Below are positions 1 to 59,390 of a DNA stretch of 59,390 nucleotides, piece by piece. Position 1 is the first letter of the stretch. Each line of letters opens with the position of its first letter. The translations under genes were made by a program, and so were the position numbers. Source of the stretch: a virus. The stretch is taken from the IMG/VR virus record IMGVR_UViG_3300042691_031687, positions 1 through 59,390 of that record. One strand, 5' to 3'. The notes under the pieces were generated by a model. It was not told where the DNA came from. It ran no database searches and was given only the letters and a program-made list of their open reading frames with translations.

Positions 1-3000
1 AGAATTTATATTGAGCCAATTGATTAAAAAAGATATTGCTGAGATAAACTCTAGGAGAATATCCAGTTAACTGCTGAGCCAATTGTTGTTGACTTAGGTC
101 AAAGTTGTCAATATCTAGGCTGTAGAAATCTTCAAACTGATTAATTTTATATTCAAAATTAGGAATTAGCTGTGCTACAGGCTTTTTACCTAACTTATTC
201 CAATTGGTAAAATCAAATGTAGGCTTTCCTGATAAATTCCTATCCAAAGAATAATAATTTCCAGCGTATTCTACTACATCACCTGCTTGATAATCTTTGT
301 TAGGTAACCAAGTGTATACCTTTGCAGAATCGTATATAAAACCCGGACTAAAATAATCACCATTCCAGTTTGCAGTTCTAAACCCAATTAAACGAATTCG
401 ACGTTGTCTATAACCTGTATCAACGTCATATATAACATCATTAAATCTACTTGTATTATTAAGAATAATTGCATGTTCTTTCTGTACCAATCGTAAACTG
501 GCAAAAAAGATACCTTCATTATCGTTTTTAGATGTTATAGTACAGGATCCTCGATCTCTCAGTATACTTAGATTAGCAGGAGAAATTCCGTATCCGTCTG
601 CTTTTAAAATATTATAATCATAAAAACTATCTAGAACATTATCAACTACTGATTCCTGAAACGTAAATTTTAAACTGTTGGCAAAAGGACTTAATACAAT
701 AACACTGTTGTCTGCCCAATTTTGACCAGACCAATATATAAATTCTTTAATAGTTAAGCGCCAATCTAAAATTTCAGCAAGATCTGCATTTAGTTCATCA
801 AATGTAAATCCGGAAAACTCTAACCATTTACCGTAACCTGCAATTATATCAGCCACTTCTTGTATTGTATTAAAAAACGATCCGTATGAAATTTCAATCG
901 GCTCGTCTTCAAAGGAACTAGGATAGGCAACAGTTATACCGTTAACTATCGGTAACTCTGATATTTTTACATAATTTAATGGATTGAATGTAAGTCCCGA
1001 ATCATGATTATTATTAGATCTGTAAAAAATATTGTCGTAGGAAATTACTTTGCCAACTGGGTAATAAGTTCTAGGAGACCATACTGCATAATCCTCAGTA
1101 CTACCGCCAACAGTTATGAATGCATCTCCCTTTTCGTGTAAACCTTTAAAAATTGTAAAAAATGGTTGTGCCCTATCATAACCCCTAACTGTATATCCAC
1201 CATTGTGTTTTTGAATTATAAATCCAGAAATATTAACAATTTTAATAGGATTGCTTACGTTAAAATGTATAGCATAATCTTCAGTTGGTAATAGTACCCC
1301 CGGGCTAATACTATTGGGATTTACAGAATCAATTACTACTTCTAATTTGTCCTTACTGACAAATCCGCCTACCTTGTGCATTAGATTAAAAGAAGAATTT
1401 TTCATATCTTCCTTTAATTGATTTACGTATGTCAATGTTCTAACTTGGCCAGCTTCAACTACATAAACACTATATCCAGAAGTTAAAATTATATTATCAT
1501 CAATCACATCATAAGGCAATAATACTCTTGTATGATTTAAAAATAAATTGTCTTCGGAATAAACATATTGACCAATAATATTTTTAACCATTCTACTAGT
1601 GTCAAATAATAATGCAGAATATGTAACCGGCTTTGCTAATGCCAAAATAATCTGAACAGCAAACGGCCAGTAAGAACTCCTTCTCCAAGAATTTTCTGCG
1701 GGGCCGGCGTCACCAAATTTCCAATCGCCATCAACGTTATCGATGTATCCAGATTCACCAATTATTCCCCAGGTACGTATATCGACTAAGGAGCCCGACG
1801 ATGTTACTGGTAGTATAGTTAATAAATCCGGTCTTATGTAGTTGCTGTCAATACCTTGTCGATCTCCGTGCAATATTTTGCCTTCGGCAATATCACTCCA
1901 CATAATAAGATTATCAGCAGTGTAAGGAGCAGAACCGTATGCATCATCCCACCAATTTGGTTTCATCGAGAATCCCAGCATTTCCCAAGGATGAGTATGT
2001 GGGCGATCTGTATCGAAGAACATTTTGTAAATGGCTCTCCAGTGACCTGGCAAACTAGTATCGCTCGGTACCAAACTAAAATTATAAGTCCTATGATTGT
2101 TAATATCAAAAGTTAAATTTTTATCAGCTTCTACGCTAAATGTAGATTTCCATCTTAAGAAATCTTTGTGAACTGAATTAAAAAGTTCTCTATAATTATA
2201 TTCTTGATCACGATACGCACTAGGTAATATTAGATTGATATCAAATAAATCTTGCTTGTATTGTGCTTTTAAATTGTTAAAAACTCTTTGTTCGTACTCT
2301 AATAAAATTTGATCTCTATAATCGTCAAATGTTACGGTGATGCTACCATCGTGCCCTTGTAATACCATCATAGGTTCACCAGCAAAGGTATCATCTAAAT
2401 ATATTTTAGGTTCATACTTAGGATATAATCCTAATTTAGTAGGAGTAGGAGGAACAAAACTTCCGGCAGTGGTAGGATAGAATTTAATTTCTAAACTATC
2501 TTGCAATTCTAGTAATGTTATAATTTCTATATTGTTGTTAGATATTACATAATCAATTTCTTTAACTAATTGAACACCATTAAGGTATACTAGCAATCCC
2601 TTTGTGGAAAGTTGTTGATCAGTAAATTCACCAGGAATTTTAAATATTTTAGTTTTAGTATCAATAATTGTTGTATTGGCTACAATTGCACCTGTGCCAA
2701 ACGGAATCATATCGCTATAATAGTAAGGAAAAGATGTAGTTTTATTTTGATTTAATTCCATCAATGCCGCATCTAATGCCTGTACAGGAGATAACGTTTG
2801 ATTAGATGTAGAAATAATTTTAATTAGATTTAATTTAAACTGCTGATAGTTTTCTCCAACTAATCTAGTAGCGTTTATTAAACTATTTTCTTCATCTGCA
2901 ATAAACAGTTGAGAAAAACTTACAGGATTTATGTTTGCAATTAATCTAGAACCATACTTGCTAATATTAGGGAGGTCTTTTATATTGCCATTACCCGGAA

Positions 3001-5047
3001 ATGTTCCTACAAAATCAGGATGACTTTCTGTCATTGATTTAACATGATCCGAAATTTCAGTCAATGTCAATTCAGCTATAGGTTCATTAAGAGGATTATT
3101 AGTTAAATTGACCGGAGTTTCATATACATTGTTAGTTACAGGAATTGAATAAGGCTCTGACAAAGTCCATACATTGCAGAGAAGATTGTTAACTTTAAAA
3201 AAAGTACTTGCGGTTGGAATCAATCTTGCTAAATTGTTTTCAACGATTAAAAATTCTTCTGTTGCAAAGAAATTTTTAAAAAGATAAGCACCTTCTACTC
3301 CTACATTTTTATATAACAAAGGAAATCCCAATAGAGGATCAGGCAAACCAGTACCTACTCCATAACCAAAAATTTTATTTCCTGAAAAATTTGTGTTGGC
3401 ATTTCTTTCACTAAAAGAAACTCCTGCATTATCATACAATTCAAATAGTGGAGCTTGATTTCTTTCAGATTTCTGTTGACTTTTTATCCAAGTATCAGAA
3501 TTAAAATGCCATGCAGTTCCGGCATTATGTTTACCTTGTTTAACTAACACCGACGCTCCTGCCTGAATCAGATCGTCTTCTTCAACTAAATCAAGAGTCA
3601 CATTGTCCCCAATAATAACAAAATGCGCTTGATAAATTTTATTACGTATCTGAGGATTATTATCAGCGTTAAAAATTACTCTAAATCCTTCTTCCAACAG
3701 CACACCGTCAATATAATAACCAGGAGTGCCTTCAACTGCATTAAAAATATCAGTAATTGTGTTATCAATTAAGTCAACATTTTTAATACCAATAGATCCA
3801 AAATTATAAAGTTGTATATCTGGATTAAATTCAATAATAGGACGCAATGCTCTATATTCAACAGGATATACCGGAACTGCACCTGTAGCAGCGGCAGTAG
3901 TATTAATAACATCTATATGAAACCAACGATTATATCTAGACCAAGGATTTTTATCCTTACTAGATTTATTAATTGTAACATATTCCGGAACTAATGGAAT
4001 ATTTTTAAAATTATCAAACGGAAATTGATCAAAATTTGTACCGTCAAATCTAGTGTTAAACGTTTCTGCAAGAAAATCAGGAGTATCTAATTCGTTAAAT
4101 TGAACTAGTTTAATTTTATCTCCTACACCCTCTACTATAAATTCAAGGTCTCTATATGTTTCAGGAAAAATTAAACCAGTAAATTTAATTTTCAATCCAT
4201 TTATAAATTTAACACCAGTTGATGATGTATAATATTGTTTTCCTAAAATTTCACCTTCAACATCAATGGCTGTGTTTTCTGCAGGATCTTTTATAAAAAT
4301 TTGGCCAGTAGACAATTGTTCATTTTCAGAAACATAATATAAATTTTCTGGAGTTTGAAAAGACACTGTAAAAATAATTTGTCCTTTTTTAATTCCATTA
4401 GTTTTTAAAATTTCATAAGAATTGTCCGGACCGTAATCGTTTGTATATTTTATATAAAAGTTTTGTGTAGTATCTACATTAAAAATATATGTAGTGCCTC
4501 TATATAAAATTAAACTTTGACTAGGAGTTAGTCCGTTAAACAAAAATTGTGTTTTATCTTCAGCATCAGTAACGGTATATTCTACAACTGATGGTCTAGT
4601 ATCCCCAGAAATAGTAATAGTCGAAGGGCCTGACGGTAACCAAAAATATTCTCTAAAATTTATAAATTTATCCCAATCAATTTTAGGATCATACGAATGG
4701 AATTTAGGTTCAAATGTTCTATCTAAATTAGTAGAGTTGCCCCCTTTGTTATTGATTTGATTTAATAAATCATCTAACGCAAAGGCTTTTTTAATTTCTT
4801 GAGTTAAAGTTTTAACAACTAATGCAGGTTCTAATTGATATGCTGCTCGTATAGGATTAGATTCAGATACATATTGATCTGTAGATTTGTAATTGGGAGT
4901 ATTTTTACTTCCAGCAAATTCATCTATTCTTATTAACTCAGGAGGAGAAATTAATTGATCTAAAGTACTTGATAGAAATTTATTATTTTTATCTGTCCTA
5001 AAAAACGACGGTAATAAATCTATAGATTTACGTTGATTACTAGCCAT
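1..5047 (-). CDS. gp7: Baseplate wedge protein, gp7-like (C-terminus beyond window)
   Basis: The minus strand is open from an ATG at 5047 to the window edge, at least 1682 codons, so the C-terminus is missing. The protein begins MASNQRKSIDLLPSFFRTDK. It is rich in aromatic and beta-type segments, with no obvious enzymatic motif or membrane segment. The ATG overlaps the gp6 stop (TAATG), pointing to translational coupling. In T4 gene 7 follows gene 6, and gp7 is a peripheral organiser of the baseplate wedge. The assignment rests on position, size class and general character. It is already far longer than T4 gp7 (1032 aa), so extra domains or a fused fiber-network function are possible. Confidence 0.65.
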   Translation of the reverse strand, partial: MASNQRKSIDLLPSFFRTDKNNKFLSSTLDQLISPPELIRIDEFAGSKNTPNYKSTDQYVSESNPIRAAYQLEPALVVKTLTQEIKKAFALDDLLNQINNKGGNSTNLDRTFEPKFHSYDPKIDWDKFINFREYFWLPSGPSTITISGDTRPSVVEYTVTDAEDKTQFLFNGLTPSQSLILYRGTTYIFNVDTTQNFYIKYTNDYGPDNSYEILKTNGIKKGQIIFTVSFQTPENLYYVSENEQLSTGQIFIKDPAENTAIDVEGEILGKQYYTSSTGVKFINGLKIKFTGLIFPETYRDLEFIVEGVGDKIKLVQFNELDTPDFLAETFNTRFDGTNFDQFPFDNFKNIPLVPEYVTINKSSKDKNPWSRYNRWFHIDVINTTAAATGAVPVYPVEYRALRPIIEFNPDIQLYNFGSIGIKNVDLIDNTITDIFNAVEGTPGYYIDGVLLEEGFRVIFNADNNPQIRNKIYQAHFVIIGDNVTLDLVEEDDLIQAGASVLVKQGKHNAGTAWHFNSDTWIKSQQKSERNQAPLFELYDNAGVSFSERNANTNFSGNKIFGYGVGTGLPDPLLGFPLLYKNVGVEGAYLFKNFFATEEFLIVENNLARLIPTASTFFKVNNLLCNVWTLSEPYSIPVTNNVYETPVNLTNNPLNEPIAELTLTEISDHVKSMTESHPDFVGTFPGNGNIKDLPNISKYGSRLIANINPVSFSQLFIADEENSLINATRLVGENYQQFKLNLIKIISTSNQTLSPVQALDAALMELNQNKTTSFPYYYSDMIPFGTGAIVANTTIIDTKTKIFKIPGEFTDQQLSTKGLLVYLNGVQLVKEIDYVISNNNIEIITLLELQDSLEIKFYPTTAGSFVPPTPTKLGLYPKYEPKIYLDDTFAGEPMMVLQGHDGSITVTFDDYRDQILLEYEQRVFNNLKAQYKQDLFDINLILPSAYRDQEYNYRELFNSVHKDFLRWKSTFSVEADKNLTFDINNHRTYNFSLVPSDTSLPGHWRAIYKMFFDTDRPHTHPWEMLGFSMKPNWWDDAYGSAPYTADNLIMWSDIAEGKILHGDRQGIDSNYIRPDLLTILPVTSSGSLVDIRTWGIIGESGYIDNVDGDWKFGDAGPAENSWRRSSYWPFAVQIILALAKPVTYSALLFDTSRMVKNIIGQYVYSEDNLFLNHTRVLLPYDVIDDNIILTSGYSVYVVEAGQVRTLTYVNQLKEDMKNSSFNLMHKVGGFVSKDKLEVVIDSVNPNSISPGVLLPTEDYAIHFNVSNPIKIVNISGFIIQKHNGGYTVRGYDRAQPFFTIFKGLHEKGDAFITVGGSTEDYAVWSPRTYYPVGKVISYDNIFYRSNNNHDSGLTFNPLNYVKISELPIVNGITVAYPSSFEDEPIEISYGSFFNTIQEVADIIAGYGKWLEFSGFTFDELNADLAEILDWRLTIKEFIYWSGQNWADNSVIVLSPFANSLKFTFQESVVDNVLDSFYDYNILKADGYGISPANLSILRDRGSCTITSKNDNEGIFFASLRLVQKEHAIILNNTSRFNDVIYDVDTGYRQRRIRLIGFRTANWNGDYFSPGFIYDSAKVYTWLPNKDYQAGDVVEYAGNYYSLDRNLSGKPTFDFTNWNKLGKKPVAQLIPNFEYKINQFEDFYSLDIDNFDLSQQQLAQQLTGYSPRVYLSNIFFNQLAQYKF

Positions 5048-8000
5048 TACACTTGACCTCCCACTGCATTAACCACATTTCCAATTGCCTTAAGTTCTGT
5101 TGTTGTTACTGATTCAATTATTTCTATATCAAATACTGTAGCACCTGATACAAATATTTCATTACTTTGACATTTTATTTCGTACAAACTACCAAATGCA
5201 TTTTCTTGTTTTGGTACTATGACAAAATTATTAATATCAGGTGTTAGCAAATTCATTACATAAGTTGATAGTTCACTAAAATAAAAAGTTTGACCAAAAT
5301 CCCAATTTTCAATTTGAAAGAATGTATCTATTGCTGTTAAAATTCTAGTCTTTAAATCGTTATCACTGTTAGATCTACTAACATTTCTAGATGCCTTAAA
5401 TGTCGCTTGTAACATAGGTGATGCTTTGTTTCCAAATAATACTTTGTAATTTGTAGGGTGAAAAATTAATTCGTCACTGATACTTTTTAAAGAATTAAGT
5501 GCGGGGGAATATGCTAGACCCAATCCTTCACTTGTAGGGGGCAACGGTTCTGCACCGGTTCCTTCTCTTAACCAATTTCTAAACTCTGTATCATACGTGT
5601 TAGTTAGCAAGTAAATATCCATCAAATTTGTTTTACTAGGATCTATTCTTCTATTCTCAGCAGCTTTGTGTACATAATGAAATTTTAAATTGGATCGTCC
5701 AGATTTTGCAAAATATTCAGGACGCAATACATATTCACTATTAGATGACGACCAAGATTTTACTACATCTAAATTTGATGCATAAAAATAAAATAACTGT
5801 CCATCAACTAATAAATTATTCGGAACTTGAACTTCAGTAGGGCAAGAAAAAATATCTAAATTACTTACTAATTGACTTCTGTCGTCACTTAATTTTTCAA
5901 AAAATACAAATTTATCTTTAAATGTTGTTTGTGTACTAGTACTTTCGGGTCGAACAATATTGATAAAAGCATCAGGATCGTCTATTTGGCCGTCATCATC
6001 TTTGTCAAAACAGCTGACTTTTACTTTTTTAGGATCTTGAAATCCATCAAGTTCAATAATTGCACTATCAACTTGGAAAACTTGATCTTCTTTTAAGTAC
6101 TGCCCAGTTATGGATGCATTAATTCCCAATACAGAAATTCTATCTTTAATAACAGAATCGTTAAGATAATCGTAATTAACTTTATATGGCTCGACAAAGA
6201 AGGAAGTTTCTTTTTCACTTTCGAATATATATTCAAGCACTCTATATCGTATTATATATTTCTTCCCTGTCCATACAAACGCAATCATCCAGCTGGCGTC
6301 TCTGTTGGTATCAGATGTATCAGCCAAATGTATCAGACTAAATGGAGATAATAAATCAATATTAGTGTCCGATACAATAAACCATTCTGATGTTTCAGGG
6401 TTTAAACTTAGTCCAAAATTTTTCCTAGACATAGATAAATTGACTATGGCATTTTCAATATCATTAGAAACTGACGTTGTAAATTTTGGAATTATTTCTA
6501 CAGGAATCGCATCAGTTGGAATATTTCCGGTAATGGCAACTGGCCCTACTCCCGAAGAAAGATTACCTTTTCCATTATTGTATCCATCTGTTATTATAGA
6601 AATAACCTTAGACCATCTAGTCAATGACGTTGTTTGATCTTCAATAAATGTTAATTTTCCATTGGGTAGAAAATACATTTGCGACGGTACTGTAATATTA
6701 GGAGTACGCGGATTAATTTTCATAGGGGCAACAAATTTAATTAAACTGCCCGGTGTTCCATATTTTAAATTATTTGAAGAGAATATTCCTGCAGGAGTTG
6801 GTAATGCATCTATTTTAAAATATCCTGTAGTTTGATTTGTAGTCTTTGTAGACATGTTCCAAGAAATATTATAATTGGTCAATGACGGTCTAAGATATTT
6901 CTGCATGTAAAATAATCTAAATTCATTTAATTTAAAAATAAAATTTAAATTTTCTGTAATAATATTTTTTACTTCATTCTTATTATTAACAAGATACTCT
7001 ATTGAGTATTCTTTGTCTTGAGAATAAATGATTCCATCGTTGGCATAGATGTTAACATCGCTGTATTTTCCAGTAACGTCACTCATCTCATAGTATTTTG
7101 AAATACCACTAGAAATTCTATTGAGAGTTTTTACTTTTAAAATATCAGAACCGGCAGTTAAGGGAACAATATTATAATCTTCTCCTGTTACCATTCTATT
7201 TTGAGAATAGTAAGCCTGCGGTGCTTTGCGTTTTATTTCTGTATTAGTTTCAGCGGCAAAAGAATTCGAAACGGAATATTGTAAAGATGCAAAAATTTTT
7301 AGAGTTTGTGTTTGACCAACTGCATTAACATAAGAAAGGTTAACTGTAACATTTCTCATTTGTTCTGGTTTAATTGAATAGGTCAGTCCATTACTTTGTC
7401 TATAAAATAATCTAAAATTGCCTTTTGGTAAATTTCCAAAACTGCCATCTGCAAAATTTAAATCAATCTGATCATCTTCTCTTGTAGAAACTGCATATAA
7501 ATTTCTATCGTCTTCGCTTAAACTGTTATATATTACATTATTACCTGTGGTAGAATCTACTTTAGACCAAGGACGATCGGGATAATTGCCAGACGGAGTT
7601 AGTTGCCATAGCCATACATCGGTATCGTTTATATTACTAGCATTGATTCCTATTACTTCGTTAGGTACAGGATTGTCAATTGAAAAACTTGATACGTTTA
7701 ACGAACCTTGTTTAAAATGCACAAAAAATCCAGTATTACTAGAGCTATTGCCTCTACTGTCGTTTCTATATAAGAAAGAAAATGCGCTACCGGGACGCGG
7801 TTCGGCTTCCTTAATTGAATCGTCAAATGTACTAGATACTATTTCAAATGTTATTTGAGAACCGTTGATATTTTTGGAAAAACTGTATAAAGGAACGCCT
7901 TCTTCGTCTGTATTAATTTGATATTTTTCTGTAGGAATGGTACCAATAATTTGTTTAGAAACAGGCTTGCCAAATGTCATACCAGAAGGCATTGCAGCAT

Positions 8001-8478
8001 TTAAGACTGCAACAAATTGTTCAAACCATATCGAATTTGAAGAGTCGTTCCAAGAAATAACTGTATTTGCTAAGTTTACACCATTACTGTCAAAGACATT
8101 GTCCGTAGTTTGTACAGATGTTATTTTTAAGAGACCAGATGCTGGTACATTTCTTCTAGCATTATAATTAATTAATCTTGCCAATCGTAAAACACTGTCT
8201 CTACGTTGGGCAGTTTCTAAGAAGTTTTCACGGGCGTTTAAGTCAACTCGAAAACTTACGTTTTGTCCCAAATAGGCAATAAGATCAATCAGGGCAATGT
8301 ATTCACTAGAATCAATGAAGTCATTAAAATCTTCGGGATAATTTTCTCGAAGATATGTAATCATTGTACGTCTTAACGTATCAAAATCATAGCTTTTAAA
8401 ATCTGCATTCCTGTAAGATTGATAGATTTTTTTCCAGTCTTCTGTTACAAGTAATCGATTGGTCGTTGATGGTATCAT
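5047..8478 (-). CDS. gp6: Baseplate wedge subunit gp6
   Basis: This 1143-aa protein is nearly twice the length of T4 gp6 (660 aa). The N-terminus has the baseplate J/gp6-type stretch (DFNDFIDSSEYIALIDLIAYLGQNVSFRVDLNARE) typical of wedge proteins, followed by VTGEDYNIVP near residue 430. gp6 dimers form the continuous ring of the baseplate inner wedge and contact gp25, gp53 and gp7. It lies between gp25 (48 nt upstream) and gp7 (1-nt overlap), the expected wedge neighbourhood. A late-type box AATAAATA lies on the minus strand at 8505-8498. The ribosome binding site is weak. The middle of the protein (residues about 480-900) is probably inserted beta domains. Confidence 0.88.
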   Translation of the reverse strand: MIPSTTNRLLVTEDWKKIYQSYRNADFKSYDFDTLRRTMITYLRENYPEDFNDFIDSSEYIALIDLIAYLGQNVSFRVDLNARENFLETAQRRDSVLRLARLINYNARRNVPASGLLKITSVQTTDNVFDSNGVNLANTVISWNDSSNSIWFEQFVAVLNAAMPSGMTFGKPVSKQIIGTIPTEKYQINTDEEGVPLYSFSKNINGSQITFEIVSSTFDDSIKEAEPRPGSAFSFLYRNDSRGNSSSNTGFFVHFKQGSLNVSSFSIDNPVPNEVIGINASNINDTDVWLWQLTPSGNYPDRPWSKVDSTTGNNVIYNSLSEDDRNLYAVSTREDDQIDLNFADGSFGNLPKGNFRLFYRQSNGLTYSIKPEQMRNVTVNLSYVNAVGQTQTLKIFASLQYSVSNSFAAETNTEIKRKAPQAYYSQNRMVTGEDYNIVPLTAGSDILKVKTLNRISSGISKYYEMSDVTGKYSDVNIYANDGIIYSQDKEYSIEYLVNNKNEVKNIITENLNFIFKLNEFRLFYMQKYLRPSLTNYNISWNMSTKTTNQTTGYFKIDALPTPAGIFSSNNLKYGTPGSLIKFVAPMKINPRTPNITVPSQMYFLPNGKLTFIEDQTTSLTRWSKVISIITDGYNNGKGNLSSGVGPVAITGNIPTDAIPVEIIPKFTTSVSNDIENAIVNLSMSRKNFGLSLNPETSEWFIVSDTNIDLLSPFSLIHLADTSDTNRDASWMIAFVWTGKKYIIRYRVLEYIFESEKETSFFVEPYKVNYDYLNDSVIKDRISVLGINASITGQYLKEDQVFQVDSAIIELDGFQDPKKVKVSCFDKDDDGQIDDPDAFINIVRPESTSTQTTFKDKFVFFEKLSDDRSQLVSNLDIFSCPTEVQVPNNLLVDGQLFYFYASNLDVVKSWSSSNSEYVLRPEYFAKSGRSNLKFHYVHKAAENRRIDPSKTNLMDIYLLTNTYDTEFRNWLREGTGAEPLPPTSEGLGLAYSPALNSLKSISDELIFHPTNYKVLFGNKASPMLQATFKASRNVSRSNSDNDLKTRILTAIDTFFQIENWDFGQTFYFSELSTYVMNLLTPDINNFVIVPKQENAFGSLYEIKCQSNEIFVSGATVFDIEIIESVTTTELKAIGNVVNAVGGQV

Positions 8479-8497
8479 AATTTATTTTCCGATACCG

Positions 8498-8505
8498 TAT
8501 TTATT
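8498..8505 (-). promoter_or_regulatory. Late promoter box AATAAATA before gp6
   Basis: Minus-strand AATAAATAC, 19 nt before the gp6 ATG. It fits the T4-type late consensus (TATAAATA) except at the first base. This is one of a series of similarly placed boxes in the window. Confidence 0.5.
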
Positions 8506-8525
8506 TTTTATTTAATGTAGGTATA

Positions 8526-8960
8526 TTATTGAGTTATCAGGCCAGCGTCTCTGTCAAAAGAAATACGCATGTTTTCTGTTTGATTAGTTTTATTGTAGGT
8601 CACTGTAATTTCTAACAAAATTCCGTAATCTTGTTCGGTTACTTCCACAGCTATAGGAACTATTCTAGGTTCACTGGCTAATATTTCTCGAATGTCGGCT
8701 TCTATTTCTTCTCTCAATCCGTCTGTCAAGGGATCATATAATGCATCCCAGATAATTGTGCCAAACTCAGGATTCATTAATCTTTCACCTTTTCGAGTAT
8801 TAAAATGATTTAATAAATCTTGTTTAACCAACTCTTCGTCATACAATTTACTGTTACCGGAAGAATAAACCGTACTAAACCCTCTGTAAAACTGACTTTC
8901 TTTCTTTGTATCTAAAGAAAGATTTTTAGGAGGAGTAATAACAATATTTTTATAAGGCAT
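8526..8960 (-). CDS. gp25: Baseplate wedge subunit gp25 (gpW/gp25 family)
   Basis: 144 aa, close to T4 gp25 (132 aa). The family signatures are visible: HFNTRKGERLMNPEFGT followed by WDALYDPL, and the conserved E-P-R core in ASEPRIVPIAVEV. gp25 is the small wedge protein that seeds sheath polymerisation on the baseplate. It sits 8 nt downstream of gp5 and upstream of gp6. A perfect late box TATAAATA ends 5 nt before the ATG, inside the gp5 stop region. No Shine-Dalgarno sequence precedes the start, so a transcript from this promoter would begin at or next to the AUG. Confidence 0.95.
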   Translation of the reverse strand: MPYKNIVITPPKNLSLDTKKESQFYRGFSTVYSSGNSKLYDEELVKQDLLNHFNTRKGERLMNPEFGTIIWDALYDPLTDGLREEIEADIREILASEPRIVPIAVEVTEQDYGILLEITVTYNKTNQTENMRISFDRDAGLITQ

Positions 8961-8965
8961 GATAT

Positions 8966-8973
8966 TATTTATA
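8966..8973 (-). promoter_or_regulatory. Late promoter box TATAAATA immediately before gp25
   Basis: Perfect TATAAATA on the minus strand, separated from the gp25 ATG by 5 nt (ATATC). It overlaps the end of gp5. The spacing places the expected +1 at the start codon. Confidence 0.7.
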
Positions 8974-11029
8974 GACCCAATGCTCTAACTACTTGGGCAC
9001 GCTTTGTTGGTAATAATCTGCAGGCTTCGGCTTTTGTAATGGTCCTATCTCCATTTTTATCTAATGATGAATTTTGTTCGTATGCTCGTCTTTCAAAAGT
9101 TCTATTTTTTTCTGGAAATCTTGCAAGCCAGCTATCAGTATCTGAATATAATATAGTACTGTCTGGTTTTCCAAACCCCCTAAAAGGAGCAAATACCGAC
9201 ATGTATATATCATTCATTGTTGTAGATGACATATTTGCAAGACCTGGTGTACTCTTAGAAAAGTATAAATCAACATAGTGCATCTGTTGTGTGCGTGTCA
9301 TAGCTCTTAACTGCGCCAATGTTGGATTACCTATGGCAGGCAATGCAACTGTAGTAAATTGTATTAGACCAGTAGCTCCGCTCTTGCTGTTAGTTCTAGA
9401 TGGATCTACTCCAGATTCCATCATCATTATAGCCAATAGATCAATATAATTCATTTTATATTTTGCAGCAACTTCTTTTACTTTTGCTAAAAATTCTTGA
9501 TCTTGTGCCCAATTAGCAGGTTGATTAGAGTTAGGGGGAGGAGCCGGTGGAGAAGCACTTGGAGATCCCGGACCATTATTAGAATCAGTTCTTGCAGGTG
9601 TAAAACTAGAAGGAGAAATACTTTCATGATGCGACCAAGGTTCGTGCATAGGCACACGTTGCAAAATACTAGGTATTGTTCCGTTTTGATATTTGCGGCC
9701 GCCTGCCCAACCTGCACCAACAGAAACTCTGGGCACAAATCGTTCTGTCAATTTAATTGTTTCGCCTATAGCAGCAGTAGCAGGTTCAGCAATATCACCA
9801 GGTTTTCCAACTTTAGTTTTTCCTGCTGCTGATATAATAAATGCACCGGAAGTAGACAAACTTATTTGTCCCTTTGAAGTTAAATTTAATTTTTCTTTTG
9901 CTAAAATATTAGCACTTTTGTCAATAGTAAAATTTAAATTCCCATTAACAAATTGATTCCAATCACCGTTTATGAATAACTTTGCACCTTCGTTTGTTCT
10001 TAAATTAAATTCTTTTTCACTGTTTATAACAAAATTTCCTACAGATTTTACATTAAAATTTCTAATAGCTTCTAAATTAATATCGCGACCTGCTCTAAAA
10101 TTAAAATCTTGTTCCGAATGTATGCTTACCGAATCGGCTGCGTATATATCTATCTTTCCGTTAGCAGTAAATTCTAGCCAAGCGTTGCCTGTTGCATTGG
10201 CGATGTATACTACATTAGCAGAATCATTTAGCAACACTTGATGGCCGCCACCAGTTCTTAATCTAACCAATTTGTTTGAACCGGTGACGTCGCCGTCATC
10301 CATCACAAATGTGTGGCCTGGAAACCTACTTACCGGAGCAGTAGTGGATCCAGTATCTGAGTAACCTATTTTAGATTTTTTACTGCCAGGATCAAGCGGT
10401 CCAGGAGTGCTAATTCCAAACACAGCACTCGGAAATTCTCGTCTAACACTACTAGACGTAACTCCGCGAATGCGGTCTGCCAATAATCCTTGTGCTAATA
10501 ACTTATCTGCAAAAGGATGAACTGGCTTTTTTTGTTCATTAGGCTTGTAAGGAAATACTAATTTTTTCCTGTGAAATTCGGCAACCGGTAGATAATCAAC
10601 ATCATATTTTTCTTTCTGGCCAGGAGCCCAAGCAACATCAGAACTGGCTGCTATTCCGGGTATCATATGATTTTGATAAGTGTCTTGAACACATCCTATC
10701 CAAAATCCCTGATTTGAATCACTTCCGACAAATAAACATATTACCCTAGTGCCTACATCAGGAGGAACAAAACTCATTCCATAACTTTTCTGAACATCAT
10801 AATAATCTGTAGGGTCTCCTTTTTCAAAATCAGATGACATTGCCCCGTAGAATGGATTTAGATACCGCAAAGGATATACAAATTTCTGTTGTTGCGGATC
10901 TGTAAATGTGCCCTCTTCTAAAACTGCTTCTACTCCGCCCATAAATGTAGGGTCAAGGTGACTGGTAATTCGTGCTATAAAGGGCCCAGCACTAGGAAGT
11001 TTAAAAGATGTTCGTTTAATTATAGACAT
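8969..11029 (-). CDS. gp5: Baseplate hub/cell-puncturing protein gp5 with C-terminal lytic transglycosylase domain
   Basis: 686 aa. Residues about 1-150 look like the gp5 OB-fold (SAGPFIARITSHLDPTFMGG, VICLFVGSDSNQGFWIGCVQD). Residues about 240-420 are a repetitive beta-helix stretch (units like SIHSEQDFNFRAGRDINLEA). A low-complexity Pro/Ser linker around residues 470-505 leads to a soluble lytic transglycosylase-type domain at about 506-640 (IMMMESGVDPS with probable catalytic E538; GATGLIQFT). A C-terminal EF-hand-like loop DKNGDRTITKAE lies near 657-668. T4 gp5 has the order OB, lysozyme, beta-helix; here the muralytic domain is last and of a different fold. It pierces the outer membrane and opens peptidoglycan at infection. 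It is packed tightly between the hub-like gene and gp25. Confidence 0.9.
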   Translation of the reverse strand: MSIIKRTSFKLPSAGPFIARITSHLDPTFMGGVEAVLEEGTFTDPQQQKFVYPLRYLNPFYGAMSSDFEKGDPTDYYDVQKSYGMSFVPPDVGTRVICLFVGSDSNQGFWIGCVQDTYQNHMIPGIAASSDVAWAPGQKEKYDVDYLPVAEFHRKKLVFPYKPNEQKKPVHPFADKLLAQGLLADRIRGVTSSSVRREFPSAVFGISTPGPLDPGSKKSKIGYSDTGSTTAPVSRFPGHTFVMDDGDVTGSNKLVRLRTGGGHQVLLNDSANVVYIANATGNAWLEFTANGKIDIYAADSVSIHSEQDFNFRAGRDINLEAIRNFNVKSVGNFVINSEKEFNLRTNEGAKLFINGDWNQFVNGNLNFTIDKSANILAKEKLNLTSKGQISLSTSGAFIISAAGKTKVGKPGDIAEPATAAIGETIKLTERFVPRVSVGAGWAGGRKYQNGTIPSILQRVPMHEPWSHHESISPSSFTPARTDSNNGPGSPSASPPAPPPNSNQPANWAQDQEFLAKVKEVAAKYKMNYIDLLAIMMMESGVDPSRTNSKSGATGLIQFTTVALPAIGNPTLAQLRAMTRTQQMHYVDLYFSKSTPGLANMSSTTMNDIYMSVFAPFRGFGKPDSTILYSDTDSWLARFPEKNRTFERRAYEQNSSLDKNGDRTITKAEACRLLPTKRAQVVRALGL

Positions 11030-11032
11030 ATA

Positions 11033-13402
11033 TTATGTAAGCTCGCTAGGAATGTTAATAGTACTTAACGGAACTTCGCTAACAAAAGAAACTTGAGATT
11101 TATCAGCAGGTTCTGCTGATGATACTCTAGTATTGTTTGCAGGAGATGATGCCAAACTTTCTGGTGCAACATCATTTATTGCTTGTCCAGGAATCCTTAT
11201 CATATTCAATGTTTGTATAAACGAACCATCAGAAAATTTACTTGTAACTTTAGTCACCTTAAAACAACCACTAAACGGAACTCGATTACTATTAAATCTT
11301 ACAAGACCAGTTATTGAGTCAATATCTTCTGGATTTCTAAATTCTAATAGAACAATAGTTTCATTAGTCTGATAAGGAGCTTCACCGTTTTCAGTCATTG
11401 TGTCGTTTACTAATTTAGGTCTATAATTTCCTATGCCCCCTGTGACAAAGAAATAAGGATCTCCCGAAATTTCTATGTCAATTTTGATCTGGCCAGTATT
11501 ATCAAGTATAGCCTGGTGCATGTTTTTTACTAGAGCAGTGTATGGATCTATCGTTGGTGCAGTTGCATTACCACCAGGGCCAGTAATAGACGCTCGCCTA
11601 GGATCAGAAATTCTAGGAGTTGGAGGCAAATCTATTACTACTGGCAAATTTGCTTGTCTGCGTAATCTTGCAGTTTCAGCCGCTGACTCGTTTTCAGCTG
11701 GAGTATTTCTTGTTACATTTCCAGAATTAATTTCATTCTGAGACGGAGTTCGTGCCGGTGGGCGTAATTGAATTCCTTTATTGTTACCAGCTTGTTCTAC
11801 ATCAGGCGAGGCGCCTGCTGTATTATTTCCCATTCCTCGAGGAAACGCTTGATAAAATAAATGATTAAATGTTAGATTGAATCTTCTAACATCAACGTTT
11901 TTTCCTGTATAAAGATATTCATATTTTCTAGTAACATATAGTTTTTGTAACGTATTTTGTTCAGATGCTGTCATTTTGCTCTGTATAAAAGGTATTCTAG
12001 AATAATGCATTTTGTAAGGCAGCACAACATATCTATATTTGTACATAGGTCGTTGATATTTTGCACTAAATTTAGATTTTTGTTCAACTTCTATAGCTAC
12101 ATGAATATATTCTATCATATGATTTTTTAGTAAATCTGCTGGATTATTTTTTATGTTGTCAATAATATCTCGACCAAACTTACTGTCCCTAATAACTGTA
12201 GCAATTATGTCGTGTATTTTAGCACCTTTAGGGAACATGACGCTAACTTTATCAGCATTAAAAACATATTGTGCGCCGGTTTGCCTAGTATCAATTACCA
12301 CATTAGGATCAAATGTTGGGTTAATAAATCCTCTGCCGGCGCCGGCCTCAGGAGGATTATAAGCAGAGGCAACTTGATCTGGCGAAGGGAAGCTGAATAC
12401 TGCAGGAGTGTCTGACAGTTCGACTATTTTAGCATCTTTCATTTTATCCCATGTCTTGGTATAGTCAAAAGACCCGTTACCCCAATCAGGAGTAGGGAAA
12501 ACTATTTCATACTCGTCATGAAGATTTGCTTCTTCGTTATTTTTTTGAGTTGCTTCAGCAATAACTGCGGCTTTGCTGGCTCGATTTAAACTATCTTGTA
12601 AATTTTTTAAAACTTCTAAGACTGTAGCACCTCGCATTTGTATAGGTTCTTTTAAGCTGTTGTGATCTCCATATCCCATTTCGTTATGCGGCACCGCCTG
12701 ACATTTATATCTTGTACCAGTTTCGTCTAAATCTACGCCAATTTTTGTAAAGTTGATTACTAGGTATCGAGTTGCTTGAGCTCCTGCATTTGTAATTTTT
12801 TCAGAGGGGCCCTTTTCATTGTCAAGGTATCCTAAAAATTCTACCTTAAGGATAAACGGAGCACCCATATAAGTATAATTTCCTGCGGCTTGTGCTGATA
12901 CCTGCAATGCTTCCATGAAACCATTAATACTCATACTTTCAAAGACATCAAATCTAATTTTAGTTGCCATTGCAAGATTTGTTGTTTCACTAAAAGACAT
13001 TAGTGTGTCTATTTCTACATTGTTTAAAAATAAATCAAATCGGCCGGGACTTTTGTTATTAAAACTATTAAGTAAATTAAGTGTATCAAATACTGCATTC
13101 CCTTCGTCTTCAACACCAGAAGCATTCACAGAGCTTAATTGATTAATTTTTTTACCTGCAGATTTTGCAATAACGAATTTATCAGCGTTTTGAATTATTT
13201 TTTCTCTACTATTCAATGCATCGGGCGGGCAAGCAGACAACGTAAACAAATAATTAAAAGATCTAAATTTGTGTAACACATTTCTGTCAAATGGAGCAGA
13301 TCGGTTAGCTCTCATTGCAGCCCCCATATCTGCATCTTCTTGATCTCCAGGATCTAACGCAGAATTTCCTACACCAGGAGTATTTCTTGAAACTACTGTC
13401 AT
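11033..13402 (-). CDS. Baseplate hub protein, possibly gp27-equivalent
   Basis: 789 aa with no catalytic motif visible. It lies between gp53 and gp5, 3 nt from gp5 and 1 nt from gp53, so it is co-transcribed with the baseplate genes. In phages of this type a large hub protein carrying gp5 is expected here, and none of the other genes in the window fits gp27. Features seen include NYLFTLSACPPDAL near the N-terminus, a central VMFPKGAKIHDIIATVIRDS stretch typical of hub/tail-lysin carrier proteins, and a C-terminal SDGSFIQTLNMIRIPGQ. The Asn/Pro-rich section near residues 530-620 is probably a linker. Function is inferred from context, and direct homology to T4 gp27 is not established. Confidence 0.6.
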   Translation of the reverse strand: MTVVSRNTPGVGNSALDPGDQEDADMGAAMRANRSAPFDRNVLHKFRSFNYLFTLSACPPDALNSREKIIQNADKFVIAKSAGKKINQLSSVNASGVEDEGNAVFDTLNLLNSFNNKSPGRFDLFLNNVEIDTLMSFSETTNLAMATKIRFDVFESMSINGFMEALQVSAQAAGNYTYMGAPFILKVEFLGYLDNEKGPSEKITNAGAQATRYLVINFTKIGVDLDETGTRYKCQAVPHNEMGYGDHNSLKEPIQMRGATVLEVLKNLQDSLNRASKAAVIAEATQKNNEEANLHDEYEIVFPTPDWGNGSFDYTKTWDKMKDAKIVELSDTPAVFSFPSPDQVASAYNPPEAGAGRGFINPTFDPNVVIDTRQTGAQYVFNADKVSVMFPKGAKIHDIIATVIRDSKFGRDIIDNIKNNPADLLKNHMIEYIHVAIEVEQKSKFSAKYQRPMYKYRYVVLPYKMHYSRIPFIQSKMTASEQNTLQKLYVTRKYEYLYTGKNVDVRRFNLTFNHLFYQAFPRGMGNNTAGASPDVEQAGNNKGIQLRPPARTPSQNEINSGNVTRNTPAENESAAETARLRRQANLPVVIDLPPTPRISDPRRASITGPGGNATAPTIDPYTALVKNMHQAILDNTGQIKIDIEISGDPYFFVTGGIGNYRPKLVNDTMTENGEAPYQTNETIVLLEFRNPEDIDSITGLVRFNSNRVPFSGCFKVTKVTSKFSDGSFIQTLNMIRIPGQAINDVAPESLASSPANNTRVSSAEPADKSQVSFVSEVPLSTINIPSELT

Positions 13403-13403
13403 T

Positions 13404-13703
13404 TTATAATCCTAATGCTCTTAAAGTTTCTATCTGAGGTATACGAATTTTTTGACCAGCAAATAAATCATAAACAGGATCTTTAATTTTATCTTTATTT
13501 CTTACAGCAAATACCCACCATAATCTAGCATTTCCATAAAAGTCAAATGCTAGTAAGTCAGGTCGAAATGCATGTTGAGCTTTTATTTCGTATTCTATAT
13601 CACTAGTCACCAAAGGTATGTCTTTAAATTCTAAAATATCAAGGTATGATTCATTGACAGGTGTATTATAAAAAGGACTTGCGGAATTATAAAAGTTAGA
13701 CAT
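13404..13703 (-). CDS. gp53: Baseplate wedge subunit gp53 (LysM-like)
   Basis: 99 aa, shorter than T4 gp53 (196 aa) but containing its core. The segment FRPDLLAFDFYGNARLWWVF followed by DPVYDLFAGQKIRIP is the LysM-like wedge motif that ends in a strand bearing an I-R-I-P sequence. gp53 clamps neighbouring wedges together during baseplate assembly. The start codon overlaps the upstream stop by one base, so it is translationally coupled to the tube protein gene. Confidence 0.9.
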   Translation of the reverse strand: MSNFYNSASPFYNTPVNESYLDILEFKDIPLVTSDIEYEIKAQHAFRPDLLAFDFYGNARLWWVFAVRNKDKIKDPVYDLFAGQKIRIPQIETLRALGL

Positions 13704-14524
13704 TATAGATACCCTTGTCTTCTTAAGTTAGGAGCACCTTGTAAATAATCATCTACGTGTTTGATGCCTAATTGCTCTTGTCTACTATACATAGGCAATA
13801 ACGATAATGTTAGTTGAGATACCGTAGGTACCATATTTCCAGTAGGCGCATCGCCGGAGACTTGACCAGTTTCATCATTTAATTTTGTAGCGTAGTAATC
13901 AACGTTATCAGGTAAATCTATTTTAACAGATTGAACAACAACTGGAACATTGTAATATTGTTGTTCACCGTAGGCAAAGAATCTACAAACAGGCGGAGGT
14001 GCTCCGGCATCTCGATCTGTACCAAAATGCATCTTAGTCAGCGCTCGCAATATATGCATAGTAGACAACCACATATACGCATCTTCCTCGTTTTGAACAG
14101 CAAATTTTCCACTAACAGAGATTGGACCAGCTTGACTGTTTTTATAAAAATATTGTGTGTAATTAGAATGCGTAGGATTTAGATTAGCATAGTTTGCTGT
14201 AAAATCTTGAGAAATAGAAGGTGTAAATGGAAAAATAATTCCACCATTATTAACAATTGGCCACATTGTAAGGTAGCCAGACGGGGTTAGATACTTAGAC
14301 GGTACTTTTAACTTTACTCTAAAATCCTTTGCACCTTCAAATCTAACATCAAAATTAGGCGGAGCTTTGGGTGCAGCTACTCTTCTGCCCAATCTTAATT
14401 CACTTATTGTGCCTGCGAGTCGGCCTAGACCTGACTGTTGCAGAAAATCTTTAGAAACTGCCGAACCTGCTTTTCCTAAAAATCCTGTTGCCTGCGATAA
14501 AATGTTTGGTTTGTTGTCTGACAT
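13703..14524 (-). CDS. Baseplate tail-tube junction protein (gp48/gp54-like)
   Basis: 273 aa. The section ISVSGKFAVQNEEDAYMWLS followed by RALTKMHFG resembles the central strand-helix of phage tube-initiator and baseplate-tube proteins, which stack between hub and tail tube. It is the first gene of the leftward baseplate operon, directly upstream of gp53. The start is supported by AAGGGAAA before the ATG, and a late-type box GGTAAATA lies 21 nt upstream. Whether it corresponds to T4 gp48 or gp54 cannot be decided from sequence alone; a second candidate of this class lies at 55854-57161. Confidence 0.6.
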   Translation of the reverse strand: MSDNKPNILSQATGFLGKAGSAVSKDFLQQSGLGRLAGTISELRLGRRVAAPKAPPNFDVRFEGAKDFRVKLKVPSKYLTPSGYLTMWPIVNNGGIIFPFTPSISQDFTANYANLNPTHSNYTQYFYKNSQAGPISVSGKFAVQNEEDAYMWLSTMHILRALTKMHFGTDRDAGAPPPVCRFFAYGEQQYYNVPVVVQSVKIDLPDNVDYYATKLNDETGQVSGDAPTGNMVPTVSQLTLSLLPMYSRQEQLGIKHVDDYLQGAPNLRRQGYL

Positions 14525-14545
14525 TCAGGTTTCCCTTTGATGTAA

Positions 14546-14553
14546 TATTTACC
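14546..14553 (-). promoter_or_regulatory. Late promoter box GGTAAATA for leftward baseplate operon
   Basis: Minus-strand GGTAAATATT, 21 nt before the first gene of the baseplate operon (ATG at 14524). It faces away from the sigma70-type promoter of gp55 in the same 112-nt divergent region. Confidence 0.55.
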
Positions 14554-14584
14554 CATTAAATAATATGCACAGTTAACTACTTGG

Positions 14585-14613
14585 TTGACCTTTTGTTTTT
14601 AGCCAAGTATAAT
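14585..14613 (+). promoter_or_regulatory. Sigma70-type promoter driving gp55-gp47-gp46 cluster
   Basis: TTGACC (14585-14590), a 17-nt spacer, then a perfect TATAAT (14608-14613). This is a near-consensus bacterial housekeeping promoter, so gp55 and the recombination genes are likely read by unmodified host polymerase before the late boxes are used. A strong AAGGAGG (14621-14627) lies before the gp55 ATG. Confidence 0.85.
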
Positions 14614-14636
14614 ATCTAAAAAGGAGGTCGCGTAAG

Positions 14637-15545
14637 ATGACCATGACATCTCCAGCAACTGGAAGAAAAATAAAATATCTCAACAATAGAGATTTACTAG
14701 CCGAAATTCACAAAAGCAAATGCAGCTACAGTAGTTTTACAAAACCAGAATATCATCAATATGATCTAATATTGACAGATATAGATAAAATTAATATAAG
14801 AACAATTGCCGATGCCAAACGAAATAGGGCAAAAAGACAGGGATTAGAAGCATTTGTAAAAGCAAGATTAGACGGCGATAAAAAGATCAAGCTAAGTGAA
14901 GTAACTCCGGATTACAAAACTGTTGCCAAAACAGATGTTGTTATTCGAATTATGACATTTGATCACATTCCTCTTGCACCCGGCAGAAAAAAGACCACAA
15001 AAACAACCGCAGACAGTCACGACAAAGTTAATTTCCCTCCATTTCAACATTGGAAATTCGACGACAATGACGAGTTAATATGTGTTGGCAAAAGTCATTG
15101 GAAGGGCACACTCGACAAAGGCCACTATTCAAAAGAACACGGTCGCATTACTGAAAATCTAGGCAAGATGTATATCAAACTTAGCGAACGATATGCACAA
15201 CGTAGCAACTGGCGCGGTTATACCTATGTTGAAGAAATGCGAGGGCAAGCCGTTTTACAACTAAGTCAAATTGGTCTACAATTTGATGAATCAAAATCTG
15301 AAAATCCATTTGCCTATTATACAGCAGCCGTTACCAATAGTTTTACTAGAGTGCTAAATCTAGAAAAGAAAAATCAAAACATACGAGACGATCTATTGGA
15401 AATTGCAGGACTTACCCCCAGTCTTACAAGACAGACGCAGGCAGAATTTGCCGAAGAAACTGCCCGTCAGGCAGAACTGTATAAAAATATTCGTCTACCA
15501 AAAAGTGAAGAAACTAATATTGAAGATGAAGAGGAAGAGACTTGA
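14637..15545 (+). CDS. gp55: Late transcription sigma factor gp55
   Basis: 302 aa, longer than T4 gp55 (185 aa). The diagnostic central block is clear at about residues 180-245: LGKMYIKLSERYAQRSNWRG, then VLQLSQIGLQFDESKSENPFAYYTAAVTNSF and RVLNLEK. This is the sigma-region-2-like element that recognises the late -10 box TATAAATA. The ATG at 14637 has an AAGGAGG 9 nt upstream; an in-frame ATG two codons later is possible. The extra N-terminal about 90 residues and the acidic C-terminal tail (NIEDEEEET) are extensions; the acidic end may contact RNA polymerase or the sliding clamp, as the T4 gp55 C-terminus does. It leads the operon with gp47 and gp46. Confidence 0.93.
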   Translation: MTMTSPATGRKIKYLNNRDLLAEIHKSKCSYSSFTKPEYHQYDLILTDIDKINIRTIADAKRNRAKRQGLEAFVKARLDGDKKIKLSEVTPDYKTVAKTDVVIRIMTFDHIPLAPGRKKTTKTTADSHDKVNFPPFQHWKFDDNDELICVGKSHWKGTLDKGHYSKEHGRITENLGKMYIKLSERYAQRSNWRGYTYVEEMRGQAVLQLSQIGLQFDESKSENPFAYYTAAVTNSFTRVLNLEKKNQNIRDDLLEIAGLTPSLTRQTQAEFAEETARQAELYKNIRLPKSEETNIEDEEEET

Positions 15546-15591
15546 TCTTAGTATGTCTATCATGTTACACTGACTGTAGGAGAGTTTTCTA

Positions 15592-16605
15592 ATGCAGTTG
15601 TTTAAAAAAGTAGCATGTTTTACGGATATACATTTTGGTTTAAAATCTAACTCTGTAACTCATAATCAAGATTGTGAGGATTTCGTAGATTGGTTTATTC
15701 AAGAAGCCAAAGAGGGAGGTGCAGATACCTGCATCTTTCTCGGTGATTGGCATCACAATCGAAATTCAATTAATCTAGTGACGCTAGATACCAGTCTCAG
15801 GTGTCTAGAAAAATTAGGTGCTGCGTTTGAGCAGTTTTTTTGGTTCCCAGGTAATCATGATTTGTTTTATAAAGACAAGCGTGACGTTCATAGTAGTGCG
15901 TTTGGCAGACACATTCCAGGTGTTACTGTGGTCGAAAAAGTAACTACCATAGGTGATGTAACCTTGGTACCATGGTTAGTAGGCGACGAGTGGAAGAACA
16001 TTAGTAAAACAAAAAGCAAGTACATGTTTGGGCACTTTGAACTGCCTCTGTTTTATATGAACGCCATGGTGCAGATGCCCGATCACGGTGAATTACAGGC
16101 CAGTCATTTCAATCATCAAGACTATGTTTTCAGCGGACATTTTCATAAACGTCAAAATCAAGGAAAGATTTGGTACATAGGAAATGCATTTCCTCATAAT
16201 TTTGCCGATACATGGGACGACGATCGAGGTATGATGACCATGGAATGGGGCAGCAAGCCAGAATTTAAAGCATGGCACGATGCACCTAAGTACAGAACTG
16301 TTGCACTGAGTAAACTGATTGACGAAAAAGATACAATTATGAAAAGTAAAATGTATCTGAAGGTTAACCTAGACATTGATATCAGTTACGAAGAAGCAAA
16401 CTTCATCAAAGAAACATACATAGAAGAACACGACATCAGAGAAATTAGTCTAATACAAGAAAAAAACAATATCGAAACAGGCGTAGATGACGGGCCCGAT
16501 GCAGCTTTTGAAAGTGTTGACAAGATCGTTACTGAGCAACTTTTAAATATCGATTCTGAAAATATCGATTCCAAAGTTTTATTAGAGATTTACAATAACC
16601 TATGA
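15592..16605 (+). CDS. gp47: Recombination endonuclease subunit gp47 (Mre11-like)
   Basis: 337 aa, matching T4 gp47 (339 aa). All calcineurin-type phosphoesterase motifs are present: D12-x-H14, GDWHH at 51-55, GNHD at 87-90, GHFE at 147-150 and GHFHK at 182-186. These bind two Mn ions and carry the nuclease activity. With gp46 it forms the SbcCD/Mre11-Rad50-type complex that resects double-strand ends for recombination-dependent replication. An AGGAGAG lies before the ATG, and the gene overlaps gp46 by 4 nt (ATGA), as expected for stoichiometric partners. Confidence 0.96.
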   Translation: MQLFKKVACFTDIHFGLKSNSVTHNQDCEDFVDWFIQEAKEGGADTCIFLGDWHHNRNSINLVTLDTSLRCLEKLGAAFEQFFWFPGNHDLFYKDKRDVHSSAFGRHIPGVTVVEKVTTIGDVTLVPWLVGDEWKNISKTKSKYMFGHFELPLFYMNAMVQMPDHGELQASHFNHQDYVFSGHFHKRQNQGKIWYIGNAFPHNFADTWDDDRGMMTMEWGSKPEFKAWHDAPKYRTVALSKLIDEKDTIMKSKMYLKVNLDIDISYEEANFIKETYIEEHDIREISLIQEKNNIETGVDDGPDAAFESVDKIVTEQLLNIDSENIDSKVLLEIYNNL

Positions 16606-18386
16606 CATTTAAAATTAAGAATATTACCGTAAAGAATTTTTTATCCGTAGGAAATCAAACTCAAGCAGTAGGTTTTGATAAATCACACTTGACTCTTGTG
16701 CTAGGAGCCAACTTAGATCTAGGTGGAGATGACAGCGGTAGCAGAAACGGCACAGGCAAGACTACCATCGTCAATGCTTTGAGTTATGCATTGTACGGTC
16801 AAGCACTGACTAACATTAAAAAAGAAAACTTAATCAACAAGACCAACAGCAAAGGCATGTTGGTCACTGTCGAATTTGAAAAGAATGGCAATTTATATCG
16901 AATAGAACGTGGTCGCAAACCCAATATCATGCGATTGTTTGTCAATGATGCACAACAAAAGTCATCAAATGAAGACGACGAGAGTCAAGGCGACAGCAGA
17001 GAAACACAAAAGTTCATTGACGATCTAATGGGTATGAGCCATACTATGTTCAAACATCTTGTGGCATTGAATACCTATACCGAACCGTTTCTGTCTATGA
17101 AGGCAGCTGAACAACGTGAAGTAATTGAACAGTTGTTAGGCATAACAATCCTTAGCGAAAAGGCAGAAAAGCTCAAAGCTGATGTTAAATTAACTAAAGA
17201 TCAAATACAAACTGAAACTGTTAAGATCGAAAGCACTAAAACAGCCAACGACAATGTGCAAAAGAGCATCGACAGTTTGCAATTAAAAAGCTCAGCGTGG
17301 AATAACAAGCACGACAAAGACTTAGAAAATCTCGGTAAGGCTATTTTGCATCTTGAAGGTGTAGATATTGAGCAAGAAATTGCCGCACATCAAAGTCTCA
17401 AAGCATGGGAAGAACTTGATAAAAAAATTCGTGCCCTGAGCAAACAGAGATCTATGCTAGAATCTGCGGTTATACAGGCTCAAAAAACAAGAGACAAGTA
17501 TGTAAGAGAAGTAGAAAGCCTCAAAGATAAAACGTGTCCGGCATGTGAACAAGAATTGCATGATCATAAACACGAAACTATGACAGCCGATGCTGTGCAA
17601 CATTTAGCCGAAGCACAAACATACTTTGATAAAGTGTCAGATGATTTGAAAAAAGTTTTAGAAGAATTAGGCAGTGGCGATATGCCTCACAAACCTAATA
17701 CATTTTATGAAACTGAAGCAGAAGCATTGGGGCATAAAAACAATCTCAACAATTTAGAACGACAACTAACTGAAAAAATTGACGAGCACAACCCCTACGA
17801 CGAACAAATTCAAGAACTTAAAAAAACAGCAATACAAGAAATCAAATGGGATTCTATCAATCAGTTGGTAAAATTAAAAGACCATCAAGAATTTTTGTTG
17901 AAGTTGTTGACTAACAAAGATAGTTTTATCCGTAAAAAGATTATTGATCAAAACTTAACTTACTTGAATAAAAGACTGGGTTATTATATTGACAAGTTAG
18001 GTTTGCCTCATAAGGTAGTATTCTTAAATGATTTAAATGTAGAAATTACTCAGCTAGGACAAGATTTAGATTTTGATAATCTAAGTCGAGGAGAAAGAAA
18101 TAGACTTATTTTATCTCTCAGTTTTGCCTTTAGAGATGTTTGGGAAAATTTATATCAAACTATCAATTTATTATTCATTGATGAATTAATTGATGCAGGT
18201 ATGGACGCCGCCGGAGTAGAAGCAGGATTGGCTGTTCTAAAGAAGATGGCCAGAGAACGCAATAAGAATATATACTTAATAAGCCACAAAGATGAGCTTA
18301 TCGGTCGAGTCAACAATGTTCTTCGAGTGATTAAAGAAAACGGTTTTACCAGTTACTCAAACGATGTCGACTACATAGAGGCATGA
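16602..18386 (+). CDS. gp46: Recombination endonuclease subunit gp46 (Rad50-like ATPase)
   Basis: 594 aa (T4 gp46 is 560 aa). An SMC-type ATPase: Walker A SRNGTGKTT at 47-55, two coiled-coil arms interrupted by a zinc hook CPACEQ near residue 311, ABC signature LSRGERNRL near 494 and Walker B NLLFIDE near 523. The D-loop region and the switch His (LISHKDE) follow. It drives ATP-dependent resection by gp47. The start codon overlaps the gp47 stop. Two small DNA-binding-like genes follow directly. Confidence 0.97.
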   Translation: MTFKIKNITVKNFLSVGNQTQAVGFDKSHLTLVLGANLDLGGDDSGSRNGTGKTTIVNALSYALYGQALTNIKKENLINKTNSKGMLVTVEFEKNGNLYRIERGRKPNIMRLFVNDAQQKSSNEDDESQGDSRETQKFIDDLMGMSHTMFKHLVALNTYTEPFLSMKAAEQREVIEQLLGITILSEKAEKLKADVKLTKDQIQTETVKIESTKTANDNVQKSIDSLQLKSSAWNNKHDKDLENLGKAILHLEGVDIEQEIAAHQSLKAWEELDKKIRALSKQRSMLESAVIQAQKTRDKYVREVESLKDKTCPACEQELHDHKHETMTADAVQHLAEAQTYFDKVSDDLKKVLEELGSGDMPHKPNTFYETEAEALGHKNNLNNLERQLTEKIDEHNPYDEQIQELKKTAIQEIKWDSINQLVKLKDHQEFLLKLLTNKDSFIRKKIIDQNLTYLNKRLGYYIDKLGLPHKVVFLNDLNVEITQLGQDLDFDNLSRGERNRLILSLSFAFRDVWENLYQTINLLFIDELIDAGMDAAGVEAGLAVLKKMARERNKNIYLISHKDELIGRVNNVLRVIKENGFTSYSNDVDYIEA

Positions 18387-18392
18387 GGATAA

Positions 18393-18629
18393 ATGATTGA
18401 GTTAGACAAATACAAAGACGTGTATCATAGATTTGTAGTAATGCTTACAGACCTGCATAATGCAAATGTACACTACACAAAAGGTCCTAGTGTTAGAAAC
18501 GGTATTACCTTGCGTAGAATTTTAAGAGAATTGAGAATTTTAGAAAAAGAAATGTGGATTGCATCCCAGAAAGCTTCTAAGGAAGCTTCTAAAGCCAACG
18601 GTCGTGGTAGACCAAAAAAGGAAAGATAA
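18393..18629 (+). CDS. Small conserved-looking protein with C-terminal AT-hook
   Basis: 78 aa. An alpha-helical body (LRRILRELRILEKEMWIASQ) is followed by a Lys-rich tail ending NGRGRPKKER. The G-R-P core flanked by Arg/Lys is the classic AT-hook that inserts into the minor groove of AT-rich DNA. It starts 6 nt after gp46 and is followed 1 nt later by a histone-H1-like gene, so it likely shares the sigma70-driven message. The role is unknown. Acting with gp46/47 on DNA ends or compacting phage DNA are both guesses. Confidence 0.75.
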   Translation: MIELDKYKDVYHRFVVMLTDLHNANVHYTKGPSVRNGITLRRILRELRILEKEMWIASQKASKEASKANGRGRPKKER

Positions 18630-18630
18630 A

Positions 18631-18828
18631 ATGACAACAACAAACGAACAACTACAAACAACATTTGCAGAATTTTTAACTGAAGATGCAAAATTTACCG
18701 GAGGCAATAGTGCTGCAGGAACTCGCAGTCGCAAAGCTCTAGCTGAACTAGCTAAGTTGGTTAAGGCTCGTCGTAATGAAATTACTGCTGAGAAGAACGC
18801 TCGCAAGGAAGCCAAGGCAGCAAAATAA
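18631..18828 (+). CDS. Histone H1-like small basic protein
   Basis: 65 aa, starting MTTTNEQLQTTFAEFLTEDA at the ATG at 18631. An in-frame upstream start at 18559 is rejected because it would run through the preceding gene and add a 24-residue segment with no ribosome binding site. The pattern F-x-E-x-x-K-F-x-x-G-N-x-A-A-G-T-R-x-R-K-A-L-x-E-L-x-K-L followed by a basic tail (EKNARKEAKAAK) matches the bacterial Hc1/H1-like family. It is presumably a DNA-binding protein of the early or middle phase. It follows an AT-hook gene. Confidence 0.75.
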   Translation: MTTTNEQLQTTFAEFLTEDAKFTGGNSAAGTRSRKALAELAKLVKARRNEITAEKNARKEAKAAK

Positions 18829-18831
18829 TCA

Positions 18832-19260
18832 ATGACTTGGACTTATCAAGGACAAGTTGTAAATGAATTACCCGAGGACTGTGTTGGTTTTGTTTATTGC
18901 ATAACCAACACGACTTCGGGGCGCCAATACATTGGCAAAAAGTTAGCAAAATTTAGTAAAACGACCTACAAGACTGTAAAGTTAAAGAACGGCACTAAGA
19001 AGAAAAAGAAGATTCGAAGCAAAATCGACAGCGACTGGCAGGAGTATTACGGGTCCAGTCCTAATTTAACAGCAGATATCAACACCCTAGGCAAAGAAAA
19101 TTTCTCTCGCGAAATACTATACTATTGTAAATCCAAAGCAGAAACATCTTACATTGAGGCCCGAGAACAATTCGACCGCAAAGTATTAGAATCCGATGAA
19201 TACTATAACGGACATATTCAAGTCCGTGTCCATGGCTCTCACATTAAATCTAAAATTTAA
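18832..19260 (+). CDS. GIY-YIG-like putative endonuclease
   Basis: 142 aa. GFVYCITNTTSGRQYIGKK is a GIY-YIG-type first strand pair (VYC/YIG) and is followed by DWQEYYGSSPNL, a W-x-x-Y-x-G-S motif, and by EAREQFDRKVL containing a candidate catalytic Glu. The lysine-rich insert (KKKKKIRSK) may bind DNA. Small free-standing relatives of this type occur widely in T4-like phages, where they are homing or repair nucleases. It begins 3 nt after the H1-like gene and is the last gene before the 502-nt gene-free stretch. Confidence 0.75.
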   Translation: MTWTYQGQVVNELPEDCVGFVYCITNTTSGRQYIGKKLAKFSKTTYKTVKLKNGTKKKKKIRSKIDSDWQEYYGSSPNLTADINTLGKENFSREILYYCKSKAETSYIEAREQFDRKVLESDEYYNGHIQVRVHGSHIKSKI

Positions 19261-19729
19261 TTCAGTTTAAGCTCGCACAGGCTAATTTCGTGTGCCGAAC
19301 AGAAGAAACCTGGCCTTCGTGTGCGCAGGAATCCGAAGTCTTACCGCTGAAGTAAGCACTCAATCAGTATCCTTCACAGGACCACGATCGCAAAATGCCT
19401 GCGGTTTGATTGTTTGAATAGAGTTAAAAATAGGCCCAAGGATGGAGTAATAACAGAAACTCCACGCTTTGCAAATATGATAGTGTATATTTGCAAGCCG
19501 CCGTTGTTAAGACAGAATGAGTAGGTATCGGTCAACCGCCTACGTTAGCAGAAATGCTTGTAGTTCTAACACTATGTGACTGTGCTACTCAGATAATGCA
19601 GTTTTTTCTTAGCCCTTGCCTGGGCTAAGTGTGACCGATTAATCTAGATAATATTATTTCGTCTTCGACGATATAATGCTTCAAGTTAGAGCGTAAGCGA
19701 TAACGCAGAAGCAAGTGAGCGTCGCTCAC
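19261..19729 (+). ncRNA. Candidate structured non-coding RNA
   Basis: No open frame of convincing length occupies this stretch, yet it is unusually GC-balanced for the window and dense in complementary segments. Helices seen: 19340-19344/19352-19356 (CTTAC/GTAAG); 19361-19366/19407-19412 (CAATCA/TGATTG); 19443-19448/19459-19464 (TGGAGT/ACTCCA); 19469-19478/19487-19496 (10 bp, TTGCAAATAT/ATATTTGCAA); 19521-19525/19539-19543 (GTAGG/CCTAC); 19547-19550/19555-19558 closed by a GAAA tetraloop; 19608-19615/19622-19629 (8 bp, CTTAGCCC/GGGCTAAG); 19653-19663/19667-19677; 19714-19720/19724-19730. The loop of the GTAGG hairpin (ATCGGTCA, 19527-19534) is exactly complementary to TGACCGAT at 19632-19639, a possible pseudoknot. 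No tRNA, tmRNA or group I intron core was recognised. Strand is assumed from the flanking genes. Confidence 0.55.
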
Positions 19730-19737
19730 TATAAATA
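19730..19737 (+). promoter_or_regulatory. Late promoter box TATAAATA
   Basis: Perfect TATAAATA, 25 nt before the ATG at 19763, immediately after a 7-bp hairpin (AGTGAGC/GCTCACT). It separates the RNA-like stretch from the late gene that follows. Confidence 0.75.
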
Positions 19738-19762
19738 TATAACTATTGTTAGGGAATAACAA

Positions 19763-20476
19763 ATGAAATTCAATGATGTGTTAAGTGAAGCTCAGATTAA
19801 TGAACTGGGACTTCTTAAAAATATTAAAGGAGCTGTTCAGGGAGCAGTGTCTGGCTACAAAGCAAAGAAACTGCAAAGTGCAGGCAGTGCTCATTCTATG
19901 AGAATAGTTAACAACCTTAGGGCTGAATTTCAACAGTTAGTGGGCGGTGGAACAGAACCAACTTATCAAAACTTAATTGATTTTTTAGAAGATCAAGGTC
20001 TTGGTGATTTAGATACAATACCTAATCCTAGTGGTCAACAGCAACAACCTTCTCAGTCTCAGCGCATTGAACCTACAATGGAAGCAGTAGCTGGAGAACT
20101 ATCAGCTGTGCAAATTGACAACATTATTAAAGATGCAGTTAAAAAGAACTATTCGAGAATTGTAGCTGCACAAAAGGGCAGAACTGTTAGGCCCAGTGCT
20201 GAAAAACAGCCAGAAACTAATCCTCAACCTGATCCCGAACAGTCAGCACCACCGGCTAACGCAGGCAATCCTGTAACTGCACCACAACTTAAATCTCCCC
20301 CAGTTGCGGGCAACATTGAATCTATTAAAAAAGCCTATGCTATGTTGGATGCTGCTGAAAGAGCAGAATTAAAAAATCAATTGGAAATTATTGATGATCA
20401 GGATAGACTAGCATCAGGCACTAACGAATCTAAGACGCTGCAAGTGTACAGCAAATTTCTTGGAATTGACCTTTAA
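19763..20476 (+). CDS. Hypothetical virion/internal head protein
   Basis: 237 aa, not recognised by family. The N-terminus MKFNDVLSEA resembles the short capsid-targeting peptides of T4 internal proteins (hydrophobic-x-E with cleavage after Glu): here L7-S-E9. A Pro/Gln-rich low-complexity middle (PQPDPEQSAPP) separates two helical regions (LDAAERAELKNQLEIIDD near the end). A perfect late promoter lies upstream, so it is made late with the virion proteins. Its stop overlaps the convergent minus-strand gp26 extension by 4 nt. An internal or prohead core role is inferred from these facts only. Confidence 0.6.
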   Translation: MKFNDVLSEAQINELGLLKNIKGAVQGAVSGYKAKKLQSAGSAHSMRIVNNLRAEFQQLVGGGTEPTYQNLIDFLEDQGLGDLDTIPNPSGQQQQPSQSQRIEPTMEAVAGELSAVQIDNIIKDAVKKNYSRIVAAQKGRTVRPSAEKQPETNPQPDPEQSAPPANAGNPVTAPQLKSPPVAGNIESIKKAYAMLDAAERAELKNQLEIIDDQDRLASGTNESKTLQVYSKFLGIDL

Positions 20477-20703
20477 AAGAAAGGTAACTTGGTCTTATTT
20501 GTAGTTTCTAAGTTACTTTCGATCAACTTTCCAATCAACTCTCGGTCTAATGCGTCAGTTTCATATGCTTCAGATAAGGTCATACCTCCTCGCATAAACC
20601 AACACATCTTTATAAGTTCGTCTTTGGCGGCTCTTATCTCTTTTTCCATTTTTTCAATTAACTTGATAATCTCCTCAAGTGAAAGCGATAAGAGCCTTAT
20701 TCG
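20473..20703 (-). CDS. gp26 C-terminal extension reached by probable -1 frameshift
   Basis: In the -1 frame relative to gp26 an open stretch of 76 codons runs from the slippery site to a TAA at 20475-20473. It reads LEEIIKLIEKMEKEIRAAKD, then MCWFMRGG, EAYETDALDREL and ends NKTKLPFF. The only ATG (20649) lacks a well-placed ribosome binding site, while the frame is open back through the gp26 stop. The gp26 codons AAT TTT TTC contain the canonical -1 slippery heptamers A-AAT-TTT and T-TTT-TTC (20712-20703). The fusion would be 363 aa (287 + 76). This is the arrangement of tail assembly chaperones such as lambda gpG/gpGT. Independent translation of the 58-aa segment cannot be excluded. Confidence 0.7.
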   Translation of the reverse strand, partial: RIRLLSLSLEEIIKLIEKMEKEIRAAKDELIKMCWFMRGGMTLSEAYETDALDRELIGKLIESNLETTNKTKLPFF

Positions 20704-21563
20704 AAAAAATTTGCAGGATCAAATATAAGCGGAATTTCCATCTCTTCGGGAGACCCACTAGCTATCATTTCTGGTGTAGATTTGATTTTCATTGGCTTAA
20801 GACTGTTCTTCTGTCGAAGCATGTCTAAGTGAGATTTAATTGAATCAAAAACTATTTTATCGCAGTTCTCCATAAACTCTTGAATATTTTCTGAATCATC
20901 TGTAGTTCCGGCTGAGCTTTCTACTCTAAAAACACTGTTGTTGATAATTCCTACTGTTATATTTGTTAACTTTTTAAAACTATCTCTAAAAGTTTCAATC
21001 TTTTGTTCTTCAGTAAGAGTAGAATCACTTACTACATTTAATAATCGTTGAGTTTCAAAATTTTGAATACTAGTTTGACTCATAATTTTGTAATTTACAG
21101 GTTTAACAAACAGAGCTAGTTCAGTACCTACATTGATTCTTTCTTCCCAAGAAATTGATTCTTGCAATTGATCTAACAACAATCTTAGATCTAAAGAATA
21201 ACTTAAATCTTCTTCACCTATAGTAACAGTGGTATCCATTTTTTCTCCGTACGTTGCTAATCTTATGGCAATAAGAATAACATCCATATCTATACTAGGT
21301 GCTTCCCAAGCATTTTTAATAGCAGGAATACAATGCTCTATAACATCAACAATGGCCTGTCCATTCATTAGAGCATCTGGTGTTTTTAATAAAAGCTCAT
21401 CTTTAGCAGTCATAGAATATACAGCGTACTCTTCATTGGGAGAAATATCTAGGCATCCATCCGGCCAATATTTTCCATTGCTAGGCAGTCTAATATAAAT
21501 TTTTGGTTGCCTCATTAAACTGATTAGAGGGTTGTGTTTTTGTTTTGGTGCTTTGGAATCCAT
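20697..21563 (-). CDS. gp26: Baseplate hub assembly / tail assembly protein gp26
   Basis: 288 aa (T4 gp26 is 208 aa). The conserved block LPSNGKYWPDG with the following YSMTAKDELLLKTPDALMNG is the hallmark of the T4 gp26 baseplate family and of related tail assembly proteins. A helical middle (IDMDVILIAIRLATYGE) and an acidic C-terminus follow. It is divergent from the tape measure gene. A perfect TATAAATA on the minus strand (21611-21604) lies 40 nt before its ATG. The 3' end carries a slippery sequence that opens into the extension at 20473-20703. Confidence 0.88.
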   Translation of the reverse strand: MDSKAPKQKHNPLISLMRQPKIYIRLPSNGKYWPDGCLDISPNEEYAVYSMTAKDELLLKTPDALMNGQAIVDVIEHCIPAIKNAWEAPSIDMDVILIAIRLATYGEKMDTTVTIGEEDLSYSLDLRLLLDQLQESISWEERINVGTELALFVKPVNYKIMSQTSIQNFETQRLLNVVSDSTLTEEQKIETFRDSFKKLTNITVGIINNSVFRVESSAGTTDDSENIQEFMENCDKIVFDSIKSHLDMLRQKNSLKPMKIKSTPEMIASGSPEEMEIPLIFDPANFFE

Positions 21564-21572
21564 TTTTTCTCC

Positions 21573-21580
21573 GATAAATA
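21573..21580 (+). promoter_or_regulatory. Late promoter box GATAAATA before tape measure gene
   Basis: GATAAATAA on the plus strand, 56 nt before the gp29 ATG, in the 73-nt region between two divergent tail genes. Confidence 0.55.
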
Positions 21581-21603
21581 ACTATAGTAAACTTTAGTAA
21601 AAC

Positions 21604-21611
21604 TATTTATA
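21604..21611 (-). promoter_or_regulatory. Late promoter box TATAAATA before gp26
   Basis: Perfect TATAAATA on the minus strand, 40 nt before the gp26 ATG. With the plus-strand box at 21573 it forms a crossed pair in which each message starts inside the other's leader. Confidence 0.7.
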
Positions 21612-21636
21612 TACCTACATTATTGGGAAAATAACA

Positions 21637-23700
21637 ATGGCAATGGACACGGCAGTAATGGAACAAATTTTGAGCAATATGCTCAAATCGCAGCAACAGC
21701 AAGGCAAAGAACAGGCTGCGGCGTTTGCCAGGCTGGCCAAAGCTGCTGGTCTTGATCCTAAAATTATTGCAAACGCAGAATCTAAATTAAAAAATCTAGG
21801 TGATGCTGCTGAAGAAACTGCAAAGTCTACGGGAAAAATGAATAAGGCTGGCAATATAGCCGGTGCTGCTCTTGCCGATTTAGCTAGCGGTGTTATGAGC
21901 ACTGCCGGCAACTTGATTAATTTTGGCACATCGGCAATGATGGGAACTGCCAAAGTTAGTGATTTTTTTGCAGCATTTAAAGATCTTCCTATTATAGGAT
22001 CAGTAGCAGGATTATTTTCTTCTTTGATGAAAGTTCAAGAAGCAGCGTTAGAATCTTTTAGTTCTCTTAGTCAAAATGGTATAGATTTAGGTGGTAGCTT
22101 AACAAAGTTAAGATTTGATGCGTTGTCCATGGGATTGACATTGGAAGAAATGACAAAAGTCTTAAAAGACAATTCTGAGACTTTGGTCCAAATGGGAGGT
22201 TCAGTATCCGCAGGAGCAAGAAATTTTAGAGAAATTAGTAAGGCTATGGGTTCTAGCGGACTTCGTCAAGAATTATTAAATTTAGGATTTACATTTGAAG
22301 AAACTAATCAATTAGTAGGACAATATGCTAGATCAGTTGGTGGATTAACTAAAGATCAGTTAAAAGATTATAGAAGCGTAGCTGTTGCGGCAGCTGCATA
22401 CGGAAAAGAATTAGATTTTCTTGCTAGACTAACGGGCGAAAGTAGAGAAGCTACGCAGAAAAAATTAGAAGAAGAAGCAATGGAAGCAAACTGGCAAGCA
22501 TTTTTGGCTGGCAAAGATGAAGAGACTCGCAAAAAACTTAATGATGGTTTGCAAAAATCATTGGCAGGAGCCGGAAAAGCTGGCGGTGATATTTTTAAAG
22601 CTGCTGCTCAAGGCATTGCAGTACAAACTGAAGGCGGTCAAGTAACAACTGCCTTAATGGGAGAAATGTCTGAAACTATTAGAAAGGCTGCATTAGATGC
22701 AAATAATAGTTCAATAAGTTCTCAGAAATTTTTAGGTAACAGCACTAGATTTTTAGCAACGATACAAAGTCAATCAGCCAAAGGCTACAAAGACAATGAC
22801 AGAGTGTTTCAAGCATTGGCATTAAGTGGAGATCCGTTAGCAGCACAAATGGGTATTCATGCAACAAATTACAAAACACTAAGCAATGCTCAAGGAAATT
22901 TGTCTATGAGTATTGAAGAAAATGTTAGAAGATTAGAAAAAGAAAGAAAAGACGCCGAAGAGAAAGCTAAAAAAGCAGACGCCGAAGCTGCTGCAATGCG
23001 ACAAATGCAAGAAGCAATTAAAAATTTAGGAATGACATTATGGTCAGCGTTTAGCCCGTTGTTTCCTATAATGACAGATTTTGTTATGAATTCTGGTCCT
23101 CTAATAAGAAAGTTTGCAGAAACTTTGGGAACTGCAATTAGATGGTTTTCCGAAAAAGTAATTAGCGAACCTGGCAGGCAGGAAATTTTAAACAAAATTG
23201 CCGAATTCTTAAAAGATCTATTTGGGAAAATATTCGATATGATTAAACCTAGCCCCGCTTCAGGGTCAAATGTTGCACTTTCTGTAGCTGGGGGTGCTGC
23301 TATGGGAGCTGGATTAGGGTCAGTTGTTCCGGGTATTGGTACAGCGTTTGGCGCAGTTACCGGTGCTATTGCAGGCTTAACTGTTGCATTGGGTGAATGG
23401 GCATATGAGGCTATGTCCAAGAGTGGCGGGAGATCTAAAGGTTCTTGGGGAACAGTAGGCTCAGCATTTGAAAATTTTGGATCAGGTACACCAATTGTAG
23501 CACACGGTACAGAAGGCGTGTTTACACCGGATCAAATTAATCAATTGATGCAATCGGGTACTTCAAATGCACTGCAAGGCCTCGTAAGTCAGTTAAATAA
23601 CACACAAGCAGAGATGGTTCGCGTGTTGCGTGAAGTAGCAGACTACAGTAGACGAAATGTAGAAGCAACTAATTCACTAAGTGGAAATGCATTTGCTTAA
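21637..23700 (+). CDS. gp29: Tape measure / baseplate hub tail length protein (gp29-like)
   Basis: 687 aa. Helical and coiled-coil-prone throughout, with a charged coil at about residues 425-465 (RRLEKERKDAEEKAKKADAE) and a Gly/Ala hydrophobic segment at about 555-590 (GGAAMGAGLGSVVPGIG) like the membrane-active segments of tape measure proteins. The C-terminus has the VAHGTEGVFTPDQINQL motif often found at the end of phage tape measures. T4 gp29 (590 aa) sets tail length; this one is slightly longer. It is adjacent to gp26 and directly upstream of the portal gene. The ATG is preceded by GGGAAAATAAC. Confidence 0.8.
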   Translation: MAMDTAVMEQILSNMLKSQQQQGKEQAAAFARLAKAAGLDPKIIANAESKLKNLGDAAEETAKSTGKMNKAGNIAGAALADLASGVMSTAGNLINFGTSAMMGTAKVSDFFAAFKDLPIIGSVAGLFSSLMKVQEAALESFSSLSQNGIDLGGSLTKLRFDALSMGLTLEEMTKVLKDNSETLVQMGGSVSAGARNFREISKAMGSSGLRQELLNLGFTFEETNQLVGQYARSVGGLTKDQLKDYRSVAVAAAAYGKELDFLARLTGESREATQKKLEEEAMEANWQAFLAGKDEETRKKLNDGLQKSLAGAGKAGGDIFKAAAQGIAVQTEGGQVTTALMGEMSETIRKAALDANNSSISSQKFLGNSTRFLATIQSQSAKGYKDNDRVFQALALSGDPLAAQMGIHATNYKTLSNAQGNLSMSIEENVRRLEKERKDAEEKAKKADAEAAAMRQMQEAIKNLGMTLWSAFSPLFPIMTDFVMNSGPLIRKFAETLGTAIRWFSEKVISEPGRQEILNKIAEFLKDLFGKIFDMIKPSPASGSNVALSVAGGAAMGAGLGSVVPGIGTAFGAVTGAIAGLTVALGEWAYEAMSKSGGRSKGSWGTVGSAFENFGSGTPIVAHGTEGVFTPDQINQLMQSGTSNALQGLVSQLNNTQAEMVRVLREVADYSRRNVEATNSLSGNAFA

Positions 23701-23714
23701 ATTTGGAGTTATTT

Positions 23715-25424
23715 GTGGCCTGGAAAAGATTTTTTACACCCGTTGATACATCTGGACAAAAGAGTCCTGTTCCTATGGGGAACAGACCTGGCATGTCTAG
23801 ATCTAATTATAGCAGTTATCTGCCTGACGTATATTCTGGCCATCCTAACAGATTAGAGCGTTATGGTCAGTATGATTCCATGGATACTGACAGTGAAGTC
23901 AATGCTGCATTTGATATTCTTGCAGAATTTTGCACACAACAAAATGATGAAAATGGTACACCATTTCAGATCTTTTTTAAGGATCAAGCCACATCTACTG
24001 AAGTTAAAATCATTAAAAAGTATCTACAACAATGGACCAAGTCAAATAAATTTCACACTAGGATTTTTAAAATTGTAAGAAACTGTTTCAAATATGGTGA
24101 TGTATTCTTTGTAAGAGATCCAGAAACTCAAAAATGGTTATACATCGACCCAGCCAAGGTAGATAAAATTATTGTAAACGAAAGCGAAGGCAAAAAGCCC
24201 GAGCAATATGTTATTCGAGATTTAAATGTTAATCTTCAAAATTTAACAGTTACACAGATCAATCCTACTAACACAAATATTACATCCGGCGGTACTGCTT
24301 ATATCAACAGTGGCGCACAACAGCGCGGTATGGCTGGTGCAGTTCCTAACAATGCCAACAGCAGTAGATTTCAACAAAATGTAGATCAACATGCAATTGA
24401 TGCTACTCATGTAATTCACATCAGCATGAGTGAAGGTATAGACAATAATTTTCCTTTTGGCAACAGCTTGATGGAAACTATTTTCAAAGTTTATAAACAA
24501 AAAGAATTACTCGAAGACGCTATTATTATCTATCGCGTACAACGTGCTCCAGAACGTCGTGTATTTTACATTGACGTAGGTAACATGCCAAGTCATTTGG
24601 CTATGGGATTTGTTGAGCGTGTTAAAAACGAAATTAATCAACGACGCATTCCTAGCAGTATGGGCGGTGGACAAAACGTTATTGATGCTGCATACAATCC
24701 GTTAAGTATTAACGAAGACTATTTCTTTCCACAAACTGCTGAAGGTCGTGGATCAAAAGTTGAAATTCTTCCTGGCGGTACAAACCTAGGAGAAATTGAT
24801 GATCTTAGATATTTTACTAATAAGTTGTTTAGGGCTTTACGCATACCTAGCTCTTATCTTCCGACCGGCGCTGACGACGGAGGATCTAGCTTCAATGATG
24901 GTCGAGTTGGAACAGCATACATTCAAGAATTGCGATTCAACAAATACTGCGAACGACTACAAAGTTTGATGCACGAACAGTTTGATACTGAATTCAAATT
25001 ATATCTGCATAACAAAGGTATTAATGTAGACAACAATCTGTTTGATCTTAAATTTAATCCACCACAAAACTTTGCTGCTTATCGTCAAGCAGAAATGGAT
25101 ACAGCACGAGTAGGTACATTTACTACTATGGTAGCTGTGCCTTTTGTTAGTAAGCGATTTGCTATGAAGCGATTCTTAGGAATGACTACAGAAGAAATTG
25201 CAGAAAATGAAAAAATGTGGAGAGAAGAAAATGTCGACCAGGGAACTAATTTGAGCGCCAGCGCAGAACTACGCAGTGCAGGCATTACTGCTACTGGTAT
25301 AACTGGAGACATTGACAGCTTAGGTAATCAAACAACACCTCCTGAAGATTTAGAAGATGATGAAGCAGGATTAGATGCAGGTATGCCTAGTGCCACTCCT
25401 GCTGAGACTCCTTCTCCTATGTAA
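23715..25424 (+). CDS. gp20: Portal protein gp20
   Basis: 569 aa from the GTG at 23715 (T4 gp20 is 524 aa). The GTG start is chosen because TTGGAG sits 7 nt upstream; the in-frame TTG at 23703 lies within that ribosome binding site. The family block PFGNSLMETIFKVYKQKELL, then IIYRVQRAPERRVFYIDVGN is clear, as is NEDYFFPQTAEGRGS. It forms the dodecameric vertex through which DNA is packaged. The tail is acidic and Pro-rich. It follows the tape measure by 14 nt and precedes the prohead core genes. Confidence 0.95.
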   Translation: MAWKRFFTPVDTSGQKSPVPMGNRPGMSRSNYSSYLPDVYSGHPNRLERYGQYDSMDTDSEVNAAFDILAEFCTQQNDENGTPFQIFFKDQATSTEVKIIKKYLQQWTKSNKFHTRIFKIVRNCFKYGDVFFVRDPETQKWLYIDPAKVDKIIVNESEGKKPEQYVIRDLNVNLQNLTVTQINPTNTNITSGGTAYINSGAQQRGMAGAVPNNANSSRFQQNVDQHAIDATHVIHISMSEGIDNNFPFGNSLMETIFKVYKQKELLEDAIIIYRVQRAPERRVFYIDVGNMPSHLAMGFVERVKNEINQRRIPSSMGGGQNVIDAAYNPLSINEDYFFPQTAEGRGSKVEILPGGTNLGEIDDLRYFTNKLFRALRIPSSYLPTGADDGGSSFNDGRVGTAYIQELRFNKYCERLQSLMHEQFDTEFKLYLHNKGINVDNNLFDLKFNPPQNFAAYRQAEMDTARVGTFTTMVAVPFVSKRFAMKRFLGMTTEEIAENEKMWREENVDQGTNLSASAELRSAGITATGITGDIDSLGNQTTPPEDLEDDEAGLDAGMPSATPAETPSPM

Positions 25425-25429
25425 AATTT

Positions 25430-25437
25430 GGTAAATA
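25430..25437 (+). promoter_or_regulatory. Late promoter box GGTAAATA, 5 nt before ATG
   Basis: GGTAAATATTGTC followed by ATG at 25443. The 5-nt gap and lack of a Shine-Dalgarno sequence match the arrangement at 30770, 49236 and gp25. Confidence 0.6.
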
Positions 25438-25442
25438 TTGTC

Positions 25443-25682
25443 ATGCTACTACAAGAATTCATTTATTTCGAGCAAGACAAACCGGGTCTCAATACCAACG
25501 ATAGATACGATTCTGATCGTGATACTAGTGTCATTACTAACAGTGATAATAGAAAATCTCGACTAACATTGAAGATGTTAAACAGCTTGAGAAAAGCTGG
25601 CGATGCTAGAGAAATAGAAACTAGAGAAGACTTAGAACTAGTTAGAATAATGTATGCTACGCCTGCGGAAGCCGAAGAATAA
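25443..25682 (+). CDS. Small prohead-region protein (gp67-position)
   Basis: 79 aa from the ATG at 25443 (a TTG five codons upstream is inside the late box and unlikely). Sequence features: MLLQEFIYFEQD with a possible L-x-E cleavage site, then RKSRLTLKMLNSLRKAGDAR and EDLELVRIMYATPAE. Small proteins of this sort sit between portal and protease genes in T4-like phages, where T4 encodes the prohead core protein gp67. There is no sequence basis for a firmer name. Confidence 0.65.
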   Translation: MLLQEFIYFEQDKPGLNTNDRYDSDRDTSVITNSDNRKSRLTLKMLNSLRKAGDAREIETREDLELVRIMYATPAEAEE

Positions 25683-25766
25683 TCACTTAATTTAATTTCT
25701 TATTGTTAAAAATAAATATTTTTACAAAAAAATTAATATTAAAGAATAAATCTTTAAAAATCTTGT

Positions 25767-25785
25767 CAAAAACGGTCTGTTTTTG
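25767..25785 (+). terminator. Possible weak terminator hairpin
   Basis: CAAAAAC/GTTTTTG stem (7 bp) with loop GGTCT in the 181-nt gap between the gp67-position gene and the acidic core gene. It is AT-rich, and the T tract is within the stem rather than after it, so termination is doubtful. Confidence 0.3.
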
Positions 25786-25815
25786 GCCTATTTCATATAA
25801 GTATATCATCTTGGC

Positions 25816-25823
25816 TGTAAATA
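25816..25823 (+). promoter_or_regulatory. Late promoter box TGTAAATA for prohead core-capsid operon
   Basis: TGTAAATAC, 40 nt before the ATG at 25864, overlapping a 6-bp inverted repeat (GGCTGT 25813-25818, ACAGCC 25830-25835). Confidence 0.5.
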
Positions 25824-25863
25824 CATCGACAGCCTTGCCGCATCTAATTAAGGAGAACCCGCA

Positions 25864-26904
25864 ATGTCTAAAAAGTTTGAACAACTTCTAGATTATCTAG
25901 TCAACGAAGAAATGGACAAGGCAAACGAATTGTTTCATGAAATCGTTGTAGAAAAATCTAGAGAAATCTATGAAAATATGATTGCCGAAGAGGCAGAAGA
26001 AGAGTCAGTAGAAGAAGCTGACGATATGGAAGACGAATCCGTAGAAGAAGCTGATGATATGGAAGACGAATCCGTAGAAGAAGCTGATGAATACGAAGAC
26101 GAATCTGTAGAAGAAGGTTTTGGTGATGACAGCATGGAGCCAGAAGACGGTGATGAAACATCAATGTCTATCGGCGGAGAAAATGAGCCATCAGACAGTC
26201 TACCAGGAGACATTGAAGAGCCAGATATGGGCGAAGAAGTTAGCCAAGGCGAAGAACAAATTTTAGATATCCTTGCTCAATTAAAGAGCGAGTTTGAAGA
26301 CATTGTTGCTAAGAACGGCGCAGGTTCAAGCGACACTGCTGCTGAGCCAGAATTTGACGACGAAAGTGATGACGAAGAAAATCCATTCGGCAACAAAGAC
26401 GACGAAGAAGGCGACGACGAAGAAGATAAAGAAAAAGAAGAAAGCATGGGTCAACCAATGCGTGAATACATTGAAAATGTAGGCATGAATTGGGAAAAGA
26501 ATGCTATGAAATCTCCAGGTCCAGTTGGCTCTGGTAAAGGTGACAAAGCTGGCCAAACAGCAGTTGACGGTGGCAAGAGCCCAGTCAGCAGCGGTAAAGG
26601 CAAGCCAACAACAGGTGCAACTGCACACAACATCTTAGGCGACAGAAAAGCAGGCGCAGGTACTAACACAGGTACAAGCCCAGCCAAAGCCGACATGGGC
26701 GTTGTTAAGAGTGGTGGCAAGTTTGTAGGTAACGGTACACACAACGTAGACAATGTTAAGAGCGGTGTTAAGACACTAGGTAAAGTTGCTCAAAACAGCA
26801 AGACTCCTGGTCCAGTTGGTTCTGGTTCAGGCGACAAGGCCGGTCAAACTAGCGTTGGTGTTGTAAAAAGCCCATTAAACGGCGCACCAGGTCGTAACGC
26901 TTAA
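25864..26904 (+). CDS. Highly acidic prohead core-type protein with tandem repeats
   Basis: 346 aa. The N-terminal half is extremely acidic, with three 11-residue tandem units S-V-E-E-A-D-D/E-M/Y-E-D-E (33-nt repeats at 26005-26103) plus a fourth start. The middle has DDEEGDDEEDKEKEE. The C-terminal half is Gly/Lys/Ser-rich and contains a duplicated module (PGPVGSGKGDKAGQT near residue 219 and PGPVGSGSGDKAGQT near 318). It lies between the gp67-position gene and the protease, where acidic core and scaffold proteins are expected. A strong AAGGAG precedes the ATG. It is probably a component of the prohead core, perhaps degraded by gp21. Confidence 0.7.
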   Translation: MSKKFEQLLDYLVNEEMDKANELFHEIVVEKSREIYENMIAEEAEEESVEEADDMEDESVEEADDMEDESVEEADEYEDESVEEGFGDDSMEPEDGDETSMSIGGENEPSDSLPGDIEEPDMGEEVSQGEEQILDILAQLKSEFEDIVAKNGAGSSDTAAEPEFDDESDDEENPFGNKDDEEGDDEEDKEKEESMGQPMREYIENVGMNWEKNAMKSPGPVGSGKGDKAGQTAVDGGKSPVSSGKGKPTTGATAHNILGDRKAGAGTNTGTSPAKADMGVVKSGGKFVGNGTHNVDNVKSGVKTLGKVAQNSKTPGPVGSGSGDKAGQTSVGVVKSPLNGAPGRNA

Positions 26905-26917
26905 TTAGAGAATCTTG

Positions 26918-27547
26918 ATGAAACTAGCTTATCTAAAAGAACATTTAAGTTTTGATCAATCTGGTATTGTATTAGAGTCTGACGACAAGGATGGCAAAAA
27001 CCTTTACTTAAAAGGCATTGCTATCCAAGGCGGAATTCGTAATCAAAACCAGCGGGTTTATCCGGTTAGAGAAATTGAAACCGCAGTCAAAACCCTAAAC
27101 GACCAGATTCAAAATGGTTATAGTGTTCTCGGAGAAGTTGATCATCCAGATGATCTTAAAGTAAATTTAGACCGTGTCAGCCACATGATCACAAACATGT
27201 GGATGGAAGGTCCTAATGGATATGGTAAAATGAAAATTTTACCAACTCCGATGGGTAATTTGATTCGTACTATGCTTGAAGCAGGCGTAAAACTTGGAGT
27301 CAGTTCACGAGGCAGCGGCAACGTTGACGAAGTATCTGGACAAGTAGCAGACTTTGAGATTATTACAGTCGACATTGTTGCCCAACCTTCGGCGCCAGGA
27401 GCTTATCCTACACCGGTCTACGAAAGCCTGATGAATAGTCGTGGTGGCAGTAGAGCGTTTAGGGTCGCGCAAGAAGTACAACAAGATCCGAAAGCACAAA
27501 AGTATCTCCGCGAGGCGATGCTTAATATAATTAACGGTTTGAAATAA
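26918..27547 (+). CDS. gp21: Prohead maturation protease gp21
   Basis: 209 aa from the ATG at 26918 (T4 gp21 is 212 aa). Catalytic motifs of the S77 herpesvirus-like protease fold are visible: GEVDHPDD with H76, and KLGVSSRGSG with Ser129/130. The N-terminus MKLAYLKEH contains an L-x-E self-cleavage-like site (after E8). It cleaves capsid and core proteins after Glu in (L/I)-x-E during head maturation. Its neighbours gp22 and gp23 are its main substrates in T4. Confidence 0.95.
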   Translation: MKLAYLKEHLSFDQSGIVLESDDKDGKNLYLKGIAIQGGIRNQNQRVYPVREIETAVKTLNDQIQNGYSVLGEVDHPDDLKVNLDRVSHMITNMWMEGPNGYGKMKILPTPMGNLIRTMLEAGVKLGVSSRGSGNVDEVSGQVADFEIITVDIVAQPSAPGAYPTPVYESLMNSRGGSRAFRVAQEVQQDPKAQKYLREAMLNIINGLK

Positions 27548-27564
27548 CCGTATAGGAGAACGTG

Positions 27565-28656
27565 ATGTTGGACGCATTCAAACAATTAGTAGAATCCGGC
27601 GTAATGACAGATGACACCGTCAATGTTATTGAGTCTGCTTTTGCTAAAAAGATTCAAGAGAATCGCGACCTAGTCACTGCTGAACTTCGTGAAGAATTTG
27701 CACAAAAATACAATCATGACAGAAGTGTTATGGTTGAAGCAATCGACAAGATGTTGAGCGAGAGATTGGCCGCAGAAATGGCTGAACTTGCTGGAGATAA
27801 AAAAGCACTAGCGGAAGCTAGAGTTGCTTATCAACACAAGATGAAAGAAGACTCTAAGAAATTAGAAGGCTTTGTTCTAAATCAGCTAGGAAGAGAATTG
27901 GTAGAGTTTCAAAACGATCGTCAGAAAGTTTCGGAAAACTTCCAGAGACTTGAACAGTTCGTGGTACACGCACTGGCCAAGGAAATCAGCGAATTTGCCG
28001 TTGACAAACAAGATTTAGCAGAAACGAAAGTTAAGCTAGTCCGTGAAGCAAAGAGTAAATTTGAAGAAATCAAGCAGAAATTCATTGAGCGAAGTTCCGC
28101 AGTTGTTCAAGAAGCAGTTACTACTAAACTGACATCTGAAATCAAGCAATTGAAAGAAGATATCGATAGTGCTCGCGAAAACAATTTTGGTCGTCGTTTA
28201 TTTGAAGCGTTTGCACAAGAGTTTTCGACATCTTATCTAAATGAAAAATCTGAAACAAGTAAATTGTTAAAAATTATTCAGCAGAAAGAGTCAGCTCTAG
28301 CAGAAGCAAAAAATGTCATTGCACAAAAAGCAACCATTGTTGAATCTAAGGACCGAGAAATTCGTAAAACTAAAGATTTAATGGAACGCAAGTCTGTAAT
28401 GGACGAAATGTTAGGAACTTTAAGTTCTGACAAAAAAGAGGTAATGCACTCGTTGTTGGAAAGTGTTAGCACTCCAAAATTACGTGAAGCATTTGACAAA
28501 TACCTACCAGCAGTAATTGACGGCTATAAGAAAAAAGCAACTACACAAAAAGTTGCATTAACTGAAAGCACAGAAGTAACTGGCGATAAGGAATCCAAGT
28601 CATCGGTAGGCTTAGATAATATTTTAGATATCCGCAAATTAGCGGGACTAAAATAA
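27565..28656 (+). CDS. gp22: Prohead scaffold protein gp22
   Basis: 363 aa from the ATG at 27565, with GGAG 6 nt upstream; the in-frame GTG directly before it is too close to that site. Almost entirely charged alpha-helix (T4 gp22 is 269 aa). Residues FKQLVESG near the start give a possible protease site after E10. It forms the core around which gp23 assembles and is removed by gp21. It lies directly between gp21 and gp23. Confidence 0.9.
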   Translation: MLDAFKQLVESGVMTDDTVNVIESAFAKKIQENRDLVTAELREEFAQKYNHDRSVMVEAIDKMLSERLAAEMAELAGDKKALAEARVAYQHKMKEDSKKLEGFVLNQLGRELVEFQNDRQKVSENFQRLEQFVVHALAKEISEFAVDKQDLAETKVKLVREAKSKFEEIKQKFIERSSAVVQEAVTTKLTSEIKQLKEDIDSARENNFGRRLFEAFAQEFSTSYLNEKSETSKLLKIIQQKESALAEAKNVIAQKATIVESKDREIRKTKDLMERKSVMDEMLGTLSSDKKEVMHSLLESVSTPKLREAFDKYLPAVIDGYKKKATTQKVALTESTEVTGDKESKSSVGLDNILDIRKLAGLK

Positions 28657-28680
28657 ATTTAAAATTCAAGGAGACAATAA

Positions 28681-29856
28681 ATGTCACAATTATTAAACGA
28701 AAGATGGTCCGAGACCAAAGAAGCTCTGCTTGAAGGCCTATCCGGTGTCCGCAAAGCAAGCATGAATGTGTGTTTAGAAAACACTCGTAAGTATCTAGCA
28801 GAAAGTGCTACGGCAGGTGCAACAAGTTCTGGTAACATTGCAACTCTAAACAGAGTTATTCTACCAGTTATTCGTCGTGTTATGCCAACTGTTATTGCCA
28901 ACGAAATCATCGGCGTTCAGCCAATGACTGGTCCAGTTGGTCAGATCCACACTCTACGTGTACGTTATGCAGATAACGGTGACAACGTAGTAGCTGGTGA
29001 AGAAGCACTAAGCCCATTCAAGATCGCTTCTGCTTACTCAGGTAACAACGTTGACAACAATCCAAAAGCTAATAACACTAGCGCATTGGAAGGTCAACCA
29101 GGTAAGCGTATGAGCATTCAAATCTTGAAAGCTCCAGTTGAAGCTAAGAGCCGTAAGCTCAGCGCTCGTTGGACTTTTGAAGCTGCTCAAGATGCACAAG
29201 CCCAACAAGGTATTGACATCGAAGCAGAAATCATGGCTGCTCTAGCTCAAGAAATCACAGCTGAAATTGATCAGGAAATCTTGACAAGCCTACGTGCTCT
29301 AGCTTCCGTAGAGCAAACATATGACCAGTCACTAGTTTCTGGTACAGCTACATTCGTTGGTGACGAGCACGCTGCTCTAGCTATCCAAATCAACCGTGTT
29401 GCTAACTTGATCGCTCAGCGTACACGTCGTGGTGCAGCTAACTGGGCTGTTGTTTCTAACCAGGCTCTAACGATCCTACAAAGCGCAACAACTTCAGCTT
29501 TTGCTCGCACAACAGAAGGCACATTCGAAGCTCCTACAAACACAAAGTTTGTCGGAACATTGAACGGTGCAATGCGTGTTTATGTTGATGCATACAAGGC
29601 TGACAGTGATGACAATAACCAAGTTCTTTTAGGTTATAAGGGTACAAGCGAAGCTGACGCTGCCGCTTTCTATTGCCCATATATTCCTCTAATGTCTTCT
29701 GGTGTTGTGTTAGATCCTAACACATTCGAGCCAGTAGTTGGTTTCCTAACACGTTACGGTTATGTAGAGTTGAACAATACAGCTTCTTCTCTAGGTAACG
29801 CCGCTGACTACCTAGGAAAAGTTGCTATTACAGCCGCAACAGTAAGCTTCAGATAA
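28681..29856 (+). CDS. gp23: Major capsid protein gp23
   Basis: 391 aa, shorter than T4 gp23 (521 aa). HK97-fold capsid protein of the T4 type: VILPVIRRVMPTVIANEIIG followed by QPMTGPVGQIHTLRVRY is the classic gp23 block, and RKLSARWTFEAAQDAQAQQG is equally typical. A gp21-type cleavage site L39-A-E41 would remove 41 residues. A strong AAGGAG lies 8 nt before the ATG. The gene has a more GC-rich, optimised-looking codon usage than its neighbours and is closed by a strong terminator, consistent with high expression. Confidence 0.98.
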   Translation: MSQLLNERWSETKEALLEGLSGVRKASMNVCLENTRKYLAESATAGATSSGNIATLNRVILPVIRRVMPTVIANEIIGVQPMTGPVGQIHTLRVRYADNGDNVVAGEEALSPFKIASAYSGNNVDNNPKANNTSALEGQPGKRMSIQILKAPVEAKSRKLSARWTFEAAQDAQAQQGIDIEAEIMAALAQEITAEIDQEILTSLRALASVEQTYDQSLVSGTATFVGDEHAALAIQINRVANLIAQRTRRGAANWAVVSNQALTILQSATTSAFARTTEGTFEAPTNTKFVGTLNGAMRVYVDAYKADSDDNNQVLLGYKGTSEADAAAFYCPYIPLMSSGVVLDPNTFEPVVGFLTRYGYVELNNTASSLGNAADYLGKVAITAATVSFR

Positions 29857-29882
29857 TCAAATATCGAAGTTTTCAAACTACA

Positions 29883-29906
29883 AACCCTGCTTCGGCAGGG
29901 TTTTTT
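29883..29906 (+). terminator. Intrinsic terminator after gp23
   Basis: AACCCTGC, TTCG tetraloop, GCAGGGTT, then TTTT. An 8-bp stem with UUCG loop and a U tract, 26 nt after the gp23 stop. Confidence 0.95.
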
Positions 29907-29914
29907 GTTAAATA
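29907..29914 (+). promoter_or_regulatory. Late promoter box GTTAAATA
   Basis: GTTAAATAC directly after the gp23 terminator and 69 nt before the ATG at 29984; it restarts late transcription into the decoration genes. Confidence 0.5.
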
Positions 29915-29983
29915 CTATTCTAGATTATTATGCGGCACCCACCGCGTAGGGCCTAGAACGCTCATAAATCAAAGGAGAAACAA

Positions 29984-30721
29984 ATGGGACGTCCAATTAA
30001 TAAGAAATTTTTCGGTAATACAAACAGTCCGTACGATGACGGACAAACTGGCGGCGCAACTGGCGTCGGCGGAGAAGGTATTGCAACTATTGTACCTTTA
30101 TCAACCACAACAAGTTATAGCACATCAACTACAGTAACATGGCAAGCTGGCGTTCCTGCAATTCCAGGCGGAACTCGTGCGTCGGGTACTGTAATAGTTA
30201 GTGCTACTGGTGTAGCAACTGGTTTGAATATTTTAGTTGCAGGTAGTGGTTATACATCTACTGCAACGTCATTAACATTTACACCTAATCCGACTACTAC
30301 TGGTACATTTGCAATTAGCTTAACTACTGGTCGTCAAAATGCTCTAAACTTTACAGCATGGGTTCCTACTGCAAGCAACGGCACAGTTAATTCTGGTGGC
30401 AGTGCAGTAATTGGTGACATTGTTAAGCAACAAGGAACAAGTCGTTACTATGTTAAGACTGCTCAAGGTTACGGTGTATGTAAACTAGTAGCTGCTGCTG
30501 CTTCTATTGGTACTATGGTATTAATCGCATCTGACGCAAACGGCAATACATACTATGTAACTCGTTTGGCATCTAAGAAGGCTCGATTGACTAGATTGAC
30601 TCAAAACGGAGTAAATGCCTGGGTCTATGCAACAAACGATTTGGCAAAATGGACATTTGGTTCTGCCAACGGTACTGACAAGTTCTTAGTAACAACTACA
30701 GTTAGTATTTCCAACATTTAA
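29984..30721 (+). CDS. Virion structural protein, family not named
   Basis: 245 aa. The N-terminus MGRPINKKFFGN is a conserved start of small virion proteins that follow the capsid gene in T4-like phages of marine origin. The rest is Gly/Thr/Ser-rich beta sequence, ending with a more basic segment YYVTRLASKKARLTRL. An AAAGGAG precedes the ATG. It is flanked by terminators on both sides, so it is a single-gene unit. A head decoration or head fiber is possible; no direct evidence. Confidence 0.7.
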   Translation: MGRPINKKFFGNTNSPYDDGQTGGATGVGGEGIATIVPLSTTTSYSTSTTVTWQAGVPAIPGGTRASGTVIVSATGVATGLNILVAGSGYTSTATSLTFTPNPTTTGTFAISLTTGRQNALNFTAWVPTASNGTVNSGGSAVIGDIVKQQGTSRYYVKTAQGYGVCKLVAAAASIGTMVLIASDANGNTYYVTRLASKKARLTRLTQNGVNAWVYATNDLAKWTFGSANGTDKFLVTTTVSISNI

Positions 30722-30736
30722 TCAATGTTTGATATT

Positions 30737-30768
30737 AAAATAGCCACACACGGTGTGGCTATTTTTTT
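30737..30768 (+). terminator. Intrinsic terminator
   Basis: AAAATAGCCACAC, loop ACG, GTGTGGCTATTTT followed by TTT. A 13-bp stem and U tract, 16 nt after the stop at 30721. Confidence 0.95.
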
Positions 30769-30769
30769 A

Positions 30770-30777
30770 GGTAAATA
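30770..30777 (+). promoter_or_regulatory. Late promoter box GGTAAATA, 5 nt before ATG
   Basis: GGTAAATATTCTT then ATG at 30783. It begins 2 nt after the preceding terminator; the initiation site would coincide with the start codon. Confidence 0.65.
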
Positions 30778-30782
30778 TTCTT

Positions 30783-31733
30783 ATGTCCGCTACTAATTAT
30801 TTTCCTAGATGGTATTACCCTACATATGTTGACCAAACTTTTGAAGATGCATCTCATATACCTTGGGATTCTACAGGAGATTTTGTTTATCTAAAATCCA
30901 AGGATTTGACTAAAACTAGCACCGTAGCACCTTTAATACATATACCGGTATCTCGAACAGTTTCTATTAGAAATAAGACATGGTTTTTACATTGTAGATT
31001 TCAACTAGGAACTGAGCCCGGCCAAATCAACGGAATACAAGTGCAGATACAAATGGATCGAGGCAGTCGAATCGTTGATGACACAATACAGTTAGACAAA
31101 AACGGTGAATTGCTCGGTGAAAATCAAGCAACACTAGATATGCTATCTTTGAAAACATACGGAAATACGTGGGGATTAAATTGGTCTAACATTAATCCTT
31201 ACACGCTAACATCTGGAAATTTTGGATTAAGATTAAGATTTCAAAGCAGTTTTACTACTCCCCATAGTACTACACCTTCAATTGATTTTATAAGAATGAG
31301 ATATACCGTAGTAGGTGAATCGTTAATTAATAAACAAGAAGCTCGTCCTAATATAGGATGGACAATGTCCGAATCATTAACAAATAGTTTTCCAAATAAA
31401 AGGAAGGACGGTGGCGAAGGCGATGGCGCAGGTGACGGCGGAAGTACTGGAGGCGGATTTACCGGTAGTGCTGGATTCACTGGCAGTCAAGGTTCTGGAT
31501 TTGTTGGTAGCAATGCATTTACAGGTAGTGTAGGTTTTGCAGGTTCAACTGTAAGTGTTCAGTTCTTTGGCGGCACGCTGGTAGTTTTAGGAAATTTTGG
31601 ACCTGACAGTACTGTTGCTACGTTATCGCTATTGCCTCCAGTTGGCGCTTTTCTAAATCAGGCATATCTAGTATTAGGCGGTGTCGGGATAGTTTACTGG
31701 AATGGATCGACCTGGATTATTGTAAACCCCTAA
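30783..31733 (+). CDS. Virion structural protein with short collagen-like GxTGS segment
   Basis: 316 aa. Residues 1-190 are a beta-rich domain (WFLHCRFQLGTEPGQINGIQ). A Gly/Asp linker (GGEGDGAGDGGSTGG) is followed by four to five G-F-T-G-S-type hexads at about 226-260, then a small C-terminal domain (VVLGNFGPDSTVATLSLLPP) that resembles tail-fiber tip or decoration domains. The hexads match those of the large collagen-like protein at 40266. No Shine-Dalgarno sequence precedes the ATG. Confidence 0.75.
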   Translation: MSATNYFPRWYYPTYVDQTFEDASHIPWDSTGDFVYLKSKDLTKTSTVAPLIHIPVSRTVSIRNKTWFLHCRFQLGTEPGQINGIQVQIQMDRGSRIVDDTIQLDKNGELLGENQATLDMLSLKTYGNTWGLNWSNINPYTLTSGNFGLRLRFQSSFTTPHSTTPSIDFIRMRYTVVGESLINKQEARPNIGWTMSESLTNSFPNKRKDGGEGDGAGDGGSTGGGFTGSAGFTGSQGSGFVGSNAFTGSVGFAGSTVSVQFFGGTLVVLGNFGPDSTVATLSLLPPVGAFLNQAYLVLGGVGIVYWNGSTWIIVNP

Positions 31734-31735
31734 AC

Positions 31736-31743
31736 GATAAATA
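31736..31743 (+). promoter_or_regulatory. Late promoter box GATAAATA
   Basis: GATAAATAC, 17 nt before the ATG at 31761, overlapping the end region of the previous gene; GAAAGGAAA provides the ribosome binding site. Confidence 0.55.
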
Positions 31744-31760
31744 CCAGAAAGGAAATATAG

Positions 31761-32780
31761 ATGGCAACAGTTAATATTGTACGTTTACCAGGTGATTATC
31801 AACTTCTTGCCAAGAATGGCGGAATTGTTATAGATGCCTATAACGATACTTCTCCAAGATCCGCTACTGCCGGAGCTGTAACCATCTACGGCGATTTAAA
31901 TGTTGTAGGTGACACTAGTTTTATTGCCAGTACCAATACAAACATAGTTGATAACATTATGTTTCTCAACAGCGGAGAAACTAATTCCTATGTTACGTTA
32001 GGAGTATCAGGACTTGCTATATCAAGAGGTAACATAGTCACAACACTCAATGCAGCAACATTATTGTTTAACGATACCAAATACTGGAGTGTTGATAATA
32101 TAACAACTGCCACAAGAGGTGTATGGGAATTTTCAGTTGCCAACGAAACCGCTGCTATACGTACCGATGCTATTCGAGTAAGTTCTACACGAAACGAATT
32201 AAATTTGTTTGGAATAGAAAATCCTACGGCTAAGTTAACTGTTAAGGGAACAACTGACTACGAACTGCAAATGAATGACGACGATGATATTCCTAATAAG
32301 AAATATGTAGACGACAGATTTTATGTAGGTCAAGAGTTTGCTCAAAAACTCCAAGTTGGTAATTCTTTTATAGAAATAAACGATTCCGATGTTTCTCCTC
32401 CAGGAGCAAAATATTGGACTACTGATGATCGTATTATTGCAGCGTTAGGAACATCTACAAATGTAGTATTTAGACTTCAAGGTGTTGAAGCAGAAGTGCA
32501 AGGACTAACAATTACCGATACTAACATTACTGTTAACGGTGGCCGCCTTAGTCAAAACATTAGAATCAGTGCAGCAAACGCATCCACGGGCACAGTAGAA
32601 ATTGCGTCGCCATTAAGTTTATCTTATCTTCCAACTCCTGCCGGAAAAAATAATTTTACTAACATCTATAGTACTGCAACACTTGCTGGCGGCGGCACCG
32701 GAGTATTTTTTATAAACGGTAGTACTCAAGACGAATTAGTCAGCAGACGACGAGCAATAATTTACGGTATAATTTTTTAA
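31761..32780 (+). CDS. Fiber-type virion structural protein
   Basis: 339 aa. Features of phage fiber shafts and caps: GAVTIYGDLNVVGDTSFIAS, repeated Asn/Thr beta strands, and DDDDIPNKKYVDDRF, a common junction motif in tail-fiber proteins. It is part of a run of six closely spaced genes (10 nt to the next). It probably trimerises. The receptor or position on the virion is not deducible. Confidence 0.7.
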   Translation: MATVNIVRLPGDYQLLAKNGGIVIDAYNDTSPRSATAGAVTIYGDLNVVGDTSFIASTNTNIVDNIMFLNSGETNSYVTLGVSGLAISRGNIVTTLNAATLLFNDTKYWSVDNITTATRGVWEFSVANETAAIRTDAIRVSSTRNELNLFGIENPTAKLTVKGTTDYELQMNDDDDIPNKKYVDDRFYVGQEFAQKLQVGNSFIEINDSDVSPPGAKYWTTDDRIIAALGTSTNVVFRLQGVEAEVQGLTITDTNITVNGGRLSQNIRISAANASTGTVEIASPLSLSYLPTPAGKNNFTNIYSTATLAGGGTGVFFINGSTQDELVSRRRAIIYGIIF

Positions 32781-32790
32781 GGTTAAGCAA

Positions 32791-33123
32791 ATGGCAATAC
32801 AAAACACCCTAGTAAGTACTGGAGCAGCAAACGTTTTATTTGCTGCAAGTACAGGAACTGAGCAGGCAATTACAACAATGATTTTCTGCAATACTAATAA
32901 TAACGAAGATGCTAAATTAGATTTATGGATTGTACCATTTGGAGACATTCCAGGATCTGCTATTAATCAAGTATTAAAAGAAGTATCTATTCCTAGAACA
33001 GAAACATTTGTAATGGATACTGAAAAATTAATTTTAAGCAGCGGCGATGCTGTGTATGGTTTTGTTTCTCCTCCTTCAGTAGGAGCAAACGTAAATTCTT
33101 GCATAAGTTCTGTACAAGTATGA
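32791..33123 (+). CDS. Small beta-sandwich virion protein
   Basis: 110 aa. MAIQNTLVSTGAANVLFAAS, then EQAITTMIFCNTNNNEDAKL: an alternating beta pattern found in small fiber-associated or decoration proteins. It resembles the 127-aa protein at 39890 in layout (paralogous fold suspected, identity low). Its stop overlaps the next start (ATGA). Confidence 0.65.
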   Translation: MAIQNTLVSTGAANVLFAASTGTEQAITTMIFCNTNNNEDAKLDLWIVPFGDIPGSAINQVLKEVSIPRTETFVMDTEKLILSSGDAVYGFVSPPSVGANVNSCISSVQV

Positions 33124-33644
33124 AATATATTAAAAAAGCTCCAATAGTTCAGAACTCTCCAATGAGCGATAGATTTTCTGTGTTGGACAACAACAAAATA
33201 GTTACAACAACTAAAGTATCTATGGAGATGCCTAGAGGTGGAGATGCCGACAGACCTGGTATATATGTAAACGGCCAAGTAAGATGGAATACTGACTTAG
33301 GTGAATTTGAAGTATACAATGGCGTTAGTCCAGGACTTGGTTGGGAACTTATGCGTACCGTTCGACCTGCTCCTATTGTACTGCAAAATTTAGGAAATGG
33401 TGATTATGTAAAAACTGACTTTGGACCTCTACAATGGGGTCCCGGACAAGACTATACTGATTTTACCAGACCTCAAAATATATTTGTTTTTATAGAGAAT
33501 GTATTTCAAATTGCAACGGTTAACTATAATCTAATACAATCTGCAGGTAAAGTTTACATTAGATTTACTGAAGCTGTCCCTACTAAACCTGTTAGAGTTA
33601 TGCTGGGATATGATGGATATTTCCCACCGTTCCCTACTCCATAA
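33120..33644 (+). CDS. Virion structural protein
   Basis: 174 aa from the ATG at 33120, which overlaps the preceding stop by 4 nt; an in-frame TTG at 33099 is less likely. Motifs: RPGIYVNGQVRWNTDLGEFE, typical of fiber heads where a sequence is anchored to an attachment domain, and a C-terminal QNIFVFIENVFQIATVNYNL. No enzyme motif. It is presumably a fiber connector or decoration. Confidence 0.65.
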   Translation: MKYIKKAPIVQNSPMSDRFSVLDNNKIVTTTKVSMEMPRGGDADRPGIYVNGQVRWNTDLGEFEVYNGVSPGLGWELMRTVRPAPIVLQNLGNGDYVKTDFGPLQWGPGQDYTDFTRPQNIFVFIENVFQIATVNYNLIQSAGKVYIRFTEAVPTKPVRVMLGYDGYFPPFPTP

Positions 33645-33665
33645 ACTCCTTAAAAATAATTTTGG

Positions 33666-33673
33666 TATAAATA
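33666..33673 (+). promoter_or_regulatory. Late promoter box TATAAATA before the 2037-aa fiber gene
   Basis: Perfect TATAAATA with a long leader of about 90 nt to the ATG at 33764. The leader holds a small hairpin (TGGGT/ACCCA, about 33727-33741) just before the GAGGAG ribosome binding site. Confidence 0.75.
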
Positions 33674-33763
33674 ATATCGATGCTATAACATAGCAGAAAT
33701 AACTGTGGTAAACCCGCAATGTAATGTGGTTCTTGGGTGAAATACCCATGTTGAGGAGCTCTA

Positions 33764-36700
33764 ATGGCTATTGGTCGCATATCTGGTCCGTTACTGGCAG
33801 CAAATTTATTTCGTGATAACATCGATATCGCCTTTTACAATGTTAATAGCCTAACAGAAGAACCAATTTTATATTTAGATGTCGTTGATACTAGAGTAGG
33901 TATTAGAAAAGACACCCCGTTATATCCTTTAGATGTCAAAGGCACAATTAACGGTGATGTATTACGAATAGTTGAAACAACACCTGGTACAGGTAACGGT
34001 ACTATTGGTAGAATCTTTATTTCTACAAACACAATCTCTTCAGTAGTAGGACCAGTTAACATCAAACCAATCGGTGGCGATGACATCAATCTTCAAAGTA
34101 ATGTTAGAGTAGAAGGCAGCTTACATGCTACCGGTAACATTACTGCCGACGGCGACATTGGTTTAGGAAATTCTCCCACAGACAAGTTACAAATAAATGG
34201 TCGTGTTGACAGTGACATTATTCCTGCCGTTGACAACAAATACAATTTAGGTAGCAGTACTGCAACATGGGAAGCAGCCTATTTACAAGAATTAATAACA
34301 AGTAAAATTTCAAGTTCAGTTGGAGGTATAGAAATATCTCCAGTATCGGGACTTTTAGAAATTAACGGACAAATAAAAGTCAATAGTCCTAACAAACCAT
34401 TAGGAACAGCACCAGTTGTAACTAATATTCTATACGTTACTATGGATGGTAGTGACACCAACGACGGGTCTGCCATGGATGCAAGTCGTGCTTGCCGTAC
34501 AATAAAAGGTGCTACCTTAAGTCCGTTATACACTCCAGGAACCAGTATTAGAGTAGCACCAGGTCGATATTTTGAAAATAATCCTATATTGATGCAACCT
34601 TCTACCAGTATTCTTGGTAGTGATTTGAGAACAACTTTTGTTGAGCCCATTAACAAAACACAAGATTTATTCCACGTACAATCTGGTTGCTATATTGCAC
34701 AACTACAGATGAGTAATGGCCGCAGCGGACTATTGCCAATTGACAATGCTAGCGGATACAATAGAGGCGCATATGCCACTGCATTCCCTCCACAAGTAGG
34801 CGGAGAGAAAATCGATGTGTTCCATTCTCCATACATCCAGAACTGCACAAATCAAAGTGGACCTTGGTTAAAAGATGGAGTAATGTTTACTCCTAACCAG
34901 ACAGTACAAATACCAAAAGGTGTAGCACTAGGATCCTGGTCTGCAAATACTTCAACATTGGTGTTGACATTGACTACTGGTACTATTAATATTGGAGATA
35001 GTATTAATGAAGGTCAACAAAATTCACAATTCTTTGATGCAAGAACTTTAATACTTGCAAATAAGTCACACATTCAAGAGCAGACCATTAATTGGATTAA
35101 TTACCAAATCGCTACTGCTACTACTGGATCTATCTGGAACGGATTTAGTTATGCAAGAGCAAAATGTTTTAGAGATGTAGGTATTATTCTAGAAAACTTG
35201 TCATATGACACTACTTTTGGCGGCAATGAAAAGACTGTAGAAAGCGGTAAATCTTATTACAATGGCGTTATCAGTGTAATTGCTGGTCAAGAGGCTCAAA
35301 CAATTGCAGCAATCAACTATATTAACACACTAACGCAACGAGTAATTACCAACACAACTGGTACACTATTTGGAGCCGTAACTAATCCGCAAGTAATTAA
35401 TAGAAATCTCAATGGATCAATTGCCGGAGCAGGTTTTTCTAGAAATATTTCTGTAGTCACTGACATTATTGCTAGAGGTCCTGAAATAGCTCCTCAAACT
35501 TTTAAAAGTGCAGGACCTGATTACCAAACAATCAGCGCCGAAGTATTGCTACAGGCCAACAGAAGATTTATTCAAAATGAAGTTACTGCATTCACTGATT
35601 ACACCTTTTCAGGAATTAATTATGATGTTGACAAGTGCAAACGAGATCTTAATTTAATTGTAGACAGTATAGGTTTTGATATATTGTATCCAACTGCTAC
35701 TTTATCTCAAAGCACATTTGCAGGATTACAATATTGGGACCAAGGTGGGTACACTGGCACTATTGCCAACGAGTTGTTTACTACAACTAACGCAATTAAA
35801 TTTGTAAGCAGCCTTGCTCAAGAAATTGTACAAGTTGGTACTACTGGTGTTAGATATCAGTCAACAGTTACACAAAATGTATCTCTTACTTCTGCTTCCG
35901 AAGTAGAAGCAAATTATATTAAAAACGAATTTGCATTAATTGTTGATATTATTATAGGAGGAACTGTAGGAGTAACTGATAGAATTATTCCTAACAATGG
36001 AGTTCCTACAACTGTTACATCAACAGTAAACGCATACAATTTATTAACAGCAAATAAAAATTATATTATTGCAGAAGCAGTAGCTTGGGTTGAACAAAAT
36101 AAATCTACAGGATTTACATATGACATAGCCAAGTGCGGTAGAGATGTAGGATTTATGGTTGACAGTGTTGCATTTGATCTATTGCACGGTGGTAATAAAC
36201 AAGCTGTACAGAGTGGAGTCTATTATTATTCATTCAATGGCAGTTCTTCTGCTATTGCTGGAACTATTCCTCAAACAGTTTATGCTTACAATACGTTAAC
36301 TAGTATTGTATCTAATTTAGTTCAAGGTATTTCTATAACTCCGATACAGAACAAAGTTGCACCAGTAACAACATTACCAGCAGCAAGTTCTACAGAAGCG
36401 GGATTATTAACAAATGCGTTATCAACAATATTGTCAATTATTAACACTGGACCTTCTGTTGTAACTTCAAAAGAACCTATATCTTTAACTAGATCAGTTT
36501 CAACAAATATAGAAAGAGCATTTGCAATATTACAAGCAAACAAAGAATTTATTAGAGAAGAAGTTGTAGCACGAACAAATAATGAATTTTTTAGAACAAA
36601 TTATTACAATAGATCTAAGTGCAATAGAGATGCTGGGTTAATTGTAGATTCGATAGTTCAAGACTTGTTGTTCCCAACGGCAGGCGATAGTCAAAGTACT

Positions 36701-39700
36701 TTTGCTGGATTACAATATTGGAATCAAACCACCACAGTAATTCCTGGCCAAGTTACAACTACTACAAACGCTTTGCAGTATGCAAAATCTCTAGCAAGAA
36801 AATTAGTTATAAATGATACTACAAATCCAAGATATTCTACAGGTACGCAAATTACAACATTGCCATCTGCTAGTATTACTCAAGCTGATTTAGTTACAGA
36901 AAAATTTGATGCGATGCTAGACATTATTATCAATGGTGTTAGCGGTATTACTGATAAAATTGTACCTAACTCAATTAAGCCTTCATTTAATATTGACACG
37001 CAGCAGGCATTTAATATATTGCAAGCTAATCGAGCCTACATGCAGCAGGAAGTAGTGTCTTGGGTAGATTTTAATAAAACTGCTGGATGGACATACGATA
37101 GAGTTAAATGCGAAAGAGATACTGGATTTATTTTAGACAGTATTAGTTTTGATCTGTTGTATGGCGGTAATAAACAAGCTATTCAAAGCGGTGCTTATTA
37201 CTATGGATTTAACGCCGGTTCTAGTGCAATATATGGACAAACAACTGCTACCATTGCAGCATACAACAGAATATATTCTATTATTCCAAACATAGTTAGG
37301 GGCATACCAGTTGCTGCATATCAAGATGCAGAGAAACAAGTATTTGGTGCTGGCTCTACTTTAAGCACTTCTACAATTGCAACAGCAGTTAACAAGATTA
37401 ATGTTATAACAAATATTATTCAAAATGGACCAACTGTTGCAAATGCACCTAGCCCTATTGCAGTAACAGCAAGTACTTCTTCTGATGTTATTTTTGCTTC
37501 ACAAGCAATTCATGCAAATAGAGAATTTATTCAAGCAGAAACAGTAGCTTATGTCAATCAATTCTTTGCATTTGAATATGATAGACAAAAATGTTCTCGA
37601 GATGCAGGATTGATTGTAGATGCAGTTACGCAAGATCTTATCTTGCACGGAACTACAAAAGCTGTGGAAGCAGGAATTAGTTATTGGTTAGGAACTAAGA
37701 GTTATATCCAGGGACAAATTCCTCAGACAGTGGCAGCAGTCAATAGAGCAAAAGCCATTGCACTTGATATCATACAAAATATCCCAGTAACGCCTACTAT
37801 TGGCAACGGCACATCTCAAATTATTAATACATTCTTTGACGGCGGCTATTTCGCATCTCAATCAGTTGCAAGAAGTTTTGACATTATAACAAACATAATG
37901 CAAAATGGACCTAGTGTTGCACCACCTAGCTATTACGGTGTTGGATTGTTTGCGTCTACAGGAATTAGTAATAATGATACTAAGATTGCTCCAAAGGTAA
38001 CTTCAGTGATTAGTTCTGGAACTACTTACACTATAGGCATTGACAATCCTACAATAGGTGCTATTAACAATGGCACATTATATTTTGGTAAAACAGCAGT
38101 GTTTCCAAAATTAGATGAAGAGTTTACAGCTCAAGAATTGAACGATTGGGGTCAAAGAACTATTGACCCTAACGGGTCGATGGGCGGAAGTCTTGTAGAC
38201 GGTGCAGTAGTTAGTGAAAGAAGTCCTATTAACTCATTTGTTTACGATGCGTTCACTCAGGTAAATCAAGGTGGTCGAGGCATTCACATTATTAATAACG
38301 GATATGCGCAGCTAGTTTCTGTGTTTACAATTTTCTGCTCAACTGCGGTAGAAGTAACTGACGGTGGAATTGCATCCATTACAAACAGTAACGCAAACTT
38401 TGGCGATTTCTGTTTAGTTGCAAAAGGAAAAGGAAGGTTAGATTTCCAAGGAACAATTTACAATCCTGCATATCCTACATTTGCACAAAGCGGTAGTCAA
38501 ACACAAAACGGACAATTTTATCCTAACGGATACTGGCCTCAGAACGCCGAAGTAATGGCATTTATTCCTGACACAGATGAAAGGCCTCATATTGGTCAAG
38601 TAATGGAAGTTGTACCTCCAGAGACTATACTAATTGATACAACAGGATTTGGTAACTTTGTAGAAACACCGTATACAAACGATCAAGGACTTCCCGGATT
38701 TTTATTAGCGGTACCGGTCATGCCAACGTTGACCACGGGCACTGTAAGAATTACAGGAATAGTAACAGACGGAATTGCCATCGGCCATACTGTATGGGTT
38801 AGAGATCAATTTGGTAGTTTTACTGATGCTAATGGTGTTAGATATGCTGCTACAGGGACTGTAGTAACTGATGTAGGGTTTGAAAGTGTTACAATTAGTA
38901 CAGCACTTACTTCAGGTGGTGGCGAAGTTGATAACCCTAGTTTCTTTACTTTGTTGTTTACAGGAAACGCATACTATAATGTTTTAAGCAGTAGAATAGC
39001 TCCACCACCAGTTACTGTAGGAAATTCTGCAATTCCGGGCCAATTGGGTGCAGAGTTAGATGCACTGACTTTTATGACAACATTAGTTCTTAATGTTGTT
39101 GCAAACAATACAGTAATTCCGCAATCTGGTCAACTAACTGAGATTCAAGATAGAAGCAATCTTAGTGGCGCTGCCGCTAATGGATTTATTGCTGACAGAT
39201 TTAACGACATTGTTACAATTGTAGCTAGTGGAGTTGCCAGTGCTCCGGCATCTAGAAAAACAGGAACACCTCCTCCTCAAGCAAGTCAGGCAATTCAACA
39301 ACTAAGAGTAAACAAAGATTTTATTATTGCCGAAGTTACTCAGCGAGTTATCAATGCCGGAATTTATGTAATGAACCCTACTCAAACATATAAATGTAAG
39401 AGAGACACTGGCATAATTATAGAAAGATTGATCTTAGATTTAACTTCTGGCGGCAATTATAATTCTATTATGTCTGGTCTAAGTTATTGGAGCAGAGCAG
39501 GGACACATCATATTATTAGCTTAGAAGATCAAGTTAGAAATCCGTTGTTGTTCCCTGAGGGAGCTACTATTAGTTTCTATCAAAGAAGTTATATGAGTGC
39601 CCTTGGGTACACATTTGAATACGTAGGCGCAGGAACCAACTACGGCAGCTTGCCGCAAGTTGGAAGGAAAGACCCTGCTCAGAATCGAGAAGTTATACAA

Positions 39701-39877
39701 ATCGATAATGGAAAAGTATTCTTTACCAGTACTGACCAAAACGGCGATTTCCGTATTGGTCCAGGATTAGTAATTAGTCAAGCAACTGGTGTGTTAAGTG
39801 GACGAACATTTACAAAGAGTTTGTTCGCACAAATGACACCATTTATATTAGCAGTCGAAGCGGGCGCAGAAGGATAA
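33764..39877 (+). CDS. Giant repeat-built virion/fiber protein
   Basis: 2037 aa. The N-terminus (MAIGRISGPLLAANLFRDNI) is an attachment-type domain, followed by fiber-shaft strands. DGSDTNDGSAMDASRACRTI near residue 228 is the start of a parallel beta-helix (pectin-lyase-type) domain. From about residue 440 to 1340 six tandem units of roughly 162 residues each carry the core K-C-x-R-D-x-G-x-I-x-D-S-I-x-x-D-L. Cores lie near nt 35163, 35637, 36132, 36620, 37106 and 37592. A seventh core is near 39392 after a non-repeated region. Strong GAGGAG before the ATG. No enzyme motif. It is probably a long, trimeric or scaffolding virion protein. Confidence 0.85.
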   Translation: MAIGRISGPLLAANLFRDNIDIAFYNVNSLTEEPILYLDVVDTRVGIRKDTPLYPLDVKGTINGDVLRIVETTPGTGNGTIGRIFISTNTISSVVGPVNIKPIGGDDINLQSNVRVEGSLHATGNITADGDIGLGNSPTDKLQINGRVDSDIIPAVDNKYNLGSSTATWEAAYLQELITSKISSSVGGIEISPVSGLLEINGQIKVNSPNKPLGTAPVVTNILYVTMDGSDTNDGSAMDASRACRTIKGATLSPLYTPGTSIRVAPGRYFENNPILMQPSTSILGSDLRTTFVEPINKTQDLFHVQSGCYIAQLQMSNGRSGLLPIDNASGYNRGAYATAFPPQVGGEKIDVFHSPYIQNCTNQSGPWLKDGVMFTPNQTVQIPKGVALGSWSANTSTLVLTLTTGTINIGDSINEGQQNSQFFDARTLILANKSHIQEQTINWINYQIATATTGSIWNGFSYARAKCFRDVGIILENLSYDTTFGGNEKTVESGKSYYNGVISVIAGQEAQTIAAINYINTLTQRVITNTTGTLFGAVTNPQVINRNLNGSIAGAGFSRNISVVTDIIARGPEIAPQTFKSAGPDYQTISAEVLLQANRRFIQNEVTAFTDYTFSGINYDVDKCKRDLNLIVDSIGFDILYPTATLSQSTFAGLQYWDQGGYTGTIANELFTTTNAIKFVSSLAQEIVQVGTTGVRYQSTVTQNVSLTSASEVEANYIKNEFALIVDIIIGGTVGVTDRIIPNNGVPTTVTSTVNAYNLLTANKNYIIAEAVAWVEQNKSTGFTYDIAKCGRDVGFMVDSVAFDLLHGGNKQAVQSGVYYYSFNGSSSAIAGTIPQTVYAYNTLTSIVSNLVQGISITPIQNKVAPVTTLPAASSTEAGLLTNALSTILSIINTGPSVVTSKEPISLTRSVSTNIERAFAILQANKEFIREEVVARTNNEFFRTNYYNRSKCNRDAGLIVDSIVQDLLFPTAGDSQSTFAGLQYWNQTTTVIPGQVTTTTNALQYAKSLARKLVINDTTNPRYSTGTQITTLPSASITQADLVTEKFDAMLDIIINGVSGITDKIVPNSIKPSFNIDTQQAFNILQANRAYMQQEVVSWVDFNKTAGWTYDRVKCERDTGFILDSISFDLLYGGNKQAIQSGAYYYGFNAGSSAIYGQTTATIAAYNRIYSIIPNIVRGIPVAAYQDAEKQVFGAGSTLSTSTIATAVNKINVITNIIQNGPTVANAPSPIAVTASTSSDVIFASQAIHANREFIQAETVAYVNQFFAFEYDRQKCSRDAGLIVDAVTQDLILHGTTKAVEAGISYWLGTKSYIQGQIPQTVAAVNRAKAIALDIIQNIPVTPTIGNGTSQIINTFFDGGYFASQSVARSFDIITNIMQNGPSVAPPSYYGVGLFASTGISNNDTKIAPKVTSVISSGTTYTIGIDNPTIGAINNGTLYFGKTAVFPKLDEEFTAQELNDWGQRTIDPNGSMGGSLVDGAVVSERSPINSFVYDAFTQVNQGGRGIHIINNGYAQLVSVFTIFCSTAVEVTDGGIASITNSNANFGDFCLVAKGKGRLDFQGTIYNPAYPTFAQSGSQTQNGQFYPNGYWPQNAEVMAFIPDTDERPHIGQVMEVVPPETILIDTTGFGNFVETPYTNDQGLPGFLLAVPVMPTLTTGTVRITGIVTDGIAIGHTVWVRDQFGSFTDANGVRYAATGTVVTDVGFESVTISTALTSGGGEVDNPSFFTLLFTGNAYYNVLSSRIAPPPVTVGNSAIPGQLGAELDALTFMTTLVLNVVANNTVIPQSGQLTEIQDRSNLSGAAANGFIADRFNDIVTIVASGVASAPASRKTGTPPPQASQAIQQLRVNKDFIIAEVTQRVINAGIYVMNPTQTYKCKRDTGIIIERLILDLTSGGNYNSIMSGLSYWSRAGTHHIISLEDQVRNPLLFPEGATISFYQRSYMSALGYTFEYVGAGTNYGSLPQVGRKDPAQNREVIQIDNGKVFFTSTDQNGDFRIGPGLVISQATGVLSGRTFTKSLFAQMTPFILAVEAGAEG
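35060..37880 (+). repeat. Six tandem ~487-bp coding repeats
   Basis: Repeat cores K-C-x-R-D at about 35163, 35637, 36132, 36620, 37106 and 37592 are spaced 474, 495, 488, 486 and 486 bp. Each is preceded by an A-N-K/R-x-F/Y-I-x-x-E helix. Two flavours alternate after the core: GGNKQAxQSGxYYY and FPTAxxSQSTFAGLQYW. Boundaries given are approximate. Confidence 0.8.
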
Positions 39878-39889
39878 TAAGGAAATACC

Positions 39890-40273
39890 ATGGCTTTAAT
39901 ACCATTAAATACATTCAAAACAAAAACAGCAATTATTACCAATAATTCAACTGGCACGATTTACACCGCACCTATTGGTACTACTGCTATTATTCTAATG
40001 ACGCAAGTTACTAACATCAGTTCTTCGACGCAAGTTGTAAATTTTGGTCATTTTAGAAGACTAGCTGTTTTGCCAGATGCGCAGGGTAATGGTGGACAAA
40101 CATCAAATACATTTACACCTATGGTACAAAATTATAGAATTCCTGCAAACAATGCTGCATCGTTAACAACGGGCAAGATGATAGTGGAAAGTTTAGACAG
40201 CGTTAGATGTTGGTCTACAAATTCTGGTACACTACGTATTACACTAAGTGTCTTGGAGACAGCTAATGCCTAA
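39890..40273 (+). CDS. Small beta-sandwich virion protein
   Basis: 127 aa: MALIPLNTFKTKTAIITNNS, TIYTAPIGTTAIILMTQVTN, then alternating beta strands and LRITLSVLETANA. It is the same general design as the 110-aa protein at 32791. It sits between the two largest fiber genes and overlaps the next start codon by 8 nt. Probably a fiber cap or connector. Confidence 0.65.
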   Translation: MALIPLNTFKTKTAIITNNSTGTIYTAPIGTTAIILMTQVTNISSSTQVVNFGHFRRLAVLPDAQGNGGQTSNTFTPMVQNYRIPANNAASLTTGKMIVESLDSVRCWSTNSGTLRITLSVLETANA

Positions 40274-43200
40274 AATACTTGACGGATCGGTAGAACGCGA
40301 AGGCGGTAGTGGGGACTTTATATCGTTAGAAGGTGCCCAGCCTGCACTTGGCCCAAGTCCGTCTACTAGCACTGGCTTTACATTAATTACTGACAGCGTA
40401 TCAAGAACACAATATGCCAGTAGTCTTGGAAATTTAGAATTTAATACAGGTACTGTTCAAGCACAACCTGGCATAGACATAACTTTAAGAGCCAGTACCG
40501 ACGGACAAATATTTGTAGATAGTACAGAAACTACGTTTTTACAAGGCCTAACAGTTCCTAATTCTCAACCTATTAATCATGGTGGTCGTGATAGTTTTAG
40601 AATTCCTAATTTTTACACTGGTCCTAACCCTCCACCGTCTGCTGAATCAAGAGAAGGCGACTTCTGGTACGAACCTACTAGTGACGTCATGTATGAATAT
40701 ACATATGACGGCGTACAATATGCATGGTTAGACATAACTGGACCATTCTTTTCCACAACTGTTGCTACAGCTGGATTCGTTGGTAGTAGTAGTTTTACAG
40801 GTAGTCAAGGTATTCAAGGTCCTCAAGGTCCTGCTGGCGGATTTACTGGTAGCAAGGGCGATATTGGATTTTCAGGAAGTCGAGGATTTACAGGTAGTTC
40901 TGGATTTACTGGTAGTGAAGGTTATGTTGGTAGCGTTGGTTATACCGGTAGCCAAGGTACTCCGGGATTCATAGGTAGTCAAAGTTACACTGGTAGTGAA
41001 GGTTATGTTGGTAGTGTTGGTTACACTGGTAGTCTTGGATACGCTGGTAGTATCGGATATACCGGTAGTCAAAGTTACACTGGTAGTGAAGGTTATGTTG
41101 GCAGTGTAGGATTCACAGGTAGTATCGGATTCTCTGGTAGTCAAAGTTACACTGGTAGTGAAGGTTATGTTGGATCAACAGGAGCCCGTGGTAGTCAAGG
41201 TGCTTTAGGATTTACAGGTAGCCAAGGTCCTATAGGTTTTACTGGTAGTTTTGGATTTACAGGCAGTAGAGGTTTTACAGGTAGTGACGGTTATAGCGGA
41301 AGTCAGGGAGATACTGGATTTGTAGGTAGTGCAGGTGCTGTAGGTCAACTAGGTTATTCGGGTAGTCGTGGATTTACCGGATCCGTTGGCTTAACTGGAT
41401 TTACTGGCAGTATTGGATTTGCAGGATCTAGAGGCTTTGGCGGAAGTCGCGGTGACACAGGATTTGTTGGCAGTGTTGGCCCTCAAGGTAGTACAGGATT
41501 TTCTGGTAGCGTCGGATTTCAAGGTAGTGCTGGATTTACTGGTAGTATCGGATTTACTGGATCTAGAGGGTTTACGGGCAGTCAAGGTGCTGGATTTGTG
41601 GGTAGTGAAGGATATACCGGTAGTATCGGATTTACTGGTAGTATTGGATTTACTGGTAGTCGAGGATTTATCGGTAGCGAAGGCTATGCTGGTAGTTTAG
41701 GTTATACTGGTAGTATTGGTTACAACGGCAGCAGAGGGTTTACAGGCAGTCAAAGTACTATTCCCGGATACGATGGTAGTATTGGTTACACAGGTAGTCA
41801 AGGTGCCGGCTTTACTGGTAGCGAAGGCTATGTAGGTAGCGAAGGCTATGTAGGTAGTATTGGATTTACTGGTAGTCGTGGTGCTGGCTGGACTGGTAGC
41901 GCAGGCTTTGTTGGAAGTTCAGGTTACGCAGGATCATTTGGATACGCAGGTAGTCTTGGTTTTACAGGAAGTCAAGGATTTACTGGATCGTTTGGATTTG
42001 CAGGAAGCCAGGGTATTCCAGGAGCAGGATTTACCGGTAGTGCAGGCGGAATCGGACAAACTGGTTTTTCTGGTAGTGTGGGCGACAAAGGCTTCCAAGG
42101 TAGTCGTGGCGTAGAAGGATTCCGTGGCAGCGAAGGATATCGAGGCAGTGTAGGTGCAGTTGGTCCTACGGGAAGTGTAGGTGTCTCTGGTTTTAGAGGT
42201 AGTGAAGGTTTTGCTGGTAGCATTGGTGATACTGGTTTCCGTGGAAGCGAAGGTTATGTAGGATCTGCAGGTGTTCGCGGCAGTGTTGGATACCAAGGTA
42301 GTGCAGGTACCGGCTACGGTGGTAGCGAAGGATTCCGCGGAAGTGAAGGTTATTTTGGCAGTCAGGGTATTTCAGGATTCCAAGGCAGTGCTGGATATAA
42401 GGGCAGCGAAGGATTCCGAGGTAGTCAAGGCGGCGAAGGCTTTGACGGTAGTGTCGGATATCAAGGAAGTCGCGGATTTACAGGCTATACAGGTAGTGAA
42501 GGCACTGGTTTCCAAGGTTCAGTTGGATATACCGGAAGTGAAGGTTTTGACGGTAGTGCAGGCTTTAGAGGTAGTTCGGGCTTTGTTGGCAGTGCAGGTT
42601 ATGCAGGATCAATCGGAGTTGTAGGCTTTTCTGGCAGCACTGGATATAGAGGCAGTAGCGGATTCTCGGGTAGTGTAGGTTTCCAAGGTAGCGCAGGAGC
42701 TGGTTACGGCGGTAGTGCGGGATATAGAGGCAGTCAAGGTATTACTGGATTTGACGGTAGTGCAGGATTCCAGGGCAGTAAAGGCGAAGTTGGATATCAA
42801 GGCAGTCAAGGAACTGGATTTAGAGGCAGTGCTGGTGTTACTGGCAGTGTAGGATTTATTGGTAGTCCTGGCTTCCGCGGTAGTAGCGGTGAAGGATTCA
42901 AGGGCAGTGCAGGTTATCAAGGTAGCCGAGGCGAAGTTGGCTACGCCGGATCTAGTTTTGTTGGCTTCCGTGGTAGTGAAGGTTTTGCTGGCAGCATTGG
43001 CGATAGAGGCTTTAGAGGTAGCGAAGGTTATTTTGGTAGTGCTGGTGTTAGAGGTAGTGCAGGCTTCCAAGGAAGTACAGGTAATCTAGGTTGGCAAGGT
43101 AGCACAGGTGTAAAAGGATCTGTAGGAGACCGAGGCGACAAGGGTTTCCAGGGTAGTATTGGTAGTGTTGGATATCAAGGCAGTCAAGGAACTGGCTTCC

Positions 43201-44009
43201 GAGGCAGTGAAGGTGCCCGAGGACAACCGGGAGTCCAAGGCAGTATTGGTGCTCAAGGTTCGCAAGGTATTCGAGGTGTCGAAGGTTATAAAGGCAGTGC
43301 TGGTGTAACTGGTAGTATTGGCGGCGTAGGTTATCGAGGTAGTGTTGGTGGCGTAGGTTTTACAGGATCCGGTGGCGACCTATCCGGTGTTGGTAGTGCT
43401 AATAATGTAATTTTTAAGAATAGTAGTAATATATTAGCAGGTAATGGTAATTTTACACACGACGGTGCAGGTACAGTGTCATGCACTGGCGCACTCCAGT
43501 CAAATTTTGGTTCAGGCGGACAACTTTCGTTTGGTCCATTCTTCCGAAACAAGTATCTATACTCAGATGGCGCTAACTATGCATTTGGCCCTGGCAACTT
43601 GTATATGACTGGTTACTCTGAAATTCATGCTACAATATTTGTAGGTGAAGCGACTCGCGCACGTTATGCGGACTTGGCAGAAAAATATCTAACAGATCAA
43701 AAATACGAAACAGGTACTGTTGTTATGGTAGGTGGTGAACAAGAAGTAACTATGGTAACAGGTAAGGATTGTTATGTGCTAGGTGTTATCAGTGCAAACC
43801 CTGCATATTTGATGAACAGCGAATCTAAAGGGCAAGCAGTGGGATTGACTGGAAGACTCCCGGTTAAAATCAAAGGTGCAGTTAAGAAGGGTCAACCTAT
43901 TTGGCCTACTGAAAATGGTCATGCTTGCACAGACGATAATGGCAAACCGCCACTAGGTTTTGCATTAGCAGACGGCGAAAATGATTTAGTTGAATGCATT
44001 ATCAAATAA
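40266..44009 (+). CDS. Long collagen-like fiber protein
   Basis: 1247 aa from the ATG at 40266, with GGAG 8 nt upstream; the in-frame GTG at 40248 is poorer. Residues about 1-165 form an attachment domain ending FYTGPNPPPSAESREGDFWY. Residues about 170-1035 are an almost unbroken run of hexads G-[FYV]-x-G-S-x, i.e. G-X-Y triplets with aromatic X and Ser instead of Pro. The C-terminal 200 residues contain ATRARYADLAEKY, GTVVMVGGEQEVT and VISANPAYLMNSESKGQAVG, a domain seen at the tips of many phage fibers and possibly self-processing. It should form a long triple-stranded shaft. Confidence 0.85.
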   Translation: MPKILDGSVEREGGSGDFISLEGAQPALGPSPSTSTGFTLITDSVSRTQYASSLGNLEFNTGTVQAQPGIDITLRASTDGQIFVDSTETTFLQGLTVPNSQPINHGGRDSFRIPNFYTGPNPPPSAESREGDFWYEPTSDVMYEYTYDGVQYAWLDITGPFFSTTVATAGFVGSSSFTGSQGIQGPQGPAGGFTGSKGDIGFSGSRGFTGSSGFTGSEGYVGSVGYTGSQGTPGFIGSQSYTGSEGYVGSVGYTGSLGYAGSIGYTGSQSYTGSEGYVGSVGFTGSIGFSGSQSYTGSEGYVGSTGARGSQGALGFTGSQGPIGFTGSFGFTGSRGFTGSDGYSGSQGDTGFVGSAGAVGQLGYSGSRGFTGSVGLTGFTGSIGFAGSRGFGGSRGDTGFVGSVGPQGSTGFSGSVGFQGSAGFTGSIGFTGSRGFTGSQGAGFVGSEGYTGSIGFTGSIGFTGSRGFIGSEGYAGSLGYTGSIGYNGSRGFTGSQSTIPGYDGSIGYTGSQGAGFTGSEGYVGSEGYVGSIGFTGSRGAGWTGSAGFVGSSGYAGSFGYAGSLGFTGSQGFTGSFGFAGSQGIPGAGFTGSAGGIGQTGFSGSVGDKGFQGSRGVEGFRGSEGYRGSVGAVGPTGSVGVSGFRGSEGFAGSIGDTGFRGSEGYVGSAGVRGSVGYQGSAGTGYGGSEGFRGSEGYFGSQGISGFQGSAGYKGSEGFRGSQGGEGFDGSVGYQGSRGFTGYTGSEGTGFQGSVGYTGSEGFDGSAGFRGSSGFVGSAGYAGSIGVVGFSGSTGYRGSSGFSGSVGFQGSAGAGYGGSAGYRGSQGITGFDGSAGFQGSKGEVGYQGSQGTGFRGSAGVTGSVGFIGSPGFRGSSGEGFKGSAGYQGSRGEVGYAGSSFVGFRGSEGFAGSIGDRGFRGSEGYFGSAGVRGSAGFQGSTGNLGWQGSTGVKGSVGDRGDKGFQGSIGSVGYQGSQGTGFRGSEGARGQPGVQGSIGAQGSQGIRGVEGYKGSAGVTGSIGGVGYRGSVGGVGFTGSGGDLSGVGSANNVIFKNSSNILAGNGNFTHDGAGTVSCTGALQSNFGSGGQLSFGPFFRNKYLYSDGANYAFGPGNLYMTGYSEIHATIFVGEATRARYADLAEKYLTDQKYETGTVVMVGGEQEVTMVTGKDCYVLGVISANPAYLMNSESKGQAVGLTGRLPVKIKGAVKKGQPIWPTENGHACTDDNGKPPLGFALADGENDLVECIIK
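40774..43380 (+). repeat. Tandem 18-bp collagen-like repeats
   Basis: About 2.6 kb of degenerate 18-bp units (Gly-aromatic-x-Gly-Ser-x). A 37-nt block encoding GSQSYTGSEGYVG recurs at about 40974, 41064 and 41136, separated by multiples of 18, showing recent duplication. Interruptions such as GIQGPQGPAGG are scattered. Confidence 0.9.
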
Positions 44010-44026
44010 CATAGGAATTTAAAAAG

Positions 44027-46129
44027 ATGTCTCTTCCACTAAATCCAACAAACGGCCAACAGGTAATTCTTAACGGAATCAAATATAATTACAATCTCGG
44101 AACTAATAGTTGGCGTCGAGATTTTAATAATGTACTTGATAGATTTTTTCTAGTAGGCAATAATCAAGCTGTTAATACTTCAACAGGAGATTTAGTAGTA
44201 TCTGGTGGCGCTGGCTTTGGTAAAGATGTTCATGTTGGCGGCAGGTTAGTAGTATATAACGGTGCAACTTTTAATGGCACAGTGACTGGTATTATTTCAA
44301 CATCTTCCAGGGCAGTTTCTCTTGCTGGCGGACAATTTGGCGATTTAGTTTATCAATTATCTACCGGTACAACTGGTTTTATAAACATTGCCACTACTGG
44401 TTCTATTTTGTTAAGTAACGGCGTTATTCCTATATGGACTACAACCGCAGCTATTAGTGTTGCATTTGCATCTACAGCAACTAATATCAACGGCGGCCTT
44501 GCCACATATATTCCTTTTCAATCAGCACCAAGTACTACTACGTTTGACGCTAATTTTAGATACGATGGACAAAGTTTATTAGTATCAAATACAACTCTTA
44601 GTACAGGTACAACATCGGGTGCATTAATTGTTAGCGGCGGCGCAGGAATTGCCGGAGATGTTTACGTTGGTGGAAATTTTCAAGTAAACGGAACTACAAC
44701 TTTTATAAATTCTACAAATTTAGAAGTTACTGATAAAAATATAATTTTATCCAAAGGCGCTATTAACGCAGCCGCAGCAGACGGCGCAGGATTTACAGTC
44801 GAAGGTCCGGTAACACAACCTACAATATTATATCGTAGTGCAACAGACAGCTGGGATCTTAACAAATTATTAAGAGCCAGCAGCGCTGAAATTACAGGAG
44901 GAGCCCCTTCAATTTCAACCGGTACTGGTGCATTAAAAATAACAGGCGGTATTGGTGTTCATGGTGCAGTGCATTCTACATCACTTAACGGTCCATTAAC
45001 TGGAACTGTTGGAGCAGGCACAAAAAATACTGGAGGATTTACATCAGTTGAAATTACTGCGGCTACTTCATCTACTAGCGTAAGCACTGGTGCATTAACT
45101 GTTGCTGGCGGAGCTGGCATTGCTGGTACTGTAACTGCAAACCAATTAGCACTTGTATCAACAGCGCAGTCTACTAGTGTAAGCACTGGTGCATTAACTG
45201 TTGCTGGCGGAGCTGGAATTACTGGAGATGTTTACGTTGGCGGATTGATTACTGGAGTTGTTACCAATGCAAACAATGCAAACACTGCTACTCTTTCTTT
45301 AACAAGTATAAAGTCTAATAATATCAGTGCTGGTATTGCAAATCAAATTCCTTATCAATCTGCTGCTGATACAACTGTATTTTCAAATAATTTAACATTT
45401 AACGGAACAACATTGGCAGCTAGCCAAATATCTGTTTCGTCGGCAGTAGCTTCTGTGCTACCGACTGCTGAACTAGGTATATCGTTAACTAACTCTGTTA
45501 TCAATCAATCACCGTATATTAGATTGTCTGGAAACACATCAGGTATTGTAATGTTATCATCTTTTGGTACATTACGTATTTTACAGGACGCTGTATCTTT
45601 TACAAATAGTTTACTCAGTGTAGGACCTACTGGTGCTGCAATTCCTGTTATAACTAATTCTGTATCAACTACTACAGGTTCTTTAGTATTAGGGGGCGGC
45701 CTAGGAGTTGGCGGCTCAATTAACGTTTTTGAAACTGTAACTGCTCAGAATATAACAGCAGTTGGAAATTTAATTGCAACTAGGCACATACACCCTATTT
45801 TGACTATAACAACTGCTACCGGGTTAGTAGTACATGATTTGAACGTTGCTAGTAAATTCTATCATACTGGAATGACTTCCAATTTTACAGCCAATTTTAC
45901 AAATGTTCCTACAACTAATGATAGAGAAATTAATGTAGAACTAATATTAAATCAAAATTCTTCTACAGGTTTTTATGCAAATATTATACAAATTAATGGA
46001 GTTGGTGTTAGTGCAAGATATAATGCAGCACCAACAGCTACGGCAAACAGAATTGAAGTACAAAAATTGCGATTAATTAGGACTGGCGGAGTCTGGATTG
46101 TATTAGGACAACTAGAAGAATACGTTTAA
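44027..46129 (+). CDS. Tail fiber protein with receptor-type C-terminal domain
   Basis: 700 aa. The body has repeats of S-T-G-A-L-x-V-x-G-G-A-G-I-x-G-D-V-Y-V-G-G, each ending a shaft segment. A 49-nt segment is duplicated almost exactly at 45071-45119 and 45170-45218 (99-nt offset). The C-terminal 110 residues (FYHTGMTSNFTANFTNVPTT, IIQINGVGV, KLRLIRTGGVWIVLGQLEEY) form a fiber-tip domain common in marine T4-like phages. It ends the fiber module, tail-to-tail with the Nudix gene with no space. No clear terminator was seen between them. Confidence 0.8.
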   Translation: MSLPLNPTNGQQVILNGIKYNYNLGTNSWRRDFNNVLDRFFLVGNNQAVNTSTGDLVVSGGAGFGKDVHVGGRLVVYNGATFNGTVTGIISTSSRAVSLAGGQFGDLVYQLSTGTTGFINIATTGSILLSNGVIPIWTTTAAISVAFASTATNINGGLATYIPFQSAPSTTTFDANFRYDGQSLLVSNTTLSTGTTSGALIVSGGAGIAGDVYVGGNFQVNGTTTFINSTNLEVTDKNIILSKGAINAAAADGAGFTVEGPVTQPTILYRSATDSWDLNKLLRASSAEITGGAPSISTGTGALKITGGIGVHGAVHSTSLNGPLTGTVGAGTKNTGGFTSVEITAATSSTSVSTGALTVAGGAGIAGTVTANQLALVSTAQSTSVSTGALTVAGGAGITGDVYVGGLITGVVTNANNANTATLSLTSIKSNNISAGIANQIPYQSAADTTVFSNNLTFNGTTLAASQISVSSAVASVLPTAELGISLTNSVINQSPYIRLSGNTSGIVMLSSFGTLRILQDAVSFTNSLLSVGPTGAAIPVITNSVSTTTGSLVLGGGLGVGGSINVFETVTAQNITAVGNLIATRHIHPILTITTATGLVVHDLNVASKFYHTGMTSNFTANFTNVPTTNDREINVELILNQNSSTGFYANIIQINGVGVSARYNAAPTATANRIEVQKLRLIRTGGVWIVLGQLEEYV
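45071..45218 (+). repeat. Two-copy 99-bp tandem duplication in fiber gene
   Basis: Copies starting at 45071 and 45170 share 47 of 49 bases (differences AGCG/AGTG and GGCATT/GGAATT) and code for S-T-S-V-S-T-G-A-L-T-V-A-G-G-A-G-I. The offset is exactly 33 codons. Confidence 0.85.
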
Positions 46130-46555
46130 TTAAATTAACTCTAGAATAAGATCTATCTTACCTTTGATAACTTTATTGTTTAAGCTAGATTTTACTCCTT
46201 GGTGCAGAGGTTTTGGAAATCCTTCGTAACTAGACCAGGCATAAGATATGTGCTCGTCGTTAAGGTTAGGAATAAATTCCTTATCTACAATTAAGATATA
46301 AGTGTTATAATTAAATTTTTGATCTTGACTAGCATAGTGTTCCAGTGGAATTAATTTTTGTATGTTAGGAAGAAATCCAATTTCTTCTCGAATTTCTCTA
46401 GTCAAAGTGTCATACGGTGTAAGATCTACAGGGTCTTTTTTTCCGCCAACAAATCCCCACGTTTTTGCAGTTTTACCTTTGTTTCTTAATAAAAATAGAA
46501 ACCTTTTAGTGTCTTTTGAAAGAAAAAGACCACCACTGCATGTTATTGTATTCAT
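46130..46555 (-). CDS. Nudix hydrolase
   Basis: 141 aa from the ATG at 46555, which overlaps the gp15 stop (ATGA); an in-frame ATG at 46570 would lie inside gp15. The Nudix box is recognisable as GGKKDPVDLTPYDTLTREIREEIGF: the R-E-I-R-E-E-I-G-F half is perfect, and the first half has Gly then Asp in place of the usual Glu with one extra residue. The WGFVGGK strand before it is typical. Nudix enzymes cleave nucleoside diphosphates linked to X (dNTPs, NAD, ADP-ribose, RNA caps). Substrate unknown. Translated with the neck operon, so it is probably made late. Confidence 0.88.
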   Translation of the reverse strand: MNTITCSGGLFLSKDTKRFLFLLRNKGKTAKTWGFVGGKKDPVDLTPYDTLTREIREEIGFLPNIQKLIPLEHYASQDQKFNYNTYILIVDKEFIPNLNDEHISYAWSSYEGFPKPLHQGVKSSLNNKVIKGKIDLILELI

Positions 46556-47976
46556 AGAACTAAACGCCAAGATCCTGGATCATATATACCTTCATAACTC
46601 TTAGACCATTGCCATATACCGTCTAAGTTATTCCATTTATATTGAATACCAGTGAATGTATTAGTTATATAAACCACTGCTTGAATAGTAGTACTATCGA
46701 ATATAATATTCCAAAATGCTCCGTCCCACTCTATAATGTCGTTAGCAGATGCTTTAAAATCACTAGTGTTGGCGTTCTTCCACGCCTGTGGACCAAAGTA
46801 TCCAGGAAAGGTATCTCTATCGGGATTTATATCTTCAAGTATTAAGTATCTAGTCCCTGTAACCTTATTTGCTGGATTAAATTTTTGAGGATCTATGATT
46901 GCATCAACTGTTCCCCTACCTGCTAAAATTGTATTTCCCGGAACAGTGTCGGCGTCAAAGTTAATGTTAATAATAAAATCGTCTAACGGATTAACTCCTA
47001 TATAGCCTACAATTTCAGTTCCGTCTTCTTTTCTTAACCTCAGTTGACTAAGGCCTGCCCTAAATTGACCTGGATATAAATCTAAGATACTGTACCAATT
47101 CTGCTTGTTGGTTAGGTCAGCATTAGATGTCAATTCTGTAGGAACAGATTCTTTAATAGGAAGCAAAGATGCAGTATTGTTTAGAACCAATAGTCCAAAA
47201 TTTCCAGGAGTTACTACAGATTTTCCTACTAGCACATCCCCAGTAAACAGATTAGTTAACGAAATATCTTTGTACGCACCTTCTTCAGTTACTCCGTTTA
47301 GTGCTCCAGATACAAATACATTTGAAATAACTTTGGTAATTATTCCTAACTTTTTAACTTTAGCAGGAGGATTTATCCAAATAGGACAACTGAATTGCAA
47401 ACTTGCAACACTGATCTCTCCCTCCAGTCCTTGAGGCACTGTTCTAGTTTCAAAAGTTTGATTTACTAATTCAACAACACTTAAACTAGACCAGTCTATA
47501 TAATTGTCAGAACTTTGAAGCTCTAAACTGGGATTAAAAAATACAACAATTTGTTCCCATAGTTGCAGCTTTTGATCAGTATTGGTACTCCATATGTCTG
47601 CTGAAAATGTCACTAGATAAGGAGTTGGCATTAATCTCTCTACAGTATAGCCAGCGCCTTGATTTCTTGAATATTCACCAGTTTCTTCATTGAATTCTCG
47701 TTCTCGTATTTGCACCTTGCTAATAAATGTAGGATCTTGCATTCTATTTCGGTCATGCTGCAAATCTTTTATATAACAAGAAATAAACGGCGCACTCTGC
47801 ATGATATTTTCGCTGTTTTTCTTTAAAATATTTCCAACTTGCCTGCTCATGTCCCCGTATCTAACAGGGACCTCCACTAGTTGTCCTTTGGCATCTTTGT
47901 AACTAAAGTTGCTCATCAATCTCATAAATTGGGTTAGGTATCGTTTGACCTGCCCGTCATAAAAATAATCACTCAT
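46552..47976 (-). CDS. gp15: Tail sheath stabiliser/completion protein gp15
   Basis: 474 aa (T4 gp15 is 272 aa). The N-terminal block YFYDGQVKRYLTQFMRLMSNFSY, then VPVRYGDMSRQVG and RLMPTPYLVTFSADIWSTNT match gp15 closely. A PAKVKKLGII segment follows near residue 200; the C-terminal third (residues about 280-474) is an extension not present in T4. gp15 caps the sheath and tube and joins tail to head. It overlaps gp14 by 1 nt and the Nudix gene by 4 nt. Confidence 0.9.
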   Translation of the reverse strand: MSDYFYDGQVKRYLTQFMRLMSNFSYKDAKGQLVEVPVRYGDMSRQVGNILKKNSENIMQSAPFISCYIKDLQHDRNRMQDPTFISKVQIREREFNEETGEYSRNQGAGYTVERLMPTPYLVTFSADIWSTNTDQKLQLWEQIVVFFNPSLELQSSDNYIDWSSLSVVELVNQTFETRTVPQGLEGEISVASLQFSCPIWINPPAKVKKLGIITKVISNVFVSGALNGVTEEGAYKDISLTNLFTGDVLVGKSVVTPGNFGLLVLNNTASLLPIKESVPTELTSNADLTNKQNWYSILDLYPGQFRAGLSQLRLRKEDGTEIVGYIGVNPLDDFIININFDADTVPGNTILAGRGTVDAIIDPQKFNPANKVTGTRYLILEDINPDRDTFPGYFGPQAWKNANTSDFKASANDIIEWDGAFWNIIFDSTTIQAVVYITNTFTGIQYKWNNLDGIWQWSKSYEGIYDPGSWRLVL

Positions 47977-49175
47977 TAATTATCTGCCTTTGGTTTTAGT
48001 GCTTTTGATAGGGCTTGTTTTTCTTGAACAACTTTTCCGCTAATTGTTGCAGTATTATTGTTATTGACAAAAGTTCCTTTCTGTGTCAATCTTACAGGCT
48101 GGCCAGGATATGCAGCAGTTGGCGCAGTCTGACCAGTTCCTAAATTAGTCATGGTCATTCTTACGTTGTCTTCATATTTTATCCAACGTCTGCCATCATA
48201 TCTAAACAACCTATTTGGAAAATAATCAGTCCGCAAATGAAACTGCCCGTTTGACGGCCCTTTGGGAAAGTCTATACCAAACGAATAAGCAGCTCCGTTA
48301 GGGGGTAAGCCATTGTCTGTTAGATAACCTACATATAAATTTTTAGCAGAATTAGCTAATATTGCAGATGCGTCTAAACTATTACTATCAACAGTTACAT
48401 CGGTAACTGATGTATCTGCATAATCAACTGTGCCATCTTCGTTAAGAGGAATGCTGAATAAACTGTCAGTAGAATATCCTGCAAACGGTACATCTGCTTC
48501 TGCTTGAGCAATAATTGATCTATTAATTTCTATACTTTGATTGTACGTAGACAATACATCTCTAAGAGTCTGATTGCCTGTACCAGCAGGTGCATCAAGA
48601 ATTTCCTTGAACTCTTGACTGTCAACTAACGGTTCACATTTTGCTCTAAGTAAATGCGGATACCAGGTTTGACTAAATCCTGTAGCGGCTCTAGACACAT
48701 CGGTTATTACATAAAATCTTCTAAGCGCAATCATAGCGTCGTCTAGTGCATATTCATCTTTTAGATGCGGTAGTTCTAGCACATCTCCTGGCATGAGTTT
48801 TCTACCTAATGAATCAACAGTTCCGCTCAAGTGAAACGTTATCATTATATTATCGTTAGTTAAAAATAGACCAAACTGACTGAGGTTAAAATCTATATCT
48901 TGCATGGTGTAAATTCCACGAATGCTGTAGATATTAGGATCATAGTGTCTATCTCGATTTTCTAAAAAGATTAAATCTTGTATACCTAACTCACCGATGG
49001 GATTAGTATTTGTTGGTATTCCGGGCGTTGATGCCCCTTCTTCGGGGTTAACTGGTCCTAGATATTTGTGAACAAAAACGTCAGTCCCGCCAACCTGAAA
49101 CTGCTCGTTAATTGTACGATCTAAGAATTTAAAATCATTGCCCTTTTCGGGACGGTATAGTGATAAGCGTGGCAT
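47976..49175 (-). CDS. gp14: Neck protein gp14
   Basis: 399 aa (T4 gp14 is 256 aa). MPRLSLYRPEKGNDFKFLDR and VGGTDVFVHKYLGPVNPEEG followed by IQDLIFLENRDRHYDPNIY are diagnostic. It forms the neck connector with gp13. The C-terminal 180 residues add a domain with FRYDGRRWIKYEDNVRM. A late box AATAAATA lies 7 nt before the ATG with no Shine-Dalgarno sequence. It is divergent from gp13, its partner. Confidence 0.93.
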   Translation of the reverse strand: MPRLSLYRPEKGNDFKFLDRTINEQFQVGGTDVFVHKYLGPVNPEEGASTPGIPTNTNPIGELGIQDLIFLENRDRHYDPNIYSIRGIYTMQDIDFNLSQFGLFLTNDNIMITFHLSGTVDSLGRKLMPGDVLELPHLKDEYALDDAMIALRRFYVITDVSRAATGFSQTWYPHLLRAKCEPLVDSQEFKEILDAPAGTGNQTLRDVLSTYNQSIEINRSIIAQAEADVPFAGYSTDSLFSIPLNEDGTVDYADTSVTDVTVDSNSLDASAILANSAKNLYVGYLTDNGLPPNGAAYSFGIDFPKGPSNGQFHLRTDYFPNRLFRYDGRRWIKYEDNVRMTMTNLGTGQTAPTAAYPGQPVRLTQKGTFVNNNNTATISGKVVQEKQALSKALKPKADN

Positions 49176-49182
49176 AGTGTTG

Positions 49183-49190
49183 TATTTATT
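49183..49190 (-). promoter_or_regulatory. Late promoter box AATAAATA before gp14
   Basis: Minus-strand AATAAATAC with 7 nt to the gp14 ATG; faces away from the plus-strand box at 49236. Confidence 0.55.
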
Positions 49191-49235
49191 GAACTGTTTG
49201 CAACGAACTATCTATAAATTTTGAAGTAGAATACA

Positions 49236-49243
49236 ACTAAATA
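49236..49243 (+). promoter_or_regulatory. Late promoter box ACTAAATA, 5 nt before gp13 ATG
   Basis: ACTAAATATGCTT then ATG at 49249. Exactly 5 nt separate box and start codon; no Shine-Dalgarno sequence. Confidence 0.55.
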
Positions 49244-49248
49244 TGCTT

Positions 49249-50007
49249 ATGACTGATTCAGAAATTTCTAGACAACAAATAATGGAGTATATTAAAACCA
49301 TGCTAGGTGACGGCATGATTGATATAGAACTCGAACCCAAGCACTACAACATTGCTATTGACAGGGCGTTGGCAAAATTTCGTCAGCGAAGTCAGGCCAG
49401 CACAGAAGAAAGTTATGGTTTCATGACTCTACATGAAAATCAAAACGAATATATTCTTGCCCCTGAAGTTATGCAAGTTAGACAGGTATTTCGTAGAAGT
49501 ATAGGTTCTAGAACAGGCGGTGGCGACGGTGGTACTATATTTGAGCCGTTTAACTTAGCTTATACTAACACCTATTTAATGGCTTCTTCAAATATGGGCG
49601 GATTGGCAACATATTTTGCATTTGCCAGCTATCAGAAACTTGTAGGTAAAATGTTCGGAAGTGAGATTGATTTTTTATGGAATGCTACCACTAAAAAAAT
49701 TACAATTTTACAAAGACCTAGAGGCGAAGAAGAAATTTTACTTTGGTTGTACAATCATAGACCAGATTTTGCATTGTTCACAGACCCCTACGCAGGCATT
49801 TGGCTTAAGGATTATTCGCTAGCAGTGAGTAAACTTATGTTAGGTGAAGCTCGCGAAAAATTCCAAACTATTGCCAGTCCGCAGGGCGGCACTAGCTTAA
49901 ACGGAACAGCACTAAAAGCTGAAGCCAAAGCAGACATGGAACAGCTCGAAATGGATCTGATCAACTACAAAGACGGTAGTAATCCATTGACATTCATTGT
50001 TGGCTAA
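49249..50007 (+). CDS. gp13: Neck protein gp13
   Basis: 252 aa from the ATG at 49249; an ATG two codons earlier overlaps the last base of the late box and is therefore less likely. The family block DGMIDIELEPKHYNIAIDRA, KFRQRSQASTEESYGFM and WLKDYSLAVSKLMLGEAREKF match T4-type gp13 (309 aa in T4). It forms the ring between the portal and gp14. Divergent from gp14. Confidence 0.93.
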   Translation: MTDSEISRQQIMEYIKTMLGDGMIDIELEPKHYNIAIDRALAKFRQRSQASTEESYGFMTLHENQNEYILAPEVMQVRQVFRRSIGSRTGGGDGGTIFEPFNLAYTNTYLMASSNMGGLATYFAFASYQKLVGKMFGSEIDFLWNATTKKITILQRPRGEEEILLWLYNHRPDFALFTDPYAGIWLKDYSLAVSKLMLGEAREKFQTIASPQGGTSLNGTALKAEAKADMEQLEMDLINYKDGSNPLTFIVG

Positions 50008-50014
50008 AAAATAT

Positions 50015-50043
50015 TTGACACTTACATCTAAATGTAATAAATT
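50015..50043 (+). promoter_or_regulatory. Sigma70-type promoter before dNMP kinase
   Basis: TTGACA (perfect -35, 50015-50020), 17-nt spacer, TAAATT (50038-50043). CAGGAG follows 10 nt later as ribosome binding site. It suggests that this nucleotide-metabolism gene is expressed early, unlike its neighbours. Confidence 0.7.
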
Positions 50044-50063
50044 ATACTATCGCAGGAGATACT

Positions 50064-50717
50064 ATGATAGTAGGGTTTGTTGGGTTCATTGGTTCGGGCA
50101 AAGACACTGCCGCAGATTATTTGGTTAACTTTCACGGTTATCGACGAGACTCGTTTGCAAACACTCTTAAAGATGCAGTAGCCTGTGTTTTTGGTTGGGA
50201 TCGAGTTTTATTGGAAGGCCGTACAAAAGAAGCCCGTGAATGGCGAGAACAACCCGATACATGGTGGAGTGATCGTCTAGGCAGAAATATCACTCCTCGA
50301 TTAATGTTGCAACTGTGGGGCACCGAAGTTTGCCGCAACGGATTTCACGACGATATTTGGATTGCTAGCCTAGAAAACAAAATGCGTAAAACTGGCGACA
50401 ACATTGTTATCAGTGATGTACGTTTTCCCAACGAAATTAAAGCTATTCACAATGCAGGCGGAATTGTAGTACGTATCAAACGAGGTGACAATCCTGAATG
50501 GTATGATGCCGCAGTTAGTGTAAATGCAGGACCTGATGGTAATGCTACGTGGAGTCTGAGTAAGGCTAGATTAGCACAACTTAAAATTCATGCTAGCGAA
50601 ACTGCATGGGTTGGAGGTGCTATTGATCACACTGTCTACAACGACACTACTATTGATGCACTTTTTGAACAGATTAAAAATCTGGTGATAGATCCCCTTG
50701 CCGCCAAGGAAGATTAA
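50064..50717 (+). CDS. gp1: Deoxynucleoside monophosphate kinase gp1
   Basis: 217 aa (T4 gp1 is 241 aa). P-loop GFIGSGKDTAADYL at residues about 5-18, followed by RDSFANTLKDAV and the substrate-lid region TWWSDRLGRNITPRLMLQLWGTE, then VISDVRFPNEI. It phosphorylates dNMPs to dNDPs for phage DNA synthesis. It has its own sigma70-type promoter. Its last 44 nt overlap the convergent HNH gene. Confidence 0.95.
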   Translation: MIVGFVGFIGSGKDTAADYLVNFHGYRRDSFANTLKDAVACVFGWDRVLLEGRTKEAREWREQPDTWWSDRLGRNITPRLMLQLWGTEVCRNGFHDDIWIASLENKMRKTGDNIVISDVRFPNEIKAIHNAGGIVVRIKRGDNPEWYDAAVSVNAGPDGNATWSLSKARLAQLKIHASETAWVGGAIDHTVYNDTTIDALFEQIKNLVIDPLAAKED

Positions 50718-51009
50718 GTCCGTGTAATATCCGTTGGCAATTCGCGCACACTGTTTTTAAATTAGAATGCCTGCAATTATCTAAATTACCATCTATATGG
50801 TACACATTAAATTGCTGAAAATATTTGCTAAAAAACCCACATTTGTCGCATTTGTTTTTTTGCCGATATCCAGCCTTATACCATTTTGGTAATCCTTCCT
50901 TGCTGCCGCGAGCACAGTGATCGCATTTTGATCTATAAAAAGGTTTGCCCTCTTTATAATAGTTAATAGCAACTGGTCTTTTATCACAACTTTTACATAA
51001 TTTTCTCAT
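50674..51009 (-). CDS. HNH-type zinc-binding putative endonuclease
   Basis: 111 aa. Four Cys pairs: CKSC (5-8), CDHC, CDKC and CANC, the last two bracketing YHIDGNLDNCRHSNLKTVC. The H-x-D-G-N-x-x-N-x-x-x-x-N-L pattern is a small-HNH core of the kind carried by free-standing homing or packaging-associated nucleases. Its 3' end overlaps gp1 by 44 nt. On the minus strand a late-type box GTTAAATA (51046-51039) lies 29 nt before its ATG, so it may be made late and in part antisense to gp1. Confidence 0.75.
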   Translation of the reverse strand: MRKLCKSCDKRPVAINYYKEGKPFYRSKCDHCARGSKEGLPKWYKAGYRQKNKCDKCGFFSKYFQQFNVYHIDGNLDNCRHSNLKTVCANCQRILHGLNLPWRQGDLSPDF

Positions 51010-51038
51010 TCACGCCCTTTTACTACCCTTTTCGTCTG

Positions 51039-51046
51039 TATTTAAC
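51039..51046 (-). promoter_or_regulatory. Late promoter box GTTAAATA before HNH gene
   Basis: Minus-strand GTTAAATAC, 29 nt before the ATG at 51009. Confidence 0.45.
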
Positions 51047-51067
51047 TAGGTAAAAAATTACCAAACC

Positions 51068-51075
51068 GCTAAATA
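51068..51075 (+). promoter_or_regulatory. Late promoter box GCTAAATA before gp18
   Basis: GCTAAATAC, 33 nt before the sheath ATG; a strong GAGGAG ribosome binding site (51095-51100) follows. Confidence 0.5.
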
Positions 51076-51108
51076 CTTCAAGCGAGAATCCATTGAGGAG
51101 ATTAACAA

Positions 51109-54100
51109 ATGGCAGGATTAACATCACCCGGCGTACAAGTAACAGTTATTGATGAAAGTTTTTACAATACAGCACTACCTGGCACCGTACCTATTATTTT
51201 TGTTGCTACAAGAGCAAACAAAAGCACACCTTCAGGCGGCGTTGCACCAGGGACGCTATTATCAAATTTAGGAAAAGTTTGGACTATTACTAGTCAACGA
51301 GACTTAACTGATACATTTGGCACACCTCTATTTTATACCGATGGCAGCGGAAATGCTGTACATGGTGGAGAATTAAACGAATACGGTTTGCAAGCCGCAT
51401 ACAGTTCTTTAGGCGTTAGTTCTAGAGCATATGTAGTACGTGCAGATATTGATTTGTCTCAATTGGTACAAACATCTTCTGAGCCAAAGGGTGACCCAGA
51501 ATCAGGAACTTATTGGATTGACACTGCTAGCTCTAAGTTTGGTATCGGTGAATGGAACAATACTAGTAAAGTATTTGTTAATAAAACTCCTTTAATTATC
51601 AACGATGCTAACAGCGCAACAGTATCATCAGCAGGAGTTCCATTGGAATCGTTTGGTGTTATTGGCGATTATGCTATGTATATCACTAGTGACAACGAAA
51701 ATACTCTGTGGTTTAAAAACACAAGTAATCGATGGGTTGTTGTAGGAACTGCTGTAGAAACAAGTTTTGGATCACCAGTAGTAACTCCGACATTTACTAG
51801 CAACAGCTGGCAAACTAGCTGGCCTTTAGTTACATTAACGCCAGGTGCAATTACATCAGGGCGAGTGTTTAACATTAATGGTGTTGGTATAACTGTCACT
51901 GGCACTACTCCTAACGACATTGCCCTAACAATCAACGCATCTATGCCATTGGCAGGCGTTGGCGCAAAGAGCGATGGTACTAGAATACATTTGTATGCAG
52001 ATGCAACTGCTCAAGGTGGTATTGTTGGTCCTGACGGTAAAATTACATTGTCAGACGGAACCGCAGGTACATTAGCATTGTTAGGTGCAACTGCCGGAAC
52101 ATACGGACCTGTATCGTTAGCGATAGCTCCTCACTTCCAGTTTCCACAATTTGCTACAAATGGCGCTGCAACAGGTAGTGTTTACGTCAAAACAACTAGC
52201 CCAAATAACGGCAGTGATTGGGTTGTAAAATATTACAACGGCACAACTAGAACATGGGCAACAGTAGCTGCTCCTATATATGCAACATCAGAAGCTGCAA
52301 TTGCTGCATTAGATAATACTGGCGGTACTGGTCTTACTGCTGGGAGAATTTTTGTAAAAAGTAATATTGATGACGGCACTGCTGGATCTACAACATCTCC
52401 GTTAGTTGCAGATTTTAAAGTTTACAGAAGAACTACTACTGCTCCTACAGTAATAGCAACCACAGTTGGCGCAAGTGTTGCATTTACTCCAGGTGACAGT
52501 TTTACTGTAGCAGAAACATTAGCAGGTAGTTCATCGTTAGCAGCTCCTAAAGTTGTTACTATTACAACTAGCACAATGGCTGGCTTTTCTGCTGCAATAA
52601 GTGCCGCTGGCCTAGTTAACGTATCTTCGGAATATGATTCTGTTACTCGTGTATTAAAAATATCACACAAGTTAGGCGGAGATATGTGTTTCATTGACAA
52701 TTCCGGTCTACCTTTGTTTACTGTAGGTTTCTATGATTTAGGAACAAACACATATGCAGCAAATCTATATCCAGAAGGTGCGCACTCAGCTTATGATTTA
52801 AGAGCAAGCAACTGGAAACCAATAGATTTACTAACTTCAGTAGTAACTACATCTAACTCTGCACCTACAACTAGCCCCGCAAACGGCACATTATGGTATT
52901 CAGCAGTGCAAGATGAAGTTGATATTATGATTCACAATGGCACTACTTGGGTAGGATATAAAAATTACCTACCTAGTACTAGTCCAAACGGTCCTATTAT
53001 TAGAGCTACTCAACCCGACAAAGACACCGGTCAAAGCGACGGCACACCATTAGTAGATGGAGATATTTGGATTGATAGTTCTGACCCAGAAAAATATGGA
53101 CAAAACGTCTATGTTTGGAACAGCACACTAAACAAGTGGATCAAACAAGATTTAGCTGACAACACTAGTCCTAACGGTTGGTTGTTTGCAGATGCACGTT
53201 GGGCCAATACTGGTACTTCTACAATGCCTGCATCAATTGCAACATTGTTGTCTAGTAACTATTTAGATCCAGATGCACCAGATCCAGCATTGTTTCCACA
53301 GGGAATGAAATTATGGAATACTCGCAGAAGCGGAAATAACGTCAAACGTTACGTTACCAGTCAAATTGACATTACTGCCAACAATGGTATAAACACTAGA
53401 TTCGGTAGTGAAGTAATGGATGGCAGTACTGGTGGTACAAAATACGCAACTGCAAGATGGGTTAACGCTACTGGTAATGCACAAGACGGTAGTGGACTAT
53501 TTGGAAGACATGCTCAACGAGGCATGGTAGTTAGATCGCTAAAAGCAACTATCGACACTAACCAAGGTGTTAGAGACACTGATACATTAGTAGCTAACTT
53601 GATTGCGACTCCAGGATATACTGAAGCTATTGCAAACATGGTTTCTTTAAACGCAGCAAGAGGATTGACTGCATTTGTTATTGGTGATACGCCGTTTAGA
53701 TTAGCAGCAAACGGTAGTGATCTAAGAGCATGGGGCTCTAGCACAACTGCACTAGACAACAGCGAAGCAGGCGCTAGAACATTTGACGAATATCTAGCAA
53801 TGTACTATCCTAGCGGATTTACAAATGACAATGCAGGTAATCAAATTGTTGTTCCGCCTAGTCATATGATATTAAAAACTATTGCAACAAGCGATCAGCG
53901 CAGCTATCCTTGGTTTGCGCCAGCAGGCACACGACGCGGTAGTGTTGACAATGCAACAGCAGTTGGATTCATTAGGAATGGTGAATTTGTACAAAGTCCT
54001 TTACCAGAAAGTTTAAGAAATGTATTACAAGACATTGGAGTACAAATCAACCCTATTGCAACTTTGCCAGGTTCTGGCCTAGTGGTATTTGGACAAAAGA

Positions 54101-54447
54101 CTCGTGCAAAGGGTGCAAGCTCTTTAGATAGAGTTAACGTATCTCGCTTAGTTGCTTACTTACGTAGACAATTAGACCTTTTAGCTCGTCCGTTCTTGTT
54201 TGAACCAAATGATAGAATTACGAGAAATGAGATTAAACAATCTGCAGAAAGCCTATTACTTGAATTAGTAGGTCAGCGAGCAATTTACGATTTTATTGTA
54301 CAATGTGATGAACAAAACAACACTCCTGCAAGAATTGATCGTAATGAACTACACGTTGATATTGCAATTGAGCCAGTTAAGGCTGTGGAATTCATTTATA
54401 TTCCATTACGCTTGAAGAATACTGGTGACATTGCAGCTGGCAGATAA
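51109..54447 (+). CDS. gp18: Contractile tail sheath protein gp18, enlarged
   Basis: 1112 aa against 659 in T4. The N-terminus (MAGLTSPGVQVTVIDESFYN) and C-terminal core (FEPNDRITRNEIKQSAESLL, VELHVDIAIEPVKAVEFIYI-type end) are typical of the sheath. Between residues about 120 and 680 lies a large inserted region of Thr/Ala/Gly-rich beta domains. It includes at least three similar stretches: SGTYWIDT (about residue 133), NGTLWYS (about 593) and DGDIWIDS (about 651), each followed by a hydrophobic-x-W strand. These would project from the sheath surface. It is followed by the tube gene, as in T4. Confidence 0.93.
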   Translation: MAGLTSPGVQVTVIDESFYNTALPGTVPIIFVATRANKSTPSGGVAPGTLLSNLGKVWTITSQRDLTDTFGTPLFYTDGSGNAVHGGELNEYGLQAAYSSLGVSSRAYVVRADIDLSQLVQTSSEPKGDPESGTYWIDTASSKFGIGEWNNTSKVFVNKTPLIINDANSATVSSAGVPLESFGVIGDYAMYITSDNENTLWFKNTSNRWVVVGTAVETSFGSPVVTPTFTSNSWQTSWPLVTLTPGAITSGRVFNINGVGITVTGTTPNDIALTINASMPLAGVGAKSDGTRIHLYADATAQGGIVGPDGKITLSDGTAGTLALLGATAGTYGPVSLAIAPHFQFPQFATNGAATGSVYVKTTSPNNGSDWVVKYYNGTTRTWATVAAPIYATSEAAIAALDNTGGTGLTAGRIFVKSNIDDGTAGSTTSPLVADFKVYRRTTTAPTVIATTVGASVAFTPGDSFTVAETLAGSSSLAAPKVVTITTSTMAGFSAAISAAGLVNVSSEYDSVTRVLKISHKLGGDMCFIDNSGLPLFTVGFYDLGTNTYAANLYPEGAHSAYDLRASNWKPIDLLTSVVTTSNSAPTTSPANGTLWYSAVQDEVDIMIHNGTTWVGYKNYLPSTSPNGPIIRATQPDKDTGQSDGTPLVDGDIWIDSSDPEKYGQNVYVWNSTLNKWIKQDLADNTSPNGWLFADARWANTGTSTMPASIATLLSSNYLDPDAPDPALFPQGMKLWNTRRSGNNVKRYVTSQIDITANNGINTRFGSEVMDGSTGGTKYATARWVNATGNAQDGSGLFGRHAQRGMVVRSLKATIDTNQGVRDTDTLVANLIATPGYTEAIANMVSLNAARGLTAFVIGDTPFRLAANGSDLRAWGSSTTALDNSEAGARTFDEYLAMYYPSGFTNDNAGNQIVVPPSHMILKTIATSDQRSYPWFAPAGTRRGSVDNATAVGFIRNGEFVQSPLPESLRNVLQDIGVQINPIATLPGSGLVVFGQKTRAKGASSLDRVNVSRLVAYLRRQLDLLARPFLFEPNDRITRNEIKQSAESLLLELVGQRAIYDFIVQCDEQNNTPARIDRNELHVDIAIEPVKAVEFIYIPLRLKNTGDIAAGR

Positions 54448-54450
54448 TTG

Positions 54451-54458
54451 GTTAAATA
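54451..54458 (+). promoter_or_regulatory. Late promoter box GTTAAATA before gp19
   Basis: GTTAAATAA, 21 nt before the ATG of the tube gene; AAGGAG lies between. It may raise tube expression above sheath. Confidence 0.45.
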
Positions 54459-54479
54459 AAAAGAACAAGGAGCATCTAG

Positions 54480-55106
54480 ATGGCAATTTCTAGTTTAAGT
54501 AAATTTTCAGTACCTCTTCCTAGTGGACAGAGTGCTACATCGCAAGGCCTATTAATGCCTAAATTGAAGTACCGTTTTAGGGTGTCTTTGGAAAATTTTG
54601 GAGTAACTAAACCTACTACTGAATTAACTAAGCAAGTTATGAACGTTACTCGACCTGGCGTTAGCTTTGATAATATTGAGCTGAACGTATATAACAGCAA
54701 GATAAACTATGCCGGTCGATATACATGGACTGACATTAGTCTAGTTGTTAGAGATGACGTATCTGGAGAAGTTAGTCGTTTAGTTGGCGAACAAATTCAG
54801 AAACAATTTGACTTCTTTGAACAAAGTTCAGCAGCTAGTGGAATTGATTATAAGTTCTTAACTAGAATTGAAATTTTAGATGGTGGCAACGGTGCAAACG
54901 AAGTTAGAGTTTTAGAAACATTTGAATTGTATGGTTGCTATTTGCAAAATACTGTTTATTCTAATACTGATTATTCTAGCAGCGATCCTATTGATATTAC
55001 ATTGACTATCAAATACGATAATGCAGTTCAGGTGGACGGAGCAGGACAGCCAAGGGGTATTGGCGCTTCAGTAGGTCGAGCATTTGGTACATTAGCTACT
55101 GGCTAA
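54480..55106 (+). CDS. gp19: Tail tube protein gp19
   Basis: 208 aa (T4 gp19 is 163 aa). The strand pattern KYRFRVSLENFG, KQVMNVTRPGVSFDNIELNV followed by INYAGRYTWTDISLVVRDD, and the later FELYGCYLQNTVYSNTDYSSSDPIDITLTI match the gp19/tube fold. It forms hexameric rings inside the sheath. A strong intrinsic terminator follows. Confidence 0.95.
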   Translation: MAISSLSKFSVPLPSGQSATSQGLLMPKLKYRFRVSLENFGVTKPTTELTKQVMNVTRPGVSFDNIELNVYNSKINYAGRYTWTDISLVVRDDVSGEVSRLVGEQIQKQFDFFEQSSAASGIDYKFLTRIEILDGGNGANEVRVLETFELYGCYLQNTVYSNTDYSSSDPIDITLTIKYDNAVQVDGAGQPRGIGASVGRAFGTLATG

Positions 55107-55128
55107 TCAGAGTTAGCTATTTTAGCTC

Positions 55129-55162
55129 AAAGGCGTGTATAATTAATGTACACGCCTTTTTT
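55129..55162 (+). terminator. Intrinsic terminator after tail tube gene
   Basis: AAAGGCGTGTA, 9-nt loop, TACACGCCTTT then TTT. An 11-bp stem with U tract. The ATG at 55146 lies within this structure and is therefore an unlikely start for the next gene. Confidence 0.92.
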
Positions 55163-55175
55163 ATTGGAGTTAAAA

Positions 55176-55823
55176 TTGCCGCAACAACTATACATTTACA
55201 AAGAAGAATTATCTGGTAGACCAGAAGTCTTAAAACATGTTTCTAAATTAAAAGAAAATAATCCAAATTTAACAGTTTTAGATATTGGTGCTACACACAA
55301 TCCTTTTAGTAGAGATTTCTTAACGCATACATTTGACCTACGACCAGAAGAAATGCCCAATGTTGTATCGTTTGCAGGCGATATTAATCAATACGAAGAT
55401 TGGATTCCGTTATTTGAATATGTTGAAGAACACGGCAAATTTGATTTTGTTAACTGCACTCACACATTGGAAGATGTTGCATATCCTATGGCTGCATTGA
55501 GATATATGCCACGTATTGCCAAAGAAGGATTTATAGCAGTTCCTAGCAAATATTACGAATTACAAAGACGAGATCTGTTTCGCGGCGGCATACATCATCG
55601 ATGGATTTTCGATGCCCGAGAAGGAAAATTGTTAGCGTATCCTAAAATTAATCTAGTAGAAACATTAACTTGGTTCCCACATGGTTTAGAAATTGAAGAA
55701 AAAGCAACAACTGAATTAAGAATGTTTTGGAAAGACGCTATTGATTTCGAGGTAATAAACAACGATTATCTAGGACCTACTAGAGAAGCTGTTATCGAAA
55801 TGTATCAAAAATTATTGCCTTAA
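55176..55823 (+). CDS. Class I methyltransferase-like protein
   Basis: 215 aa from the TTG at 55176, with TTGGAG 6 nt upstream. An in-frame ATG at 55146 lies inside the terminator hairpin and has no ribosome binding site, so TTG is preferred. TVLDIGATHNPF is a motif-I-like strand-loop (SAM-binding class I fold, though the Gly-rich loop is degenerate); AGDINQYEDW gives an acidic motif II, and FDFVNCTHTLEDV a motif IV. Then GGIHHRWIFD. It is similar to small free-standing methyltransferases of lipopolysaccharide or glycan clusters, but the substrate is unknown. It is an accessory gene inserted in the tail operon. Confidence 0.75.
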   Translation: MPQQLYIYKEELSGRPEVLKHVSKLKENNPNLTVLDIGATHNPFSRDFLTHTFDLRPEEMPNVVSFAGDINQYEDWIPLFEYVEEHGKFDFVNCTHTLEDVAYPMAALRYMPRIAKEGFIAVPSKYYELQRRDLFRGGIHHRWIFDAREGKLLAYPKINLVETLTWFPHGLEIEEKATTELRMFWKDAIDFEVINNDYLGPTREAVIEMYQKLLP

Positions 55824-55841
55824 TTACAGCGGTTTTAATGA

Positions 55842-55849
55842 CATAAATA
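55842..55849 (+). promoter_or_regulatory. Late promoter box CATAAATA, 4 nt before ATG
   Basis: CATAAATATATT then ATG at 55854. No Shine-Dalgarno sequence; candidate leaderless start. Confidence 0.55.
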
Positions 55850-55853
55850 TATT

Positions 55854-57161
55854 ATGTCCAATGTTTTTACACAATTTCTTTCAGGATTTGCCGACGGCAT
55901 TTTCGGTGACAAAGGTTACTTAAAAGACTATAAGCACGCCGCTCGGTTATATCAAGATAACTATTATGGAATGGCTCCAAAAGCAGGTTGGAGTTATTTC
56001 ATTGAATTAGGACTAAGTCCCTATCTTTGGGATAAAACAACATTCCAATCTATTGACAATACTTGGTACAATAGATCCAAAGGTAAATTAGGCTTACTGG
56101 CCAAAAGTGCAGATCAGCCGAGATTTACTATAGCCACTGAAACATTAAATCAGTACAATAAAAAGACTGTTGTACAAAATAAGATAACATATAATCCTGT
56201 TAGTATTACGTTTCATGATGACATGGACAACATTATAACAGATCTTTGGAAAAATTATTATCAGTATTATTTTGCAGATTCTAGATATACAGGATTTAGT
56301 CAACTGTCAAATCAAACATCAAGTTTGCCCGCAGCGTTCAAACAAAACGTGCAATATGATGGAAGAGCATATGCTTACGGTTTAAACAACGGTCAAACAC
56401 TACCGTTTTTTAATTATATAAAAATATTTTTATTAAACAGAAGAAAATATACATCTGTTACTTTAGTAAATCCCATCATTACAGAATGGGCACCGGCACA
56501 ATTAGATCAAACAACCGGCAATCGCTTACTGGATGCAAAGATGACCTTTGCCTACGAAGCAGTATATTACGATACTCAAAATAAACCAGTATCAAAGACA
56601 GAGCCTGGCTTCAACGCAAATCATTATGATAATACACCTAGTCCTTTAAGAGCTGCCGGCGGCGGCCAGCGAGGTCTACTTGGCCTTATATCGGGCGCAG
56701 ACGACGTGCTCGGCGTGTTTAATAAAGAAGGTCCGTTGTCTGTTGGGGATATTATAACTGCTGCCGTAGGTACTAGAAACGTTATTAGGAACGCTAGATC
56801 AATTACTTCATCTGGTGTAAAACAAGAACTATACGGTGTTGTTAACAGTGTATTTGCTAATGCAGCATTGGGTAATAATGCAACAGGTGCAGTTATTTCA
56901 GATGTTGTGAGATCTCCAATTAACCTAAATCTTTCCATCCCAAGCCTTTCCATTCCAATATCTAACGTTAATCTTACTACAGGCCGGGTTGAAACGACTA
57001 GAGTGCCCTTGGGCACTGCTACTAGAGGACTTTTTAATCAACTCACGGGTCCGCGGGTTAGTCTTGAAACTCCGGCTGTATACAAGGGAATAGGCGCCGG
57101 TGGCACACCGGCTACTTCCACAGCCCCCGAACTTCAACCTAATACTATTCCGGGAAGATAA
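55854..57161 (+). CDS. Baseplate/tail-tube protein (gp48/gp54-like)
   Basis: 435 aa. The section FTIATETLNQYNKKTVVQNK and NPVSITFHDDMDNIITDLWK followed by KMTFAYEAVYYD has the layout of tail-tube initiator or cap proteins, which share the tube fold. The C-terminal third (residues about 265-435) is Gly/Ser/Pro-rich. It lies in the late operon between the methyltransferase and gp4, away from the other baseplate genes. Which T4 gene it matches cannot be decided here; 13703-14524 is the other candidate. Confidence 0.6.
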   Translation: MSNVFTQFLSGFADGIFGDKGYLKDYKHAARLYQDNYYGMAPKAGWSYFIELGLSPYLWDKTTFQSIDNTWYNRSKGKLGLLAKSADQPRFTIATETLNQYNKKTVVQNKITYNPVSITFHDDMDNIITDLWKNYYQYYFADSRYTGFSQLSNQTSSLPAAFKQNVQYDGRAYAYGLNNGQTLPFFNYIKIFLLNRRKYTSVTLVNPIITEWAPAQLDQTTGNRLLDAKMTFAYEAVYYDTQNKPVSKTEPGFNANHYDNTPSPLRAAGGGQRGLLGLISGADDVLGVFNKEGPLSVGDIITAAVGTRNVIRNARSITSSGVKQELYGVVNSVFANAALGNNATGAVISDVVRSPINLNLSIPSLSIPISNVNLTTGRVETTRVPLGTATRGLFNQLTGPRVSLETPAVYKGIGAGGTPATSTAPELQPNTIPGR

Positions 57162-57163
57162 TT

Positions 57164-57541
57164 ATGTTTTCAAATTTACCATTACCTAATGTTCAAGAAA
57201 ATTTAGACAGTGCAGCATCTACTGTGAGATATTTTGATAGATACTTTAATAGTCCTATTGAGTTAGATAATCAATCAACTGAAGCAATCAAAGCATATTT
57301 TGAAAAGAGAGGATTCTTACCAGCAAGTGCTGAATCGATTGCACTAATAATTCTAACACAGGCTAAAACAGACAATCTTAATGCGGCAACTATAATGGAC
57401 AGTTTAAGCGGTTTGAATGATGTAGAACTAAGCGGCCTAGTTTCGGAAATACTAAATTATAATAGATTTAAATCTAGCACTTTGGGAATTTATATTACCC
57501 CAACGGCTTCGGACGAAATTCAAAGAAACATTTTGCCATGA
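57164..57541 (+). CDS. Small virion protein of head-neck operon
   Basis: 125 aa, alpha-helical: VQENLDSAASTVRYFDRYFN, IKAYFEKRGFLPASAESIAL, LSGLVSEILNYNRFKSSTLG. No motif recognised. It begins 2 nt after the previous stop and overlaps gp4 by 4 nt, so it is translated in step with head-completion genes. A structural or assembly role is inferred from context. Confidence 0.6.
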   Translation: MFSNLPLPNVQENLDSAASTVRYFDRYFNSPIELDNQSTEAIKAYFEKRGFLPASAESIALIILTQAKTDNLNAATIMDSLSGLNDVELSGLVSEILNYNRFKSSTLGIYITPTASDEIQRNILP

Positions 57542-57981
57542 GTCTTAAATTTTCCCAAGGTACGTATAAGGTACAAAATCCGGAAAAATATATAGGTCTA
57601 GGGGCCCCGAGGTATCGAAGCAGTTGGGAATATACATTTATGACCTTTTGTGATAACAATCCAAGTGTTCATCAATGGTCCAGTGAAAGTGTAAAAATTC
57701 CCTATAAAGATCCTCTTACAGGCAGGGGTACCGTTTATGTACCTGATTTTTTAATAGTATACATGGATAAGAATCATAAAAAACACGCCGAGTTGATTGA
57801 GATTAAACCAGCAAATCAAACATTAGTAGAAAAAGTTGGAAAGAACAAATACAATCAAGTGCAGTATGTTAAAAATATGGCCAAATGGGCAGCAGCTAGT
57901 AATTGGTGCAAGAATAACGGGATAAAATTTCGAATCATTAACGAGCAAGATATCTTCCATAATGGAAAAAAGAAAGGATAA
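57538..57981 (+). CDS. gp4: Head completion protein gp4
   Basis: 147 aa, the size of T4 gp4 (150 aa). FSQGTYKVQNPEKYIGLGAP, RSSWEYTFMTFCDNNPSVHQW, then GTVYVPDFLIVY and HAELIEIKPANQ follow the gp4 pattern, with the E/D-x-K-type nuclease-like core (PDF...EIKP). It is required to complete heads before tail joining, and may trim DNA ends. The ATG overlaps the preceding stop. Confidence 0.93.
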   Translation: MSLKFSQGTYKVQNPEKYIGLGAPRYRSSWEYTFMTFCDNNPSVHQWSSESVKIPYKDPLTGRGTVYVPDFLIVYMDKNHKKHAELIEIKPANQTLVEKVGKNKYNQVQYVKNMAKWAAASNWCKNNGIKFRIINEQDIFHNGKKKG

Positions 57982-57989
57982 GTATCGTT

Positions 57990-58457
57990 ATGACAAAAAA
58001 ATTAGAAGAACTATTCAACGTTGAGCCTACTGAAGTAATATCACCCGATAATATATCAACGCCACCAACAATTGACCTAGAAGCAAAATTGGAGGAATTT
58101 GATAAGATTGCAGCAGCTCTTCCTAGGGTAAAAGGGCTAGGCGATATGGCAGATTCAGAACTAGATGCACTAGCCGCCAAAGCTGAAAAAGCATACGACG
58201 ATTTAGTTGATTTGGGCATGAATGTAGAAGCAAAGTATGGTGCTAGAATGTTTGAAGTCGCTGCTCAAATGATGAATGCAGCAATTGTAGCAAAAACAAA
58301 TAAAATTGATAAGAAACTAAAAATGGTTGATTTGCAATTGAAGAAACTGGCTATAGACAGAAAGCACGGCGAAAAGGGCGAAGAGATCGAAGGCGAAGGT
58401 TATGTCATTACCGATCGAAATAGCATTCTCGAAAAACTTAAAAATATGAATAAATAA
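57990..58457 (+). CDS. gp16: Small terminase subunit gp16
   Basis: 155 aa (T4 gp16 is 164 aa). The central helical hairpin AEKAYDDLVDLGMNVEAKYG, ARMFEVAAQMMNAAIVAKTN, KIDKKLKMVDLQLKKL is the long coiled-coil-like core of the T4-type small terminase, which forms a ring that regulates the large subunit. The large subunit (gp17) is not in the window and is expected beyond the right edge. 8 nt after gp4. Confidence 0.82.
   Translation: MTKKLEELFNVEPTEVISPDNISTPPTIDLEAKLEEFDKIAAALPRVKGLGDMADSELDALAAKAEKAYDDLVDLGMNVEAKYGARMFEVAAQMMNAAIVAKTNKIDKKLKMVDLQLKKLAIDRKHGEKGEEIEGEGYVITDRNSILEKLKNMNK
58449..58456 (+). promoter_or_regulatory. Late promoter box AATAAATA
   Basis: AATAAATAA overlapping the gp16 stop and 17 nt before the ATG at 58474. 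It may fire an internal late transcript for the targeting-peptide protein. Confidence 0.4.
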
Positions 58458-58473
58458 TGCATAGGAAATACTT

Positions 58474-59088
58474 ATGAAATCATTTCAAGAATATCTAGCA
58501 GAATCAAAAAAGAGCTATACTTTTCGAGTTAAGGTAGCCGGCGATGTTACTGCTGAACAGGAGAAGACTATGGAAACACTGCTTTCCAAATATGATCTTT
58601 CTTCTTTTAAGAAAACAGGAAAAACTCCTATTCAATCTTTGCCTTTGGACTTCCCTAAATTAAAGAACAAAGAAGTTAATATGTATGAAGTGACGGTTGC
58701 ATATCCAACTACTCAATACGAATTAACAGAATATCTTGCCAGCGAAATGGCATTAACTAAAGATTGCATTGTTGTTCGTCGACCTAACGAACCATATGAA
58801 GAATATCAACAACCTGTTGAAGAGAGATCAACTGCTCTATTAACAGACAGCGAATATAAAGAAGTAGAAAAAATCAACGGTGAAGATTTCTACGGAGACA
58901 AGTATAATTCTGGATTTGTTAAAGAATTAAATGACATCCTGAAATTACAAAGAAAAGAGCGTGGTGAAGTAATTCCGGAAGCATCTGATAAAACTATTGG
59001 CACAGATGCTAAGGCAAAGTTTAATACTGATGCAGCAGGAAACACAAAAAGTCCTATAGTACAAGCTCCGGACCCAAGGAAGAACTAA
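58474..59088 (+). CDS. Candidate internal head protein with capsid-targeting peptide
   Basis: 204 aa. The N-terminus MKSFQEYLAES closely matches the 10-residue capsid-targeting sequence of T4 internal proteins (M-K-[ST]-aromatic-Q-E-[FY]-[IL]-A-E), which gp21 removes after Glu. Cleavage after E10 would leave a 194-residue protein. The rest has a small alpha/beta domain (YTFRVKVAGDVTAEQEKTME, PLDFPKLKNKEVNMYEVTVA) and an acidic, low-complexity C-terminus. It is encoded beside small terminase and gp4. I infer packaging in the head; function after injection, if any, is unknown. Confidence 0.72.
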   Translation: MKSFQEYLAESKKSYTFRVKVAGDVTAEQEKTMETLLSKYDLSSFKKTGKTPIQSLPLDFPKLKNKEVNMYEVTVAYPTTQYELTEYLASEMALTKDCIVVRRPNEPYEEYQQPVEERSTALLTDSEYKEVEKINGEDFYGDKYNSGFVKELNDILKLQRKERGEVIPEASDKTIGTDAKAKFNTDAAGNTKSPIVQAPDPRKN

Positions 59089-59089
59089 T

Positions 59090-59390
59090 ATGAAAATGAT
59101 TAATGTATTACAGCGTTTAGCTGAACTAGATGCAGGAAACCCTAATGTTGTTTCTGCAAAACCTACAGTGAACCCAGATGCTGCTGTCGAAGCAGTACAA
59201 CGCACACTATCAGAAGAGTTAAGTGTAGAAAGTCTGCGTTATCTTTCTGGTGTTAAAAATACGCTAGAAGAATGTGGCATGATGCCACAGATGCCAATGA
59301 CTCCTTCAACTCCTGCATCGTTCAGCATCAATGCAACCGCAGCTAACGGTGATGAAGTTGCTGGTATGTTAACTCAAATTATGAATTTGG
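59090..59390 (+). CDS. Small head-region protein, partial
   Basis: The ATG at 59090 is 1 nt after the preceding stop; the frame is open to the window edge (100 codons). MKMINVLQRLAELDAG contains L10-A-E12, similar to the gp21 cleavage signals in this window. Later: LSGVKNTLEECGMMPQMPMT, and a Thr/Ala-rich section NATAANGDEVAGML. Not recognised; possibly another internal or core protein. The C-terminus is missing. Confidence 0.6.
   Translation, partial: MKMINVLQRLAELDAGNPNVVSAKPTVNPDAAVEAVQRTLSEELSVESLRYLSGVKNTLEECGMMPQMPMTPSTPASFSINATAANGDEVAGMLTQIMNL

Follow-up and report, generated by a model that had tools for sequence, protein, structure and literature searches.

The gp26-like gene of a viral DNA sequence of 59,390 nucleotides (hereafter the window, i.e. 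the whole stretch of DNA that was analyzed) very probably gives rise to two proteins, a short (TAC-N) and a long (TAC-NC) tail-assembly chaperone, by programmed −1 ribosomal frameshifting close to its stop codon. A frameshift of this tail-chaperone type had originally been predicted from the letters of the window alone, and it is strongly supported here, since every relative with a known gene end keeps both a slippery heptamer and an open −1 frame and since the gene is homologous to T4 genes 26 and 51. The case is a clear, unannotated example of a known phage strategy rather than something new. Our analysis adds three points: practically all jumbo T4-like phages have the site, the records that we examined do not annotate it, and its presence varies together with gene copy number. 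In the source record (59,390 bases), we found T4-like genes for the portal, the prohead protease, the major head protein and the sheath stabilizer together with SbcC/SbcD and late sigma genes, and jumbo T4-like phages are the nearest named relatives of the window, judged by the gp26-like gene. The features discussed below are listed in Table 1.

Table 1. Location of the features discussed in the text (window coordinates).
Feature	Position	Strand	Remark
gp26-like putative tail-assembly chaperone, short form (TAC-N), 288 aa	21563-20697	minus	PF12322 T4_baseplate
Slippery heptamer T TTT TTC	20709-20703	minus	gp26 frame; putative −1 frameshift site
Overlapping heptamer A AAT TTT	20712-20706	minus	gp26 frame; not conserved, probably incidental
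0-frame stop of short form	20697-20699	minus	one codon past heptamer T TTT TTC
−1 frame extension, 76 codons + stop	20473-20703	minus	predicted C-terminal domain of long form (TAC-NC)
Downstream region for potential stimulatory RNA structure	20638-20701	minus	enriched in family, undetectable in window
Ala/Gly-rich gene, 687 aa, plausible tape measure	21637-23700	plus	divergent from chaperone gene, adjoins portal
Portal gene	23703-25424	plus	phrog_213, E = 1e-114
RF01718 Polynucleobacter-1 RNA (Rfam)	19270-19415	plus	80 bits, cut-off 37
RF02980 freshwater-2 cis-regulatory RNA (Rfam)	29911-29986	plus	just upstream of gene 29984-30721
Stand-alone SegE-type GIY-YIG endonuclease	18832-19260	plus	PF19835, E = 1e-33

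The gp26-like ORF ends on the minus strand in GCA AAT TTT TTC GAA TAA, and both of the overlapping heptamers described in the original prediction are present there in the gp26 frame. After a slip, the −1 frame reads FF-RIRLLSLSLEEIIKLIEKMEKEIRAAKDELIKMCWFMRGGMTLSEAYETDALDRELIGKLIESNLETTNKTKLPFF, i.e. FF-RIRLLSLSLEE...TKLPFF; the 76-codon open frame ending in KLPFF was thus recovered as described, with its stop at positions 20475-20473. This stop overlaps that of a convergent gene (19763-20476), which means that the whole interval is used. We also found the −1 frame to be devoid of a properly placed start, as had been claimed, its first start codon being an ATG at position 20649, about 20 codons downstream, with no obvious ribosome-binding site. 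The long form would count 287 + 76 = 363 residues with the junction NFF-RIR, and the product would be identical for a slip at either heptamer. In-phase T TTT TTY occurs only twice among the 40 genes of the window (16,906 codons), and among these genes the gp26-like gene alone combines a slippery heptamer at a 3′ overlap with a long −1 extension that is not simply the neighbouring gene.

In the mechanism that we propose, the majority of ribosomes would terminate at TAA and yield the 288-aa gp26-like short chaperone, whereas in a minority of them the tRNA-Phe in both sites on U UUU UUC would slip back one base and re-pair on UUU UUU. Ribosomes that had slipped would read on through R-I-R-L-L and produce the 363-aa long form, which would bear an extra all-helical domain. 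If lambda gpG/gpGT and T4 gp26/gp51 serve as the model, both forms would act in baseplate hub and tail tube assembly, the short one coating the tape measure and the long one anchoring to it through its additional domain, before leaving. Both the occurrence and the efficiency of slippage are inferred here.

Comparison across relatives takes the site well beyond chance. Loci were retrieved from viral contigs using the short ORF (52 loci) or the −1 ORF (29 loci) as the query, named phages were added, and removal of duplicates left 62 non-redundant sequences, Syn9 included. In-phase T TTT TTY followed by an open −1 frame was found at every fetched locus with a complete 3′ end, the exception, L052, being a match that covers residues 11-216 only and diverges before the gene end. 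All 62 non-redundant relatives have T TTT TTY, 60 as T TTT TTC and two (XacN1 and RAS14) as T TTT TTT, down to about 25% identity (Atu_ph07, PA5oct, 121Q, CBB, K64-1 and cyanophage Syn9). The hosts of phages with the site comprise Agrobacterium, Sinorhizobium, Pseudomonas, enterobacteria, Vibrio, Xanthomonas, Stenotrophomonas, Salicola and Synechococcus.

Conservation extends to positions at which the encoded protein varies. The codon preceding FF specifies eight different amino acids (N, S, D, T, H, R, Y and A) in the 62 sequences, with T as its third base every time. Across the codon alignment, the first of the two Phe codons is TTT in 62/62 and the second TTC in 60/62, compared to a share of 28-85% for the commonest codon at every other conserved column (61% and 82% at the other conserved Phe columns); the relatives are not independent of each other, and these other columns, for which relatedness is equal, act as the control for the Phe codons. 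AAT is the codon before FF in 32 of the 62 relatives, and A AAT TTT is thus present in at most that number and missing from many of those in which T TTT TTC is kept. The functional site is therefore T TTT TTC; only this member of the predicted pair of heptamers holds as a conserved element, and A AAT TTT was rejected.

A conserved homopolymer run could also point to RNA polymerase, which would then generate the long form by transcriptional slippage on the run of six T instead of the ribosome doing so by frameshifting. Such slippage at T/A runs is known in some bacteria and phages, but six T make a short run for such slippage in bacteria, almost no lineage has lengthened the run, and the seventh base is C in 60 of 62 sequences. 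The phase T TTT TTY and the structure-enriched region located just downstream fit ribosomal slippage, and we consider a transcriptional origin of the long form very improbable.

The −1 frame itself behaves as a coding sequence. Its dN/dS ranges from 0.03 to 0.34 (Nei-Gojobori, unsaturated pairs), which indicates purifying selection, and it is open in all relatives over 72-83 residues in the jumbo set, and 67 in Syn9, counted from FF. The −1 product nearly always starts with FFR directly after the heptamer. The 0-frame tail past FF varies from 1 to 11 codons across relatives and is unconserved, whereas the −1 sequence is kept. The −1 coding extension is thus conserved, runs without interruption and is under purifying selection, yet has no conserved start of its own.

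This last observation bears directly on the possibility that the −1 ORF is a separate small gene, translated from its own start by coupling or internal initiation. The records of 121Q, BF, Kaldavass, Phosso and others do annotate a separate CDS beginning near the gp26 stop, that of Syn9 annotates an internal start (47-aa gp51), and the ATG at 20649 would be available in frame in the window. However, the −1 frame of PA5oct contains no ATG, GTG or TTG in all of its 75 codons, and L029, L014 and L017 have no start before codon 38 of 78, a codon that lies inside a conserved W(Y/H)MRGG motif, while the protein is kept from the slippery site on. A separate gene would also leave the strict third-base conservation of T TTT TTC unexplained. 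We rejected a separate start since no start codon is conserved among relatives, and such a gene now seems hardly credible. Relatives with a separately started small gene and no slippery site would have spoken against frameshifting; none of the sets of frameshift relatives has a conserved start. None of the annotated relatives examined joins the two frames, the −1 part appearing as a truncated “hypothetical protein”, as a mis-started “gp51” or not at all. The slip site thus provides the means to correct chaperone gene models across jumbo T4-like phages and cyanophages.

The short ORF belongs to PF12322 (E = 1.5e-6; 28.5 bits versus a curated cut-off of 24.5), a family matched by 40/40 aligned sequences and by both T4 gp26 (208 aa) and T4 gp51 (249 aa). 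It also matches phrog_150 “baseplate hub” (E = 1.2e-9), and phrog_634 “baseplate hub assembly catalyst” also matches the C-terminal part of T4 gp51. The AlphaFold2 model of the short form (pLDDT 85.5) has a TM-score of 0.83 to the predicted model of a T4-like baseplate hub assembly protein, and the −1 extension is confidently modelled as an all-helical domain (pLDDT 91.8). A fold search of the PDB with both domains gave no significant match, and a Pfam/PHROGs search with the −1 domain returned no named family, only phrog_18291 (function unknown) for eight relatives. The chaperone model also has fold matches in BFVD (A0A191ZCG4, A0A0K2QR08, A0A1L7N169, A0A514TUY8 and similar models; TM about 0.5 by query), which correspond to uncharacterised proteins of 500-550 aa from other jumbo phages, namely Special G of Erwinia, RSF1 and RP12 of Ralstonia, and PS1 of Aeromonas; from these models, the proteins could possibly be the chaperones of those phages.

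Family names of this kind raise the question of whether the long form, although produced by a genuine frameshift, plays another role, e.g. as a structural component of the hub rather than an assembly chaperone. Databases call the family “baseplate hub”, and gp26 was located in the hub by some T4 genetics, according to a review in which gp26 and gp51 are nevertheless given as chaperones of hub assembly (PMC3004832). Besides, a short/long pair in which the long form has a C-terminal extension fits the pattern of tail-assembly chaperones, whose short form coats the tape measure and whose long form contacts it through its extra domain (PMC12846349). We therefore favor the chaperone role, which we infer from homology and arrangement, and regard a structural role as unlikely.

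Potential stimulatory elements vary among the relatives. Compared to dinucleotide shuffles, the 60 nt past the site have a family mean fold z of −1.75; upstream of the site, as well as 30 nt further downstream, z is about 0. Cyanophage-like loci reach z of −1.4 to −1.6 after the site. For the 66 nt that follow the site in the window, predicted folding is no more stable than in shuffles (z = −0.08). The small ATAAG/CTTAT hairpin that the original prediction placed right after the site is not the minimum-energy fold, no consensus fold emerges after the site in the window's own clade, and this hairpin was discarded as a stimulator; a related subclade has only a weak 5-pair consensus with two compensated pairs. 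Long stable hairpins (−20 kcal/mol) occur within the first 60 nt after the heptamer in L029, L023 and relatives, and none occurs in the window. A Shine-Dalgarno-like tetramer lies upstream of the site in 100% of cyanophage-like loci, where it is probably forced by conserved Glu-Gly codons; no such element was found in the window, and its frequency in the window's clade is 2% versus a background of 6%. An upstream stimulator of this type was likewise set aside for this clade. The contrast in hairpins suggests that stimulators are lineage-specific, with long hairpins in some relatives and none in the window. Nearness of the stop codon may contribute to slippage.

Several known systems share part of this organization. 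In lambda, the heptamer of gpG/gpGT is G GGA AAG; the short form covers the tape measure, which is contacted by the extra domain of the long form. As in lambda (Xu, Hendrix and Duda), the slip in the −1 direction would take place near the end of the short chaperone gene to produce the long form, and the gene adjoins one of tape-measure type; the tape-measure-like gene of the window is divergent, however, and the likeness drawn here is one of arrangement. The chaperone genes of Vandenendeviridae and Andersonviridae (phage Adele, PMC12846349) likewise have a poly-T −1 site that is conserved and a −1 extension that runs without interruption, for which the same comparative argument was made, but their motif is GTTTTT and they belong to other phage families.

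Cyanophages (Kyanoviridae) share the site itself. Gene 26 of Syn9 ends in GCT TCT TTT TTC GGG TAG, and 78/78 distinct cyanophage-like loci have the identical T TTT TTC one codon ahead of the stop and an open −1 frame. The cyanophage extension differs from that of the window in being shorter and diverged in sequence and in the upstream tetramer mentioned above; in addition, the cyanophage chaperone gene lies on the same strand as the large gene that follows, whereas the neighbour in the window is divergent. A profile built from the −1 product of cyanophages matches the C terminus of T4 gp51 (E = 6e-8, residues 206-247), so that gp51 carries the extra domain found in the cyanophage −1 frame. When profiles are matched directly, the jumbo-phage −1 product resembles the cyanophage and T4 C termini only weakly (E about 0.002, probability 15%), and its equivalence to them is suggested mainly by position, junction and predicted helices. 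The “gp51” annotated in Syn9 (L090 7248-7391; internal start) corresponds to an internal fragment of the gp26 −1 extension, and cyanophage annotations of “gp51” may be mis-started throughout.

T4 shares with the window the PF12322 membership of gp26 (short) and gp51 (long) and the divergence of gene 26 from the tape-measure operon, but its long form comes from a second gene, and gene 26 lacks both the heptamer and a −1 extension of the kind seen in the window. The 3′ end of T4 gene 26, GAG TTC TTT GAG TTA CTA TAA, keeps the FF motif (EFFELL) but not the heptamer; its −1 frame ends 7 nt ahead of the stop codon, beyond which lies gene 25. No slippery site and no −1 extension were found in RB43. 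T4-like tail-assembly chaperones were reportedly identified by Vladimirov, Gautam and Davidson in 2022 (Virology 566:9-15), who, to go by the title, proposed an alternative to frameshifting.

Should the long form come from frameshifting, one PF12322 gene would be needed with the site and two without it. A single PF12322 match was found over the whole record in Phosso, Atu_ph07, PA5oct, 121Q, Syn9, K64-1, BF, Vibrio 2.275, XacN1, RAS14, Munch, CBB, GAP32, XaC1 and Kaldavass. SCTP-2, which has the site, gave no PF12322 match, its gene being too diverged to score, and was found by direct similarity. The record of the window, a fragment, contains one PF12322 gene, and hence not the two genes of the T4 type. 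The site is absent only from T4, RB43 and T4-like contigs, such as that of L189; these carry two PF12322 genes, i.e. a second full gene in place of the site, as frameshifting predicts. It is reasonably likely that frameshifting on U UUU UUC was the ancestral route to the chaperone pair in the T4-like supergroup, and that the T4 lineage duplicated the gene and fixed the −1 extension in frame as gp51, in which case the FF of gene 26 would be the fossil of a slip site. If true, a replacement of recoding by gene duplication could be traced between the T4 lineage on the one hand and jumbo T4-like phages and cyanophages on the other. One slipping gene and two separate genes represent two answers to one stoichiometry problem within a single phage supergroup, and comparing them is a straightforward way to learn how closely the short:long ratio has to be kept for tail assembly.

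The divergent position of the neighbouring 687-aa gene, on the other strand from the gp26 pair, was confirmed, and its homologues vary in length and, in most relatives, likewise point away from the chaperone gene. Its predicted identity as the tape measure is plausible on the basis of composition and synteny; none of the databases used gave it a name, and it has no match to T4 gp29. Further along, the gene preceded by the RF02980 motif encodes 245 aa, has no PHROG match and follows the major head protein. The RF01718 match sits between the SegE-like GIY-YIG endonuclease gene, likely coding for a homing endonuclease, and the gene convergent with the chaperone.
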